Shown in pieces: positions 1 through 64,000 of a stretch of DNA of 64,000 nt. The stretch covers positions 620,001 through 684,000 of the forward strand of contig NZ_RKRG01000001.1 in assembly GCF_003814835.1 (NCBI RefSeq), in the 5' to 3' direction. How positions within the stretch are numbered: position 1 is the first letter of the stretch; each line of letters starts with the position of its first letter. This DNA is from Methanobrevibacter gottschalkii DSM 11977 (GTDB lineage Archaea > Methanobacteriota > Methanobacteria > Methanobacteriales > Methanobacteriaceae). The position numbers and the translations under genes were made by a program. Below the pieces are notes generated by a model. It had not been told where the DNA came from and did not search any database. It saw nothing but the letters and a program-made list of their open reading frames with translations.

Positions 1-1
1 T

Positions 2-784
2 GCTGGAGATGAATTCATTGTCCCTTTACCTTCCTATATGTATTATGAGTACTTATTAAAACAATATGGAGCCAGTCCAATTTACGCAAGATGGGATATT
101 GAAAAAAATGAACTGGATGTTGATTCAATTTATAATGCTATAACTGACAAAACTAAAATGATTTTCTTGTGCAGTCCTAATAATCCTAATGGCGCTTTAA
201 TTGATCAAGAAGTATTTATTGACATCGCTTCTAAAAACCCTAATATATTGATTGTTATTGATGAAGCGTACTTTGAATATTCAGAAGTTACTAATAAAGA
301 TTTAATCAATGAATTTAATAATGTTTTTATTATTCGTACATTTTCAAAAGTTTTGGGGCTTGCTGGAATGAGAATTGGTTATGGTCTTGCATGTTCTGAA
401 ATTATTGAATATATGCACAGAATTAAACCTGTATTCTCTATAACAAGATTATCTTTCATTGCGGCCCTTAATACTCTTAAGGATACTGAATATATTGAAA
501 ATTCAATTAAAAAAGGTATTGAATCAAGACAGTATCTATATGATGAAATTTCAAAAATAGATGGTCTTTTTGTATTTCCATCTAAATCTAACTTCATGCT
601 AATCAATATTAAAGAAACAGGTTTTACAGCCTCAGAATTAGCGTTAGAACTAATGAAACAAGGTATAATTGTAAGGGATTGTACTTCATTTAAAGGATTG
701 GATGAGTATTGGATTAGAATAAGTATTTGCACTCTTGATGAAGATAAAAAATTCATTGAAATCCTAAAAGAGGTTCTAGGATAA
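2..784 (+). CDS. hisC: Histidinol-phosphate aminotransferase, C-terminal part
   Basis: This is the C-terminal part of a class I/II PLP aminotransferase; the frame is open from base 2, so the start lies outside the window. Visible motifs are SPNNPNG (substrate/PLP region), DEAYFE, and [16 protein letters not shown], whose lysine is the expected Schiff-base residue. HisC converts imidazole-acetol phosphate and glutamate to histidinol phosphate in histidine synthesis. The stop codon shares one base with the next start (TAATG), so the three genes that follow one another here form a translationally coupled operon. A broader-specificity aromatic or aspartate aminotransferase is possible, but the motifs are HisC-like. 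Confidence 0.85.
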
Positions 785-1488
785 TGTATATAGGTGGAAC
801 TGTTATTTCTTCCGTTGAATTTCATGGAAATATGTCATTAGTCATTTTCATGTCTAAATGCCCTTTGGCTTGTAGATATTGTCATAATGTGGAACTTTTA
901 GAAGACAATACGGAATGGCCTTTTGATAAGGTAAAACAAGAAATTGATTATTCTGCTGATTTTTTAGATGCTGTTGTCATTTCTGGTGGAGAACCCCTGG
1001 TACAAGTAGATGCAGTAATAGAAATTTTAACTTATGTTCGTCAAATTGGATTAAAAACAAAATTGGACACTAGCGGCATATATCCGGATAATCTTAAAAA
1101 GATATTGGATTTAAATTTACTTGATTATGTCTCCCTTGATGTTAAAACAACATTTTCTAAATATAAAAAAATCACTGGAGCTAATGTAGGTTTTCAAGTT
1201 AGAAAATCAATGAATTTAATAAATGATGCGGGAGTTCATTTAGAAGTAAGAACAACTTATGTCCCAACATTACATACAAAAAAAGACATTATTAATTTAG
1301 TGGATGACATCAAAGCGGATATTTACACTATCCAGCAATTTAGAAATAAAAATGTATTGGATCCAGCTTTAGAAAAGGTGGATGTCCCAAATCCGCATGA
1401 TTTGGTAATGCTGGCTCAGGAAATTAAACCATATTTTAATGGGATTGTTAAAGTTAAATCAGGAGAATTTGGAGAACAAGTAATCTAA
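784..1488 (+). CDS. nrdG: Radical SAM activating protein, NrdG-like
   Basis: A 234-residue radical SAM protein of the anaerobic ribonucleoside-triphosphate reductase activase family. The cluster-binding triad CPLACRYC (C26, C30, C33) has the CxxxCxxC spacing, and SGGEP near residues 67-71 is the SAM-binding glycine motif. The family makes a glycyl radical on a partner enzyme, classically NrdD; no nrdD lies in the window, so the partner is inferred from the family alone. It overlaps the genes on both sides by one base (TAATG junctions), so it is co-transcribed with hisC and the ASCH-TPR gene. Confidence 0.8.
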   Translation: MYIGGTVISSVEFHGNMSLVIFMSKCPLACRYCHNVELLEDNTEWPFDKVKQEIDYSADFLDAVVISGGEPLVQVDAVIEILTYVRQIGLKTKLDTSGIYPDNLKKILDLNLLDYVSLDVKTTFSKYKKITGANVGFQVRKSMNLINDAGVHLEVRTTYVPTLHTKKDIINLVDDIKADIYTIQQFRNKNVLDPALEKVDVPNPHDLVMLAQEIKPYFNGIVKVKSGEFGEQVI

Positions 1489-2636
1489 TGAGGTATATCA
1501 TGCCGATTTTATCATTTTCAAGTAATGATATTGATGTTATTACAGGTAAAAAAACCAGAACAATTCGTAAAGCATGGAAAACTCCACTTAAAGTTGGAGA
1601 TAGGCTTTATTGTTATTGGAATTTAGTATCAAAAGAAAAAATGAAGATTTTTGAAGCGTTTGTTACAAAGATTGAAGACATTTCTTTTGATGAACTTAAA
1701 GGTAATGATGAATTGGCTCGTCAAGAAGGATTTAAAGATTCAAAAGACATGCTGAAGGAATTTAAAAAGATGTATGGTGGAAGAATTGATCCTTCTGATA
1801 AATTCCAAATAATCTATTTTGAAAAAATTCATATTGATGATTGGAAAGGCGATAAAATTGATGAAAAAGCAATGATTTCTAAAAGAGCAGATATTCTATT
1901 TGATAGTGGTAAATTTGACAAATCCACCATGTGTTATGATGCTGCTTTAAAATTAGATCCTCATGATGTTTATTTATTGAATAAACAAGGAGATAACTTA
2001 TCAAGGTTAGGTAGATTTATGGATGCAATTGAGTGTTATGATAAAGCATTGATGATCGAGCCTGATAATGTATATATCTTAAATAATAAAGCTATTGCAC
2101 TTCTAAACTCTGGAAATATCAATGAAGCATTAAAAGTAAGTAATATTGCTTATAATTATCGTCCAAGTAGTCCGATAGTTCTTTATTGGAGAGGTTTTAT
2201 TTTAGAGATGCTTGGAAGATATGATAATGCTTTAAAAGTTTATGATAAACTTATAGTTATTGATGGGGATAATCCTGAGGTATGGAATTCCCGTGGGAAT
2301 TTATTAACTGATATGGGCATGCTGGAAGAAGCTATTGAATCATTTGATAAGGCAGTTGAAGTTTGTTTAGATGATTCTGAAATGGATGCTTCAGCTATTA
2401 ATAGGATGGGTAATGCTTATATTGATTTGGGAAAACTTGATGAGGCTTTGGATTGTTTTAATAAAGCTATTTCTTTAGAAAAAAATAACATTGATTTTTT
2501 ACTTAATAAAGGAGTGGTTTTAATGGAACTTGGAAAATTTAAAGAAGCAATTGATAGTTTCAATAAAGTATTACTTAGAAATCCTGATAATGAGGACGCA
2601 TTTTTCTTAAAAGAGGAATGTTTGGAGTATTTGTGA
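1488..2636 (+). CDS. ASCH domain plus TPR repeat protein
   Basis: This 382-residue protein joins two modules. Residues 1-115 look like an ASCH domain, a PUA-related RNA-binding fold, with KKTRTIRKAW and GDRLYCYWN near the N-terminus. Residues about 123-382 are tandem tetratricopeptide repeats with the usual A..C/S..KAL...P.N pattern. TPR arrays carry protein-protein contacts, so an RNA-linked scaffold is a fair inference, but no specific function is known to me. The start overlaps the upstream stop (TAATG); a second in-frame ATG lies 12 bases further in at 1500. Confidence 0.7.
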   Translation: MRYIMPILSFSSNDIDVITGKKTRTIRKAWKTPLKVGDRLYCYWNLVSKEKMKIFEAFVTKIEDISFDELKGNDELARQEGFKDSKDMLKEFKKMYGGRIDPSDKFQIIYFEKIHIDDWKGDKIDEKAMISKRADILFDSGKFDKSTMCYDAALKLDPHDVYLLNKQGDNLSRLGRFMDAIECYDKALMIEPDNVYILNNKAIALLNSGNINEALKVSNIAYNYRPSSPIVLYWRGFILEMLGRYDNALKVYDKLIVIDGDNPEVWNSRGNLLTDMGMLEEAIESFDKAVEVCLDDSEMDASAINRMGNAYIDLGKLDEALDCFNKAISLEKNNIDFLLNKGVVLMELGKFKEAIDSFNKVLLRNPDNEDAFFLKEECLEYL

Positions 2637-2709
2637 GTCCACTTTATTTTTTAAAATTTCGTTAACTAACAATCATTAATTTCACATTGTTCAGCTAATA
2701 CGTCTTACT

Positions 2710-3096
2710 ATGGGAGAAAAAACTACTAAGGAAAAAATTTTTGATGCATCATTGGATTTATTTTTACAAAAGGGATTTAATAATACTTCATTAAGGCAAA
2801 TAGCTCATGAAGTTGGAATTAAAAAGAATTCAATTTATAATCATTATTCCACAAAACAAGCTAATGGATGATTCTGGAAACATTTTCTGATTATTTCGAT
2901 AACACATCTGGTAGAAGATTCTAATATGCAATCATTGCCTGAATCTGATTCAGTATTCTTTTATCAAGCTGGTTCTGAAATATTTCGATATCAATTAAGA
3001 AATGAAAGAATAATGACAATTTTCAGATTCATATTTATTCAAATGTATCAAGATGAAAAGATAGCTAAATTTTTCTACAGCATAACTGAAATTTGA
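2710..3096 (+). pseudogene. Decayed TetR-family regulator
   Basis: From ATG 2710 the first 53 codons encode a clear TetR N-terminal helix-turn-helix (DLFLQKGFNNTSLRQIA, then VGIKKNSIYNHY). The frame closes at TGA 2869-2871. Continuation is readable in another frame (ILETFSDYFDN..), which stops after 15 or so codons, and again in that frame from about 2925 to TGA 3094-3096 (FRYQLRNERIMTIFRFIF..). At least one frameshift and an in-frame stop make this a dead gene. No intact target gene lies next to it. Confidence 0.75.
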
Positions 3097-3726
3097 ATAT
3101 GATACATCTGACTATAAGATGATAAAAACTAATTACACAGTTTATGACGCCATTTAAAAATTTTACAGTTGAAATCATTATGAAAATATTAAAAAGTATA
3201 TTTATTTTGAAGTTATCTAGTTTTTGTAAAATTCATCAAAATGCCTTGGCACATATACACTCAGATTTAAAGAATATTTTAAAAATAATCATTGTGTTCA
3301 TAAATTAAAATTAGATATGGTATTTTTGATATTTATGAATAAACTTATTATTTAAACATGCTTGAATCCAATATAATGAATGGAATAATATGAGCGGATT
3401 TTCAATTAGGATAAGCAGATTTCTACATTAATGTGCAATATCTTAAAACATTTTTAAAGCAGAAAATGCTGGTCTCGGATTGGTATGTAATAAAAATTGC
3501 AATATGTGTCTAATATCTAATGATTTTCCACTTTGATTATATTTAATGAATTGATTCTGATTTTTCAAGAATTTCAATAAAAAAATATTTAGAAGAAATT
3601 GGAATGTTATGTTGCTTGTGTTTCAAACAGTTTCAATCATGTTTTAAATAGAGTTGATTACTCTAAAAAATTGGATGGATGGAATACTCCATCAACAACT
3701 GGTGTTCAAGAACTAACAGAAAAAAT
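3097..3726 (+). other. Non-coding stretch with gene debris
   Basis: No intact gene is visible in these 630 bases. All frames are broken by many stops. The last stretch (about 3593-3730) is open for 46 codons and ends in a protein-like segment (VDYSKKLDGWNTPSTTG) with a stop that overlaps the end of glmM on the other strand. It is probably the 3' remnant of a gene that stood next to the TetR regulator. I do not recognise the family. Confidence 0.4.
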
Positions 3727-5091
3727 CTAATCTCTGTATTTTTTAATTAAGCTGATTCCCCATTGGGCCATTTCATCAGCTTGTTCTTGAGAATTCCCTT
3801 CTGAATAACTTCTGAAAATTGGTTCTGTTCCGGATGGTCTGATAATGACCCAACCACCATCTTTAAAGATTTTAACTCCATCTGTTGTGTCAAGTTCATA
3901 ATCTGTGGTTTCTTTAACTTCTGCAGCTATCTTGGACATTATTTCTTCTTTTAAATCATCAGAACATTCAGTTTTCATTTTAGCAGAATAATAAACTGGT
4001 AATTCTGAAACTAATTGGGATAATGTTTTATTTTCTTTAGCTATTATTTCTAGGATTTTAGCAACAGTTAAAGCGGCGTCTCTTCCATAAACGAAATTAG
4101 GGAAAATTAGGCCACCGTTTTCTTCTCCTCCAAAAAGACCATCAGTATCTTTTAATTTACGTGCTACAAGTAAATCTCCAACTGCAGTTGCTATTACTTC
4201 TCCATTGTATTCTTCGGCTATGTCATAAATAGCTTGTGAAGTTGCAACGGTTGTTACAATAGTTCCTCCACCATTTTCTTTAAGCATTTGTTTTTCTACT
4301 AATGTGAATGTTTTATCTCCCAGGACAAAAGCACCGTTTTCATCAATACAAATGGTTCTGTCTGCATCACCATCATGAGCAAGACCGATATCAGCATTCA
4401 ATTCTTTTACAACAGAAATGAGTTCTTGTAAGTTTTCTTCTATTGGTTCAGGATCCCTGCCTGGGAAAAATCCATCAGCTTGACAATTTAGAGTAGTTAC
4501 TTCACATCCAAGTTCTCTAACTAAATAAGGTGCTGTAAAAGAACCTGCACCGGATCCACAGTCTAATACTACTTTTAAATTAGCTTCTTTAATTGCATCG
4601 ACATCAACATGGGACATTGCTGTTTGAATGTATTCATCAATGATGTTGTCATTTGTATATTTCTCACCAATCTCATCCCAATTTGCTCTAATTGGTTCAC
4701 TATCAAAATAAAGACTTTCAATTTCTAATTCAATATCGTCAGGAAGACCAATACCGAATTCATCTAAAAATTTAAGTCCATTAAATTCAGGAGGATTGTG
4801 GCTGGCTGTTATCATAATTCCACCATCATAATATTGTCTTACTGCATATTGAACTGCAGGTGTTGGCAATGTTCCTAAATCTACAGCATCACAACCAGCT
4901 GAAAGCAAACCAGCAATAACTGCATCTTTTAACATAGGGCTAGTTGTTCTGGTGTCTGCACCAACTGCAATTTTGCCTTTAACAACACTTCCATAACATG
5001 CAGATAATCTTGTTGCAAATTCTGGAGTTAACACATCATTTGCAGTTCTTCTAACTCCAAATGTTCCAAATAATCTTTTTTTGTTGGACAT
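3727..5091 (-). CDS. glmM: Phosphoglucosamine mutase / phosphohexomutase
   Basis: A full-length (454 aa) alpha-D-phosphohexomutase. The phosphoserine loop TASHNP places the catalytic serine at residue 97, the metal loop DGDADR is at 240-245, the sugar-binding GGEENG follows, and the C-terminal phosphate loop RPSGTEPIFR is intact. It interconverts glucosamine-6-phosphate and glucosamine-1-phosphate on the way to UDP-GlcNAc, needed for pseudomurein and glycans. Archaeal members can also act on mannose or glucose phosphates, so the exact substrate is inferred. Confidence 0.85.
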   Translation of the reverse strand: MSNKKRLFGTFGVRRTANDVLTPEFATRLSACYGSVVKGKIAVGADTRTTSPMLKDAVIAGLLSAGCDAVDLGTLPTPAVQYAVRQYYDGGIMITASHNPPEFNGLKFLDEFGIGLPDDIELEIESLYFDSEPIRANWDEIGEKYTNDNIIDEYIQTAMSHVDVDAIKEANLKVVLDCGSGAGSFTAPYLVRELGCEVTTLNCQADGFFPGRDPEPIEENLQELISVVKELNADIGLAHDGDADRTICIDENGAFVLGDKTFTLVEKQMLKENGGGTIVTTVATSQAIYDIAEEYNGEVIATAVGDLLVARKLKDTDGLFGGEENGGLIFPNFVYGRDAALTVAKILEIIAKENKTLSQLVSELPVYYSAKMKTECSDDLKEEIMSKIAAEVKETTDYELDTTDGVKIFKDGGWVIIRPSGTEPIFRSYSEGNSQEQADEMAQWGISLIKKYRD

Positions 5092-5154
5092 AATTTAAAT
5101 TCCTATTTATTTATTGGGTATTATATTTGATGTTTTTTAAATAAAAATATATTG

Positions 5155-5553
5155 TTAATTAATTATGCGCAAACTGTCTCCGCTCGATAAAATTAATTCT
5201 AAATCAGATTTATATTCTGTTATGGTTCCTACAACTTCAACCTTTTTATTTTTAAAATCTCCAATATCTAAATTTCTAGAAGTAATCTCTGAAACTTGTT
5301 TTTCAAATATAATTAATGTAATTCGACTTTCCCCATCACTTATAGTCAAAAAATAATTTGTTTTTGAACTTGATTCTTTAATATCTGTAATTATGCCACG
5401 AACAGATACCTTTTCATCAATCATTGATCTTGTAATATCTTTAATGTCAATTTTTTTGACTTCAATTGATGGTGTGAATATAATTAATCCAATTATTCCA
5501 ATTAATGCAGTTATTAAGGATATTCTTAATAATTTTTCATCTGTAATTCTCAT
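5155..5553 (-). CDS. Membrane-anchored OB-fold protein
   Basis: This 132-residue protein has one N-terminal hydrophobic segment (about residues 9-28, ISLITALIGIIGLIIF) followed by an OB-fold-like domain with the pattern KVSVRGIITDI...YFLTISDGESRITLIIF...KKVEVVGTI. The OB part resembles the tRNA_anti/nucleic-acid binding group found in small archaeal proteins. It is probably tethered to the membrane, with the OB domain on one face. No function is assigned. It lies 63 bases upstream of glmM on the same strand. Confidence 0.55.
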   Translation of the reverse strand: MRITDEKLLRISLITALIGIIGLIIFTPSIEVKKIDIKDITRSMIDEKVSVRGIITDIKESSSKTNYFLTISDGESRITLIIFEKQVSEITSRNLDIGDFKNKKVEVVGTITEYKSDLELILSSGDSLRIIN

Positions 5554-5651
5554 GATTTTCTAATTGGGTTTTGAATTAAAAATAGTTGATAGGATTTTAA
5601 ACTGTAAAATTTAGCTATTAATAAAATGATCTATAAAAAAAGTAAATGGAT

Positions 5652-7310
5652 TTAATTTCCAGTATTGTACATGGAAATTAATCTTTCAACAGTATCAACA
5701 TCCATCGGACCTTTATCTTTTCTTATGTTTTTAACAACAGGGAATCTTAAAGAATAACCCGTTTCATATTCTGGTGATTCAACAATTTCAGAAAATGCGA
5801 TTTCTAAAACAATTTTTGGTTCAACTTTAATTTCACGCCCTTTAGTTGAAAGTTCAAGTTCTTTCATTTTGCCAGTCAAATATTCTAATGTTGCATCATC
5901 AAGACCTGTTGCAGCATAAGCCACACTTTTAAATTCATTATTTTCATCTCTAAGTGCTACCAAGTAAGAACCAACGAAATCTCCTCTTTTACCAATTCCG
6001 TAGGTTCCACCTATAACAATCATATCGAGGGTTTCAGGTTCTGCTTTGTATTTAAGCATTTTTTTTCCTCTAAGTCCTGGAATATATGGTTCTGATGCAT
6101 CTTTAATCATAATTCCTTCGTGACCTTCTTTAATTGAAGTTTCAAATAGTTCTTGAATTTCTTTGATGTTTTCTGCTGTTCCAATTTTCATGGTACTTAA
6201 ATTCATTTCATCAACTGAAGTATCAACAATTGACTCTAAAATTGTTCTTCTGTTTTTTAAAGGTTCATCAATCATTGGAACTTGGTAATACATTACATCA
6301 AACAGATATACTTTTAGAGGAACATTTTCTATAGCTTCTTCAACATTATGTTTTCTTCTAACACGATGTAATATATTTTGGAAAGGCAATGGTTTTCCAT
6401 CTCTTGTAGCTATTACTTCACCTTCTACGATGTAATTTTCATGGGGCAAATGTTCATCAAATAATCTAACGATTTCTGGAAGAGCATGAGTAATATTTTC
6501 AAGTCTACGGGTGAATATGTTAATTTCATCATTGTTCCTGTGAACCTGCAATCTAATTCCATCATATTTGGTATCACAAATTGCCACACCCATTTCAGGA
6601 ATGATTTCTTCTAATGGTGGTGCAAGCTGTGCAAGCATTGGTTTAACTGGAGTTCCGGGAGTTAAATTAAGTTTTTCTAAACCAGAACTGCCTTCTTCTT
6701 TCGCTGTTTTTGCAACAACAGAAAAATCATTTGTAAGCATTTGGGCTCTTTCAACCACTTTTTTATCAATGTCAAAAGCTTGTGCTATTGCATCCCTAAC
6801 TACTCCATCCCCTACGCCAATTCTTAACTCTTCTGTAATGGTACGGGTTAAATATTTAGCTTCTGTTGCACTGGCTTGGCTTAATAATTCTAAGATAACA
6901 GCAATTTTACGATTAGTTGATCTAGATCCGCTAATCTGAGATAGTTTGCGTAAGCTATTGAATACAAAATCAATTGTTAGTGGTTGTGAGAAAAAAGTCA
7001 TTTGGGACTTTTTAGCATATAATTTAATACATGCAAGACCAATATCTCCTTCATCACGAACAGCATCTTCTACAGTAGCTTGTGTTGTTCCAACGGCTTC
7101 TGCTACTGCTCTTTCAACTAATTTTCCTCCAATTCCTATCTCTTCTGAACTCCATGCTGGAAATACAACACCTAAAATTAATAATCCTACTTTTTCAATT
7201 GTGCCTGTGTCTAATTTTTTTAAAAATTCAGAAATTATTTCGGTTTTTTCGAGTCTTTTTGTAGTTGCTTCAAGTGCTGAGTAAACATCTACCAATTCTT
7301 GATATTTCAT
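5652..7310 (-). CDS. lig: ATP-dependent DNA ligase
   Basis: A 552-residue archaeal DNA ligase I-type enzyme. The adenylation motif KYDGIR lies near residue 250, the later nucleotidyltransferase motifs include YIVEGEVIA and EGIMIKD, and LKYKAEP is motif V. An N-terminal DNA-binding domain of about 210 residues and a C-terminal OB domain complete the usual order. It seals nicks in Okazaki fragments and in repair. Its ATG overlaps the thiC stop by one base (minus-strand TAATG-type junction), so it is translated from the thiC message. Confidence 0.95.
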   Translation of the reverse strand: MKYQELVDVYSALEATTKRLEKTEIISEFLKKLDTGTIEKVGLLILGVVFPAWSSEEIGIGGKLVERAVAEAVGTTQATVEDAVRDEGDIGLACIKLYAKKSQMTFFSQPLTIDFVFNSLRKLSQISGSRSTNRKIAVILELLSQASATEAKYLTRTITEELRIGVGDGVVRDAIAQAFDIDKKVVERAQMLTNDFSVVAKTAKEEGSSGLEKLNLTPGTPVKPMLAQLAPPLEEIIPEMGVAICDTKYDGIRLQVHRNNDEINIFTRRLENITHALPEIVRLFDEHLPHENYIVEGEVIATRDGKPLPFQNILHRVRRKHNVEEAIENVPLKVYLFDVMYYQVPMIDEPLKNRRTILESIVDTSVDEMNLSTMKIGTAENIKEIQELFETSIKEGHEGIMIKDASEPYIPGLRGKKMLKYKAEPETLDMIVIGGTYGIGKRGDFVGSYLVALRDENNEFKSVAYAATGLDDATLEYLTGKMKELELSTKGREIKVEPKIVLEIAFSEIVESPEYETGYSLRFPVVKNIRKDKGPMDVDTVERLISMYNTGN

Positions 7311-8584
7311 TAAAAATCGCCTTTAGCTATTTTAACTGCACAATATTCTCCACACATTGCACACATTTCATCATCGTCAAGTTCACATTTTTCACGATAG
7401 GTTCTAGGTTTGGATTTATCTAAAGCAAGATTGAATTGTTTTTCCCAGTCAAATTCTTTTCTTGCTTGTGCCATAGCACGTTCCTGAGTCCATGAGGATT
7501 CAAGACCTTTTGCAACATCAGCAGCTTCTGCAGCAATTTTGGACGCGATAACTCCTTCTTTTACATCTTCTAAGCTTGGAAGGGATAAGTGTTCTGCTGG
7601 TGTTACATAACATAAGAAGTTAGCACCGGATGATGCGGCTATTGCTCCTCCTATCGCTCCTGTAATATGATCATAGCCAGGTGCAAGATCAGTTACGAGT
7701 GGTCCCAGCACATAAAAAGGAGCACCATGACAAATGGTTTTCTGAAGTTCCATATTTGCTTTAATCTGATTTAAGGGCATATGTCCTGGACCTTCAACCA
7801 TTACTTGAACATTTGCATCTTGTGCTCTTTTAACAAGGCCACCTAAGTTTACAAGTTCTTGAATTTGAGGGATGTCACTTGCATCAGCTAAACAACCTGG
7901 TCTTAAACCATCTCCTAATGATAATGTGATGTCATATTCGTAAGATAATTCTAAAAGATAATCATAATTTTCGTACAATGGATTTTCCATATTGTTATGG
8001 TTAATCCAAGAGGCCATAAACGTTCCGCCACGACTCACAATTCCCATCATCCTATTGGAATCTTTTAATTTTTGAACTAAATCTTCAGTGATTCCACAAT
8101 GGAGCGTCATGAAATCCACTCCTTCTTTCGCTTGATTTTCTATAGCTTTAAATATATCATCAGGATCCATATCAATTATTTCTTTATTTTTACCAAGGGT
8201 AACAACACCGGCTTCATATATTGGAACAGTTCCGATACAGATATCAACTGCATCCATAATTTTTTTTCTAAATAATTTTAAATCAGAACCGGTGGATAAG
8301 TCCATTAATGCATCAGCACCATATTCTTGTGCTAATTTTGCTTTGTTAATTTCTAATTCAATATCGTCAATTTTAGATGATGAACCAATATTTGCATTAA
8401 TTTTAGTTTTAAGTCCTTCTCCAATACCGCATGGTTTTGAGTGCCCGTTAATATTTTTTGGAATTACGATTTTTCCTAAGTCCACTAATTTTACTAATTT
8501 ATTTATGTCCATGTTTTCTTGTTTTGCAACAATTTCCATCTCCGGAGTAATATTACCTTTTTGTGCTTCACTTTTTTGAGTCAA
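7310..8584 (-). CDS. thiC: Phosphomethylpyrimidine synthase ThiC
   Basis: A 424-residue ThiC, which rearranges aminoimidazole ribotide to hydroxymethylpyrimidine phosphate for thiamine. The C-terminal Fe-S motif CAMCGEYC is present, as are the family blocks SRGGTFMASW, LGDGLRPGC and EGPGHMPL. The start is TTG at 8582-8584 behind a good ribosome site (GAGGGA about nine bases upstream), followed by TQKSEAQKG. A TATA-like stretch (CTATATATTTAAA on the minus strand, near 8630) lies upstream. No thiamine riboswitch was recognised in the leader. Confidence 0.95.
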   Translation of the reverse strand: MTQKSEAQKGNITPEMEIVAKQENMDINKLVKLVDLGKIVIPKNINGHSKPCGIGEGLKTKINANIGSSSKIDDIELEINKAKLAQEYGADALMDLSTGSDLKLFRKKIMDAVDICIGTVPIYEAGVVTLGKNKEIIDMDPDDIFKAIENQAKEGVDFMTLHCGITEDLVQKLKDSNRMMGIVSRGGTFMASWINHNNMENPLYENYDYLLELSYEYDITLSLGDGLRPGCLADASDIPQIQELVNLGGLVKRAQDANVQVMVEGPGHMPLNQIKANMELQKTICHGAPFYVLGPLVTDLAPGYDHITGAIGGAIAASSGANFLCYVTPAEHLSLPSLEDVKEGVIASKIAAEAADVAKGLESSWTQERAMAQARKEFDWEKQFNLALDKSKPRTYREKCELDDDEMCAMCGEYCAVKIAKGDF

Positions 8585-8667
8585 GTTTATCCCTCATATT
8601 GACTAGTCATAATTAATTATATTAATTTAAATATATAGAATTAATTAAATTATATTTATTTTAGGTT

Positions 8668-9336
8668 GTGTTTACTATAAAAGTTATATTTTTTGATACT
8701 GAAACTACAGGTCTTGACTGTTCTAGGTGTAAAATTATTGAACTTGCAATGTTGACAGTTGAAAATGGTATTGTAATTGACAAGTATGATGAATTTATTG
8801 ATGTTGAGGAACCAATTCCACCAAAAATATCTGCATTAACTGGAATTACAGATGACATGATAAAAAATGAGGGAGTTAGCGAAGAAAAAGTCGCTAATGA
8901 TTTAAAAGAGAGACTAACAGATGATACATTAATGATTGCTCATAATTGTCAATTTGATTTGCAATTTATTTATTATTTATTAAAACGTCATTTTCCAAAT
9001 GAAGCGGACAAAATTGTTTCTAATTTAAATTGGTTGGATACTGTATCAGTTTTAAAAGATAGAAAAAAATTTCCCCATAAATTAATCGATGCTGTTAAGC
9101 ATTATAATATTCCGGAAGTTAATTTTCATAGAGCTATTGATGATACAAAAGCATTATATAAAGTAACATTAGCAATGAAAAGTGAAAGGGATGATTTAAG
9201 AGATTATATTAATATTTTTGGTTATAATCCAAAATACGGTGTAAGCGGAAGAAGATTTGATTTCATTGAATATAAATCACAGTTTTATCATCAAAGAATT
9301 GTTGCACAAGAATTTACTTTACCAAATAGGAGATAA
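8668..9336 (+). CDS. DnaQ-like 3'-5' exonuclease (DEDDh)
   Basis: A 222-residue exonuclease of the DNA polymerase III epsilon / DEDDh group. Exo I is FFDTETTGLD at the N-terminus, Exo II is IAHNCQFDLQF near residue 92, and Exo III is FHRAIDDTKALYK near residue 155, with histidine as the fifth catalytic residue. It starts at GTG 8668. It probably trims DNA or RNA 3' ends in repair; no polymerase partner is adjacent. It ends one base before the convergent MMP8 gene. Confidence 0.8.
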   Translation: MFTIKVIFFDTETTGLDCSRCKIIELAMLTVENGIVIDKYDEFIDVEEPIPPKISALTGITDDMIKNEGVSEEKVANDLKERLTDDTLMIAHNCQFDLQFIYYLLKRHFPNEADKIVSNLNWLDTVSVLKDRKKFPHKLIDAVKHYNIPEVNFHRAIDDTKALYKVTLAMKSERDDLRDYINIFGYNPKYGVSGRRFDFIEYKSQFYHQRIVAQEFTLPNRR

Positions 9337-10170
9337 TTAAATTAACGGGTATGGCAAATCCGGATTATCTATTTTAGGTTTTTCCCCACCAATTTTTTTC
9401 AAACGCATTTCTAAAAATCTTTTTCCATCTTCGGTGTGTGCGAAAATTGGTATGGATTGACCAACTGTTTTTATACTTTCTTTTTTTCCGATTTCACGCA
9501 CATATTTGGATGCACAAGAGGTTATAACATCACATCCATCAAATAATTTTCTAGCATCTTTAGCATTTCTTTTAGTTGTGTGAACGACAAAAACATAGAT
9601 GGACACATTGGGGTTTTCAGATTTTATTCTTTCAATTTCATCAATATCACTTGCTAAGGTTATTGTAACTGCAATATTTTTAAAACCTTTTTTAATTGCA
9701 AGTTCTAATCCTTTAATTTGGTTTATTTCAGCGGTTTCTGGTTGAACAATATTTTCTTTACCAATTTTATCTATTAATTCAGGAATTGGACTGGTTTTTA
9801 CAAGGCCAGACACTCTTCCACCTATTCCTTGAACAAGTTCTGATTCTGTAACAATTAATGTTCCACAACCTTCTAAAACCATTACAACAGAATCAATTAT
9901 TTTTTCATCAAGTAATGTGCACATAATTTCAGAAATTCCAAAGTTTAAAAAGTCCTTCATTCTTAACTGGCGATTTGGCATGCACATTCCAAAATCATCT
10001 ATTCTGAACTTTATATTTTTAGCTATTATTTCAGATGTTAATTTTTTAATTCCCCTGTGGTGATCAAAAAGAGGACAATATTCAACTTGGGGTTCACTTA
10101 CATCAATAACTTTGCCATCTTTAATAATTACTTTACTTAATCCTAATGCTTCAATAATATGTTCGCTCAT
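9337..10170 (-). CDS. mmp8: Methanogenesis marker protein 8 (DUF2099)
   Basis: This 277-residue protein matches my memory of the methanogenesis marker 8 family: the N-terminal IIEALG..KVIIKDGKVIDV, EYCPLFDHHRGIK, the central VQGIGGRVSGLVKTSPIPE and the later VHTTKRNAKDA..CDVITSCASKYVRE. Conserved cysteines occur in EYCPLF, FGMCMP and TSCAS. The family is nearly restricted to methanogens and has no proven role that I know of. It stands alone behind a hairpin-rich leader of about 200 bases. Confidence 0.8.
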   Translation of the reverse strand: MSEHIIEALGLSKVIIKDGKVIDVSEPQVEYCPLFDHHRGIKKLTSEIIAKNIKFRIDDFGMCMPNRQLRMKDFLNFGISEIMCTLLDEKIIDSVVMVLEGCGTLIVTESELVQGIGGRVSGLVKTSPIPELIDKIGKENIVQPETAEINQIKGLELAIKKGFKNIAVTITLASDIDEIERIKSENPNVSIYVFVVHTTKRNAKDARKLFDGCDVITSCASKYVREIGKKESIKTVGQSIPIFAHTEDGKRFLEMRLKKIGGEKPKIDNPDLPYPLI

Positions 10171-10234
10171 GATTATGATATTGTCAAATTTCTTATTTAA
10201 AAGATATTGTTAAAAATAGTATTATGGAGGTTGT

Positions 10235-10374
10235 GGGAAGATTCCATATCTTCCCTACGGTAGAAAATGGGGTAAATATTATTTGGAGGTTTGGGAGAGA
10301 TTTCTCTATCTCTCCCTTAATATGGTCAGTTTATTATAAGGTTATAATGAAAGGAAGAATTGATGATTCTTCCT
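10235..10374 (-). terminator. Array of three perfect hairpins after cdc48
   Basis: Three palindromes lie in a row. GGGAAGAT (10235-10242) pairs with ATCTTCCC (10248-10255); GGGAGAGAT (10293-10301) with ATCTCTCCC (10308-10316); AGGAAGAAT (10352-10360) with ATTCTTCCT (10366-10374), overlapping the cdc48 stop. Loops are 5-6 bases. The first two carry related flanks (ATTAT..GGAGGTT.G before the stem on the plus strand), so the unit looks duplicated. Position suggests a role in cdc48 transcript ending or stability, or in the leader of MMP8; function is inferred from place only. Confidence 0.6.
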
Positions 10375-12574
10375 ACATGTATTGGACTAATTGCTCCTCA
10401 TTGGAGCTATATCCAGGTTTTACTTTATCGATTGCTTCTTTGAAGTATTTATATGGGATTTCTTTGGCATCAAGATCTTTTCTTAAAGTAAGCATTGCTG
10501 CTTCTCTACATACTGATTCAATGTCTGCTCCAACATATTTTTCAGTATTTTTGGCAAGTTTTTTAAGATCAACGTCTTCCGCAAGAGGCATATTTTTAGT
10601 GTGTACTTTAAAGATTGCAAGTCTTGTTTCTTCATCTGGTTCATCGACTTGTATGTGTCTATCGAATCTTCCAGGTCTCATGAGTCCAGCATCTAAAATG
10701 TCTGGTCTGTTGGTTGCTGCAATAATTGAAACATCTTCAAGCTCTTCTAAACCGTCCATTTCTGTTAACAGTTGGTTTACAACTCTTTTAGTTACACCAC
10801 TATCAGTATCATTTCCGCTACGTGTGCTAGCTATTGCATCAATTTCATCGAAAAATATTACTGTTGGTGCTGCTTGTTTTGCTTTTCTAAATACTTCTCT
10901 AACACCTTTTTCTGATTCTCCAACCCATTTGGATAAAAGTTCAGGACCTTTCACTGAAATGAAGTTTGCTTCACTTTCACTTGCTACTGCTTTTGCAAGT
11001 AAAGTTTTACCAGTTCCTGGAATTCCATAAAGCAATGTTCCTTTTGGAGGTCTTATTCCTAAACGTTTGAATGTTTCTGGGTGTTTTAATGGCCATTCAA
11101 CAGCTTCTTTAAGTTCTTGTTTTACGTCTTCAAGACCACCTATATCATCCCATTTAATATCTGGAATTTGAACAAGTACTTCTCTTAAAGCTGAAGGTTG
11201 GATTTCTTTTTGCGCATTTTTAAAGTCATCGCCTGTAACAACGATTTTTTCCATCACTTCTTTTGGAATTTCCTCATCGTTTTGGATTTCAGGTAAGATT
11301 CTTCTAACAACTCTCATAGCTGCTTCTTTACATAAGGATTCAAGATCGGCACCTACAAATCCATGGGTTGTATTTGAAATTTTATCGAGGTCGACATCCT
11401 CTGAGAGAGGCATATTTCTTGTGTGAATTTCAAGCACTTCTTTTCTTTCTTCAGAATCCGGTACTCCAATTTCTATTTCACGATCAAATCTTCCTGGCCT
11501 TCTAAGTGCAGGGTCAAGAGAATCTGGTCTGTTGGTTGCACCAATTACTACTACTTGGCCACGGGATTTAAGACCATCCATTAAAGTAAGAAGTTGAGCA
11601 ACGGTTCTTCTTTCAACTTCACCGTTGGTTTCTTCTCTTTTTGGTGCAATTGCATCAAGCTCATCGATAAATATGATTGAAGGAGCATTTTCTTCTGCTT
11701 CTTCGAAGTATTCTCTTAAGTTTTCTTCAGATCCACCTACATATTTGCTCATAATTTCAGGCCCATTTATTGCAATGAAATGAGCATCACTTTCACTAGC
11801 TACTGCTTTAGCGAGTAATGTTTTACCAGTACCTGGTGGACCATGCATCAATACTCCTTTTGGAGGTGCAATACCTAATTTTTCAAAGAGTTCTGGTCTT
11901 TTTAGAGGAATTTCAATCATTTCTCTTACTTTTTTAACTTCTTCTTTAAGACCGCCGATATCTTCATAGCTTACATCAACAAGGTTTCCTACACCTTCTA
12001 TTTTACTTACATCAACTGGGGTTTCGTAAAGTTGTACTTCGGTATTTGGACCAACAATAACAATATCTTTAGGGTTAGTGGATACAACAGCGAATTTAAT
12101 TTCTTTCATTGCTGGTGTGAAATCCATTAATTCATCAAATAAGCTACCAAAACCCATATTCATACTTGGTTTTGGTGCTCTAATTTGAGATCCAATAATG
12201 TCTCCTTGCACCATTACTTTTCCAGCAAATAAACCACGAACATCTCCTTGTACACGGATGTTATTTTCAATTGGGGCTAAAACAACTTTTTTAGCTTCTA
12301 CTGCCTTAATTTTTCTAATTTGAACCTCCCCACCGATAGTTGCACCAGAATTTTTACGTACTAATCCATCAATTCTTATAACTTCAAGTCCAATGTCGGT
12401 TTGTGAAGGAAGAGCGATTGCGGCAGTTCTTTTTTCACCTATGATTTCGATTAAATCTCTTTCATGAATATTTAAGTCATCCATAACATTAGGGTCAAGT
12501 CGTGCCACGCCCTGACCTACATCTTTTTGTGAAATTGCTTCTGCAACTTTTAGAGTAATTTCATTTTCTGCCAT
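10373..12574 (-). CDS. cdc48: Cdc48/VAT-type AAA ATPase
   Basis: A p97/VAT homologue of 733 residues: N-domain (about 1-190, double-psi barrel plus small barrel), then two AAA modules. Walker A GPPGTGKT lies near residue 245 and GIPGTGKT near 520, with Walker [10 protein letters not shown] and VIFFDEIDA and the matching arginine-finger blocks RRPGRFDRE and MRPGRFDRH. It unfolds proteins, probably for the proteasome. I chose ATG 12574 because GGAG sits 8 bases ahead; the in-frame ATG at 12583 falls directly on that ribosome site. A palindromic operator and TATA box lie upstream. Confidence 0.95.
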
Positions 12575-12620
12575 GATAACCATCTCCTTTTATGACAATA
12601 ATTTAGTAATCATTATTTCA

Positions 12621-12658
12621 TGTCAATCTTTTTGTTACTTTTTGTAACTTTATTGACA
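12621..12658 (-). promoter_or_regulatory. Nested palindromic operator at predicted cdc48 start site
   Basis: GTTACTTTTTGTAAC (12634-12648) is a perfect inverted repeat with a five-base spacer. It is enclosed by TGTCAA (12621-12626) and TTGACA (12653-12658), nearly concentric. The TATA box at 12681-12689 predicts a start near 12655-12660, so the palindrome covers the first transcribed bases, where a repressor would block initiation. The 5-5-5 layout resembles the heat-shock regulator site described upstream of Archaeoglobus cdc48 (CTAAC-N5-GTTAG, from memory). Confidence 0.6.
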
Positions 12659-12680
12659 AATATACCTGTGTATGATTTAC

Positions 12681-12697
12681 TATATAAAGTTTTCGGT
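12681..12697 (-). promoter_or_regulatory. cdc48 promoter (BRE and TATA box)
   Basis: Read on the minus strand, CCGAAAA (BRE-like, 12691-12697) is followed directly by CTTTATATA (12681-12689), the canonical archaeal order. The cdc48 ATG lies about 107 bases downstream, which leaves a leader of roughly 80 bases holding the palindromic operator. The rest of 12698-12887 is AT-rich and shows no gene. Confidence 0.6.
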
Positions 12698-12887
12698 CAT
12701 AAAATTTTTTTAAAAATCTTTTAAATATATTTATATTCGTAATGAAAATAATCAGTATTTTAATTTAATAAAAAAAGTAATTATATTTTATTTTAATAAA
12801 AATAATAAATTTTAAAAGTGTAATTTTTTAATTAAAAGTTTAATTACTTTTTGACACTTTAATATATGTTCGTATTGTTTAAAACAA

Positions 12888-14189
12888 TTATCTTATAACT
12901 CCACCAAAACCAGTGAATAACTCTTTAATTTTTTCAATATCTTCTTTTGATAGTGCAATAACTTCAAAAGTCAAACTTATAGAATTTTTACTAATTTGGG
13001 GACCATTGTATGTGTCAGTTAATTTTATATCAATTATATTTGCGATATTCATAACTGTATCTTGTATGACTTCGGCATCAACTCTCTTTGGAAATACACA
13101 ACTGATTGATTCTCTTTTTTTATCTAGATTATTAATTTTCCATTCATAAAGTTCATTATCGCTTAAAACCTCAATATTAGCTATACGTAATTTTTTAACC
13201 TTATTTCTTTTTCTTAATATTGCAGTTTTATTTTCTATTTTCTCTAAAATTCCAACATGGATTTTTCCAGAGTAAATATGCCTTAGGCCAACTTCAGTAC
13301 CTATTGATTTATTTAATAATGTAAATTCGTGGTTTAATCCATTAATTGCTTTATCACTTCTACCTAATGCATTTTTAATGTCCCCCATATGTTTTGTTGC
13401 TTTAATTGCTATTTCAACAAATTTTTCATCATCTTCATTATTAATTACATCTCTTAACTCAATAACTGCATCTGCAAATGTATTTCTAATTTTTGGACCA
13501 TTATTGTTCATAGATTGAATGTGATAAGTTAAGTAAGGGTTTTGTGCAACAATACGGGCAATCATATCAATCATAAGATTATATATTGGACTTTCATAAT
13601 CTTCAGTTTCAGAAATATCTATTTTTAATTTTTCAATAGCTGATGCAGTTGAAATAAATGAAAAATGAGTTAAAACTTGCACGATACTCATCATATAATC
13701 GTGTTTTTTGGCAGTAGTTTCAATTATTCGCATATGTTGTTTATTCAGATAGTCATAAACTTTTCTGTACCATTCGCCTTTTTTAGTAGCGGTTAAAACA
13801 ATAACCTGGTTATCTAACTCTGTTGTTCTCGGACCAAAAATTGGGTGTGTTGGAATATATTCTACGGTGTCAGGCAATACTTCTTCCATAGTTCTAGAGG
13901 GCTCTTCTTTAACTGATGTTACATCAATCATCAATGATCCTGCTTTCATAAATTGAGCAACTTCACGTATAACATCTGATGTATGATGTATTGGTACTGA
14001 AACAATTATAATATCACTAATTTTTGCTAAATCAGTATTTGATTCAATATAATTAACATTTAAATTACAAGCAACTTCTTTACCTTTTTTATGATCTCTT
14101 CCAGTTATGTATACATCAAATTCATCCCTTAAGTAGTAGACAATTGTTTTACCTAAACCATCGCTACCTCCAATAATTCCAACATTCAT
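12888..14189 (-). CDS. tyrA: Prephenate dehydrogenase
   Basis: A TyrA protein of 433 residues. The Rossmann start NVGIIGGSDGLGKT directly follows ATG 14189; an in-frame ATG at 14234 would add 15 residues ahead of the fold, so the shorter start is preferred. VSVPIHHT, DVTSVKEEP and THPIFGP are family blocks, the last containing the catalytic-region histidine. Residues about 1-270 are the dehydrogenase; about 125 C-terminal residues form an extra ACT-like or ferredoxin-like regulatory domain. It makes hydroxyphenylpyruvate for tyrosine. It is a single gene here. Confidence 0.85.
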   Translation of the reverse strand: MNVGIIGGSDGLGKTIVYYLRDEFDVYITGRDHKKGKEVACNLNVNYIESNTDLAKISDIIIVSVPIHHTSDVIREVAQFMKAGSLMIDVTSVKEEPSRTMEEVLPDTVEYIPTHPIFGPRTTELDNQVIVLTATKKGEWYRKVYDYLNKQHMRIIETTAKKHDYMMSIVQVLTHFSFISTASAIEKLKIDISETEDYESPIYNLMIDMIARIVAQNPYLTYHIQSMNNNGPKIRNTFADAVIELRDVINNEDDEKFVEIAIKATKHMGDIKNALGRSDKAINGLNHEFTLLNKSIGTEVGLRHIYSGKIHVGILEKIENKTAILRKRNKVKKLRIANIEVLSDNELYEWKINNLDKKRESISCVFPKRVDAEVIQDTVMNIANIIDIKLTDTYNGPQISKNSISLTFEVIALSKEDIEKIKELFTGFGGVIR

Positions 14190-14254
14190 TTTAATCATTA
14201 ATAATTTTAAATTAGTAATAACCTTGATTTTCATTTAATTACCAGTGTTTTAGG

Positions 14255-14284
14255 CATACTTTATACACAAGTATCTCAAGTATG
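14255..14284 (-). promoter_or_regulatory. Repeat cluster upstream of tyrA
   Basis: CATACTT (14255-14261) is followed by two copies of AAGTAT(C/G) (14269-14275 and 14278-14284), giving an inverted repeat plus a direct repeat within 30 bases, just ahead of the tyrA leader. Such a layout fits a regulator site for aromatic amino acid synthesis, but no regulator is visible nearby. Confidence 0.3.
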
Positions 14285-14394
14285 ACATTGGTAAAATCAT
14301 ATGAAATCAATTAATCTTACTTTTAGTAACTATATTTATTTTCATATTCTTGCTATATAGTTTCCGATTTGGAAAATCGAATACATACCAAATG

Positions 14395-15975
14395 GGGACT
14401 GTCAATTTGTTAGGACTTTTGTTGGTATTTAGTGTTTATTTTTTTTTAAAGTCGTTTTTTCAGTCTTCTTTTAGTTTTTTATTTTTTTTAAGATTTTTTT
14501 CTATTAATTCTACTTTGATTTTAATGTTTGTTTTTAATAATTTTGTAAATTAATTATATGTTTGGTATTGTTTTTTATTTTTAATTTTGAGTTTGATTAA
14601 GTATTTATATGATGAAATACAAATAATTATATATGAAATCCGAAATTAAATGCCTTCCATATCTTAGATTGGTCGGCGAGACTTATATATTTATCGGTGC
14701 ATTTAAGGATCCTAGTTCGAAAAGGATTTTTGGTTGAAAAAGATTTTGATAAAAAAATTTATCCTCAGTTAATTTTACCTATTGAGTCTATTCTCGATGA
14801 TAATTACTTTTTTAATAATCAAGGGAATTGTAGATGGAATGTGAGCCTTTATTGTAAACATCTTGGTTCTAAAAAATTTTCTAGAAAAGGATATAAATTG
14901 GAGATTATTATATTATGGATGATGGAATTCCAATTAGAGTTAAATTTAAGCGATATAAGTGTAAAAAAAATGTAAAAAAAAGTTCCAAGTGAAGTTCACA
15001 GAATACTGGGAAAAATTCTGCAATTATTCCAATAAAATAAAAAACAAAGCAAAAATTCTATTGCAACATAGTTTGGAAATCATTAAGAAACATTGTAAAA
15101 TGATTTTAAAGCATTGTTAAACTTTGATATATCGCATGAATCTATTAGAAAAGCTTTAAAAAATGATGATGGAGTATTATTGGTTAAACGAAGAACTAGA
15201 ACTCTCCGGATATTATGGTTAATGACGCCCAATGGATTAAAAATGAAGGTAAATGGATATAACAGGATTAGAATTATTCGATATAAATCAATAACATGCC
15301 CGTAGCATGCTTAATATCAGAAAAAGAAACACCAAAAAATAATTGAAGATTTCATCGACATATCAATCCCCTTAAAAAACCGCAAAGCAATAATAACCGA
15401 TTTAAAAGAAGATTATGAACAAATAATGAGAAAATTAGGCTTTGCACATCAACACTGCACATTTCACCTAATTAAAAATATGACTACCAATTTAAAACCA
15501 AAAATAACCGAAGAACTAGACAAATACGAAGCAGAATTAAGAAAAACCCAGCCAAAAATCTCCGAAACCAAATCAAAAAAATGCGCAAAACTAAAAAAGA
15601 AGAAATTAACAAACGAAATAAAAACATATATAAGATTATTTTTACGAATTATTCCACCAACAATCATTTAAAAAAGCAGAAAAATACATAGAACTCCTTA
15701 AATATGAATTAACTAATTTTCCCATGATGATGCAAGACTACTTAAACAAAAATTTCTTCCCAGTTTTATAGAAAATATCTAGTTTTCCTTGAAAAACCGT
15801 TCATCGGAAAATTAGAAAGCACAAACAATAAAATAGAAAATTACTTCGGAAAATACACTAGATAAACACACAAAAAGAATTTATAGAACGCCAGAAGGAA
15901 TATTCGACTACATTATGGCAAGAAAAGATGGTTGGATAGAAAATCAAAAAAAAGTCCTAACAAATTGACAGTCCC
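14395..15975 (+). mobile_element. Insertion sequence with perfect 26-bp inverted ends
   Basis: GGGACTGTCAATTTGTTAGG.. (14395-14420) is repeated exactly in inverse orientation at 15950-15975, 26 of 26 bases. The 1.58-kb interior holds a decayed transposase on the plus strand. No target duplication is obvious (flanks ..ACCAAATG and TGGCAGAC.. differ). The element stands directly upstream of the truncated ALP gene. I could not assign the IS family with confidence. Confidence 0.85.
14697..15920 (+). pseudogene. Decayed DDE-type transposase
   Basis: Pieces of one transposase are readable in changing frames: an N-terminal piece from 14697, a middle piece near 15114-15305 (ISHESIRKAL..), and a better-kept stretch at about 15335-15670 with SIPLKNRKAIITDLKEDYEQ and GFAHQHCTFHLIKN. 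After a further shift comes IGKLESTNNKIENYFGKYT near 15800-15860. The IITDL aspartate and HxxC/FHL blocks resemble MULE-like DDE enzymes. Several frameshifts and stops make it inactive. Confidence 0.7.
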
Positions 15976-16091
15976 TGGCAGACACAAATAAAAAAATATA
16001 TGTCATGAAATAAATATATTATATTTTATTACTATTCAATTATAATGGAGTGTAAATTTGAAGAATTTAAATAAATTTTTATGTAGCTTAT

Positions 16092-19000
16092 TTGAAAAAC
16101 TCAAAAGGCAAAGTATTAACTGGGAAAAAGATTACAGTCAATTATTCTGGTAAAACTTACTCACGTACAACAGATTCCAAAGGTTGCGTTAGTTGGAATG
16201 TTCAAAAAAAACCGGGAACATATTCGGTGAAATTTACTTTCAAAGCAAAAGGATATCAAACAAGCAGTAAAACAGCAAAAGTAACGGTAAAAGCAATGCC
16301 AACATCATTAACTGTGAATAATCTTGCTTTCACATATGGTGACGGCAACAATAAGTTAAAAGCGACACTAAAAGATAAAAAAAGAAAAGTTTTAGTAAAT
16401 AAAACTGTTGTTTTTAATTTTAATGGTAAAAACTATAATCAAAAAACAAATTCGAAAGGAGTTGCAACTCTAACAATTGGAGCTGGACCAAAAAAATACA
16501 CTACCACAATTTCATTTACAAATGCAAATTATTTGAAAAGTAAAAAGACAGTAACTGTAACTGTCAATAGTATTCCTACAAGTTTAACTGTAAATGATTT
16601 AACTTGTAATTATGATGACAGCAATGCATACTTATATGCAACTTTAAAAGATACTAAGAATAATAAATTTTTAAGTGGACAAACAATCACTTTTAAAATC
16701 AATGATAAAAGTAAAAATGTAGTTAGTGACAGCAATGGAAAAGCAGGGATTAAAATAGAAGAAAAATCTGGAACATATAATGTTGATGTTTCATTTGCTA
16801 AAAGTCCATATGCAAGCATTAGTAAAAAGATTAATTTAAATGTTCAAGGAGCTTTAACACCTGAAATCAATATGCACAATGGTTTTTATAATGTATCTAA
16901 TTTATTAGTTGATTTTACTGGTGATAATGCTGAGTACATTGTCTATTGTAGTTTTGATAATGGTGCTTCTTGGTATAAAGATAATCACAGTTTATCTTTT
17001 AATTTAACTACATGTAATTGGAGCATAATATATTATTCTTCTTTTAGAGGATTCAACAGCACAATTAACCATGTTAATTATGTTCTAGATGGGGATGTTC
17101 CATTGGTTTGGGCAAGTCATGGGTCAGGAATTTATAATACTAATTTTCAGGTTAATTTAACAAGTGTTGATTTATTTGATGAAAAACCAATAATATATTA
17201 CACCTTAGATGGTAGTGACCCTACAGTTCAAAGCACTATTTACTCAGAACCCATTAATGTTGTAAAAAACACCAATTTACGTTTTTTTGCAATGGACACA
17301 TTTAACCATAGAAGTGAAATAATTAGTGTTTATTATTTCATTGGAAATTGCATAGCTAATCTAAACAATGGAAAAACATATAATACCATACAAAATGCAA
17401 TCAATGATGATAAAACAAAAAAAGGAGACATTATTGAAGTTAATAAAGATATCATAATTGAAAATGTTGTTATTAATAAAAATATTTATTTAATTTCTAA
17501 TAATGTGATTTGGCAATCTAACAATAAGTCCCCTATAATTTACATGAAAAATGTAAATAATACCTTTATTGAAGGTTTTACTTTTAAATCAGATAATGGG
17601 TCAGGTATTGAATTAAATAATGTTTCAAATTGTGTTATTCAAAATAACAATTTTTATAATAAATATGGATTTAGTATTCATAATGAAAATAAAGATAATG
17701 ATAATCTAAATAATATTTGTATTCAAGGAAATAATTTTTATGATAATTATTATAATTATATTAATTTTGAAGTTTTAGAAAATTCAAAAATTATTAATAA
17801 TAATTTTGAATCTAATAAAAATGTTTCTGCTATAACCATTTTAAATTCAAAATCCAATATTCTTATAAACAATCAATTTACTAATTTAAACTACGGAATT
17901 TTAATTAATAAGTCCTATGATGATGTTTTCTTTGGAAATAATTTCTCTATAAATAATATTGGGCTTTATTTAAATTGTGTTGATAGTAAAGTAATTAGTA
18001 ATACTTTTATTAATAATCATTATGGTATTTACTCTATAAATGCTTCTAATTTAAGAATTAATTTCAATCGTATTGTAGATAATTCTAAATTCGGTGTTTA
18101 CTGTAAAAAGGGTATTGTTGATGCAAATAACAATTGGTGGGGTAAAAATTATATAACTAATAATGCCTTAAATTCAGGAGATATAAATAATAATGAAAAT
18201 ATTGGAATAAATTGTTCTGCTTATTTAGTTTTGAATGTTTATGAAACTAATTATAAAATTGATAATGGAATTGTTTATAATGTTTCTTATGTTGCTAATT
18301 TAAGATCAAATAATTATGGGGAAATTTTTAATCAATATTTTATTCCAAATTGTAAAATTGTTTATAATATGTATTGTGAATATTTATATGATAATGGTGT
18401 TGTGTATAGGGGTGTTAATAGAATAATTGACTTAATGTTATCTGAAGGTAGTTCTATTAAAGAATATAGATTAGGATTTTTAAATAATCTAACTGTTACA
18501 TTGGATCATCAAAATATCTCATTTTTCCGTGAAAGTTCATTTAATGCATATGCAACCATTGATATCGTTAGTTCTGCTATTTTTAATGGTTCAAATCTTG
18601 ATATTAGTGTTAGAGTTCCATTGGTTGATAATGTAGATTGGTTTAGTATTGTATGCAGATATGTGGGGAACTTTAAAAGTGAGTTATTATTAATTTATAA
18701 TGGAGAAGTGCGCAATACAATAGTTATTGAAAGTTCCTTTTATAATGAAGCAAAGAATGTGTTTTCAAATAATTTTTGGAATGCTTTAGATACATATCAC
18801 TCTTGTTTTTCAGGTTATAGAAATAAGCAAATATGCGCATATGCTTATTTATATTTAAATGACCCTAGTTTGAATACAATTGAATTATTGGATAATAAAC
18901 TAAGTAAAAGCAATATCCAATTTAAGTTACAAGATGTTTATAATTTACTAGCTAATAATAATATTACTCTTAATGATATTTTATTAAATTTAATCAAGAA

Positions 19001-20564
19001 TTCTTATAGCTTGTCTGATTTAGAGATGTCATTTATTGATTATGCAAATGGAAATTTATTTGATACAATGAGTGTTTCATTAAAATATCCTGGAAATGAC
19101 AGATTATTTTTTGCATTTGAAGACACTATCAACAAAACTTTTGTGTGGAGAGGGGATTCTTCAGTTAGTTTGTATAATATTCATTATGTAAATGGAGGAT
19201 ATTTTGATTTGACTGCACCATTCCCTATTGGCGATAATGGTGATTTAATTTATGACAATGGAAATATTTACTCCATTAACTATAACTGTATTTATACATT
19301 TTTATCTTCAGATTATGATTGTTTAAAAACCTATACCTTTGCAAATAGCAAAATTAATAATAATGCTCTAAATTATTGGTTAAATCAGAAGAACCGTACT
19401 GATGTTAATGGGGAATTATATTATAATATAGGTTATATGAAAGCAGCTTATGGTAGTTTCCTTGAAGGTTTACTAGTAATTTATTGTAATGATGTTGTTG
19501 CTGACGTTAGTGCAGATAAGTTCAATGTATCCTGGACTCGTGTAAACCCTATGGTTATGAGTGTTTGTGATAGTTTGGAAGGTTATTATCTGACTGGAGA
19601 ATCTGATTTTAACTTTGGTCGTGAAGTAGTTGGTGATGTAAATAATATTAAATCATTTAATTTTGCTTGTTCAGCATCATTTTCTATTATTGAAAAGTAT
19701 GTTATTGATGCATTATTCCCTAATGAAGGAAATAAATCTTCAGCTATGTTTTCTTTGATTGATAGTTTATTTAATAATGGAACTTTAGAATTTATTGTTG
19801 AAGGAAATTATACTTTGATTCGTAGCTTAAATGTTAGTAATGTTGTTTTTGTTTACGATGAAACTACTGGAATTTTACGTGATTGTATTAATGGATGCTA
19901 TGGAGCATATTGTTATGCCAGCCAACAAACTGAATGGGGGCATAATTTTGGTGAAAATTCATTGAAATTAGAAGATTTAATTGTTGGTATTATAAATGGA
20001 ATTGATACCTCGTTGGACAATATGAATAATGATTGGTTAGGTTTTGCAGGATGTTTGGCAATTACTATTGGAACCGGATTGTTTTTAGTTTCTAATCCTG
20101 TTGGATGGAGTATTGCAATTGGAGCAGGTTTGTTAATTGGTTCCGGAATGTTGGCCACATATTACGCAGATGATTTAAATAAAGGTTGGAATTATAATAG
20201 GGGTGCACACTTCATATTTGATGTTGGTACTTCAATGATTCCCGCAGGTGCTCCATCATCTTTAATAAAATGGAATGTTGGCAGTTTAGGTAAAATTGTT
20301 TTAAGTGATGGTCATTTGGTTAGGCATGTTACTAAAAATTCCATTAATAAAGGTTTTGACAAATATTTAATGAATTTAGCTAAATCTCATGGAGGAACTA
20401 TTGATTACGGTTCTCATAAAATTATAAGATATGGAACTATAGAATCAATATCAAATACTATGTATGGTACAACAAAAAAAGATTTTATATACTATTCCAT
20501 TCAATATTATATTAACAAATATATTATTGGAGACATTGTAATTAATAAAATCTTTAGCAGGTAA
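16092..20564 (+). CDS. Adhesin-like protein, 5'-truncated, with hydrophobic C-terminal module
   Basis: About 1490 codons from TTG 16092. Residues 1-250 are Ig-like repeats (LKDKKRKVLVNKTVVFNFNG type), about 334-418 resemble a chitobiase C-terminal-like domain (YYTLDGSDPTVQ), about 420-700 form an Asn-rich right-handed beta-helix ending in NNWWGKN, then about 600 residues of an ALP-type ectodomain. Residues about 1315-1360 are two glycine-rich hydrophobic helices (CLAITIGTGLFL, WSIAIGAGLLIGSGML), followed by a 130-residue tail of no known family. There is no signal peptide: a plausible original start (GGAGTG, TTG 16058, MKNLNKFL-like) is out of frame, so the 5' end has been deleted. It may be a pseudogene. 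Confidence 0.7.
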   Translation: MKNSKGKVLTGKKITVNYSGKTYSRTTDSKGCVSWNVQKKPGTYSVKFTFKAKGYQTSSKTAKVTVKAMPTSLTVNNLAFTYGDGNNKLKATLKDKKRKVLVNKTVVFNFNGKNYNQKTNSKGVATLTIGAGPKKYTTTISFTNANYLKSKKTVTVTVNSIPTSLTVNDLTCNYDDSNAYLYATLKDTKNNKFLSGQTITFKINDKSKNVVSDSNGKAGIKIEEKSGTYNVDVSFAKSPYASISKKINLNVQGALTPEINMHNGFYNVSNLLVDFTGDNAEYIVYCSFDNGASWYKDNHSLSFNLTTCNWSIIYYSSFRGFNSTINHVNYVLDGDVPLVWASHGSGIYNTNFQVNLTSVDLFDEKPIIYYTLDGSDPTVQSTIYSEPINVVKNTNLRFFAMDTFNHRSEIISVYYFIGNCIANLNNGKTYNTIQNAINDDKTKKGDIIEVNKDIIIENVVINKNIYLISNNVIWQSNNKSPIIYMKNVNNTFIEGFTFKSDNGSGIELNNVSNCVIQNNNFYNKYGFSIHNENKDNDNLNNICIQGNNFYDNYYNYINFEVLENSKIINNNFESNKNVSAITILNSKSNILINNQFTNLNYGILINKSYDDVFFGNNFSINNIGLYLNCVDSKVISNTFINNHYGIYSINASNLRINFNRIVDNSKFGVYCKKGIVDANNNWWGKNYITNNALNSGDINNNENIGINCSAYLVLNVYETNYKIDNGIVYNVSYVANLRSNNYGEIFNQYFIPNCKIVYNMYCEYLYDNGVVYRGVNRIIDLMLSEGSSIKEYRLGFLNNLTVTLDHQNISFFRESSFNAYATIDIVSSAIFNGSNLDISVRVPLVDNVDWFSIVCRYVGNFKSELLLIYNGEVRNTIVIESSFYNEAKNVFSNNFWNALDTYHSCFSGYRNKQICAYAYLYLNDPSLNTIELLDNKLSKSNIQFKLQDVYNLLANNNITLNDILLNLIKNSYSLSDLEMSFIDYANGNLFDTMSVSLKYPGNDRLFFAFEDTINKTFVWRGDSSVSLYNIHYVNGGYFDLTAPFPIGDNGDLIYDNGNIYSINYNCIYTFLSSDYDCLKTYTFANSKINNNALNYWLNQKNRTDVNGELYYNIGYMKAAYGSFLEGLLVIYCNDVVADVSADKFNVSWTRVNPMVMSVCDSLEGYYLTGESDFNFGREVVGDVNNIKSFNFACSASFSIIEKYVIDALFPNEGNKSSAMFSLIDSLFNNGTLEFIVEGNYTLIRSLNVSNVVFVYDETTGILRDCINGCYGAYCYASQQTEWGHNFGENSLKLEDLIVGIINGIDTSLDNMNNDWLGFAGCLAITIGTGLFLVSNPVGWSIAIGAGLLIGSGMLATYYADDLNKGWNYNRGAHFIFDVGTSMIPAGAPSSLIKWNVGSLGKIVLSDGHLVRHVTKNSINKGFDKYLMNLAKSHGGTIDYGSHKIIRYGTIESISNTMYGTTKKDFIYYSIQYYINKYIIGDIVINKIFSR

Positions 20565-20568
20565 AATT

Positions 20569-20892
20569 ATGTCTTTTGATACAAAAAGAAAAAAATTGAT
20601 AAGACATACTATTTTAATAAATATTATCGTATTTTTAATAATGTTATTTTTATCAATATTTTTAAATAATGAAGTGTATCTACAATCCTGTCCCTTTATT
20701 TTATTAATGATTGGAGGTTACATATCTCGTGAATACACTGAATTATATTTTAAATATAAACATAAATATTCATACTTCCAAGTTTTTTTTAAAGTATGTT
20801 TATTTTCAGTAATTGTGAGTATTATTTGTTGTGAAGTAATATTGAGATTATATTTCGGATCAAGTATTTTTTTGTTTATTTTAAATAAATAG
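20569..20892 (+). CDS. Small membrane protein, putative immunity protein 1
   Basis: A 107-residue protein with about three hydrophobic segments (residues 15-31, 40-50, 73-88). It begins 4 bases after the ALP stop; its ribosome site (AGGT) lies inside the end of the ALP gene, so the two are translationally coupled. It is paralogous to the next gene, sharing the start MSF, the length, the hydrophobic plan and a C-terminal ICCE..LR.YF.SSI block. No known family was recognised. Position after a toxin-like C-terminus suggests an immunity protein; this is inference. Confidence 0.6.
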   Translation: MSFDTKRKKLIRHTILINIIVFLIMLFLSIFLNNEVYLQSCPFILLMIGGYISREYTELYFKYKHKYSYFQVFFKVCLFSVIVSIICCEVILRLYFGSSIFLFILNK

Positions 20893-20902
20893 TGGAGTTA
20901 AA

Positions 20903-21235
20903 ATGTCATTTAATGAAGAAAGAGGCTGTTTAATGAAAATTACTATTTGTATATATTTGTTACTTTTAGTTATTTTTACTAGTTTATCCATATTATTTAG
21001 TAATAAAATTTTTTTAGAATTGTTACCCATAATTATTCTGGTCATAAGTATTGAACATGTTAGAGATTATGCATGCATCTATGAAAAATATTTTAAACAG
21101 AATTATTCCTTGTTTAAACTATATTTAAATGTCTCTACTATTCCCACTATTTTATTTGCAATATGTTGTGAAGCGTTATTGAGAGTTTATTTCAATTCAA
21201 GTATAATCTTAAAATATCTAAAGATATTAACATGA
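20903..21235 (+). CDS. Small membrane protein, putative immunity protein 2
   Basis: A 110-residue paralogue of the preceding gene, 10 bases downstream with its own GGAG ribosome site ahead of ATG 20903. Hydrophobic segments lie at about residues 13-29, 36-48 and 76-91. The shared C-terminal block reads ICCEALLRVYFNSSI here and ICCEVILRLYFGSSI in the neighbour, while other parts have diverged, so this is an old tandem duplication rather than a recent copy. Function unknown; see the preceding gene. Confidence 0.6.
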   Translation: MSFNEERGCLMKITICIYLLLLVIFTSLSILFSNKIFLELLPIIILVISIEHVRDYACIYEKYFKQNYSLFKLYLNVSTIPTILFAICCEALLRVYFNSSIILKYLKILT

Positions 21236-21299
21236 AATAGAATACTTTTTTCTATTTTGAGATATTCTCCTCAATTTCTAAAAGTTCTAAAATATTTAA

Positions 21300-22679
21300 T
21301 TATAGTTAATTACCAAACTTTTGGTATAAATGTTTCAAACCATTTGTCATAAACTTTTGTTCCTAAAATTGATTTATTGTAGGTTTTTATTGTTAATTCT
21401 TTTAGAAATTCTTTTGATTCTAGATAATAACGTTTTATTTCTCTTTTCATTTGTCTCCATATTTGTTCTATTGGATTTAAGTGAGGAGAGTAGGGAAGAA
21501 TGTATATTAATGTAATATTGAGGTATAATGCTATTTCTTTGATGAATGCAGATTTATGGACGCTATAATTATCTAATATTAAACATATTCTTTGTTCATT
21601 TTTTTGTTTTTGATAATATGTTTTCTTTTTTTAAGAGATTTAATGTTATTTTTCTTCTTATTTCTCTTCTTTTTTTCACATTTTGGATTGATTCACGATT
21701 ACAGTGTTTTCCTATTATTCTGGCGATTGTTGAGGTTGTATCGTCTTTATATTTTTCTATTATTTTTAGAATTTTTTCTGTGAAAACTTTATTATTTTCG
21801 TTGTTTTCGATTAAAATTTCGTCTATTTCTTTATCAGTTAAATTTACTTCATTTATGATTTTATTTAATATTTTTACAGTATTTTTGTTCTTTGTATTTG
21901 CGTATCTTATTTCTAAAAGTGCTATTGCAATTTCAGGTGCTGTTGAGGAGTTTGTAAATTGTGAGGGTTGAATTTCCATTTATTGCTAATGATTCTGTGG
22001 CATTTATTTTGAATTTATAGGGATTTACAGTTTGTGTATGTTTTGTTCCTCTTTTTATAGAGTGATTTTTGTGTATATGGTTCATTTTGGAAAGAATCTT
22101 CATCAAATAAGGCTATAATATCGTTTGAATTTACATTATGTTCTTTTAAGTTTTTTTTAACTGTTTTTCAGCATCTTTTGGAGATTTTGAAGATTTTGGA
22201 TATGCTTTACTGTAATTGTATCCTAATTTTTTCATAATTTTGCCTATTTGCTTTAAACTATAATTTACATTGAATTTTTCATTAACAAGAATATGTACGT
22301 CTTTCATTGAGATATTAGGTGTTTTTTCAATGATTTTGTCCAGTTCAATTAGTTGATCATAAGTTAATTTTGAAGGTCTTCCACCACCAAATGACGGTTT
22401 TAAACCTTCCAGTCCTTCACTTTCGCATGTTTTAGCCCATCGATGAACTGTTTGATATGATTTTCTAATTATTCTTGCAGCTTCCGCAATGCTATGACCT
22501 TCACTGATAATTCTAATTGCAATTAGTCTTTGATAATACCTATGGTAAGCAACATATTTTGCAATTTCTTCATCCAGAGCTGTTTTTTTCACATTTTTTA
22601 AAACATTAATATTGGATTTACCTGACATAATTTATTATTTGTCAATTATCTATAATAAAAGTTTGGTAATTAACTATAA
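21300..22679 (-). mobile_element. IS630-like insertion sequence
   Basis: A 1.38-kb element bounded by perfect 23-bp inverted repeats (21300-21322 and 22657-22679; AGTTAATTACCAAACTTTT at the left). Both ends carry TA, the usual IS630/Tc1 target. The transposase runs on the minus strand and is frameshifted. It inserted about 65 bases after the second immunity-like gene. Confidence 0.85.
21310..22628 (-). pseudogene. Frameshifted IS630-family transposase
   Basis: The first 160 codons (22628 down to 22146) are intact and encode the helix-turn-helix and winged region (GHSIAEAARIIRKSYQTVHRW, then GRPSKLTYDQLIELD). The DDE part continues in other frames: ALFDEDSFQNEPYTQ near 22110, NPYKFKINATESLAINGNS after a shift near 22040, then a long open part (21979-21596) and finally CLILDNYSVHKS and LPYSPHLNPIEQIWR, ending at 21310. 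The D, D and E blocks are all present, but at least three frameshifts break them, so it is probably inactive. Confidence 0.8.
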
Positions 22680-22793
22680 ATAGAATATAATTCACACATA
22701 ATTATAATCTTCAAGTGTGCATTAATTGAACAAATGCTGTCAACTTAAGTAATTTTTCATGATTTTTTAGTTTAGTTTTTTTTATTATTTTGG

Positions 22794-22896
22794 GTGTCCG
22801 CCAAAAATCTAAAATTAATTTTTGAAACTGATTAAAAATAATTCAATTCAAAAACAAAGAAAAATTTACATCAAAAAAATTACTTTTGGCGAACAC
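22794..22896. repeat. 103-bp MITE-like repeat, copy 1
   Basis: The ends GTGTCCGCCAAAA (22794-22806) and TTTTGGCGAACAC (22884-22896) are inverted repeats matching at 12 of 13 bases. The interior (ATTAATTTTTGAAACTGATT.. and TTCAATTCAAAAACAAAG..) recurs in reverse orientation at 53185-53284. It has no coding capacity and fits a miniature transposable element. Confidence 0.7.
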
Positions 22897-22979
22897 TCTT
22901 TTTTCATGTTAATCTGTAATTCATGTTGAATTTTCTTGCTGGAGTTGGTTTTCTGGGTACTTTTCTGTCTTTTTTGATT

Positions 22980-24250
22980 TTATTTGGTGCTTTCGTATAG
23001 TCGGATTATTTTTATTGTGTATTTTCTTATAATCTTCGTGGAAGGGTTTAAAATCATTTTTGGCAGGTATTTCTTTAATTTTCTGATTAAATTTGCTTGA
23101 TCTACTTGGTATTCGTCTTTGATTCCTTTTTTTCTTTTTCTTTTATTTATTATGAAGTTTAAATAAGATTTGTAATGGCAAAATATGTTGTATCTTAAGA
23201 ATTTGGAGTAAATGTCTTGTTCGATGGTTATGCGTCTTTTTCCAGTGTAGTTCTCGATGTAGTATCTGTTTTTTTTAGTGTGTTGTAGTTGGTTTCGATT
23301 CCCCATCTTTGGTGGTAAATTTCACAAATATCTTCTGTTGTCATGATATTTTCAGGTAAATTTGTTAATAAAAGTTTCGATTTCAATTTCAATTTCTCCT
23401 GTCTTTTCATTTTCTTTTTCTATTTCAATGGTGACTATTCTTAATTTTAGATATAATTCTTTGGAATATTTTTTCTTTAAGAATTGGATCTTTGAATCTT
23501 TTGAGTCTTTCGCCAGTTAAATACAATTTTATTTCTTCATCATTGGATTGAACTTGTTTTCTTTCTTTTTTTATAGAAATCATCCTGCAATCGTACTACA
23601 AAATAACTATTCATCTCAATTATATGTGCAAATAGTTCCATTGCTGCATATCCTCTATCAAATATTAAAATTGAAGATGTAGGATTGATTATTTTGGTGG
23701 AATTCTTTAGATTTTGATGCATTAGTTGTAATTCGCCTTGTTTGTGGTTTCCTATTATGCCGGCAATGATAAAACCATTTAAAACATCCATTAAACCTGA
23801 AAATTTAGCATTTGAAGGCTCTCTTTTAATTAAACTATTGTTTTTAATCCCAAATTCATTACGAACTTCATCAAAATCAGGAATTTCAAAATCGGACCCA
23901 TCACCAGCAATTAAGAAAAATCCTTTAAATTTTTTAAATAAGGGATTATTAGTATTATAATTTATATTTTTTAAATATTTATTGCTTATTTGTTTAAAAA
24001 CTAATGGATCAATGAATATTCTTTGTTTTGAAAGATTTTGTCTTGTTAAACAGATATCCAAGTCATCAAATTTATCTTCCAAATAGTCATCTAAATCATT
24101 TTGATTTGAAGATCCTTTATTAAACAAAAAGAATGATACAATGTCCTTAAAATTAAATTTACGTTCTCTGGAAAATTTATTTTCAGTATTAACAAATTTT
24201 TGATAATTGGTTAATACTGTATCGATGGCAGACTCATAATAATAAAACAT
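22980..24250 (-). pseudogene. Frameshifted IS4-family transposase
   Basis: ATG 24250 (ribosome site GGTGAT just upstream) opens about 235 codons with IAGDGSDFEIPD and ILIFDRGYAAMELF, the two aspartate blocks of IS4-type DDE enzymes. The frame breaks near 23540. Further pieces are readable: ICEIYHQRWGIETNYNTLKK near 23305 is the Y-R-E signature with the catalytic glutamate, and YTGKRRITIEQDIYSKFL follows after another frameshift. All catalytic blocks are present, but the gene is broken at two or more places. Confidence 0.8.
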
Positions 24251-24880
24251 AAATATCACCATCGATTTATTTGCCTAAAACAAATAAATTTAATTTATTT
24301 ATTTGAATTTTTAACAGTTTTACTTCAGATTTCACATTTTCCATTTTTTCACAAAAAATAGAAAATTTAATTAATGATTTGCCCCAAAGTATTATTGAGG
24401 ACTTTTGTTTTTGTTTCATATTTATACATTTGTCCTCACTATTTATATAATATTTTCTAATGACTCTATTTCTTCTATAAAAACTAAATTAATATAAGTA
24501 ATTTATATATAGACCATACATATCAGATTATTTAAAAATACTTAATTTAAATTTTGCTTTAATTAAAATAATGAATTCAACGCATTAAATTTATATTGTA
24601 GCAAATAAGTTTAAATATAATAAAAGCTAAATATTAATTTAATCAAATAATAACAAACTGTAATAAACTGTTTTTTTAAAAAACAAAATATAAACATATA
24701 TTAAACATAATAAAGACATAACGTATTAATAATAAAAAAATAAAGCAAAAAAATCAATTTCTTAAGTTGACGGCATTGTTAATTGAACACATAATGAATA
24801 GTATTAATGCACAATATAAATAACTATGAAAATGATTTGTTAATCTGATGAATCAATGAATGAAATGGATTGGAATAGAC

Positions 24881-24890
24881 ATATATAAAT
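24881..24890 (+). promoter_or_regulatory. TATA box ahead of RNA candidate
   Basis: ATATATAAAT is a canonical archaeal TATA element. It would start transcription near 24905-24912, directly ahead of a 180-base stretch with several base-paired stems and no open reading frame. Confidence 0.4.
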
Positions 24891-24904
24891 AATTAGGTTG
24901 TCAA

Positions 24905-25090
24905 ATAAGAACTGGCTGTTTATAAGTCGATTTGAGGGTTAAGTAATGAAAACCTTATTTTCTTGCATTGGTACTATTGGGTAAATGAAAAGGAGCTTGT
25001 TCCCTCCCCTTAATTAGGCATTAAGGGTTTCAATGCACGATTTGCCTCATAGATGAAATATGAATATTAATGAGGGGTGAAACACATCAT
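24905..25090 (+). ncRNA. Candidate structured non-coding RNA
   Basis: An intergenic stretch of markedly higher GC than its flanks with ordered stems: AGGGTT (24935-24940) with AACCTT (24951-24956); GCATTG (24965-24970) with CAATGC (25031-25036), enclosing a perfect hairpin CCCTTAAT/ATTAAGGG (25007-25014, 25020-25027, loop TAGGC); then CCTCAT (25045-25050) with ATGAGG (25070-25075). A further pair TCAAAT/ATTTGA (24901-24906, 24930-24935) starts at the predicted transcript end. It does not show the conserved cores of RNase P RNA, SRP RNA or a box C/D RNA that I know. Strand is chosen from the TATA box. Confidence 0.45.
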
Positions 25091-25757
25091 AATAAGTCTT
25101 CACAACTAAACAACGAGCAATTCAATGAATTAATGTTATATTCTTCACGAGTAGTAAAAGAATGAGCATCCTCATTTCCAGTGCTGTCTGTTTCGCCAAT
25201 TTCATCTGCATCACCAGAGGTTGATGGATTTCTTCTTTCAGGAGTGGAACCGTCTTTACTAGTTTCAATTTTAATTTTTCTTTAAGTCAGTTTCTCCATC
25301 AGTTCCATATCAACATCACCTGACAATAGCTTATCAATAATTTATTTATACTGTGTATTTTCATTATAGTTAAAGTTGTATTTAGCTATGTACTCTTTTA
25401 TTTTCCTTTTATTTTCAGCTTTTTTAAGTTCAGATAATTCTTTTAATATTTCGTATTTAGAATCAATGAATTCTTTATTTTCTCCAATAGCTTTTTTAAT
25501 CTCTTCATATTTTTCAAATTATTTTTTAAGAGTGTTAATCTCTTCCTGAAGCTTTCCAATCTCAGTGTATTTACCTTGCAATTTTTTCAATAGCAAAATA
25601 GTGGCTACATTAGTTTCTTTATTCTGTGGGTGAGGTTGTGGCTGTGGAGCAGGTGCAGATTCAGGGTTCTCAGCAACACTAGTGTCTCTGGTTATATCTG
25701 ATTCAACAATGTAATCTTTCTAGGGTTTTTAGTTACTCCAAAATCTATTAAACTCAT
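25087..25757 (-). pseudogene. Decayed coiled-coil protein gene
   Basis: From ATG 25757 (MSLIDFGVTKNP) a shift leads into a long frame with several in-frame stops: a Pro/Gln-rich linker (APAPQPQPHPQ), then a charged coiled coil (LQGKYTEIGKLQEEINTLKK, stop, FEKYEEIKKAIGENKEF..LKELSELKKAENKRKIKEY), and an acidic, Ser/Thr-rich end (STSGDADEIGETDSTGNED). The plan resembles a phage scaffolding or structural protein, but that is only a guess. At least three stops or shifts make it non-functional. Confidence 0.5.
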
Positions 25758-25809
25758 AGTATCAATTTTAAATGAATCTTTAATTAATTATATTATTTAT
25801 TATTTTTTT

Positions 25810-27196
25810 GGTTCTTTTCAAAAATTTGTGTGATTTTTTGTTTTTCATTTTTTATGTTCCAATAGTTTAGTTTTTAGTATGAATCGGCTTAAAAGACCTG
25901 ATTTTATTTTTATTGTTTTTTATATGTTTTTGATAATACTTTTTGGAAGGTGTTTTCGATTTTTATTGTTTGTGGGTGGGATATTCGTGTTTTCAAGATA
26001 GTTCATTAATTTTTTGAAGTAGGGGATGATGAATTTTCCATTAAGCTTTTGTTTTTGAAGTTGTTTTGAGAGTATTTTTTTATCTAATCAAGGATATCAT
26101 GTTGTTTCTTTTTAGCATTATTGAGTGTTTCTGCATCCAGTATTTTTATAAAATATTTTGTTTTAAATCTGTTATGATTTCTTTTTTTTGGTCTGTTAGT
26201 TGGTTTTTTTTAATCTAAAATGGTCTTTAAATCTTTCATGTTGTATGTGAAATTTGCAGAAAAATGATGTTTTACTTTTAGTTTTATCTAATTCCTTCTC
26301 GATATATTGTGTTTTAAGTCATGTTACTATTCTTTTGATTTTTTAGTGATTCGTTTAAGAATTGATAAATATGGTCTTGTAATCATCTGATTCGACTAAA
26401 TTTTGACTGAAACTAATGTATTCAGTTTCAATGTCGAATTAATGCTAAAATATAATATCCAAATTCAATCTATTTTAACCCAGTGACTGTTGAATAAGGC
26501 AATAAAACCTTGAATAAGTTCAATTTTCATTTAGTTAAATGGGATAATTTAGATGTTAATAATAATGTTTTTTATGCTTTGATGTGATATTTTCGATGTT
26601 TTGTTTGATTGTTTTAAGTCAAATCGTATTTTATGGAGTCCTGTACACATTAAATTTGGATATAAATTTTCAATACAATCAAATAACAGGTAAATGTAAT
26701 ATCTTGAATTAGGGTAAACAAGTGATGATAAAATCAGTATAAGAAGACTTGCCACATTTTTTGCATTTATATTTTTGAATAGTGCATATTTGTTCCCCAA
26801 TTCTTAAAAAAATTAGTTTTCTTTCGTAAATTTCCATTTTTTAACAGTATTTTTTGACTTACAACTTGGACAAATACTAATTTTATTTTCAAAATAAGTT
26901 TTACTTCTTTTTACAATCTAATTATATTGTAATAAATATTTTTCCACCCAACACGTGTAATATCCTCAAACTGATGAAATTCATAAATTTCCTGAAAATA
27001 ATCGAAAAGTTTATTATCTTTTGGCTTCATATATCATATGGAGTTTTTATATTGTTATTATTCATATTGACATATTAGTTCCACTTAATATATTATTTTT
27101 ACAACTTTTAAATCAAAAAAGAAGAAAAAGTAGAAAGAAAAATTTTTATGACTCAAAAATTAATCAAAATTCAGATCACACAAGTCGAAAGAGCCA
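25810..27196 (-). mobile_element. IS copy A (zinc-ribbon DDE type), upstream of pelota
   Basis: The left end GGTTCTTTTCAAAAATTTGTGTGA (25810-25833; first 20 bases diagnostic) is mirrored by TCACACAAGTCGAAAGAGCC (27177-27196). The interior shares segments with the copy at 48120-49530 in the opposite orientation, notably the conserved end near 25860-25985 and a transposase piece near 26600. The right end stops 17 bases before the pelota ATG, so the native pelota leader has been displaced. Confidence 0.65.
25850..26980 (-). pseudogene. Decayed transposase of IS copy A
   Basis: Minus-strand pieces in changing frames: an N-terminal part near 26960 (FEDITRVGWKNIYY), a CPSCKS-type zinc-ribbon remnant near 26880, and IRFDLKQSNKTSKISHQS near 26600, which aligns with IRFDLKKSTQHRNLTYQS of copy B. 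No frame stays open for more than about 83 codons, so it is inactive. Confidence 0.6.
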
Positions 27197-27212
27197 AAGT
27201 ATTGTGAAACTT

Positions 27213-28274
27213 ATGAAAATTATAAAGCAAGACACCAAAGAAGGAATTATTGAAATTGTTCCAGAAACATTGGATGATTTATGGCATTTATCCCATATAA
27301 TTGAAGAGGGAGATAATGCATCTTCTAAAACAACAAGACGTATTCAGGATAATACTGGAGATAAATTAAGAAGTGATAGGGGAGTTAAAAAAACATTTTA
27401 TTTAGGTTTAGATATTGAAAATATCACTTTTCATTTATTCACTGGAAAACTGAGATTAACCGGCACCATTACAAAAGGTCCTGAAGATTTAATTCCTCTC
27501 GGATCACATCATACTTTGGAAGTTAAACTTAACACTCCAATCAAAATCAAAAAAAGGTTCTGGCCAAAATGGGCAATTAAAAGACTTAATCAAGCTATTG
27601 ATGCATCTAAAAAACTATCTGCAATTATAATTGTTTTTGAAGATGATACTGCAACAATTGGTTTAATGAGGCAATTTGGAATAGAATATTACGGTCCAAT
27701 TAAAGGATATGTGTCTGGTAAAAGAATAATTGATAAAAACAGGCAGAAAAACATTGTTCAGTTTTATGATAAAGTTATTGAATCAATAGAAAAATTTGAT
27801 TCAATTCAGAATATTGTTATTGCAGGTCCCGGTTTTGTTAAAAACGATTTTTATGAATATATTAAGGATAATTATAAAAATTTAGCTAAAATATCGGTTA
27901 TAGAAGCTACTGGTTCTGGAGGGCGCAATGGCATTAGTGAAGTTCTAAAAAAGGGAACTGTTGAAAAATTAACTGCAGAAAATAGGGTTGCTCAGGAAAT
28001 GGGAGCTATTAATAGATTACTCACTGAAATTGGTAAAAATTCATCTAAAATCGCATATGGTATAAAACAAACAAAAAACGCAATTAATCTGGGTGCTGTT
28101 AGTGAACTTTTAATTTTAGATACTAAAGTGGCTAGTGAGAACATGGGTGAATTAATGGATATGGTTGAAAATATGAAAGGTGAGGTAATGGTTGTTAGTA
28201 GTGAACATGAAGGTGGTAAACAATTAGAAAGTCTTGGGGGTATGGCAGCTATCCTAAGATATGAAATTGTTTAA
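27213..28274 (+). CDS. pelA: Pelota / Dom34 ribosome rescue factor
   Basis: A 353-residue archaeal pelota from ATG 27213 (MKIIKQDTKEGIIEIVPE). The three eRF1-like domains are present: the Sm-like N-domain with GDKLRSDRGVKKTFYLGLDI, a central domain (IIIVFEDDTATI..GPGFVKNDF), and a C-domain (ELLILDTKVA..VVSSEHEGGKQLESLGGMAAILRY). It opens stalled ribosomes together with aEF1A and ABCE1, whose gene lies at the end of the window. The open frame runs further upstream but only through IS sequence; GTG 27204 is a near alternative start. Confidence 0.95.
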   Translation: MKIIKQDTKEGIIEIVPETLDDLWHLSHIIEEGDNASSKTTRRIQDNTGDKLRSDRGVKKTFYLGLDIENITFHLFTGKLRLTGTITKGPEDLIPLGSHHTLEVKLNTPIKIKKRFWPKWAIKRLNQAIDASKKLSAIIIVFEDDTATIGLMRQFGIEYYGPIKGYVSGKRIIDKNRQKNIVQFYDKVIESIEKFDSIQNIVIAGPGFVKNDFYEYIKDNYKNLAKISVIEATGSGGRNGISEVLKKGTVEKLTAENRVAQEMGAINRLLTEIGKNSSKIAYGIKQTKNAINLGAVSELLILDTKVASENMGELMDMVENMKGEVMVVSSEHEGGKQLESLGGMAAILRYEIV

Positions 28275-28334
28275 TTTTATGTACAAATATATATAATATG
28301 AACAATTAAGAATAATTATACACAAGTGATTAAC

Positions 28335-29297
28335 ATGTTTTATTCATCAATTATTATTGCATTTATTATTGTTTTTATCATAACTGCAGTAAGCACTGCT
28401 ATTTTAGATATCATTTTTAGATTTTTTGGAAAAAGAGGATATCTGGGTAATTTATATCCGAATGTAAGAGGGGGAATACCTCGTGCTATAGGCATAATTC
28501 CTTTTATTGTTTTGTCCTTTTATATGATTCCTGTTTGCAACTCAATGATTTTAATTATAGGTGTTTTTGCATTAATTGATGATATTTTGGGGAGAAAGAA
28601 ATGTGTTCCATTAGGCATTGAATGGGGACAACTTTCAAGAGGAATTGGAATTGTTTTGGTGATGATTACAGGTATTCTTGAAGGATATTGGATTTCTGCA
28701 ATTTTCATTGCATTAATGGTTCAACCGCTTAATATTTCAGATATGCAACCGGGCAGTGCATGTATTGTTACTATGATAATGTCTGTTATAACTATGATTT
28801 TCATGTTAATTGCAGGTTCGCCTATGGTAAATGAACTGCCTGCGGTTTATACGCCTTTATTAATATTTGTTGTATGTGCAGCTTATTCTCCTCTTGATTT
28901 TTCAGGAAAAATAATGTTGGGTGAAGTTGGAAATCATACATTCGGTGTAGCACTTGGTTTAGCTTTTTATCTAGTTGGAGGATTATGGTCTGTTATCTTG
29001 CTCGGATTCATAACTGTTGCTTTAATTGCATTTGTTAGAAGAAATAATTTAAGAGTATTTTTCAGACAAAATTTAAGAATATTAAATCCAACATTTGGGG
29101 ATTATTTCATGGATGTATTGACTGGTGGAGGTTTAGGAGATTTATTTAGAAAATTGATTCTTAAGGATAAACGATTTGATATTAAGAATCCTTTATTGAT
29201 CTCATTAGGTTTTAGAAGATTATTGTTCAATCCATATGCATCACATGCAAAAGAATATGCTCCAAAAAAAATACCAAAATTAGGAAAAGGAGTGTGA
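28335..29297 (+). CDS. MraY-like glycosyl-phosphate transferase
   Basis: A 320-residue polytopic membrane protein of the MraY/WecA group. ALIDDILGRKK carries the family aspartate pair and GEVGNHTFGVALG matches the MraY GDVGS-type loop; some nine hydrophobic segments are visible. It probably moves a sugar-phosphate unit to undecaprenyl phosphate for pseudomurein. It precedes a MurG-like gene by 5 bases, repeating the bacterial MraY-MurG pair. ATG 28335 is preferred over GTG 28326, which sits in the AGTGAT ribosome-site region. Confidence 0.75.
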   Translation: MFYSSIIIAFIIVFIITAVSTAILDIIFRFFGKRGYLGNLYPNVRGGIPRAIGIIPFIVLSFYMIPVCNSMILIIGVFALIDDILGRKKCVPLGIEWGQLSRGIGIVLVMITGILEGYWISAIFIALMVQPLNISDMQPGSACIVTMIMSVITMIFMLIAGSPMVNELPAVYTPLLIFVVCAAYSPLDFSGKIMLGEVGNHTFGVALGLAFYLVGGLWSVILLGFITVALIAFVRRNNLRVFFRQNLRILNPTFGDYFMDVLTGGGLGDLFRKLILKDKRFDIKNPLLISLGFRRLLFNPYASHAKEYAPKKIPKLGKGV

Positions 29298-29301
29298 ATA
29301 T

Positions 29302-30354
29302 ATGAAAGCATTTTTTACAGTTACTGGAAGAGGTTTGGGTGGTGATGCAGTTGTTGCACTTAACACCATGGCAGCACTTAGAAAAAGGGGTGTGGAATGC
29401 ATAATTGGTTTAGATAAAACTGCTTCCAGTGATTTATTTGAAAAAAATGGTTTTGAGGTATGTAAAATTTCTATTCCTCATGCTGGTGGACATTCTGCAA
29501 CCAAACTTTCTGCAATAAGAGGTGCTCTGAAATTAGTGACCGCTACTTTTAAAGCAAGATCAGCTATTAAAAAATCTAAATCTGATTTTGTCGTTGCTGT
29601 TTTAGGTGGAGGAGCTATTGTAGGTTCTTTAGGGGCGAAATTTGCAAGAAAACCCTGTTTTTCTTTAATTTCAACACCTTTGGATTCTAAAGTATGTCCT
29701 AAATTTAATTATTGTTATGCTTTACCGGAATTAGATGCATTTAGGTTTGACACTCTTCCTAAAAATATGGATAGGTCATTTTACCCATTAACTGATGATA
29801 TTGGTGATGGAAAAGAAGAAATTGCTCTTCAAAAACTAAAAGAATATCCTAATTTCGATGAAAATAAAAAAACAATTATATTCTCTTCAGGTTCATCAAT
29901 ATTTAAAGGAATGATTGATGCTATTAACATAGTAGCTAATTCTACTGATGAATATAATTTAGTTCTAATCGGACGTCCCTTGAGAGAGGAATATTATGAT
30001 TTGATTGATGATGAGAAAATAATTTATGTTGGTTTCATTGATTGGATTAATCATTTATTTAAATTTGCTGATTTAACAATATTGACTGATGATGGAGTTT
30101 CTCTTGAAGAAGCAATGATTTGTGGAAAACCGATTATTGCTCTTACTAAAGTAAAATGGGGAAGATATCAGAATATGGCTGGTGTTTTTAAGGGAGCTAT
30201 CATTGAATCGGAAGTTAAAGATGTTTGTAAAAGTATAATGAAAGCATTTGAGAATTATAATTCTCTAAAAGAAAATGCTGAAGTATATGGTAAGCAATGT
30301 TTTGAAGCTGCTGATGTTCTTGCAGATAAAATATTGAAAAAAGTTGAATATTAG
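29302..30354 (+). CDS. MurG-like glycosyltransferase
   Basis: A 350-residue GT-B glycosyltransferase of the GT28/MurG group. TGRGLGGDAVVALN is the N-terminal glycine-rich loop; FSSGSSIFKG opens the second Rossmann half; DDGVSLEEAMICGKPIIAL is the UDP-sugar binding block. It starts behind GGAGTG and overlaps functionally with the MraY-like gene, so the pair probably makes the lipid-linked disaccharide of pseudomurein. The precise sugar is not deducible. Confidence 0.7.
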   Translation: MKAFFTVTGRGLGGDAVVALNTMAALRKRGVECIIGLDKTASSDLFEKNGFEVCKISIPHAGGHSATKLSAIRGALKLVTATFKARSAIKKSKSDFVVAVLGGGAIVGSLGAKFARKPCFSLISTPLDSKVCPKFNYCYALPELDAFRFDTLPKNMDRSFYPLTDDIGDGKEEIALQKLKEYPNFDENKKTIIFSSGSSIFKGMIDAINIVANSTDEYNLVLIGRPLREEYYDLIDDEKIIYVGFIDWINHLFKFADLTILTDDGVSLEEAMICGKPIIALTKVKWGRYQNMAGVFKGAIIESEVKDVCKSIMKAFENYNSLKENAEVYGKQCFEAADVLADKILKKVEY

Positions 30355-30356
30355 TA

Positions 30357-31658
30357 TCATAACCACATGTTCTTTATTATTTTGTAGTTTGTATCAGTTG
30401 AGGGGTGAATTTCTAAAAATTCATCATAATCATTTAAATCATAATTCATTCTCATTATATAAGATAAATATGCAACATCGCTTACTGAAGATGGTGAAAT
30501 TGAATTAATTCTGTTTATTTTATTATTTCTCTTATCAAATTCAATTTCTGAATATCCTGTATCTTCATTTAAAATATTCCAAAATGCTGAAGGTCCTGCA
30601 ATCGCCGGCATTGCAATTGTTTGTTTGTCTTCTTCATTACACTCTGATTTTTCATTTTCAACAAAACTTACTTCCATGTTCAAACTTAAACTTTGAGGAA
30701 TGCAATTGTAGGTTATTTTATTTGAGTACCCTGCCATATTTCTTGCAGCTGTGATGCCCTCTTTTCTTGCTACTGGTGTTAGTTGATATCCTCCAGTAAC
30801 ATCTCCTGCAGCATATATATTTTCAACTGAAGTTTTCATCATTTCATTAACTTTTATGGTTTTATCATGGTTTAGCTCAACAATATCTTTAACAATTTCA
30901 CTGTTTGGTGTTCTTCCTGTTGCAAAAAATGGAATTCCATCTAGTTCTTCACCATTTTCAAGTAAAACTTTATCTTTAAATACTTCTACAACATTAATGT
31001 TTTCATAGATATTAACATCAGTCATGAGGTTTTCCAATATATATTTTTTTGTATTTGGAGTAATTTCTTTTAAAAATGTGTTTCTTGCAAAAATATTGAC
31101 TTCACTACCTAAAGTTGAGTAAATATTAGCTATTTCTCCAGCTATGATTCCTCCACCAATTATATTTAATTTTTCAGGAACATCATCAATTTTTAATATG
31201 TCCTTATTTGTTAATCCAAATTCATTCCCTTTAATATTAGGAATAAAAGGGCGTGCACCTGTTGCAATAAGTAGATTATCATATTCAAAACTTTCATTAT
31301 TTACTTCAACTATATTATTTCCAATATTAGCTTCACCATAAATTATGCGATTTCCAACACTTTCATTTTCTATTTGATTTAATTTTCTTAATTTTTCTTG
31401 TGTTTCAACAATTCTTTCAACAATTTTTTCATAAGATATTTCAAGCTGACTTTTTAAAAATCCGTGTGAATTAAATCTTTTGTTCGCATCAATAAATTTT
31501 GTAATGTCTGTTAGTGCACAAACAACCATGCACCCTTCATTTAGACAAGTGCCGGCAATATGATTTTTTTCAATTAAAGTAACATCTTCTCCTAATTTTC
31601 CAAGTTGCAGGGATGCTAATCTTCCAGCAGGTCCAGAACCAATAACGATATTTTTCAT
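30357..31658 (-). CDS. FAD-dependent pyridine nucleotide-disulfide oxidoreductase
   Basis: A 433-residue flavoprotein of the dihydrolipoamide dehydrogenase type. GSGPAG near the N-terminus binds FAD, GTCLNEGC carries the redox cysteine pair (C-x4-C), IIGGGIIAGEIA binds NAD(P)H, and AAGDVTGG is the second FAD motif. The C-terminal dimer domain has EIHPSTD where the usual HPT..E active-site base stands, so the glutamate appears replaced. No lipoyl-dependent complex is nearby; its substrate is unknown. Confidence 0.75.
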   Translation of the reverse strand: MKNIVIGSGPAGRLASLQLGKLGEDVTLIEKNHIAGTCLNEGCMVVCALTDITKFIDANKRFNSHGFLKSQLEISYEKIVERIVETQEKLRKLNQIENESVGNRIIYGEANIGNNIVEVNNESFEYDNLLIATGARPFIPNIKGNEFGLTNKDILKIDDVPEKLNIIGGGIIAGEIANIYSTLGSEVNIFARNTFLKEITPNTKKYILENLMTDVNIYENINVVEVFKDKVLLENGEELDGIPFFATGRTPNSEIVKDIVELNHDKTIKVNEMMKTSVENIYAAGDVTGGYQLTPVARKEGITAARNMAGYSNKITYNCIPQSLSLNMEVSFVENEKSECNEEDKQTIAMPAIAGPSAFWNILNEDTGYSEIEFDKRNNKINRINSISPSSVSDVAYLSYIMRMNYDLNDYDEFLEIHPSTDTNYKIIKNMWL

Positions 31659-31680
31659 ATTTTAACTCCATTTAGATAAT

Positions 31681-31730
31681 TTTATATAATACTACTTTTT
31701 AATATTATTTATATATTAAATTTTGGAGGA
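31681..31730 (+). promoter_or_regulatory. hypC: hypC promoter and ribosome site
   Basis: TTTATATAATA (31681-31691) is a good TATA box, and a second AT-rich candidate follows at 31708-31719. TTGGAGGAG (31723-31731) is a strong ribosome site ahead of ATG 31737. Confidence 0.5.
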
Positions 31731-31736
31731 GAAATT

Positions 31737-32009
31737 ATGTGTATTGCAGCACCTGCTCATGTTGTTGAAATTAATAGAGAAGACAACTGGTTATATGCTG
31801 ACTTTGGTGGAGCAAGACAACAAGCAAAAATGGATCTTTTACCTGATGTAGAAATTGGTGATTATGTTCTTATCCACGCTGGTTATGCAATAGAAAAATT
31901 AACTGAAGAAGCTGCTAAAGAATCTTTAGAAGCTTGGGAAGAACTTTTAGAAGTTCTTGAGGAAGAAGATAAAGAAATGGAAAAAGCAAGAATGGCTGAT
32001 TTAGATTAA
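31737..32009 (+). CDS. hypC: Hydrogenase maturation chaperone HypC
   Basis: A 90-residue HypC/HybG/HupF protein. The essential N-terminal cysteine is present (MCIAAPA), followed by the OB-like barrel ([30 protein letters not shown]). It holds the Fe(CN)2CO unit with HypD and delivers it to [NiFe]-hydrogenase large subunits, which methanogens need for H2 use. The acidic helical tail (about 25 residues) is longer than in many bacterial members. Other hyp genes are not in the window. Confidence 0.9.
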
Positions 32010-32509
32010 TAAATTGATACTCTTGTTACTCCTTTTATTTTTAAAAATTCATTTATTAAATCACCACTTACGACCTCTTCGGTTATAATGGTTAGTATAG
32101 GACTTTCTTGAAGTTCTGTATCTTCGGCATAAGCTTGTCTTATCCCAATTCCTTTTTTTGTGATTAAATTTGCAGTATTTGCAAGTATGCCTTCACTTTC
32201 GGACCCTACTTCGATTTCGATTACTCCTAATTTTAAGTTTTTAGCAATATTTTTTAGAAGTGTTCCGGCAGGTATTATATTGCTGAAAAGATTATACAAT
32301 TCTTCATCTTCTTGTATTACTTCAATAGTGGATTTGATAGCTCTTCTATCTACATCAGCAGCAGTAGCTAATGCTTTATCACTTATTTTTAAATTTCCAC
32401 AATAGATTTTCCCATCTTCATTTAAAGATAGTCCAAGTTCGATCATTTTTTCTGCAACTCTAATTCTTGCAGGGTATTTTTTGAATTTTTCATTAATTTT
32501 TTCCCACAT
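32006..32509 (-). CDS. ACT-domain regulator of amino acid metabolism
   Basis: A 167-residue protein with an N-terminal helical, DNA-binding-like part (residues 1-80, [25 protein letters not shown]) and a C-terminal ACT domain ([32 protein letters not shown]). The plan matches the archaeal ACT-domain regulators once annotated as regulators of amino acid metabolism. ATG 32509 is chosen; a TTG at 32542 would add 11 residues. It ends on a 4-base overlap with hypC, convergent. Confidence 0.7.
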
Positions 32510-32644
32510 TTTAATCAATATTCCTACTTTCTGTACATTCAAGTTAATTTATGTAGAACATGATATATATTTATTGTGTTGATTTATATAAAAAAGATAA
32601 AATTGTCATGTAATGGGAAATTATTTATAAAAATAGTTTAGAAG

Positions 32645-32719
32645 TAGGCTAGATGGGATTCGAACCCATGACCTCCCGGTTATCAGCCGAGCGCGCTAAC
32701 CAAGCTGTGCCACTAGCCT
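32645..32719 (-). tRNA. tRNA-Ile (GAT)
   Basis: Read on the minus strand the gene folds as a 75-base cloverleaf. The acceptor AGGCTAG (5' end at 32719) pairs with CTAGCCT, then discriminator A. The anticodon stem CTCGG/CCGGG holds the loop CTGATAA with anticodon GAT. The T arm is ATGGG-TTCGAAT-CCCAT. There is no intron and no encoded CCA (CTTC follows). One D-stem position appears mismatched (A-C). Confidence 0.95.
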
Positions 32720-32773
32720 ATAAATTATCTTGTTGTAGTTAACTGTCAACACTTATAGTTATATTAATTCCTA

Positions 32774-32781
32774 TATATAAA
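32774..32781 (-). promoter_or_regulatory. TATA box of tRNA-Ile
   Basis: TTTATATA on the minus strand is a consensus archaeal TATA box, 55 bases before the tRNA 5' end. This predicts a leader of about 30 bases removed by RNase P. Confidence 0.6.
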
Positions 32782-32822
32782 TCTTTTGTTTATATACAGA
32801 AATTAACCGTAATTTTAAAATT

Positions 32823-33107
32823 TTATCTATTAATCATTTCATTAATGGAATCTGCCATAGCATGTCCTTCAACAATAATCTTCGCTTTTTCAATTCCATC
32901 AACAGCTTCAGCTTTGACTTTAGCATCAGCAGCAATACGAGTGATACTCATACAACCAGGATTAGTTGGTTTAAGGGTAATTTCAGCTTGATCTCCATCA
33001 ACTTTGATGTTTTGTACAATGCCCATTTCTACAATACTAATCCCCATGTGTGGGTCATTAATTACAGTAATAGCATCTTTAATATTATTTACTAATTCTT
33101 CAGACAT
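32823..33107 (-). CDS. MIP18/SufT-type Fe-S cluster assembly factor (DUF59)
   Basis: A 94-residue DUF59 protein. The conserved blocks INDPHMGISIVEMGIV and NPGCMSI, the latter with the family cysteine, are intact. DUF59 proteins help load Fe-S clusters on target proteins. A strong ribosome site (GGAGGC) precedes the ATG. It is a separate gene between tRNA-Ile and arcS. Confidence 0.85.
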   Translation of the reverse strand: MSEELVNNIKDAITVINDPHMGISIVEMGIVQNIKVDGDQAEITLKPTNPGCMSITRIAADAKVKAEAVDGIEKAKIIVEGHAMADSINEMINR

Positions 33108-33200
33108 ATCTTTTGCCTCCTATTATTTTAGTATACATATAGTATTTAACAATGGTATTTATAAACGTTTTTATTTTTTTCTAACAAAACTATACTAAAA

Positions 33201-34109
33201 TCATTTCACTCTGTGTTTCAGTTTAACGCTAATGCCATTACGACATTCTTCCATTTCATGTCCGGTCATTATAGCTTTTCCAACACCAACAACAGCATCA
33301 TCTTTAACAACTATAACCTCATCATTTGGCACTATTTTAGGGTCTGCTTTAATGATTCCTGGTGCAAAAACGGTATTTGTTGTAAGGTCAAAGTCAATTT
33401 CAACAATATGTGTATTTAATTCTTTTAAAATTTCCCCACCAGACAAATTTAATCTATATAATCCATGATCTTTGTTTAGTAAAGCTAATTGTTTTCCATC
33501 AGATAATATTCTTTTATGATACATTCCTTTGGTTTTAACATTATCGGGGATAAATTTATCTCCATTTTCACCAAATTGAAATTTGGCAATGGATCTTAGT
33601 TCATGTAATGTTTTTTCCTTCCTGTTTATTTTCTGATGTTTTTTAAGTTCCATTCTTAAATTGTAAAGTGAATCAGGGGAAGTTGGTCTTCCATCTTTAC
33701 AAACATTAATGAAATCATCAACATATGATTCACATGATTCCAAATATCCTCCAGAAAGATTTGCAACAATATTTTTCCCTTCACAATATTTTGCAATTAA
33801 TTTGCCTGTTTCTTCAATTTCATCTTGTGACCATGAACCAGTTGTACTTACATCATAAGATTGAATTGGGAATGTATTTTCAAGTTCTCTCGGACAAATT
33901 CCAAAGGGGGATGTCACAATAAGTTCTTGATATGAACGTGCAATTTTCCTAAATTTTTGATGTGATTTAGAATTAGAATAAGGTTTTTTCATACTGCATG
34001 GTAATAAAACAACACTATCCCCAAGAGGCTCCATCATTTCCATTCTTTGTCTCCATCTAACTGCTTCTGGACGGTATAGGGACTCTTCACTTGAACATAT
34101 TACTTTCAT
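33201..34109 (-). CDS. arcS: Archaeosine synthase ArcS core with PUA domain
   Basis: A 302-residue protein with the ArcS signature PCSMKKPYSNSKSHQKF (about residues 37-53), which in this family turns preQ0 at tRNA position 15 into archaeosine. A PUA RNA-binding domain ends the protein (VVGVGKAIMTGHEM..VKLKHRVK). It lacks the N-terminal TGT-like domain of long TgtA2 proteins, so it is the short form. ATG 34109 follows GAGGA by 5 bases; a TTG at 34121 is in frame but overlaps that site. The upstream HD gene ends at TAATATG, so the two are coupled. Confidence 0.8.
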   Translation of the reverse strand: MKVICSSEESLYRPEAVRWRQRMEMMEPLGDSVVLLPCSMKKPYSNSKSHQKFRKIARSYQELIVTSPFGICPRELENTFPIQSYDVSTTGSWSQDEIEETGKLIAKYCEGKNIVANLSGGYLESCESYVDDFINVCKDGRPTSPDSLYNLRMELKKHQKINRKEKTLHELRSIAKFQFGENGDKFIPDNVKTKGMYHKRILSDGKQLALLNKDHGLYRLNLSGGEILKELNTHIVEIDFDLTTNTVFAPGIIKADPKIVPNDEVIVVKDDAVVGVGKAIMTGHEMEECRNGISVKLKHRVK

Positions 34110-34110
34110 A

Positions 34111-34601
34111 TTATTCCTCAAAAGCTTTGATTAATTTATTGTCTAATTCAATTAGTCTTTCAATATTTTCGTCACTGTCATCTATTTGTTTTTTCCACTT
34201 TGATATAACAAAATCAACATCCACTTCTTCACTGCCGTTTATCAAATTATCTGCATGGGCAACAATTTCTTCTTCAAGCGTTTGAGGCACATATGATTTT
34301 TCAGGAAGCCCAAGTTTTATAGCTTCTTCCTTTGTTATTCCAGCACCGATGTGTCTTTCAATAATGTTTAAAACATCATTCGAATAACCATATCTTTTAG
34401 CTATTTTAACTCCTTCAATAGCATGGGTGATATCATGGTTTTAGACCTTCCAATATCATGTAAGAGAGCACCCTGTCTAATCAGATTGTCATCTACATTA
34501 TCAAAATTAGTTGATATTTTCACAGCTTTTTTATAAACTGCTTTGCAATGTTCTATAACATTTTTAGGTGTATTTTCTTTTTTTAGTAATTTAATTTCCA
34601 T
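34111..34601 (-). pseudogene. HD-domain hydrolase with a single-base frameshift
   Basis: The first part (from ATG 34601) reads GALLHDIGRSKT, the HD metal motif, then runs off frame near 34440. One base downstream the expected continuation resumes (EGVKIAKRYGY.., HIGAGITKEEAIKLGLP.., EEEIVAHADNL) to TAA 34111-34113. The total length, 491 bases, is one short of a multiple of three, as a one-base deletion in AAAACCATG would give. It belongs to the methanogen HDIG-domain family of unknown substrate. A sequencing error or real frameshift cannot be told apart here. Confidence 0.75.
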
Positions 34602-34607
34602 TGTTCT

Positions 34608-35285
34608 CTATGAATTATCAATTTTTTCAATAAATGAATTATAATTATCTTCAGCAATTTCAATATTGTTTTTAAGTTTTTCAATAATTTCAGCATTATC
34701 TTGGAATTCTAATTCTTCACCGCATGCAGGGCATAAAAATTCATAATAAGGATCAGCTGCAGTATCAAAATTAAACCTAACATGACCGTATGGACAGACA
34801 AAAAACATATTATGTTCTTCATTTTCTAATTTTGCATTAAGTTCAGATAATTCAGTTTCACTATCACTTTTAATTCTATTGATTAATTCACTTTCTTCAA
34901 ATTTCCAAGAATAAGTAAACCATTGAGTTTCCGGGTCTTTACTTCTTTTATAATTGGCAATTTTTAAATCATAAAGTTTATATAAAATTTTTCTAACGAT
35001 ATTTAATTTAATACCTGTTTTTTCAGCTATTTCTTCATCTGTTTCAACACCATCTATTAATGATTTAATAATTGGACTGATGGTTTTTTCAACAGTTTCA
35101 CGAATATCATTAGCAATATACTGCACATCTTCTGGCGGAAGTTCTAGTGCTCTTATAAGATTGTCAATTCCATCAGGGGTTGATTCATCCGGATATCTTT
35201 CTCTAAAATTTTTTTTAAGGTTTTCTTCATGGTCTTTTTCAACAATTTGTGATAATAATTTCTTTACTAATATATCATCTATCAT
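34608..35285 (-). CDS. tfe: Transcription factor E (TFE alpha)
   Basis: A 225-residue archaeal TFE, which helps RNA polymerase open promoters. The winged-helix region is about residues 60-150 (DEEIAEKTGIKLNIVRKILYKLYDL..WFTYSWKF), a linker helix follows, and the zinc ribbon is MFFVCPYGHVRFNFDTA..FLCPACGEELEF. The first knuckle reads CPYGH rather than CPxC. About 55 N-terminal residues precede the usual start of the fold, longer than I remember for this family. It lies six bases ahead of the HD gene. Confidence 0.85.
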   Translation of the reverse strand: MIDDILVKKLLSQIVEKDHEENLKKNFRERYPDESTPDGIDNLIRALELPPEDVQYIANDIRETVEKTISPIIKSLIDGVETDEEIAEKTGIKLNIVRKILYKLYDLKIANYKRSKDPETQWFTYSWKFEESELINRIKSDSETELSELNAKLENEEHNMFFVCPYGHVRFNFDTAADPYYEFLCPACGEELEFQDNAEIIEKLKNNIEIAEDNYNSFIEKIDNS

Positions 35286-35428
35286 TTAATTTCCCCTAAT
35301 ATAATTATCCTTGTTTTTTCTGTGTTTTTTTGGAACTTTTAAAAATAAATTAAAATAGATAACTTCGTTAAAAGTAATGTTTAGTTATATCTTTTTTATT
35401 ATAAAAATATAACTACACTATTCTAAAA

Positions 35429-36628
35429 TTAATATTCTTTTAATATATCTAAAAAATTTTCAATAATATACTCAACTTCTTCATCACTTAAAGTGGAATA
35501 AATTGGTAAACTTATTTCATTTTTAAATAAGTTATATGCATTAGGATAATCTTCAATATCAAATCCTAAATTTCTATATGCCGTAAGCATTGGAAGCGGT
35601 TTATAATGTACATTGGTACTTATTCCTTTTTCATCCATTTTAATCATGATTTCATTTCTTTGTTCTAGATTAATGTCTTTAATTCTAGTTAAATATAAAT
35701 GACCAGAAGATGTTGCGTTTTCAGAGAAATGTTCAGGACATATAATTTTACTATTTTTAAATCCTTCGTCATACTTTTTAATGATTTCGTGTCTTCTTTT
35801 AAGCAGTGAATCATATCTCTCAAGTTGTCCAAGTCCAATTCCAGCTTGAACATCAGTCATATTACATTTGTATGCCGGAAGAAGAATATCATATTCCCAA
35901 GATCCTTTTTTGGTTTTTTCTAATGCATCTTTGGTTTGACCGTGAAGTGAAAGAATCTGTAATTGCTTATATAATTTTTCAGAATCAATTCCTTCATGTT
36001 CTTTCCAAGTCACTGCTCCACCTTCAGCTGTTGTTAAGTTTTTAACTGCATGAAATGAAAAACAGGTAAAATCAGCAAGTGTTCCTGCAGTTTTATTATT
36101 TTGAACAGCACCGAAACCATGGGCACAGTCTGCTAAGACAATAATTCTACCGTAAGCTTTTTGTAAGCCATTACTGGCTGCAAATAATTCTTTTTTGCTT
36201 TCAATTATTTCATATAATTTATCATAATTGCATAATATACCTGCAATGTCGACGGGCATAATAACTTTTGTTTTTTCAGTTATTGCATCACTTACTTTTG
36301 AGTAATCCATTTCCTCTTTATATTCTTGGCTGTCAATCATTACAGGTGTCGCTCCCACATGGCAAATTACACTACATGTTGCAGTATATGTATATGCAGG
36401 CACGATTACTTCATCACCTTCACCAATACCTAACAATCTTAAAGTCATTTCTAAAGCAGTGGTTGCAGCACTTAAACAAACAGTCTTGTCACTGCCACAG
36501 TATGCACTGATTTTTTTTTCAAATTCTTTTGTTTTAGGTCCTGTTGTAATCCATCCAGATTTTAACGCTGCTACAACTTCTTCAATTTCTTTTTCGCTTA
36601 TATCTGGTGGGGAAAATGGAATATTCAT
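35429..36628 (-). CDS. DegT/DnrJ/EryC1-type sugar aminotransferase
   Basis: A 399-residue PLP aminotransferase acting on nucleotide-linked keto sugars. K196 in SFHAVKNLTTAEGG is the Schiff-base lysine and D167 in LADCAHGFGA contacts PLP; VPAYTYTATCSV and the start PFSPPDI..EIEEVVAALKSGWITTGP are family hallmarks. It directly follows a UDP-GlcNAc 4,6-dehydratase-type gene (5-base gap), so the pair probably makes UDP-4-amino-4,6-dideoxy-GlcNAc or a related sugar for cell-surface glycans. Confidence 0.85.
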   Translation of the reverse strand: MNIPFSPPDISEKEIEEVVAALKSGWITTGPKTKEFEKKISAYCGSDKTVCLSAATTALEMTLRLLGIGEGDEVIVPAYTYTATCSVICHVGATPVMIDSQEYKEEMDYSKVSDAITEKTKVIMPVDIAGILCNYDKLYEIIESKKELFAASNGLQKAYGRIIVLADCAHGFGAVQNNKTAGTLADFTCFSFHAVKNLTTAEGGAVTWKEHEGIDSEKLYKQLQILSLHGQTKDALEKTKKGSWEYDILLPAYKCNMTDVQAGIGLGQLERYDSLLKRRHEIIKKYDEGFKNSKIICPEHFSENATSSGHLYLTRIKDINLEQRNEIMIKMDEKGISTNVHYKPLPMLTAYRNLGFDIEDYPNAYNLFKNEISLPIYSTLSDEEVEYIIENFLDILKEY

Positions 36629-36633
36629 ATTAT

Positions 36634-38529
36634 TTACTCTCCGTTAACTTCTTTTGGTTCCTTGTAAGTAGGAACACATTTTTTCATAGTTTCTTTAATA
36701 ATTTGTTTATCAGTAATTTCTTTGTTTATGATTTCTCTAAATGCATCTAACTTTTCTTCAACATCTCTCATTGTGAAATTCATAGGTTCTGTAATGAATA
36801 TTTTTTCATGCCCTGTTCCTTCAAGATTTTCCTCATCCATTAAAATTTCTTCATATAATTTTTCTCCAGGTCTCAAACCTGTAAATGTAATGTCAATATC
36901 TTTTCCAAGAGTTAATCCTGATAATTCGATTAAACTTTTAGCTAAATCATAAATTTTAACGGGTTCACCCATATTTAATACAAATATTTCTCCGCCTTTT
37001 GCATATGTGATTGATTGCAATACTAAAGCTACTGCTTCAGGTATGGTCATGAAAAATCTTGTAATGTCTTTATGAGTTACAGTTACAGGACCTCCATTTG
37101 CAATTTGTTTTTTAAATAAAGGTACAACAGATCCGTTACTTCCTAAAACATTTCCAAAACGAACAGCTACAAATTCAGTTTCACTTTCTTTATCTTTGGC
37201 TTGTATGATCATTTCACATAATCTTTTGGTAGCACCCATTATATTTGTCGGATTAACTGCTTTGTCTGTTGAAATTAAAATAAAACGTTTTGTGTTATAT
37301 TTGTCACATGCATTAACGAGATTATAAGTTCCAAATACATTATTTTTAATTGCTTCAGTTGGGTTATTTTCCATTAGGGGCACATGTTTATGTGCTGCTG
37401 CATGAAAAACAATTTCAGGGGAATATTCTTCAAATATTTCAAACATTCTTTCTTTATCTCTAATGTTTGCAATAATTGCTTTGATATCATCATTCGGATA
37501 ATTATCTTTAAGTTCTAACTCAATATTGTATAAACTATTTTCATATATGTCTAACATTAATAACTGTTTAGGATGGTGAATCATTATCTGTCTACAAAGT
37601 TCTTCACCAATAGATCCCCCGCCACCGGTTACTAAAACAACTTTATTATTAATTAGACTTTTAATATTATTATTATCAAGTTCTACTGGTTCTCTTCCAA
37701 GCAAATCTTCAATTTCAATATCCCTTAAACTACCATATAAATTTTCAGAAGATATGATTTCTCGTAAGTCCGGTAAAACTTTTACATTTGCTGATGTTTT
37801 ATTACAAATTTCTAAAATTTCCTTTTTATTTTTATTGTCAATATTTACAATTGTGAAAAATATTGTATCAATTTCTTCGTTTTCACATATTTTCAGGATA
37901 TCTTTTCTGTTACCGATAATTTTTACTCCAGCTACGGAATAGCCAATACGTTTTTTATTGTCATCAACAATACCAATAATGTTGTACTTTCCTTTTAATG
38001 AGGTTTGCAATGTTTTAATGATATTATTTGCAGAATACCCTCCACCTATGATTAATACTTTTTCCTGATTTTCAGGTGTGTAGTTAATTCCTTTATTTGC
38101 AATATCTGATAATAATGCATATCTTATTACTAAACGGTAAACAACGGTTAGTGTCCCAATTAGGATACCTGTTGTTAAATTGAATTTTATTGAAGGATTC
38201 TTCATACCAATTATATCTTCAATTAAAGAGACAATAAGCAGAGATATTATTGAAAGAAGAATGTACATAATATAGTCTTGGTTATTTTCGTAACGGATAA
38301 TATTTGAATATCTTTTTGTTAATCTAAAAATTGTCTGTAAAATAATTATTGCGAGTATAATACTAATTAAAATTTCATTTCTTGTTATTGCACTTATCGG
38401 ATCCATTAAAAAAGAGTCAGTAATTAAAACAGATATCAAGTAATATCCTAAAATTACAGATATACTATCCATTAATGGCAATAAGAAATTTCTGTATTTT
38501 CCAAAACTATCTACATTCATGAGAATCAT
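36634..38529 (-). CDS. Membrane-bound nucleotide-sugar 4,6-dehydratase (CapD/PglF type)
   Basis: A 631-residue enzyme with four or five N-terminal membrane segments (about residues 15-150), a Rossmann-like middle domain (VLIIGGGYSANNII), and an SDR catalytic domain from about residue 295 (VTGGGGSIGEELCRQI). STDKAVNPTNIMGATK shows the methionine that replaces the usual tyrosine in this family; FTGLRPGEKLYEEI is also typical. It makes UDP-4-keto-6-deoxy sugar for the aminotransferase encoded next. ATG 38520 is an alternative start. Confidence 0.85.
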   Translation of the reverse strand: MILMNVDSFGKYRNFLLPLMDSISVILGYYLISVLITDSFLMDPISAITRNEILISIILAIIILQTIFRLTKRYSNIIRYENNQDYIMYILLSIISLLIVSLIEDIIGMKNPSIKFNLTTGILIGTLTVVYRLVIRYALLSDIANKGINYTPENQEKVLIIGGGYSANNIIKTLQTSLKGKYNIIGIVDDNKKRIGYSVAGVKIIGNRKDILKICENEEIDTIFFTIVNIDNKNKKEILEICNKTSANVKVLPDLREIISSENLYGSLRDIEIEDLLGREPVELDNNNIKSLINNKVVLVTGGGGSIGEELCRQIMIHHPKQLLMLDIYENSLYNIELELKDNYPNDDIKAIIANIRDKERMFEIFEEYSPEIVFHAAAHKHVPLMENNPTEAIKNNVFGTYNLVNACDKYNTKRFILISTDKAVNPTNIMGATKRLCEMIIQAKDKESETEFVAVRFGNVLGSNGSVVPLFKKQIANGGPVTVTHKDITRFFMTIPEAVALVLQSITYAKGGEIFVLNMGEPVKIYDLAKSLIELSGLTLGKDIDITFTGLRPGEKLYEEILMDEENLEGTGHEKIFITEPMNFTMRDVEEKLDAFREIINKEITDKQIIKETMKKCVPTYKEPKEVNGE

Positions 38530-38664
38530 CTTATAAAATTCACTTATAACTTATAATAATTTTAAGCATTATCTATTCTATGATTATTGATTAATATAAA
38601 ATTTTCTTTAAAATATATTATTTGGCTTAAATTCATTATTTAGCCTATAATTTAGTGGTGAAGG

Positions 38665-39528
38665 TTATATTTTCCTTATTATTACTGCAGGTGTGTGGAT
38701 AATTGAATCAAGATCTTCAATAGTTACTTCATCAAATTCAGTACCGAGGACATCCTTAACGCTATGTATTGTTTTCATTTCAGTGGAAAGTGACTTTTGA
38801 TAATCTTCAGCAATGTTTGCTATTTTTAATGCAGTTTCAACATCTAGTTTTTCACTGCAACCTAATGGTGTGGATCCCATGTTTTCAGATAATTGTCCTT
38901 TTACATATCCAAAAAATCCATTATCGGCATCAATTCCTTCAATTGCAATGGGGAGTCCAGTAAAATACTTTCCATTTTTCATATATGTCGCATCAGTATC
39001 AATAATCATTACACAAACATCTTTTCCAATCCTCTTTTTCAAGTCTTTAGTGACTTCTTCAGGATTGTCCGGAAGTAATGAAACATAAGTTCCAGGAGCA
39101 TTGCTTAAATCAACACCTGCCTCAGATGCAGGTTTCAATGCATGTTTTAAACCGTATAGTTGTAAAATTAATTCTTTATGGGCATAAGTTTCTTTAGGCA
39201 ATTTTCTTAAATTTCTAATTGTTCTTTTTTTAATTCCTAAAGCCGGTCCTAAAATATATCCCCATAAATATTTACTCCAAACTGTTGTTAAGAATTTAGC
39301 AGTTAATGATGGTGAATATTTTGATTCATCAATTAGTCTGCCTTGTGAAACTGAAACAGGTGTTTCAGCTATTACTAAATAATCATTATCTTTCATTAGT
39401 TCTTTGGCAGGTTTAATAATAACGTCCAAACTTTCATTTGGTTTAATATAACCTGTTTCAATAGGAATTATAATGTAATCTCCATTAATAATATGTTTAA
39501 TATTTTTTAATTCATTAGAGCTTGTCAT
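38665..39528 (-). CDS. F420-0:gamma-glutamyl ligase-like (CofE-like) protein
   Basis: A 287-residue protein with features of the CofE fold: VIAETPVSVSQGRLID near residue 52 parallels the VIAxK.VSxxEGR block, MIIDTDATYMKNGKYFTGLPIAIEGI parallels the metal-binding DTxGR/DxAIG region, and GYVKGQLSENMGSTPLGC follows. True CofE adds gamma-linked glutamates to F420-0 and is about 250 residues long. This longer form may be a paralogue with another substrate, so no gene symbol is given. Confidence 0.6.
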   Translation of the reverse strand: MTSSNELKNIKHIINGDYIIIPIETGYIKPNESLDVIIKPAKELMKDNDYLVIAETPVSVSQGRLIDESKYSPSLTAKFLTTVWSKYLWGYILGPALGIKKRTIRNLRKLPKETYAHKELILQLYGLKHALKPASEAGVDLSNAPGTYVSLLPDNPEEVTKDLKKRIGKDVCVMIIDTDATYMKNGKYFTGLPIAIEGIDADNGFFGYVKGQLSENMGSTPLGCSEKLDVETALKIANIAEDYQKSLSTEMKTIHSVKDVLGTEFDEVTIEDLDSIIHTPAVIIRKI

Positions 39529-39602
39529 AAAAATCTTTATTATAATTGATATAATTAATATAATATAGAATATTTTATAATTATCTATTGGATGGTATTG
39601 TT

Positions 39603-40172
39603 ATGGCAAGAAAATTTATTACATATTTTGATAAAGAAGGTAATGATTATACTGATGAGTTAATAATGGCTATTAAGGATAAATTAGATATTACTGATAT
39701 TAAAAGAGTTATAATTGCTTCTGCTAGTGGTGAATCTGCATTAAAATTATATGAAGCTATTGGTGATGAAGTTGAAATTATTAATGTGACTCATCATGTT
39801 GGATTTAGTGGTTCTAATGAATCAGATATTTCAAAAGGCATGATTAAAAAACTTGAAAAGGTGGGAATTAAAACATATTTTGGAAGTCATGCATTTAGTG
39901 GTGCTGCAAGAGGAGTCACCAATAAATTCGGAGGGTATTCTCCATTAGATATTGTAGCTAATACTTTTCGAATGTTTTCACATGGGATTAAAGTTGGCGT
40001 TGAAATATCTATCATGGCTACAGATGCGGGTTTAATTCCTGCTGGTGAAGAAATAATTGCTGTTGGTGGTAGAGGTCATGGTGTTGATAGTGCTGTTATT
40101 TTAACTCCAGTTAATTCAAAAGATTTGTTTGATTTAAAGATTCATGAGATTATAGCAATGCCAAGAGATTGA
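39603..40172 (+). CDS. Conserved archaeal protein, pyruvate kinase C-domain-like
   Basis: A 189-residue protein resembling the stand-alone pyruvate kinase alpha/beta-domain family. Blocks seen are IIASASGESALKLYEAI, THHVGFSGSNESD, SHAFSGAARG, EISIMATDAGLIPAGEEIIAVGGRGHGVDSAV. The glycine- and serine-rich loops suggest a phosphate- or nucleotide-binding fold, but no reaction is known to me. ATG 39603 is taken rather than TTG 39588. Confidence 0.6.
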   Translation: MARKFITYFDKEGNDYTDELIMAIKDKLDITDIKRVIIASASGESALKLYEAIGDEVEIINVTHHVGFSGSNESDISKGMIKKLEKVGIKTYFGSHAFSGAARGVTNKFGGYSPLDIVANTFRMFSHGIKVGVEISIMATDAGLIPAGEEIIAVGGRGHGVDSAVILTPVNSKDLFDLKIHEIIAMPRD

Positions 40173-40207
40173 ATGATGTTTTAAGTTTTTTAATAAAATT
40201 TCTGATA

Positions 40208-40216
40208 TTTATATAA
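40208..40216 (+). promoter_or_regulatory. ftsZ: ftsZ TATA box
   Basis: TTTATATAA is a consensus TATA box, 76 bases ahead of the ftsZ start, giving a leader of about 50 bases. Confidence 0.5.
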
Positions 40217-40291
40217 ATTAGTTGCATTTAAATATTAGTAAAAATAGAAATATCTAACAATTATTTTAAAGCAGAGATGTGGGGTTAATTT

Positions 40292-41428
40292 GTGAAATTT
40301 ATAGATGATGCAATCAAAGAATCCGAACAAAGAATGGAAGAAAAAGTGCCTGATAAACTCTCTTCCGATATTGACGATGATCTTATAGAGATGATTAAAG
40401 GAGCTAAAACTAATATATTTGTTGTTGGTGCTGGTGGAGCAGGAAACAATACTATTTCAAGATTAAATGAAATGGGTATCGAAGGAGCAACTACAATTGC
40501 AGTAAATACTGATGCTCAAGATTTATTTTATAGTCAATCTGCTAAAAAAATTCTTTTAGGTAGAAAAACTTCTAAAGGGTTAGGTGCAGGTGGAGAACCG
40601 GCTGTCGGTGAAGAATGTGCTGAAGAAAGTGAAGATGAGATTAGAGAAGAATTAGAAGGTGCAGACATGGTATTTGTTACATGTGGTCTTGGTGGAGGAA
40701 CTGGAACTGGTTCAGCACCGATCATCTCTAAACTCTCTAAAAAATTAGGTGCATTAACTGTTGCTGTAGCTACTATGCCCTTTTCAGCAGAAGGTATTAA
40801 AAGAAGAGAAAATGCTGAACAAGGTTTAGAAAAACTCCAAGAGTCTGCTGATACTGTTATTGTAATTCCAAATGATAAATTATTGGAAGTAGCACCTAAT
40901 TTACCTCTAAACAAAGCATTCATGGTATCTGATGAAATTTTAGGAAGGGCTGTTAAAGGTATTACTGAATTAATTACTAAAAAAGGTCTTGTAAGTTTGG
41001 ACTTTGCAGATATTAGAAGTATCATGGGAGGTTCTGGAATGGCTATGATTGGTATGGGTGAATCTGATACTGGTGATAGAGCTTTAGAATCTGTACATGA
41101 AGCATTAAGTAGTCCATTATTGGATATTGATATATCAAATGCTACTGGTGCATTAGTTAACATATCTGGTAGTTCCGACTTAACATTACATGAAGCTGAG
41201 AAAATCGTTCAAGTTGTTGCTGATAAATTAGATCCTGAAGCTAACATTATTTGGGGTACTCAAATTGATGAAAGTCTTCAAAACACTGTTAGAACTACAG
41301 TTGTTGTTTCAGGCATTAAAACTGGTTATGAGGAAGATAATTCCCCTGAAATTGAATATGCGGAAGATAATTCTGAAAATAAGTCAGCAGATGATCAATT
41401 AGATGATTTCATTGATGGAATTTTCTAA
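40292..41428 (+). CDS. ftsZ: Cell division protein FtsZ
   Basis: A 378-residue FtsZ, the tubulin-like GTPase that builds the division ring. The tubulin signature GGGTGTGS is at residues 134-141, [10 protein letters not shown] near residue 44 and NTDAQDL near 72 are the other GTP-binding loops. An acidic tail ([16 protein letters not shown]) ends in [12 protein letters not shown], a likely partner-binding peptide. The start is GTG 40292 behind GGGGT. It heads the conserved run that continues with secE and spt5. Confidence 0.95.
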
Positions 41429-41511
41429 TTCTATCTTTTTTTTTTAAAAATGCAAACATTTATTAATGTTTAAATTTAAAAATCATTTTATTACTATTAT
41501 TTTATTATAAT

Positions 41512-41520
41512 TTTATATAA
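41512..41520 (+). promoter_or_regulatory. secE operon TATA box
   Basis: TTTATATAA ends 22 bases before the secE ATG at 41543. Normal archaeal spacing puts the transcript start at or within a few bases of the ATG, so the secE mRNA may be leaderless or nearly so. Confidence 0.5.
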
Positions 41521-41542
41521 ATTCTTAATTTTGGTTATTTAA

Positions 41543-41722
41543 ATGAATGTTCAAGAAAATTTTAACAAGTTTATCAAAGACAGTAAAAGAGTATTAAAAG
41601 TAGCTAAAAAACCCGATGGTGCTGAATACCGTGAATTGGCTAAAATTTCAGTTTTAGGTGTTGCAGTCATTGGTGTTGTTGGTTTTGTTATTGTTTTATT
41701 AGGCTCTTTAATCGGCTTATAA
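41543..41722 (+). CDS. secE: Preprotein translocase subunit SecE (Sec61 gamma)
   Basis: A 59-residue protein that is easy to miss. A basic amphipathic N-terminal helix (FNKFIKDSKRVLKVAKKPDG) with the family PDGAEYRE-like turn precedes one membrane helix (VLGVAVIGVVGFVIVLLGSLIGL). It clamps SecY in the translocon. Its place between ftsZ and spt5 is the usual archaeal order and supports the call. Confidence 0.9.
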   Translation: MNVQENFNKFIKDSKRVLKVAKKPDGAEYRELAKISVLGVAVIGVVGFVIVLLGSLIGL

Positions 41723-41966
41723 AATTAACTTTTTTATTTTTTTGATTTTATTTAATTATAGTAAAATTTTTTGTAATATTTTGTTTTATTTAAAATTATC
41801 ATTTTTTTAAAAACTTTTAAATACTATAATTTATATAATTATTTATATTATAGAATTCTTATTTTCGAGATATTTTCCTTCTTGAAAATTAGAGCTTTTA
41901 TAATATTTTTAACTTAATGTATGATTTTATTAACAAGAAAAAATTTTAAAAATAGGTGAATTTTTT

Positions 41967-42437
41967 ATGGAAGATACTAATAGTTCCATATATGCTCTTA
42001 AAACATCCGCAGGTCAAGAAAGAAATGTTGCTAGGCTTTTGGCACGTAAAGCTAGAACTATAGATGGTATAGGCATTTCCTCAATTCTTGTTCCAGAATC
42101 TTTAAAAGGGTATATTTTAGTCGAATCTTCAACAAAGATAGATCTCAGAAACCCTGATTTAAAAGTACAACATTTAAGAGGGGTTGTTGGTGGAGATGCT
42201 ACAATTACTTTTGAAGAAGTAAAAAGATTCTTAAAACCAGAACCTATTATTTCCTCTATTCAAAAAGGAAGTATTGTTGAACTTATTTCTGGTCCTTTCA
42301 AAGGAGAAAGAGCAAAAGTGGTTCGTATTGATGAATCACGTGAAGAAGTCGTTCTTGAGTTAATAGAGGCTGCAGTACCAATTCCAGTTACTGTTAAAGC
42401 TGATCAAATTAGAATAATTCAAAAGGAGGCTGACTGA
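41967..42437 (+). CDS. spt5: Transcription elongation factor Spt5 (NusG family)
   Basis: A 156-residue protein with an NGN domain ([32 protein letters not shown]) and a KOW domain ([20 protein letters not shown]). It binds the RNA polymerase clamp with Spt4 and raises processivity. Ribosome site GGTGA lies 8 bases before ATG 41967. The stop overlaps the L11 start by one base (TGATG). Confidence 0.95.
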
Positions 42438-42916
42438 TGGCTAAAGATACAGTCGAAGTTCTTATCGAAGGTGGAACTGCTACTCCTGGTCCACCATTAG
42501 GTCCGGCTTTAGGACCTCTCGGTATTAACATGATGCAAGTAGTTGAAGAAATTAATAAGAAAAGCGCTGATTTTGCAGGAATGAAAGTACCTGTTAAAGT
42601 CATCGTTGACAGAGATACTAAAGATTTTGAAATTGAAATCGGTACTCCACCTACAACTGCTCTTATCATGGAAGAGTTAGGCATCGAAAAGGCTTCTCAT
42701 GAACCAGGTTTAGATATTGTAAATGACTTACCAATCGAAGCTGCATTTAAAATTACAAGAATGAAATTTGATTCATTACTTGCTAATGATTATAAATCAG
42801 GTATCAAAGAAGTTATGGGAACCTGTGTTAGTATGGGATTATCTGTTGATGGTAAAGACCCAAGAGAAGCACAAAAAGATGTTGATGCTGGAAAATATGA
42901 TGATATCTTATTATAA
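42437..42916 (+). CDS. rpl11: Large ribosomal subunit protein L11
   Basis: A 159-residue archaeal L11 with the N-terminal proline-rich block [20 protein letters not shown] and the C-terminal rRNA-binding domain with the [19 protein letters not shown] block. It forms the GTPase-associated centre with L10 and L12, encoded downstream. It is translationally coupled to spt5. A strong palindrome follows it and may separate it from the L1-L10-L12 message. Confidence 0.95.
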
Positions 42917-42956
42917 CAGATATTATTTTGTTAAATTTAAATTAAGTTAATAAATA

Positions 42957-43004
42957 CAGTGTATATGATATTATAATCATGATTATAATGGATATACTGT
43001 TTTT
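42957..43004 (+). terminator. Long palindrome with U-tract between L11 and L1
   Basis: ATTATAATCATGATTATAAT (42970-42989) is a perfect 20-base palindrome. It is flanked by CAGTGTATAT (42957-42966) and ATATACTG (42992-42999), which pair with one bulge. TTTTT follows at once. The structure could end or attenuate the spt5-L11 transcript, or mark the processing point ahead of the L1 message. Confidence 0.5.
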
Positions 43005-43070
43005 AATTCATGCAATCGTTGAAGAATTTTTTTCTTGTAATCGATACTCATGAAACCAAAAAAATATCCA

Positions 43071-43096
43071 ATGAACAGAAAATGTTCATGGGGGAT
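43071..43096 (+). promoter_or_regulatory. Hairpin abutting the L1 ribosome binding site
   Basis: ATGAACA (43071-43077) pairs perfectly with TGTTCAT (43083-43089), loop GAAAA. GGGGGAT (43090-43096), the L1 ribosome site, starts on the next base, four bases before ATG 43101. Stable pairing here could control access of the ribosome. L1 is a known autogenous repressor of its own operon in Methanococcus, so this leader is a plausible target. Confidence 0.5.
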
Positions 43097-43100
43097 TAAT

Positions 43101-43739
43101 ATGACACAAGATGTAATTAACGCGGTGAAGGAGGCAAAAGAACAATCTAAGCCGAGAAACTTCACTGAGTCCGTAGATATTATTATTAATATCCGTGACT
43201 TAGATGTCAAAAAACCAGAAAATAGGTTTAATGAGGAAGTTACTCTTCCTAACGGCCGTGGCAAAGATGTTAAAATTGGAGTCATTGCTGATGGGGAACT
43301 CATTGTTCAAGCTAAAGATGCTGGTCTTGACACTGTAATTAATAAAGGAGATTTAGAAGCTTTTGGAAAAGACAGGAAATCTGCTAAAAAAATGGCAAAC
43401 TCTGTTGATTTCTTAGTGGCTCAAGCTGATATGATGCCACTTGTTGGTAGGTTCTTAGGTCCAGTACTTGGTCCTCGTGGTAAAATGCCAAAACCAGTGC
43501 CTGCAAGTATTAAATTAGCTCCTCTCTTAGAAAGATTACAGAACACTGTCAAAGTTGGTGTAAAACAGCAACCAAGTATTCAAATTGTTGTTGGAAGCCA
43601 AGACATGTCAGACGAGGATATAGCTGAGAATGTGGAAACTGTTCTTACAGTCTTAGACCGCAATTTAGAAAAAGGAAGAAGTCAAATCAAGTCCATGTTT
43701 ATTAAAACAACTATGGGACCAGTAGTGAGGGTGATCTAA
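43101..43739 (+). CDS. rpl1: Large ribosomal subunit protein L1
   Basis: A 212-residue archaeal L1. [23 protein letters not shown] opens the RNA-binding face (given here by its first residues, [15 protein letters not shown]), and [16 protein letters not shown] is the second-domain hallmark. ATG 43101 is chosen for its GGGGGA ribosome site; the open frame upstream to 43050 is leader. It overlaps L10 by one base (TAATG). It forms the L1 stalk and, in Methanococcus, represses L1-L10-L12 translation. Confidence 0.95.
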
Positions 43740-44743
43740 TGGCTCATGTTGCAGAATGGAAAAAGGAAGAAGTCCAAGAGATTAAAGAAATCATTAATCA
43801 ACACGAAGTAATTGGTATTGTTGATTTAATGAACATTCCTGCTAAACAGCTCCAAGAAATGAGAAAATCTCTTAATGGCAAAGCTGTTATCAGAATGTCT
43901 AAAATAAATCTTATTGATTTAGCTCTTGAAGATTGTAATGCTGATAAAAACAATATTGTTGATTTATCTGAACATATGGAAGGACAAGTTGCACTTATTG
44001 CTACTGAAATGAATCCTTTCAAATTATACAAAATATTAGAAGACAGCAAAACTTCTGCTCCTGCCAAACCAGGAACCATTGCTTCTGATGATATTATTGT
44101 ACCTGAAGGAGACACAGGTTTTGAACCAGGTCCTTTCTTAGGTGAATTACAACAAGTTGGAATTCCTGCAAAAATTGATAAAGGTAAAATTTGCGTACAA
44201 AAAGAAACAGTCGTTGTAAAAGCAGGTGAAGAAGTTTCTAAACAAGTGGCAGCAACTTTATCTAGAATGGATATTAATCCTATGGAAGTGGGAATTGATT
44301 TAAAAGCAGTATATGAAGATGAAGCAATTTATACTTCCGACATACTTGCAATCGACGAAGAACAAACATTAGCTGACGTTCAAAATGCATTCAGAAATGC
44401 ATTTAATTTATCTGTAAACGCAGCAATCCCTACTGATGAAACTATTTCCACTATTATTACTCTCGCATACACTAGAGCTATTAATGTTGGTGTTGCAGGA
44501 GCAATTATGACTTCCGAAACTGCTGAACCAATCCTTGGTTTAGCTCAAGCTAAAATGTTAGCTATTGCATCTGAAGTTGCTGATGCACCCGGTGCTATTG
44601 ATGATGAATTAGCTGAAAAACTTTCTAATGTTGCTGTAGCAGCTGCTCCAGTAATTGAAGAAGTTGTTGAAGAAGAGGAAGAAGAGGAAGAAGAAAGTAG
44701 TGAAGAAGAAGCAGCAGCTGGGTTAGGAGCTCTCTTCGGTTAA
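43739..44743 (+). CDS. rpl10: Large ribosomal subunit stalk protein L10 (P0)
   Basis: A 334-residue archaeal P0-type L10: rRNA-binding domain (about 1-105), the inserted archaeal/eukaryotic domain (about 106-200), helices that bind L12 dimers (about 205-300), and an acidic hinge ending in [10 protein letters not shown]. That tail is the same as in L12 and recruits translation factors. Start is coupled to the L1 stop. Confidence 0.95.
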
Positions 44744-44806
44744 ATTAATTAATTAAAATTTTTATTATTTAATAAACTAACACTTTAAAAAATTAATGGT
44801 GATAAC

Positions 44807-45109
44807 ATGGAATACATATATGCGGCAATGATTTTACACAGTGCAGAAAAAGAGATTAACGAAGAAAATGTTAAAAGTATTATCGAAGCAGCAGGAATTG
44901 AAGCTGAAGATGCTAGAATCAAAGCTTTAATTGCAGCTTTAGAAGATGTTGACATTGATGAAGCTATGGAAACTACTGCTATGGCAGCAGCAGCTCCTGC
45001 TGCAGCTCCTGCAGCAGCTGAAGCAGCTGAAGAAGAAGAGGAAGAAGAAGAGGAAGAAGAAGCTTCTGAAGAAGAAGCAGCAGCTGGATTAGGCGCTCTC
45101 TTCGGATAG
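44807..45109 (+). CDS. rpl12: Large ribosomal subunit stalk protein L12 (P1)
   Basis: A 100-residue archaeal L12. The N-terminal dimer/L10-binding helices ([17 protein letters not shown]..) are followed by an Ala/Pro hinge, a run of glutamates and the factor-recruiting tail [16 protein letters not shown] precedes ATG 44807 by 5 bases. It ends the ribosomal operon at a hairpin that overlaps its stop codon. Confidence 0.95.
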
Positions 45110-45140
45110 ATTTTTAAATCTATCACCTTTCTTTTTTATT
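45105..45140 (+). terminator. Terminator of the L1-L10-L12 operon
   Basis: GATAGATT (45105-45112) pairs with AATCTATC (45117-45124), loop TTTA, followed by a pyrimidine run with TTTTTT. The stem begins inside the last codons of rpl12. From 45141 to 45363 the DNA is AT-rich with no gene. Confidence 0.6.
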
Positions 45141-45363
45141 TCTTGTTTTAATTTCAAATAATGCTTATTTTTATATAATATAATTTAAATTAACTGTTTT
45201 TCAATTCTTGCTTGACATGATTTTTTTTAATATCAAATAATCATGTTTGATATTTTCATTGGTTTAATTGAATTAATTTTTTTAAAATTTACTTTTCACA
45301 TAACATTTTTCACTAATTATTTATTTATCAAAATTCATAGTTTATACTAATAAATAATTTAAA

Positions 45364-48066
45364 ATGATTAATATGGTAGAAATTTTTGAAAAACTTGGTT
45401 ATAAACTACAAACTTGTAAAACTTGTGGACAAGAGTTTTACTCTCAAGTGGATAGAGACACTTGTGGTGATGCTCCATGTGATGAGTATGGTTTTATTGC
45501 AAATCCTGCTACTGATAAACCATATAATTTGTATGAAATCCAAAAAGTTTTTAAAGAATTTTTAGAAAGCGAAGGCCACACAGCTATTGATAGATATCCT
45601 GTTTTAGCAAAAAGATGGAGAGATGATGTATTTTTAGTTGGAGCATCTATCTTTTGCTTCCAACCATGGATTACTTCAGGACTTGTTAAACCTCCTGCAA
45701 ATCCATTGGAAATCGCCCAGCCTTCTATTAGGTTAAACGATGTTGATAATGTTGGAAGGACTGGTCGTCACATGACTTGTTTTACCATGGGTTCCCATAC
45801 TGTTATAAATACTGAAGATGATTTTATTTACTGGGAAGATGAAACTATTAGGCTTTGTCATGAATTTTTCAAGTCAATTGGGATTAATACAGAAGAAATT
45901 ACTTTCATTAAATCCTGGTGGTCTGGTGGAGGTAATGAGGGACCTTGTTATGAAGTATGTTGTAGAGGTGTAGAGCTTGCAACACTTGTTTTCATTCAAT
46001 ATGAAACTTTAGACGATGGATCTAAAAAAGAAATTCCTATTAAAGTTGTGGATACAGGTTACGGTCTTGAAAGAATTGCATGGATTTCTCAAGGAACTCC
46101 AACAGCCTATGATGCATGTTTCGCGCCTGTTGTTGATAAATTAATGGAATTAACTGGTGTTGAAATTAATGAAGATATTCAAGGAAAAAATGCCCAAATA
46201 GCTGGAATGATGGATATTGAAGATATAGGGGACTTAAAAGATCTTCGCCAACAAGTTGCAGACAGTTTAGGTCTTTCATTAAATGATTATTTAGAAATAG
46301 CTGAACCGATGGAGGCAATTTATATTATTGCTGATCACACTCGTTGTCTTGCGTTCATGATTGCTGACGGTATTATTCCATCTAATGTAAAAGAAGGTTA
46401 TCTTGCAAGGTTAGTTTTAAGGAGAACAATTAGGTTCATGAAAGATTTGAACATGAAAGAATCTCTTGCAGATATTATGGCAATACAGCTTGATTTTTTA
46501 TCTAAATTCTACCCTGAAATTCGCGATTCAGAACAGCACATCATGAATATTATTTCTCTGGAAGAAGAAAGATATTCCGCCACTGTTAAAAAAGGCAAAA
46601 GTATTGTTAAAAGATCCATTAAAAGACTCAAAAAAGAAGGCAAAAACGAAATGCCTCTTAATTTGCTAATAGATTTATATGATGCTCATGGAATTCCTCC
46701 TGAAACAGTTGTTGAAATCGCAGGAGATGATTTTGTTGTTAATGTTCCAGACAATTTCTTTACACAAGTGGCGGGAGCTCATGAAAAAGATAATTCTAGT
46801 AAAAAATCCACTTTCAAAGTAGATTTTCCTGAAACTGAGTTGTTATTCTATAAATATTTCTACCAACAAGAATTTGAAGCGGAAGTTTTAGGCGTGCTTG
46901 AAAAGGATGGAAAACAATGTTTAATCTTTGATAAGACCATATTCTATCCTGAAGGAGGAGGTCAACCTTCTGATATGGGTGAAATTTCAATTGATGGAAA
47001 TGTGTTAAAAGTAAGTCATGCTGAAAAAGTCGATGATGTGGTGTTACATCATGTAGATGAAGTTTCACAGGATATTGTCGGCAAAACGATCTTGGGTAAA
47101 ATTGATTGGGATAGGAGAATAACACTTGCACGTCACCACACAGGAACTCACTTAGTTATTGCAGCTGCAAGAAAAGTGTTGGGTCAGCATATCTGGCAAG
47201 CAGGATCTCAAAATGGTCTTACAAGGGCACGTATTGATTTATCTCATTACAGGCGTATTACTCAAGAGGAATTAAATGAAATTGAGAAATTAGCTAATGA
47301 ATATGTAATGGAAAATATTGATCTGGATATTCAGTTCCACACAAGAGATGAAGCACAAGAATTATATGGATTCGTACTTTACCAGGGTGGTATTGTTCCG
47401 GGTAAAATGATTCGTGTTGTTAAAATTCCTGGTGTTGATGTTCAAGCTTGTGCAGGCACTCATGTTTTAAGAACTGGTGTAGTTGGACCAATTAAAATTA
47501 ATAAAACTGAAAGAGTTCAAGATGGTGTGGAAAGAATTGATTTCTCAGCAGGTCTTGCAGCAATTGATTCCATGCAGCATGATAATGAACTTTTAAGGGA
47601 AAGCTCATCAATATTTAAAGTTGACAACGAACAACTCCCAAAAACATGTGATAGGTTCTTTAGTGAATGGAAAGCACAGAAAAATGAAATTGACAGGTTA
47701 AAAACTCAAATTGCTTCTTTAAAAATGAATTCTTTAGCTGAGGATTATGAAGAAATCAATGGATTGAAAGTTGTATCTGAATTGATGGAAGCGGACTTTA
47801 AAGAACTTCAAAAAATAGCTACTGACTTTACGGATAATGGAAAGGCAGATGTAGTTATTATGGGAAACAATGATGGTAAAATCGTTGGTGCAGCTTCTCA
47901 AAATGCAATTGATAATGGAATTAAAATTAATAATGTTATCAAGTCTGCAGCTAGTATATTGGGTGGTGGCGGTGGAGGTCGTTTAACATTAGCACAAGGT
48001 GCTGGTAAAAACACAGATAAAATGAATGAAGCTATTCAAACAGCAATTGGGTTAATCAAAGGATAA
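45364..48066 (+). CDS. alaS: Alanyl-tRNA synthetase
   Basis: A 900-residue archaeal AlaRS. An N-terminal zinc-ribbon-like CKTCGQEFYSQ..CGDAPC comes first, then the class II catalytic domain (RPSI-type motif QPSIRLNDVDNVGRTGRH, SWWSGGGNEGP), a tRNA-recognition region, the editing domain with HHTGTHL and CAGTH (the HxxxH and CxxxH zinc sites), and a C-terminal DHHA1 domain ending in a glycine-rich block. ATG 45373 (MVEIFEKLGY) is an alternative start. Confidence 0.95.
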   Translation: MINMVEIFEKLGYKLQTCKTCGQEFYSQVDRDTCGDAPCDEYGFIANPATDKPYNLYEIQKVFKEFLESEGHTAIDRYPVLAKRWRDDVFLVGASIFCFQPWITSGLVKPPANPLEIAQPSIRLNDVDNVGRTGRHMTCFTMGSHTVINTEDDFIYWEDETIRLCHEFFKSIGINTEEITFIKSWWSGGGNEGPCYEVCCRGVELATLVFIQYETLDDGSKKEIPIKVVDTGYGLERIAWISQGTPTAYDACFAPVVDKLMELTGVEINEDIQGKNAQIAGMMDIEDIGDLKDLRQQVADSLGLSLNDYLEIAEPMEAIYIIADHTRCLAFMIADGIIPSNVKEGYLARLVLRRTIRFMKDLNMKESLADIMAIQLDFLSKFYPEIRDSEQHIMNIISLEEERYSATVKKGKSIVKRSIKRLKKEGKNEMPLNLLIDLYDAHGIPPETVVEIAGDDFVVNVPDNFFTQVAGAHEKDNSSKKSTFKVDFPETELLFYKYFYQQEFEAEVLGVLEKDGKQCLIFDKTIFYPEGGGQPSDMGEISIDGNVLKVSHAEKVDDVVLHHVDEVSQDIVGKTILGKIDWDRRITLARHHTGTHLVIAAARKVLGQHIWQAGSQNGLTRARIDLSHYRRITQEELNEIEKLANEYVMENIDLDIQFHTRDEAQELYGFVLYQGGIVPGKMIRVVKIPGVDVQACAGTHVLRTGVVGPIKINKTERVQDGVERIDFSAGLAAIDSMQHDNELLRESSSIFKVDNEQLPKTCDRFFSEWKAQKNEIDRLKTQIASLKMNSLAEDYEEINGLKVVSELMEADFKELQKIATDFTDNGKADVVIMGNNDGKIVGAASQNAIDNGIKINNVIKSAASILGGGGGGRLTLAQGAGKNTDKMNEAIQTAIGLIKG

Positions 48067-48082
48067 AAATTATCCTTTTTTT
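48058..48082 (+). terminator. alaS terminator
   Basis: AAAGGATAA and TTATCCTTT form a hairpin with an AAA loop, followed by a T-run. The stem starts in the last alaS codons. Confidence 0.65.
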
Positions 48083-48119
48083 ATTTTATGAAGGTATTAT
48101 TTAAAAATTAATTGATTCA

Positions 48120-49530
48120 TGTTTCTTTAAAAAAACTTGTGTTATTTGAATTTTCATTAGTTTTTGAATCACGAATTTTTTTTGTTCTATTTTTTTCTTT
48201 ATTTTTAATTTAAAAGTAGTAAAATTAAGATATTATGTGGAACTAATATATTCACATGTTAAATACAAATATGAAAACTCCATTATGAATGTATGGAGTT
48301 AAAAGAGCATAAACTTCCAGATTTTATTCTGGAGTTTTCTGAATCTGATGATATTTCTCGATTTGGTTGTGAAAATATTGCTGATAATCTATTAGACCGA
48401 AAAAAAGGGGTGGAACTTATTTTTGAAAAAATAGAATTAGTATTTGTCCAAATTGTAAGTCAAAAAAAAATACTTGTTAAAAATGGAAAAACTTACGAAA
48501 GAAAACTAATTTTTTCATGAATTAGGAGAACAAACATGTACTATTCAAAAAATATAAAATGCAAAAAATGCGGTAAAAGTCTTTTTATCACGGATTTTAT
48601 CTTCACTTTTTTTATCCTAATTCTAATTATTACATTTGCCTGTTGTTGATGGTATTTGAGAATTTGTACCAAATTTAATGGAGCATGTACTCCATAAAAA
48701 ATACGATTTGACTTAAAAAAATCAACACAACATCGAAATCTCACATATCAAAGCATAGAAAACATAATTATTAGCATCTAAATTATCCAATTTTAACCAT
48801 TGAAAATTGGACTTATTCTGGTTATTACTTATTTGACAGTCTTTGGGTCAAAATCAATTTGAATTTGGAATTATATTTTTAGCATTATTTGATGTTAAAT
48901 TGAATACTTTTAGTTTCAGTCAAATTTAGTTGAATCAGAGGATTCCAAGACTATTTTATCAATTTTTAAACGAATCACTATAGAAATCAAAAGAAAATAT
49001 CCATAGGGACAGGATTTAAAACATGAAATATTGAGAAGCAATTAGATAAAATTAAAAGTAAAAAACATCATTTTTTCTGCAAATTTCATGTAAAACAAAA
49101 CATAAACAAAAGATTTAAAGACTATTTCAATAGGAATCAACTAACAGATGATGAAAAAGAAATCTTAACAGATTTAAAACAAGACATTTTATAAAAATAT
49201 TAGATGCAGAAATACTTAATGATGCTAAAAAATAAACTACGTGGCATGTTGATTGGATAAAAAAATAATCTCAAAACAACTTCACAAACAAAATATTGTG
49301 GAAATTTATCATTCCTTTACTTTAAAAAATTAACGAACCACCTTGAAAACACGAATATTTTCCATCCACGAACAATAAAAATCGAAAATATATTCCAAAA
49401 AGTATTCCCAAAACACATAAAAAGAACAATGAAAATAAAATTGGGTTTTTTAAGCCGATTCATGCTAAAACTAAATTATTGGAACATAAAAAATGAAAAC
49501 AAAAAAATCACACAAGTTTTTGAAAGAGCT
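48120..49530 (+). mobile_element. IS copy B (zinc-ribbon DDE type)
   Basis: The right end TCACACAAGTTTTTGAAAGA.. (49508-49530) has an imperfect inverse at 48122-48144 (TTTCTTTAAAAAAACTTGTG). The last 200 bases are closely similar, in reverse, to the left 200 bases of copy A (25860-26000) and to 53000-53180. This gives three diverged copies of one IS in the window. It sits directly behind the alaS terminator. Confidence 0.65.
48293..49480 (+). pseudogene. Decayed transposase of IS copy B
   Basis: ATG 48293 opens 75 codons (MELKEHKLPDFILEFSESDD..), within which the zinc ribbon CPNCKSKKILVKNGKTYERK is readable only after a one-base shift near 48440. Later pieces are YKCKKCGKSLF near 48560, IRFDLKKSTQHRNLTYQS near 48705, FKDYFNRNQLTDDEKEILTD near 49115-49180, and the C-terminus FLSRFMLKLNYWNIKNEN near 49450. 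Many stops make it inactive. Confidence 0.65.
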
Positions 49531-49796
49531 CCTTTTTAAATACATTTATATTATTGAATTCTAAAATATAATAATTGAATAAGATAATATTGATAAAAAT
49601 TTAGTTATAATTTACTAATTTATAATTAAAAAAATATAAAAAAGTCTTATTCAGGTTTTTATGATTTAGTAAAAAGAAAAACATAACATCGAATGTTTAT
49701 GAGTTTGTTGTATTGATAAACAAATTTAAGAACAATTTCTTTTAACTAAAATCAAAGTCTTTATAAAATAAATACGTTAATGGAGGAAATTTTTAA

Positions 49797-52700
49797 ATGA
49801 AACTAAAAAATAAGATTTTAGTTTTACTATTATTTTTAGTGCTTATTTGCTGTCTTGGGGCAGTAAGTGCAGCTGAAGATATTAATGAAACCATAACTGC
49901 GGATTCTTCAATAGATGATGTGAATACTGTTTCTGTTGAAGATGCAGTTGATGAAACTGTATCTGATGATTCAGATAGTGATAAGGGAATAGTTGAAAAT
50001 CAAGATGTTGAAAAAACAACCATGTTAACTGATAGGGGAGTTAATGTTAATGCAGCAACATGGAGTAAATTATCACAATATGCTGGAGTTATTGGCACTG
50101 ATTATATTATAACTTTAACTGGGGATAGTTACGCTACTGATAGTCAAATAAAGTTTAATAATGGTGCTACAATTATTGGTTCTCCAAATAATTACATAAC
50201 TACTGGATCTTATACTAAAACTCCTTTTCTTAATACAAATTCTGCTCTCACCATAACTTTCATAAATGTCACTTTTAAGAATATGAATGTTGATTATCTT
50301 TTAAGTTTAGCAGGAACAAATGTTTTAGAAAATTGTAATTTTTATAATATTACTGCTGGAACTGGTCATAATGCAGTAATCTATAACACAGATGGAACAA
50401 TGAATTTAACTAATTGTAACGTTATTAATTCATCTGCAGGTTATGGTGTTGTAAGTAATTATAAATCTGGAACTTATACAGGGGTTGTTATGAATGTAAA
50501 TCATTGTACATTTATTAATAACTCTGCTAGTGTAGAACCTGGTGCTATTAATAATTGTGGTATTTTAAATGTTGATAATTCAGAATTTATTAATAATACT
50601 GCTACTTGGTGGGCAGGTGCAATTCACACTCATTACAATGCACAAACTATAATAAATAACAGTCTTTTTGAAGGTAATGTCGCAGGATGGAATGGTGGAG
50701 CATTATATACCTACAGTACATTAAAGGTATATAATTCCATTTTTAAAAGAAATAAATGTCACACAAATATTGGTGGTGGAGCTATAGGTGCTTCAAGATG
50801 GTGGAGTGGAAACTATGATATTACAATAGTGAACTGTACTTTTGAAGAAAATGAAAACTGTAATACTAATGGAAATGGTGGTGCAATTACTGCTTTGAAT
50901 AGTGGGGCATTAAATGTGCATGACTCAACTTTCATAGCCAATGTTGCAAAAAATGGTCAAGCAATATCTGCTTTCAGTCAAGCATTTGAAAATATTACTG
51001 CAGGTATTCCAAACTTAAAAGTATACAATAATACTTTCTACAATCACACTTTAACTACATCCGATACAGTTGAAATAAGTGGAAATTACACATTTGAAAA
51101 CAATACATTTATTAATTGTTATCAGACTAATTTAGGGACTAATAACGTATTTATTAATCCTGTAACACTTAATAACAATAATTTGATTCTTAAATCAAAT
51201 AAAGAGCATTTGTTAATGAGTAATTTATCTGAAAATATTTTAAAAAATGCTCCTAATGTAATATATGTAGATAGTAATTCTGATAAGGACTGTGATGAAG
51301 ATCCAAATATTGATGGTCACAATTGGGAAACTGCTTATGGAGGAATTTTTGCTTTATCAAGTGCAATATTTAACATATGTGATGGTGGAAAAATTTATCT
51401 TGCAGATGGTGAATATAGTTATAGAACAAACGGTGCTATTACTCATCCTAAAAATTTAACTATAATTGGTCAAGGAGCAAATACTATTGTTGACCTTATT
51501 TCATGTGGAGAAGAAACTACTTATACATGTATTTTTATTAATTTAACAGTTTCTGGTAAGGATTATGGTAGGAACACCAATTTTATTAATTGTACATTTA
51601 TTAAACCAATTTCAATATCTGCTGATATAAATTTAAATAGTGTTTTAAAAGAACATGCTGTGGAAAATGGATATGCAAATACATATTTAATAAATTTTGA
51701 TAATTGTGTTTTTAAAGATGTTGTTGACGATAGAATAATCACTTTATTTGAATATGGTGCTTTGAATTTTACTGATTGTGTTTTTGAGAATATTACTGCT
51801 GATTCAATTGTTTATCGCAATAGTACTGGCTATTTTGAGGATGACAGTATTTCATTTAGGAATTGTACTTTCAGTAATTGTAAGTTTAATGGTGTAGTTG
51901 ATTCTAAGACTAATTTTGATGATGCTATTGTTATTGAGGATTGTACTTATGATGGTGATGTTGCTTTAGGTACTACTGAGGTTGATGGTCATTTTTATGT
52001 AAATGCTACTAAACTTAAGGTTGTTGCTGTTGCTACTAATATGAGTATTTCTTCTTCTCAAAGAGGGGTTGTAGTTATTACTCTTAGAGATGCTGAAGGT
52101 AATGCTGTTAGTGGTGTTAATGTTAGTTATACTGTTAATGGTGTGAATATGAGTGGCGTTAGTGATGCAAATGGCACTATCACTATTTCTGATTTAACTG
52201 ATGAAGTTACTGTTAGTGCAAATTTCACTGGTAGTGAATCTTATTTAGCTTCCAATAACACTGCTAGCTTTAATTTCACAATTCCTAAAGTTTCAACTAA
52301 ACTCTATGTTTCTAGTGTGACTACATTTTATAATGCAGGTAAGTATTTGACTGCTACTTTAAAAGATTCCAATGGTGAAGTTTTAGCTAATCAGAAAGTT
52401 ACAATTAAAATCAATGGTAAAACATATAATAAAATAACTAATGCTAAAGGTCAGGCTACTTTAAAAATAAGCACTCTTTTACCTAAAAAATATACTGCTA
52501 CTGTAAATTATGCTGGTGATGATACACATATTAAATCTTCAGCTAATGCTAAAGTAATTGTTAAAAAAGCAACTCTTAAACTAACAGCTAAAGCAAAAAC
52601 ATTTAAAAAATCATTAAAAACCAAAAAATACACAATAACCTTAAAAAACAATGTAGGTAAAGTCATGAAAAAGACCAAAGTCACATTAAAAATCAAAGGA

Positions 52701-52853
52701 AAAACATACAAAGCATACACCAACAGCAAAGGAATAGCCACATTTAAAATTACAAAACTAACTAAAAAAGGCAAATACAATGCTTACATTAAGTTTGCAG
52801 GAAGCAAATACTACAACAGCTTAAACAAAAAAGTCAAAATAACCTTAAAATAG
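49797..52853 (+). CDS. Adhesin-like surface protein with signal peptide
   Basis: A 1018-residue ALP. A clear signal peptide (MKLKNKILVLLLFLVLICC.., cleavage near VSAAED) is followed by an acidic linker, then a long right-handed beta-helix (about residues 80-720) with NNSLFEGN, NGGALYTYSTLKV and GGAIG turns like polymorphic outer-membrane repeats. C-terminal Ig-like repeats (from about residue 740; LKDSNGEVLANQKVTIKING) end in a lysine-rich stretch, KVKITLK, with no membrane anchor, so it probably binds the cell wall. GGAGG stands 10 bases before ATG. Confidence 0.85.
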   Translation: MKLKNKILVLLLFLVLICCLGAVSAAEDINETITADSSIDDVNTVSVEDAVDETVSDDSDSDKGIVENQDVEKTTMLTDRGVNVNAATWSKLSQYAGVIGTDYIITLTGDSYATDSQIKFNNGATIIGSPNNYITTGSYTKTPFLNTNSALTITFINVTFKNMNVDYLLSLAGTNVLENCNFYNITAGTGHNAVIYNTDGTMNLTNCNVINSSAGYGVVSNYKSGTYTGVVMNVNHCTFINNSASVEPGAINNCGILNVDNSEFINNTATWWAGAIHTHYNAQTIINNSLFEGNVAGWNGGALYTYSTLKVYNSIFKRNKCHTNIGGGAIGASRWWSGNYDITIVNCTFEENENCNTNGNGGAITALNSGALNVHDSTFIANVAKNGQAISAFSQAFENITAGIPNLKVYNNTFYNHTLTTSDTVEISGNYTFENNTFINCYQTNLGTNNVFINPVTLNNNNLILKSNKEHLLMSNLSENILKNAPNVIYVDSNSDKDCDEDPNIDGHNWETAYGGIFALSSAIFNICDGGKIYLADGEYSYRTNGAITHPKNLTIIGQGANTIVDLISCGEETTYTCIFINLTVSGKDYGRNTNFINCTFIKPISISADINLNSVLKEHAVENGYANTYLINFDNCVFKDVVDDRIITLFEYGALNFTDCVFENITADSIVYRNSTGYFEDDSISFRNCTFSNCKFNGVVDSKTNFDDAIVIEDCTYDGDVALGTTEVDGHFYVNATKLKVVAVATNMSISSSQRGVVVITLRDAEGNAVSGVNVSYTVNGVNMSGVSDANGTITISDLTDEVTVSANFTGSESYLASNNTASFNFTIPKVSTKLYVSSVTTFYNAGKYLTATLKDSNGEVLANQKVTIKINGKTYNKITNAKGQATLKISTLLPKKYTATVNYAGDDTHIKSSANAKVIVKKATLKLTAKAKTFKKSLKTKKYTITLKNNVGKVMKKTKVTLKIKGKTYKAYTNSKGIATFKITKLTKKGKYNAYIKFAGSKYYNSLNKKVKITLK

Positions 52854-52888
52854 ATGAACCCAACATTCATCTACCATTTTTTTCTTTT
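52851..52888 (+). terminator. ALP terminator
   Basis: TAGATGAA (52851-52858, including the stop codon) pairs perfectly with TTCATCTA (52866-52873), loop CCCAACA, followed by CCATTTTTTTCTTTT. Confidence 0.7.
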
Positions 52889-52987
52889 ATGAGTTAGAAC
52901 TCCCATTCCAATAGATTATTTTTAAAATTGTTATAATTTGATAATAGTACTTTTATTTCAAACAAAAAACCATATTTACTTTTTTAT

Positions 52988-53361
52988 GGACTTTTTTAAA
53001 AAGTTGTGTGATTTTTTGTTTTTTATGTTCCAATGATAGTATGAATCTTTTTAAAAGTCCTTATGGTGTTTCATTGTCTTTTTTTATGTGTTTTGGGAAT
53101 ATTTTTTGAATTATGTTTTTGATTTTTTATTGTTTGTTGATTGGATATTTTTGTTTTGGGTCGTTAATTTTTTTGAAGTAAATAGTGTCAGTCAAAAGTA
53201 ATTTTTTTAATACAAATTTTTCTTTGTTTTTGAATTGAAGTAAGTTTAATCAGTTTCAAAAATTAATCTTAGATTTTTTGGGGGATATATTAAAATAAGA
53301 AAAAAATTTCACAACCCAAAAACTACCAAAAAATCAAATCACACAAATTTTTGAAAGGGCC
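52988..53361. mobile_element. Short non-autonomous IS derivative (copy C)
   Basis: The left end GACTTTTTTAAAAAGTTGTG.. (52989) and right end TCACACAAATTTTTGAAAGG.. (53339-53361) are the inverted ends of the IS seen at 25810 and 48120. Bases 53000-53180 match the end region of those copies, but the transposase part is gone. A copy of the 100-bp repeat sits inside. A fourth end-like sequence (TCATACAAGTTTTTGAAAGA) follows in direct orientation at 53399-53418. No gene is present between 52889 and 53542. Confidence 0.6.
53185..53284. repeat. 100-bp MITE-like repeat, copy 2
   Basis: This is the inverse of 22794-22896: TTTTTGAATTGAA, AATCAGTTTCAAAAATTAAT and AAGTAATTTTTTTAA are shared in the same order. 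The terminal inverted repeat has decayed (GTGTCAGTCAAAA at the left, TTTTTTGGGGGA at the right). Confidence 0.65.
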
Positions 53362-53542
53362 AAAATTTAAATGAATATTTTAATCGAAAAATTAATTGTC
53401 ATACAAGTTTTTGAAAGAGTTGTTGTTGAAAAGTTTTATTAATGTATAAATTAAAAAAATATGCTTGCTGTTATATTTTAAAAAACTAGTATTGAAGGGA
53501 TTACTATTTTTTCAGCGTGTACTAATTAAAAGAGTTGTATAA

Positions 53543-54697
53543 ATGAATTATGATTTAATTATTGCCAGATATGGTGAAATTGGTGTTAAAAGTCCAAAAA
53601 TCAGGTCACGTTTTGAAAGAAAGCTAGTTAAAAATATTAAAGCTACTTTTGATTGTGAAGTTGATAGAAATCAAGGAAGAATTTATATTCATCCAAAAGA
53701 TTTTGAAGATGGTGTAAAAAAATTGAACAGAGTATTCGGTGTTGTATCTTATTCTCCAGCCACATCTACTACTGCTACTTATGAAGGTATTGATGAAACA
53801 TTAACTAAATATGTTGGGGATTTAATTTCAGAAGATTTAATTGATGAAAATACAAAATTTGCTATTAAATGTCGTCGTGTTGGAAAACATGATTTTTCAT
53901 CACAGGAAATGGCTGCTCACTGTGGTGGGGTTGTGAGAAATGTTGTTTTAGCTCCAGTTGACTTAACAAATCCTGATTTAACAATATTTGTTGAGATTAG
54001 AGATAATAATGCTTTTATTTTCCATGAAAAAATTAAAGGACCTGGTGGTCTTCCATTAGGAACACAAGGAAAAGTTGTTGCATTGCTTTCAAGCGGAATT
54101 GACTCTCCTGTCGCTGCTTATTTGATGATGAAGAGAGGTTGTGAAGTTATTGCACTAAATTGTGACAATTCACCATTTACAACTCCAAAAGCTAGTGAAC
54201 TTTTTGATGCATTAGTTGATCAGTTAAATATTTATGCAAAAGGTTCTCCTATTAAAAAACGAGTTGTTCATTATGGGGAATATCTGCAAGCTGCTAAGGA
54301 TAAGGCTCCTGAAAAAATGACTTGTGTTTTATGTAAATCTGGAATGTATCATATTGCAGAGAAATTAGCTTTGAAACTTGGAGCAGATGCTATTGTTGAT
54401 GGAAGTAGCGTAGGTCAAGTGGCTTCACAAACATTATCAAATATTTTAGCTACTAGATATGGTGTTGACATGCCAATTCTATCTCCATTAATTGGTTTGG
54501 ATAAAGAAGAGATTACTCAAATTGCTAAAAAAATTGGCACTTTTGAAATCTCTAAAATTGATGATGGTGGATGTAGTGCGGTTCCTAGATATCCTGAAAC
54601 ACAGGCAGATTTAGAACGTGTTAAATTAGCTTGTGAAGATATGAATCAGGATGAAGAAATTGAAAAAGCTTTTAGAAATATTGTAAGATTTGATTAA
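53543..54697 (+). CDS. thiI: tRNA 4-thiouridine synthase ThiI
   Basis: A 384-residue ThiI with an N-terminal ferredoxin-like part (RYGEIGVKSPKIRSRFE), a THUMP RNA-binding domain (about 60-165) and a PP-loop ATPase (LLSSGIDSPVAAYLM near residue 180). TCVLCKSGM holds the cysteine pair that corresponds to the sulfur-transfer site in bacterial ThiI. There is no rhodanese domain, as usual for archaea. It modifies U8 of tRNA and may feed thiamine synthesis (thiC lies elsewhere in the window). Confidence 0.9.
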   Translation: MNYDLIIARYGEIGVKSPKIRSRFERKLVKNIKATFDCEVDRNQGRIYIHPKDFEDGVKKLNRVFGVVSYSPATSTTATYEGIDETLTKYVGDLISEDLIDENTKFAIKCRRVGKHDFSSQEMAAHCGGVVRNVVLAPVDLTNPDLTIFVEIRDNNAFIFHEKIKGPGGLPLGTQGKVVALLSSGIDSPVAAYLMMKRGCEVIALNCDNSPFTTPKASELFDALVDQLNIYAKGSPIKKRVVHYGEYLQAAKDKAPEKMTCVLCKSGMYHIAEKLALKLGADAIVDGSSVGQVASQTLSNILATRYGVDMPILSPLIGLDKEEITQIAKKIGTFEISKIDDGGCSAVPRYPETQADLERVKLACEDMNQDEEIEKAFRNIVRFD

Positions 54698-54720
54698 TTT
54701 CAATCTCTTCTTTTTTTATT
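54685..54720 (+). terminator. thiI terminator
   Basis: AGATT (54686-54690) can pair with AATCT (54702-54706), and a pyrimidine run with TTTTTTT follows. Confidence 0.45.
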
Positions 54721-54800
54721 AAACATAATAATTAAATACTATACTACATAGAAATAATAAATGTATAGTAAATAATAATTTACTAATCGAGGTTATTAAA

Positions 54801-55895
54801 ATGAAAACTACTGTTAGTGTAATTAAAGCTGATATTGGAAGTGTGTCTGGACACTGTGTAGCACACCCAGAATTAATTGATATTTGTGATGAAGTTTTAA
54901 ATGAAGCTTTAGAAGCAGGTATTATAAAAGATTACTATATCTCCCGTTGTGGAGATGACATTGATTTAATCATGACCCATGATAAAGGGGAAGAAAATGA
55001 AGAAGTTCATAAAACTGCATATACTGCATTCATGAAAGCTACTGAAAGAGCACGTGAATTAAAATTATACGGTGCAGGTCAGGATTTATTAACTGATACT
55101 TTCTCTGGAAACATCAAAGGTATGGGTCCTGGTGTAGCAGAAATTGAATTTGAAGAAAGACCTTCTGATCCTGTACTTGTATTCTGTTGTGATAAAACTG
55201 AACCCGGTGCATTTAATTTACCAGTATTCAGAATATTCGCAGATCCATTCAACACTGCAGGTTTAGTAATTGATCCTAAATTACACGACGGTTTTAAATT
55301 TGAAGTATTCGATGTAATTGAACACAAAAAAGTTATCTTAAACTGTCCTGAAGAAATGTATGATTTACTCGCATTGATTGGTTCTACTGGCAGATATGTA
55401 ATTAAAAGAGTATGGAAGAAAAATGGTGAAATTGCTGCTGCAGTAAGTACTGAAAGGTTAAACTTAATGGCTGGAGAATATGTTGGTAAAGACGACCCAG
55501 TATGTATTGTAAGAGCACAATCCGGTTTTCCTGCTAATGGTGAATGCGTAGATCCATTTGCATTCCCACACATCGTAAGTGGATGGATGAGAGGATCTCA
55601 CAATGGTCCAATGATGCCTGTATCTGAAGCAGAAGCAAACCCAATCAGATTCGATGGTCCTCCTAGAGTGGTTGGTTTAGGTTTCCAAGTATCTAACGGG
55701 GAATTAATAGGTCCTGTAGACTTATTTGATGATCCAGCATTTGATCCTACTCGTGAACAAGCTGCTAAAATTGCAACTTATCTCAGAAGACACGGTCCAT
55801 TTGAACCTCACAGATTACCTGCTGAAGAAATGGAATACACTTCATTACCTGGTGTAATGAAAAAACTAGAATCCAGATTCGAAGACATGGATTAA
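54801..55895 (+). CDS. fbp: Bifunctional fructose-1,6-bisphosphate aldolase/phosphatase
   Basis: A 364-residue class V FBPase with the archaeal anabolic aldolase activity. KADIGSVSGH near the N-terminus holds the metal-binding aspartate and histidine, RCGDDIDLIMTHDKG follows, and RYVIKRVWKK near residue 210 is the mobile loop with the Schiff-base lysine region. It makes fructose-6-phosphate from triose phosphates in gluconeogenesis, central to growth on CO2. It stands alone between two terminators. Confidence 0.95.
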   Translation: MKTTVSVIKADIGSVSGHCVAHPELIDICDEVLNEALEAGIIKDYYISRCGDDIDLIMTHDKGEENEEVHKTAYTAFMKATERARELKLYGAGQDLLTDTFSGNIKGMGPGVAEIEFEERPSDPVLVFCCDKTEPGAFNLPVFRIFADPFNTAGLVIDPKLHDGFKFEVFDVIEHKKVILNCPEEMYDLLALIGSTGRYVIKRVWKKNGEIAAAVSTERLNLMAGEYVGKDDPVCIVRAQSGFPANGECVDPFAFPHIVSGWMRGSHNGPMMPVSEAEANPIRFDGPPRVVGLGFQVSNGELIGPVDLFDDPAFDPTREQAAKIATYLRRHGPFEPHRLPAEEMEYTSLPGVMKKLESRFEDMD

Positions 55896-55900
55896 ATTTA

Positions 55901-55930
55901 AAGAGATTTTTCATCTCTTCTTTTTTTATT
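55901..55930 (+). terminator. fbp terminator
   Basis: AAGAGAT (55901-55907) pairs perfectly with ATCTCTT (55913-55919), loop TTTTC, then TTTTTTT. It lies between fbp and the convergent DUF3781 gene. Confidence 0.7.
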
Positions 55931-55938
55931 TTAAAAAA

Positions 55939-56178
55939 TTAGTTTTTATGGGCAGTTATTATTGTAAAACTGCTTGAATTAATGGTTATTATACAATTAT
56001 CAGCTTTGACATAATAATTTTTTCCTTTTTTAGTTACTTTTGAATCTTCTTGTTTAAGTTTTGAAATGCAATAACTGACGGGTTCGGATGTTATTTGTAA
56101 ATTTTTTTGCACTCTTCCAATACCCATTTCAGTTGTATGTATTTCATCGATATTTTCCAGCAGATATGTTTTATGCAT
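55939..56178 (-). CDS. DUF3781 family protein
   Basis: A 79-residue protein with the DUF3781 pattern: LLENIDEIHTTEMGIGRVQKNL, then CISKLKQ.., GKNYYVKADNCIITINSSSFTIITAHK. ATG 56178 is preferred because AGGTG precedes it by 7 bases; an upstream ATG at 56214 would add 12 residues. No function is known to me. It is divergent from the ABC permease gene. Confidence 0.65.
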   Translation of the reverse strand: MHKTYLLENIDEIHTTEMGIGRVQKNLQITSEPVSYCISKLKQEDSKVTKKGKNYYVKADNCIITINSSSFTIITAHKN

Positions 56179-56251
56179 TTTAACACCTGATTTTCGCATT
56201 TCATTTTGTGGCATGATTAGTTATTTATATATTTTTATCCTATTTATTATT

Positions 56252-57361
56252 ATGTCATTTTTAAAATTCATTCTTAAAAATCCATTTAGGAGAAAAAATA
56301 GTGCAATTTTGGCTATTGTTGGTATTGCAATAGGTATTGTCGTTATTGTTTCTCTCGGTGGCATTACTGATGGTTTAATTAATACTTTTGAAGATACTAT
56401 ACATGCAGGTGGTGCTGACTTTTCAATTTCAGGAAAAGAAACTGGAAATTCGGCATATGGAACTAATACAATTGATTCTAGTTGGACAGAAAAAATAGCC
56501 AAGGTACCTGGAGTTGATGAAGCTTATCCAATTTATGTTGTTCTAACTTCGGTTGGTGATGATTATATGAATACTTTAATTGGTATTGATCCTGAAGGTA
56601 GTGAACTTGCAGACATATCAATGAAAGAAGGTAGGATATTTGAAGACAATACTTCTGAAGTTATTTTAGGTGAAATCTATGCAGAAGATAATAATTATTC
56701 TGTTGGAGACAGTATCATAATTAATGGTGAGGACTTTAAAGTTTCAGGTATTTATGAAACTGGTGATCAAAACATGGCTGGAGGGGTTTTTACATCAATC
56801 TCTAAAATTGGAGAGTTAATGGATGATAAAGACTCAATTTCAAATATTTATGTTAAAGTAAATAAGGGGGAAGATGCTCAGGCTGTTGCTGATAGAATTG
56901 ATACTAAATATGGGGATAATATCACAACAGTCACATCAGTTATGGAAATGACTCAAATGGCTGATATGTTGAATATGCTTCAAGCATCCACTTGGGCGAT
57001 TTCACTTTTAGCTATTGTAGTTGGTGGTCTTGGCATTATCAATACAATGTTAATGTCTGTATTTGAGAGAACTCGTGAAATTGGTGTTTTAAAAGCTGTT
57101 GGTTGGTCTAATAAAAAGATTCTTACAATGATTGTAGGTGAATCATTAGTAATTACAATAGTCTCAGCAATTATCGGGTCATTAATTGGATTTTTAGCAT
57201 GTACTCTGTTAGGTCCGCAAATGGGAATAAATCCATTGTTCACTCCGAAAATTTTCATACAGGCATTTTCAATAGCAATTATTGTTGGGGTTGTTGGAGG
57301 GTTATATCCTGCAATTAAAGCAGTAAAACTTCCACCAACAGAAGCATTGAGGTATGAATGA
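56252..57361 (+). CDS. ABC transporter permease, MacB/FtsX type
   Basis: A 369-residue permease: first membrane helix (SAILAIVGIAIGIVVIVSL), a periplasmic-type extracellular domain of about 190 residues, then three C-terminal helices in the FtsX fold (GLGIINTMLMSVFERTREIG, the coupling helix, and GVVGGLYPAIKAVKLPPTEALRYE). The start at ATG 56252 (MSFLKFILKNPFRRKNS) fits the family; ATG 56213 would add a hydrophobic 13-residue extension. It pairs with the ATPase encoded 9 bases downstream. Confidence 0.8.
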   Translation: MSFLKFILKNPFRRKNSAILAIVGIAIGIVVIVSLGGITDGLINTFEDTIHAGGADFSISGKETGNSAYGTNTIDSSWTEKIAKVPGVDEAYPIYVVLTSVGDDYMNTLIGIDPEGSELADISMKEGRIFEDNTSEVILGEIYAEDNNYSVGDSIIINGEDFKVSGIYETGDQNMAGGVFTSISKIGELMDDKDSISNIYVKVNKGEDAQAVADRIDTKYGDNITTVTSVMEMTQMADMLNMLQASTWAISLLAIVVGGLGIINTMLMSVFERTREIGVLKAVGWSNKKILTMIVGESLVITIVSAIIGSLIGFLACTLLGPQMGINPLFTPKIFIQAFSIAIIVGVVGGLYPAIKAVKLPPTEALRYE

Positions 57362-57370
57362 GGTGGTTTG

Positions 57371-58069
57371 ATGAATGCTGTGGAAATAAAAGAGTTATAT
57401 AAAAGTTATGAGGGCGGAAAAATAAAAGCATTAAATGGGATTAATCTCACAATTAAACAGGGAGAATTCGTATCTATTATTGGTCCGTCAGGTTCTGGCA
57501 AATCAACATTGCTAAATATGCTGGGCGCATTAGATATTCCTGATTCAGGAACAATCAATGTCAATGGGCATGACTTAAAAACATCTAAAAAGTTAAATGA
57601 ATTCAGATCAAAAAAAATCGGTTTTATTTTTCAGCTACATAATTTAATTCCAAATATTTCTGTTGTTGAAAATGTTGAAATTCCAATGTATACTCAAAAA
57701 TTATCTTCTAAAGAGATGCGATTTCGCGCATTAAAGTTATTGGATGATGTTGGTCTTAGTGAAAAATCAAAAATTTTACCAAATAAATTGTCTGGTGGTG
57801 AACGTCAGAGAGTTGCTATTGCTCGTGCACTGGCAAACAATCCATCAATAATATTAGCAGATGAACCAACAGGATCACTTGATTCTAAAACAAGTAGTAA
57901 AATTCTTAAACAATTAATTGATTTGCATGAAGACAAAAATGTGACTTTGATAATTGTAACTCATGATATGGATGTAGCTAAACTGGCTGATAGGGTTATT
58001 GAAGTTTTAGATGGTGAAATAATATCTGCAGGTGATGATTCATTAATAAATAGTAAAATTGATGTTTAG
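57371..58069 (+). CDS. ABC transporter ATP-binding protein, MacB/LolD type
   Basis: A 232-residue ATPase with Walker A GPSGSGKST, Q-loop FQLHNL, signature LSGGERQRVA, Walker B IILADEPTGSLD and the H-loop VTHD. The MacB/LolD group drives mechanotransmission-type export of peptides, lipoproteins or drugs rather than import. ATG 57371 follows AGGTGG; TTG 57368 is unlikely. Its end overlaps a convergent gene by 4 bases. Confidence 0.9.
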   Translation: MNAVEIKELYKSYEGGKIKALNGINLTIKQGEFVSIIGPSGSGKSTLLNMLGALDIPDSGTINVNGHDLKTSKKLNEFRSKKIGFIFQLHNLIPNISVVENVEIPMYTQKLSSKEMRFRALKLLDDVGLSEKSKILPNKLSGGERQRVAIARALANNPSIILADEPTGSLDSKTSSKILKQLIDLHEDKNVTLIIVTHDMDVAKLADRVIEVLDGEIISAGDDSLINSKIDV

Positions 58070-58308
58070 ATGATTCCATGAATCATCCTTAAAGCATCAA
58101 GCAGTCCGTGGCTGTATTCAATACAACCGAATGCAGTCCTCATATCTTTTTTTTCAAGATAATATTTTGAATCATTCCAGTAATCAATAGCTCTGTCATA
58201 AACTTCTTTTTCTTTTCCTTTAAAAGTAATATCGGCAACTTGATTCAAATTCCTTTCTAATTTTAAAATATCTTTCGCTATCTTTTCAGGACTTTCAAGT
58301 TCAGTCAT
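58066..58308 (-). CDS. DUF357 family protein
   Basis: An 80-residue all-helical protein with the DUF357 pattern YDRAIDYWNDSKYYLEKKDMRTAFGCIEYSHGLLDALR (the core begins at YDRAIDYWNDSKYYLEKKD). These small archaeal proteins often sit beside lipid or RNA genes and have no proven role. It overlaps the start of its upstream neighbour, the phosphatidyltransferase, by 8 bases, so both are co-transcribed. Confidence 0.7.
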   Translation of the reverse strand: MTELESPEKIAKDILKLERNLNQVADITFKGKEKEVYDRAIDYWNDSKYYLEKKDMRTAFGCIEYSHGLLDALRMIHGII

Positions 58309-58870
58309 TTAATTGCCTCCAAACATGTAATATTCTTTGTCCAACTGTGAAGTAAGATAAAATTACTAAAATGTAAATAATGTATGTAAAGTAAATGTCT
58401 CCTGCGAAGTATCCAATTATTGCTCCAATCATTAAAATAATCATACGAACAGCACGTTCTGCAATTCCAATATTGCAATCAACTTCCTGAGATTCGGCTC
58501 TTGCTCTTACATAACTAACACATATTGCAGAATGGATTGCCAGTATTCCAACTAACCAATCACAGTATCCTCCAAATATTATTCCGATGTAAATTATTGC
58601 ATCTGCAAATCTATCCATTGTTGAATCAAGAAAAGCACCGAATTTAGAAGATTTTTCATGATATCTTGCAACAGCACCATCAACAACATCTAAAAATCCC
58701 GAAAGCAGAATTGCTATTGTTCCTAAAATTAATAATTTATTTGCAAATCCATAAGCTGCAAGTAGAGCAACAAATGGTGAAATTATTGTCACAATATTCG
58801 GATTAATATTTAATCTCTTAGCTATTGGGTTCAATATTCTTGTTAATAATGGTCTTAAACTTTGAAGCAT
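58301..58870 (-). CDS. CDP-alcohol phosphatidyltransferase, archaetidylinositol phosphate synthase-like
   Basis: A 189-residue membrane enzyme with the full signature DVVDGAVARYHEKSSKFGAF followed by LDSTMDR, that is D-x2-D-G-x2-A-R-x8-G-x3-D-x3-D. Six or so hydrophobic segments are visible. It joins CDP-archaeol with a polar alcohol, probably inositol-1-phosphate, to make ether phospholipids. The substrate is inferred from the closest archaeal relatives that I recall. Confidence 0.8.
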   Translation of the reverse strand: MLQSLRPLLTRILNPIAKRLNINPNIVTIISPFVALLAAYGFANKLLILGTIAILLSGFLDVVDGAVARYHEKSSKFGAFLDSTMDRFADAIIYIGIIFGGYCDWLVGILAIHSAICVSYVRARAESQEVDCNIGIAERAVRMIILMIGAIIGYFAGDIYFTYIIYILVILSYFTVGQRILHVWRQLND

Positions 58871-58917
58871 AATTTATATATAAAGATTTTATATAATATA
58901 TGTGTTAGGTAATTTAA

Positions 58918-59499
58918 ATGAAAGTTTTAAAAACAAGTATTGATTGTGTTGATGAAAGAATAATTAATGAAGCGGTTAATGTATTGGCTAATGGTGGGGT
59001 TGTATTATATCCCACTGATACTGTTTATGGATTGGGAGCTAATATTTTTGATAATAAAGCAGTTAAAAAAGTTTATGGTATTAAACAAAGAAGCTTATTA
59101 AAACCTTTTTCAATACTTGTTAAGGATATTGAATCTATTAATCTGGTTGCAAAAGTCTCATCAGCTCAAAAAAATCTTTTTAATAAGTATTTGCCTGGAC
59201 CTTATACGTTTATTTTAAATAAACGCAATATTGTTCCGAGAGTTGTTACAAGTGGGTTGGCTAATGTTGGTGTTAGGGTTCCGGACTGTGATATTGCTTG
59301 TAATCTTGCTAAAATTTTTCCAATAACTACAACTAGTGCTAATGTTTCTGATGATGAGATGCTATCTAATCCCAGAGAAATTTTAGAACAATTGGATTGT
59401 GATGTTGATTTGGTAATTGATGTTGGAGATTTAGATTCAAATGTCCCTTCATCGATTATTGATTTATCAGGATTCAAACCAAAAATAATAAGAAAATAA
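58918..59499 (+). CDS. Threonylcarbamoyl-AMP synthase (Sua5/YrdC)
   Basis: A 193-residue YrdC-domain protein. VLYPTDTVYGLGANIFD, the basic KQRSLLKPFSILV, LPGPYTFIL, GVRVPDC and TTSANVS follow the family order. It makes the threonylcarbamoyl-AMP used by KEOPS to form t6A37 in tRNAs reading ANN codons. It lacks the C-terminal Sua5 domain, so it is the short form. A TATA-like ATTTTATATAATATA lies upstream at 58888-58902. Confidence 0.85.
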   Translation: MKVLKTSIDCVDERIINEAVNVLANGGVVLYPTDTVYGLGANIFDNKAVKKVYGIKQRSLLKPFSILVKDIESINLVAKVSSAQKNLFNKYLPGPYTFILNKRNIVPRVVTSGLANVGVRVPDCDIACNLAKIFPITTTSANVSDDEMLSNPREILEQLDCDVDLVIDVGDLDSNVPSSIIDLSGFKPKIIRK

Positions 59500-59563
59500 A
59501 ATTTAATTTTCAATCAATATTATTCTTAACTTATATATTTTATAAAAAACAATATAGATTATC

Positions 59564-60268
59564 ATGAAAGTATTGGCTAATTTTGAAGACAATCACAAAA
59601 TTCCATCAAATTCTGCTCTTGATGTGATGTTGGCAGGGGGATTTGAGAAAGGAACAATTACTCAGATATTTGGACCACCTAGTTCAGGTAAAAGCAATAT
59701 AACTCTTTCAGTTGCTGTCAATGTTGCTAAATTTAATAAAAAAGTGATTTACATTGATACTGAGGGCGGAATCTCAATTGATAGGATTAAACAAATTGCA
59801 GGTGTTGATTTTTCAAATGTTGCTAATAATATTATTGTTTTCGAACCAACAAGTTTTTTAGAACAAAATGATGCAGTAAAGTCTATTGATGCTTGGCTTA
59901 GAAGTAATCATAATGATGTTGATTTAATTGTTTTAGATTCTGCTGTGGCATTGTACAGGGTAGATGATATGAAATCATCCAAATTAAATAAAGAATTAGG
60001 TAAACAGATGGGTCTTTTATCTAAAATTGCAAGACAGTATGATGTCGCCATTATTTTGACAAATCAAATTTATAGTTCTTATGATGATGAGGGAAATAAT
60101 GATATTAAAGCAGTTGGAGGAACCATTTTACAATACTGGAGTAAAGTAATAATTCAGCTTGAACGTGGTGAGGAAATCAATCAAAGAATCGCCACATTAA
60201 AACGTCATAGAAGTATTCCTGAAGGAAAACAAGTTACTTTTTCAATTACTTCAAAAGGAATTATTTAG
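59564..60268 (+). CDS. radB: DNA repair and recombination protein RadB
   Basis: A 234-residue RecA-family ATPase that lacks the N-terminal helix-hairpin-helix domain of RadA. Walker A is GPPSSGKSN near residue 39, Walker B is VDLIVLDSAVALYR near residue 125, and AVGGTILQYWSKVIIQLERG is loop L2 and beyond. RadB is a euryarchaeal RadA paralogue that aids homologous recombination. Confidence 0.9.
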   Translation: MKVLANFEDNHKIPSNSALDVMLAGGFEKGTITQIFGPPSSGKSNITLSVAVNVAKFNKKVIYIDTEGGISIDRIKQIAGVDFSNVANNIIVFEPTSFLEQNDAVKSIDAWLRSNHNDVDLIVLDSAVALYRVDDMKSSKLNKELGKQMGLLSKIARQYDVAIILTNQIYSSYDDEGNNDIKAVGGTILQYWSKVIIQLERGEEINQRIATLKRHRSIPEGKQVTFSITSKGII

Positions 60269-60324
60269 GTACTTTTATTAATAATTAATTATATATACTT
60301 ATTTTGGAATTGTTGAGTGATATT

Positions 60325-61494
60325 ATGAGGACTGATTTTGATATAAAAAACCCAAAGAAAAAGTTTAAAAAAACTGAAAGGGTGCCTCCAAAGGGTTATG
60401 ATAATGCAAATGATTTTTTTGAAGATATGTATATGGATGAAAATATGATTTGGATGGGTCAAAACACCAACCATTTGCATGATGATACAATAGCTAATGC
60501 TATGATTGATGCTATCCGTATGAAAACTTATTGCAGATATCCGGCTCCAGAAGGGTTTTCTGAACTCAAAAAATTAGTTTTGAAAGATTTAGGTTTTGAA
60601 GATGAAGAAGTTTTATTAACCTCTGGTGCAACTGAATCATTATATTTATGTATGCAAGCTCTTTTAACTCCTGAAGATAATGTGATTCTATCAGATCCTG
60701 GATATTTTATTATTGGAGACTTTGCAAATAGATTTGCAAATGAAGTAAGATATGTTCCTATTTATGATGAAAAATACGGGTATAAGTTAACTCCAGATCT
60801 TTTAAGAGAAAATATGGATGAAAATACTCGTATGGCTATTTTAATTGATCCATTAAATCCTTTAGGTTCCTCATACACGGAAGATGAATTAAAAGAATTT
60901 GCAGAAATCGCAAAAGAAAATGATATTTACCTTTTACATGATGTTACTTACAAAGACTTTGCAAGAGAACATTTTCTTGTAGAGAATTATGCTCCTGGTC
61001 AAACTTTGACAATTTACAGTTTTTCAAAAATATTCGGAATGGCAGGTTTAAGAATTGGTGGGGTTGTATCCTCAAAACCGATAATTGATGCTATTAAGAA
61101 TGCTGTTGTAAATGATTTGGGAGTAAATATTATTTCTCAATATGGTGCCATTGCAGGACTCAAATCAAAAGATGTTTGGTTTGAGGATATGAGGCAAACT
61201 TGTTTTGAAAATCAGAGATTAATTAAAGAAATGGTTGATACAGTGGATGGTATTTTCTTACCTGTTTATCCATCAGATGCAAACATGATGGTTATCGATA
61301 TTTATGATACAGGTATCAATCCAAAAGATTTGTCAAATTATTTAATTCAGAAAGGACTATTCACAAGAGAAGGAGAATACACTTCTGATGAATTTGGAGA
61401 GAGATACTTACGTGTCAGTTTTTCAATTCCAACAGAAGAGATTAAAATATTCTGTGAAGAGTTCCCTAAAGCTATTGAAGCTTTAAGAAAATGA
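60325..61494 (+). CDS. Class I/II PLP-dependent aminotransferase
   Basis: A 389-residue aminotransferase. SGATESLYLCMQALL binds the phosphate, SDPGYF stacks on PLP, IDPLNPLGSSYTEDEL replaces the usual PxNPTG block, and YSFSKIFGMAGLRIGG carries the Schiff-base lysine. ATG 60325 follows GTGAT; a TTG at 60304 is unlikely. It overlaps the next gene by 4 bases (ATGA). The amino donor is not deducible; an aspartate/tyrosine aminotransferase or a specialised biosynthetic one is possible. Confidence 0.8.
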   Translation: MRTDFDIKNPKKKFKKTERVPPKGYDNANDFFEDMYMDENMIWMGQNTNHLHDDTIANAMIDAIRMKTYCRYPAPEGFSELKKLVLKDLGFEDEEVLLTSGATESLYLCMQALLTPEDNVILSDPGYFIIGDFANRFANEVRYVPIYDEKYGYKLTPDLLRENMDENTRMAILIDPLNPLGSSYTEDELKEFAEIAKENDIYLLHDVTYKDFAREHFLVENYAPGQTLTIYSFSKIFGMAGLRIGGVVSSKPIIDAIKNAVVNDLGVNIISQYGAIAGLKSKDVWFEDMRQTCFENQRLIKEMVDTVDGIFLPVYPSDANMMVIDIYDTGINPKDLSNYLIQKGLFTREGEYTSDEFGERYLRVSFSIPTEEIKIFCEEFPKAIEALRK

Positions 61495-62225
61495 TTAATA
61501 TGGATTTTAAGGGGTTCAGATACCACAAGCCGCTTCCTAATTTTTATAAAACTGATAATCCTTTAACTCCTAAAAGGGAGATTTCCGATGATTTACTTTT
61601 AAAGTTAGATAATTTAGCTAAAAAATATAATTTCACTGGAATTAGCTATTCTAAATTATCTGATGACTTTAAAAAGGATTTTAATATAGATTTTGATAAT
61701 GTAATTATTTTTAGATTTCTTATGAAAAATGAATTGATAAAAATGGAATCTTCCCCTGAGAAATCTAAATTAATGGATATGGAGTTTCAAGTATATGGGA
61801 TTCATATCTATGAATTTGCAGATTTTTTAAGAGAAAACGGATTTCAAGCAGATTTATTGCATCCATTTGATGATGACTTAAGTTTAAAATCAATAGCTAT
61901 GCAATCTGGGGATTGTATAATTACTAGAAGTAACATATGTTTATTTAAAGAAGGGTTGCATAATGGATTTTTCATGATTCATACATCAATTGATAATTTA
62001 CCATTTAAAAATGAAAATGATATGTTATGGGTTAAAGATTTCTGTTCAACTTGTGGGGTTTGTATTGAGAGATGTCCTAACGATGCATTTGATTATGAAG
62101 AAAATCTGCTTCGAAAATTTTGTACAGCTCATAGAGAAGGTTGTAGTGAATGTATTTTAATATGTCCTTTCTTTAAAAGAGGTTATGATAAAGTTAAAAG
62201 AAGATATGATGGAATGAAAAAGTAG
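61491..62225 (+). CDS. 4Fe-4S ferredoxin-domain protein, QueG-like layout
   Basis: A 244-residue protein whose first 170 residues show a reductive-dehalogenase/QueG-like layout (DFADFLRENGF.., NICLFKEGLHNGFFM). A two-cluster ferredoxin domain ends it: CSTCGVCIERCPNDAF (about residues 185-200) and CSECILICPF. It is translationally coupled to the aminotransferase and followed after 8 bases by a DGC-domain gene. The reaction is unknown; electron transfer to a partner is inferred. Confidence 0.6.
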   Translation: MINMDFKGFRYHKPLPNFYKTDNPLTPKREISDDLLLKLDNLAKKYNFTGISYSKLSDDFKKDFNIDFDNVIIFRFLMKNELIKMESSPEKSKLMDMEFQVYGIHIYEFADFLRENGFQADLLHPFDDDLSLKSIAMQSGDCIITRSNICLFKEGLHNGFFMIHTSIDNLPFKNENDMLWVKDFCSTCGVCIERCPNDAFDYEENLLRKFCTAHREGCSECILICPFFKRGYDKVKRRYDGMKK

Positions 62226-62233
62226 GTGTAAAA

Positions 62234-62611
62234 ATGAATGATAAAATAGCTTTAGTTTCATGTAGTGGTTTGAGCCCATTAGGATTAGTTGTAAGAGCAG
62301 CAAGTGTTGAACTTGCTTTAGAAAATGAAAATATTGTTGCAGCATGCATTACAGAATATTCAGCACAACCAAACAATTGTTCTCCAATACTGGATGATGC
62401 AAAAATAGTTACTATAACTGGTTGTGGAGATGACTGTGCATCTGTTATTCTAAAAGATAAAAATATTGCTGCTGTTAAAAATATTTCTCTAGATCATGTT
62501 GTAAAAGCCTATGAATTAAACCCTTTGGATGCAGTTCGTTTAGATGAGGATGGTGAAAAGGCTGTTGTTGTTTTGAAAAAATACATCTTAAAAGAACTTG
62601 AAAATATCTAA
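62234..62611 (+). CDS. Putative zinc-binding DGC-domain-like protein
   Basis: A 125-residue protein with paired cysteine blocks, SCSGLSPLGLVVRAAS at the N-terminus, NNCSP in the middle and TGCGDDCAS near residue 60, which fit the DGC-domain group of putative zinc-binding proteins. AGGTG precedes ATG 62234. It is the last gene of the three-gene operon with the aminotransferase and ferredoxin protein, so the three may work together. No function is known. Confidence 0.6.
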   Translation: MNDKIALVSCSGLSPLGLVVRAASVELALENENIVAACITEYSAQPNNCSPILDDAKIVTITGCGDDCASVILKDKNIAAVKNISLDHVVKAYELNPLDAVRLDEDGEKAVVVLKKYILKELENI

Positions 62612-62642
62612 AAATTTTAAAAACAAATTTAAAAGGAGATAT

Positions 62643-64000
62643 TTAATCTGATAAGTAATAATATTCTCCTTTCTCTTTTTGTTCACGGTCTTTATAACTG
62701 TCAAGTTTATTTACTCTAGGTCTTTTTGTTTCTTTATCTCTTCTAAATGTAATATTAAGATTTCCTAAAAATTCGTTCATTGCATTTCTAAGGTCAGTTG
62801 GTTTGGATGCATGACCGTTTAAACCTGGAGTTCCGTTGAATACCATTGCCCTATCTGAAATGTAGTCAATAAATACGATATCATGGTCAACGATAAGTGA
62901 AGCGGCATTTCTACTTTCCACCATTTTGCGGATAACCCTTGCAGCTATTAATCTCTGTTCAACATCTAAAAATGCTGTTGGTTCATCAAAAAGATAAATT
63001 TCAGCATCTTTCGATAGTGTTGCAGCAATAGCTAATCTTTGAAGTTCCCCTCCACTTAATCCATTAACTGGTTTGTCTAACATTTCATCTAAAGTTAACG
63101 GTTTCATAATTTCACTATCGAAGATTTTACTACCAAAACTTGGAGCATTCATGTATAGGAAGTCACTAACAGTTCCTTCAAAGTTAGAAACAATGTATTG
63201 CGGTTTGTATGCAATGGTAACTTCTTCATCAATTTCACCATTGGTTGGTTCTTCAACTCCTGCAAGCATTTTAGCAAAAGTGGTTTTACCAATACCGTTT
63301 GAACCGAAGGCAGTTATAATTTCGTCGTAAAATATTTCACCAGCATCTGCAGATAATCTGAATCCATCATACTCTTTTTTTAAGTCAGAGTAACTTGCAA
63401 GTACATCTCCCTCGTCTTCTGGAGTTGGTGGCCTTATGGTAAATTCAATAGGATTTTTTCTAATTCTTACATTTTCTTCATTTAAAAATCCATTAATATA
63501 TGCATTAATTCCCAAACGAACACCTTTTCTTCCAGATACAACTCCATATCCTCCAGGTTGACCATATAGGATATTTATGTTATCAGATAATGCATCTAAA
63601 GTAGCGAGGTCGTGTTCAATAACAAGTACACTTTTGCCTTCATCAGCAAGTGAACGAATTACTTTCACTGCATTTAATCTTTGAGATACATCCAGCCATG
63701 AAGTAGGCTCATCGAAATAATAAAAATCCCCTTCTCTTAAAACAGTAGCGGCTATTGCAACTCTTTGAAGTTCCCCACCACTTAAGTTTTCCATTTTTCT
63801 TTCTAATACATTTTCAAGTTGTAATTCTTGGGTAACATAATCCAGTTTATCTCTTTCATTAACATTTGTTAGTAAATCTTTAACTTTACCTTTTACAACT
63901 TTTGGAAGTTGATCAACCATTTGTGGTTTTAGGATGGTTTTTATATTTCCTTCGGATAAATCTCTGAAATATTTCTGAAGAGATGATCCCTTGTAAAATT
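62643..64000 (-). CDS. ABCE1 / Rli1 ribosome recycling ATPase, C-terminal part
   Basis: The frame runs off the window end, so the N-terminal Fe-S domain and first Walker A are missing. What is present: [14 protein letters not shown].., the first signature [13 protein letters not shown] and Walker [13 protein letters not shown], the hinge, the second Walker [16 protein letters not shown], signature [13 protein letters not shown] and Walker [17 protein letters not shown]1 splits ribosomes after termination or pelota-mediated rescue; pelota is encoded at 27213. Start lies beyond 64000. Confidence 0.95.

Follow-up and report, generated by a model that had tools for sequence, protein, structure and literature searches.

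A decayed hairpin array beside a viral gene relic

Positions 24881-25090 of the window (the whole stretch of 64,000 nt of the Methanobrevibacter gottschalkii DSM 11977 genome analysed here) contain no reading frame, as the initial annotation had stated and as was borne out on re-reading the sequence. On its right, this region reaches a decayed gene on the minus strand (25135-25778), previously described as a coiled-coil gene. By tblastn, the gene is the relic of a viral prohead protease/scaffold gene (residues 97-122 and 115-308, 69-85% identity), with positions 25135-25725 matching protease residues 115-308 at 69% identity. Because of this identity of the coiled-coil gene, we consider the window to contain a provirus remnant. 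The left boundary of the relic is formed by an IS remnant with a DDE transposase (22980-24262, minus strand; DDE_Tnp_1, E 1.1e-5, in the ORF 23540-24262). A further mobile element, an IS630-type transposase fragment with helix-turn-helix domains, was noted to the left of the relic at 22146-22628.

A BLAST alignment with a homologue in another genome (G054:C36) extended across positions 12-209 of the query, with 78% identity and an E value of 8e-38. Judged from such alignments, 24881-25090 represents the decayed 3' part of a larger modular hairpin array carried by head-tail viruses of Methanobrevibacter. BLAST and alignment placed this remnant, which corresponds to the G-D-E-F part of the array, at 24831-25104 on the plus strand, the reading strand of modules A-E. 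The coordinates first proposed were thus too short: similarity extends leftward to 24858 with an E value of 1.7e-4, and to 24831 by alignment only. The copy thus reaches left to ~24858 and probably as far as 24831.

The linker between modules G and D (24858-24900, plus strand), which aligned with ATATGAAGGAATAATTAATTTTGTC of the homologous loci L051, L053 and L058, holds the TATA-like sequence that had been interpreted as the element's own TATA box, with a start near 24905-24912. Since the further modules of these relatives sit upstream of the aligned linker, the TATA sequence is internal to the array and does not mark a start. Alignment further identified a decayed hairpin D (GAACTGGCT..AGTCGATTT; 24909-24933, plus strand), the intact form of which in relatives is GAACCGACC-XUUUAX'C-GGTCGGTTC, and domain E (24965-25037, plus strand), composed of the outer stem GCATTG/CAATGC and a decayed inner helix. 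This inner helix, E2 (24982-25016, plus strand), was recognized by double changes in relatives, where its intact form is AATTAAAGGGGGG-CTTGT-CCCCCCTTAATT. A remnant of hairpin F (25072-25102), assigned to the minus strand by the G.U pattern of relatives, is located at the 3' end of the protease gene.

The stem GCATTG/CAATGC and the 8-bp hairpin CCCTTAAT/ATTAAGGG (25007-25027, plus strand) of the initial annotation are present in the sequence as described. The former is almost invariant in relatives and therefore says little. The latter can form in most relatives, but displayed no compensatory change (0 double changes) and was broken at one pair in 8 of 22. Its 5' arm covaries with an upstream arm, AATTAAAGGGG, resulting in 8 double-change cells compared to 2.4 ± 1.1 in shuffles. 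The 8-bp hairpin and E2 are mutually exclusive, with E2 being the better supported of the two; a switch between them is possible but unsupported. The proposed stem CCTCAT/ATGAGG is without counterpart, the relatives having CCCCAC/ATGGAG.

The window copy shares with its family the homology to modules D and E and the location on the opposite strand, directly downstream of the protease relic. Whereas intact modules fold better than shuffles, the window copy alone did not fold better than its dinucleotide shuffles (z +0.53 on the plus and -0.82 on the minus strand). With its D and E stems broken and modules A-C missing, it is a relic of the hairpin-array family and a non-working member.

Homologues in viruses and proviruses

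The nucleotide search of the genus proposed in the initial annotation recovered multi-copy homologues, with matches to the window query in 27 of 67 genomes. When an intact 500-bp copy was used as the query, matches, including a few short and weak ones, were obtained in 38 of the 139 family genomes. Many genomes contain at least two array copies. A second copy in the M. gottschalkii genome itself, on contig C2 (78% identity, E 3e-25), is better preserved than the window copy. A 21-bp match at C1:182208, located in unrelated sequence, was taken as chance.

Intact arrays were found in two virus genomes (BK063679 'vir323' and one contig from IMG/VR) as well as in proviruses throughout the Methanobacteriaceae. 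The IMG/VR contig was obtained by protein search; an exact DNA pattern search of IMG/VR returned nothing. The earlier suggestion that the stretch may have come with a mobile element was essentially right for the family, the carrier being a virus. A covariance model of module A matched 28 genomes among 151 of the order, of which 26 belong to the genus of the window and one each to two further genera of the Methanobacteriaceae, with no match in other families.

Three relic arrays without protease, L164 (in genome G085), L065 and L066, were all observed next to the same neighbouring gene (MNYVEEAVQLFEDGY...). G085 belongs to another genus, and the common neighbour looks like the mark of an ancient insertion that the loci share or of a target used repeatedly. 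On contig G021:C19, two weak module-A matches (20264-20344 and 21135-21216) lie on one strand 0.9 kb apart, which may reflect divergence or duplication of the element.

Gene order around the array

Where the flanks were long enough, most copies lie ~60-100 nt beyond the 3' end of a conserved ORF of ~325 amino acids (aa), on the other strand; this ORF is preceded by one of ~435 aa. In BK063679.1 (Caudoviricetes sp. vir323; circular, 34 kb, host Methanobacteriales, goat source), the annotation names these ORFs prohead protease and portal protein, respectively. The names used here are taken from this GenBank record; comparison of both proteins with Pfam and PHROGs gave weak hints only (portal E 0.05). 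In vir323 the array, at 2600-3105 of BK063679.1 on the minus strand, occupies much of an unannotated gap from 2476 to 3617, and the gene order of the IMG/VR virus contig is as in vir323. Mapping of the vir323 proteins on all loci revealed one order in viruses and proviruses: TerL - gp44 - portal - protease - array - variable cargo - gp5 - gp6 onward. The GC content of intact arrays is 52-66%, compared to about 30% in the surrounding virus genome.

The cargo between array and gp5 (L034-L061 and others) is variable, ranging from 0.2 to over 6 kb. By eye, it includes an 862-aa DUF262-type-like protein, HEAT/TPR-like proteins, a radical-SAM-like gene and others, and the region seems to be a hot spot at which these viruses carry accessory or defence genes. 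Contig C2 of the M. gottschalkii genome carries a near-complete vir323-type provirus at about 31.9-53.7 kb (L075, L076), containing portal, protease, hairpin array, gp5-gp11 and major head proteins. The protease of this provirus is apparently split by an in-frame stop, and about 4 kb of other genes lie between portal and protease.

Modules, folding and covariation of intact arrays

The arrays are modular and about 170-700 nt long. Read antisense to the protease, the modules follow in the order A, B, C, (G in some copies), D, E, F. Module A, mostly 82-107 nt in length, is a nested stem that contains tandem G.A pairs and loops of the GNRA type; because its length differs between copies (82, 83, 85, 86, 90 and 105-107 nt), it has no shared reading frame. 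Module B is the GGAACCGACC hairpin. Module C, which is repeatable, consists of two short tandem-G.A hairpins and then a GGAAnnGGGG-CTTG hairpin. The optional module G comprises the CTGTCCATC and TTGCGAC hairpins, D is the GAACCGACC hairpin and E the nested GCATTG domain. Hairpin F is the last element, close to the protease stop codon. B-C is partly doubled in L035, L037, L055, L059 and L060, and short arrays consisting of G-D-F only occur in L067, L150 and L161. Of 48 distinct regions downstream of the protease, counting that of the window, 46 keep D or E.

Folding of the vir323 array (L148) gave z values of -10.8 and -9.3 on the two strands, and folding of L041 gave -9.3 and -11.0; in both cases no shuffle was as good. 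As MAFFT combined with RNAalifold misaligned the repeated hairpins and under-called module A, we used a covariance model for alignment. In this module A alignment, which leans towards the model structure, 94.8% of cells were paired and 12 of 28 pairs had changes on both sides, with 55 double-change cells compared to 13.7 ± 2.9 in shuffles (0/500). Pairing fell to 28-44% in slid-partner controls. Because of the leaning towards the model, the hairpin arms were also listed directly from the sequences, independent of the covariance-model alignment (counts are copies, not independent events). The UUUA loop of B/D was closed by C-G in 17 copies, A-T in 10 and G-C in 7, the variable pairs of C3 were C-G 18/T-A 12 and A-T 21/G-C 9, and that of E2 was G-C in 13, T-A in 9 and A-T in 3, all without exception. 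Compensatory changes in relatives, named beforehand as a supporting result, are thus present in the family, in module A as well as in E2.

Strand and nature of the element

Among the distinct arm pairs of hairpin F in relatives, we counted 22 A.C and 0 G.U on the plus strand, which equals G.U on the minus strand. Because the G.U pattern falls on the minus strand, F would belong to the protease mRNA and mark its 3' end. Modules A-E showed no preference for G.U over A.C (23 versus 15 cells, 9 versus 8 column events), so that their assignment to the plus strand and to RNA rests on the type of motif. Tandem G.A was present in 30/30 C2 hairpins. In C1 hairpins, a Watson-Crick GA/TC step with a UUUA loop was swapped for GA/GA with a mostly GNRA-type loop. 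The one-sided motifs (tandem G.A, GNRA and CUUG) were always on the same strand. No conserved promoter was detected ahead of module A, and beyond about 20 nt upstream the copies are unrelated. As tandem G.A pairs may be stable in DNA as well, no promoter is conserved and G.U is rare, a role of the array as DNA is conceivable.

We interpret the stretch at 24881-25090 as a dead provirus remnant and the intact array as most likely a virus-encoded structured non-coding RNA, a reading that we hold with somewhat better than even confidence. Fixed gene order, covariation, exception-free arm tables, extreme z values, tandem G.A and high GC make this the most likely interpretation; the lack of a conserved promoter, the lack of a G.U preference in A-E and the extreme z on both strands speak against it. 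The array would be a stand-alone RNA acting from the plus strand and made during infection. Modules A, B, C, G, D and E would fold on the strand that does not carry the head and tail genes, with F in the protease mRNA. The many hairpins, presenting constant loops (UUUA, CUUG, GNRA) on top of freely changing stems, may form a scaffold or offer a platform to which an RNA-binding protein of the virus or its host attaches. More tentatively, and in our view doubtfully, the array might constitute a new class of large modular RNA of archaeal head-tail viruses, placed beside portal and protease for head assembly or packaging, or a self-assembling RNA scaffold.

Alternatively, the array may act as DNA, forming single-stranded or cruciform hairpins for packaging, replication or the exchange of accessory genes. 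The stems are palindromes made almost exclusively of Watson-Crick pairs, G.U being scarce, both strands fold well with the DNA fold also being extreme (z -8.6), and the array adjoins variable cargo and is without conserved promoter, all consistent with such a role. However, tandem G.A, GNRA and CUUG are one-sided, and an origin of replication at the array, sought by GC skew, left no sign in vir323, where an origin-type skew switch is absent. Moreover, module A occurs without cargo (L037, L115) and cargo without module A (L163), arguing against a simple cargo site; module A as a cargo attachment site was rejected for want of a strict link between the two. Overall, we consider a DNA element unlikely.

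That the array is, on the minus strand, an extended 3' untranslated region of the portal-protease mRNA with a role in stability or termination appears quite improbable. Hairpin F, with its G.U on the minus strand, fits this explanation, as does the invariable location of the array after the protease gene, but on the minus strand the tandem G.A pairs would turn into U.C mismatches and the GNRA loops into UUAC, and A-E are without the A.C excess seen in F. Chance stems in decayed sequence, as the poor folding of the window copy alone might suggest, are most improbable given covarying homologues with z values of -9 to -11, and are refuted for the family by the covariation of module A.

Relation to known RNAs and significance

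The description of the region as an unassigned multi-stem RNA candidate holds for the family, with its relatives, covariation and absence from Rfam, but not for the window copy, which is dead. The proposed Rfam search, performed with cmscan on the window, four intact loci and vir323 at gathering and permissive E values, gave no match, including to ROOL, GOLLD and the phi29 packaging RNA, placing the family outside Rfam.

ROOL and GOLLD, which occur in phages and prophages of bacteria, are ornate large RNAs with no reading frame and of unknown function (PMC12286853). The array resembles them in being large, elaborate, frameless and encoded by tailed viruses or proviruses, within a similar length range. 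In contrast, it is unrelated in sequence, has an archaeal host, is built from repeatable hairpin modules and lies beside portal and protease instead of near tRNA islands. A further criterion for ROOL and GOLLD is assembly into a homo-oligomeric RNA cage.

Phage phi29, a DNA virus, encodes its structured packaging RNA close to head functions; this RNA binds the portal and the packaging ATPase. A putative packaging RNA in Acidianus bottle-shaped virus indicates that archaeal viruses can carry one (PMC5882107). The array, likewise a structured element of a DNA virus near head genes, adjoins portal and protease, a likeness that is suggestive only. It is several times longer than the phi29 RNA, and vir323 has an annotated terminase large subunit.

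In sponge RNAs of the CsrB/CsrC type, a hairpin is repeated in a string, with the loops constant and the stems free to vary. The analogy with the array is one of mechanism only, the loop motifs being different and the sequences unrelated, and no CsrA partner is known in these archaea. REP/BIME elements are dispersed GC-rich palindromes. Similar to these, the palindromes of the array are GC-rich and kept perfect by paired changes. In contrast to REP/BIME, however, the hairpin units are confined to the array and were never found dispersed outside it in the 68 genomes searched.

Our literature search found no description of the array family, which thus appears to be undescribed; large structured RNAs of tailed viruses as such are already known from bacteria. 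Few non-coding RNAs of archaeal viruses have been described so far. The array is strongly structured, falls outside Rfam and occurs in viruses whose hosts are methanogens common in rumen and gut, and the published genomes of vir323-type viruses hold it as an unannotated structured element. Its fixed site in the head-gene cluster makes the role of the array directly testable.
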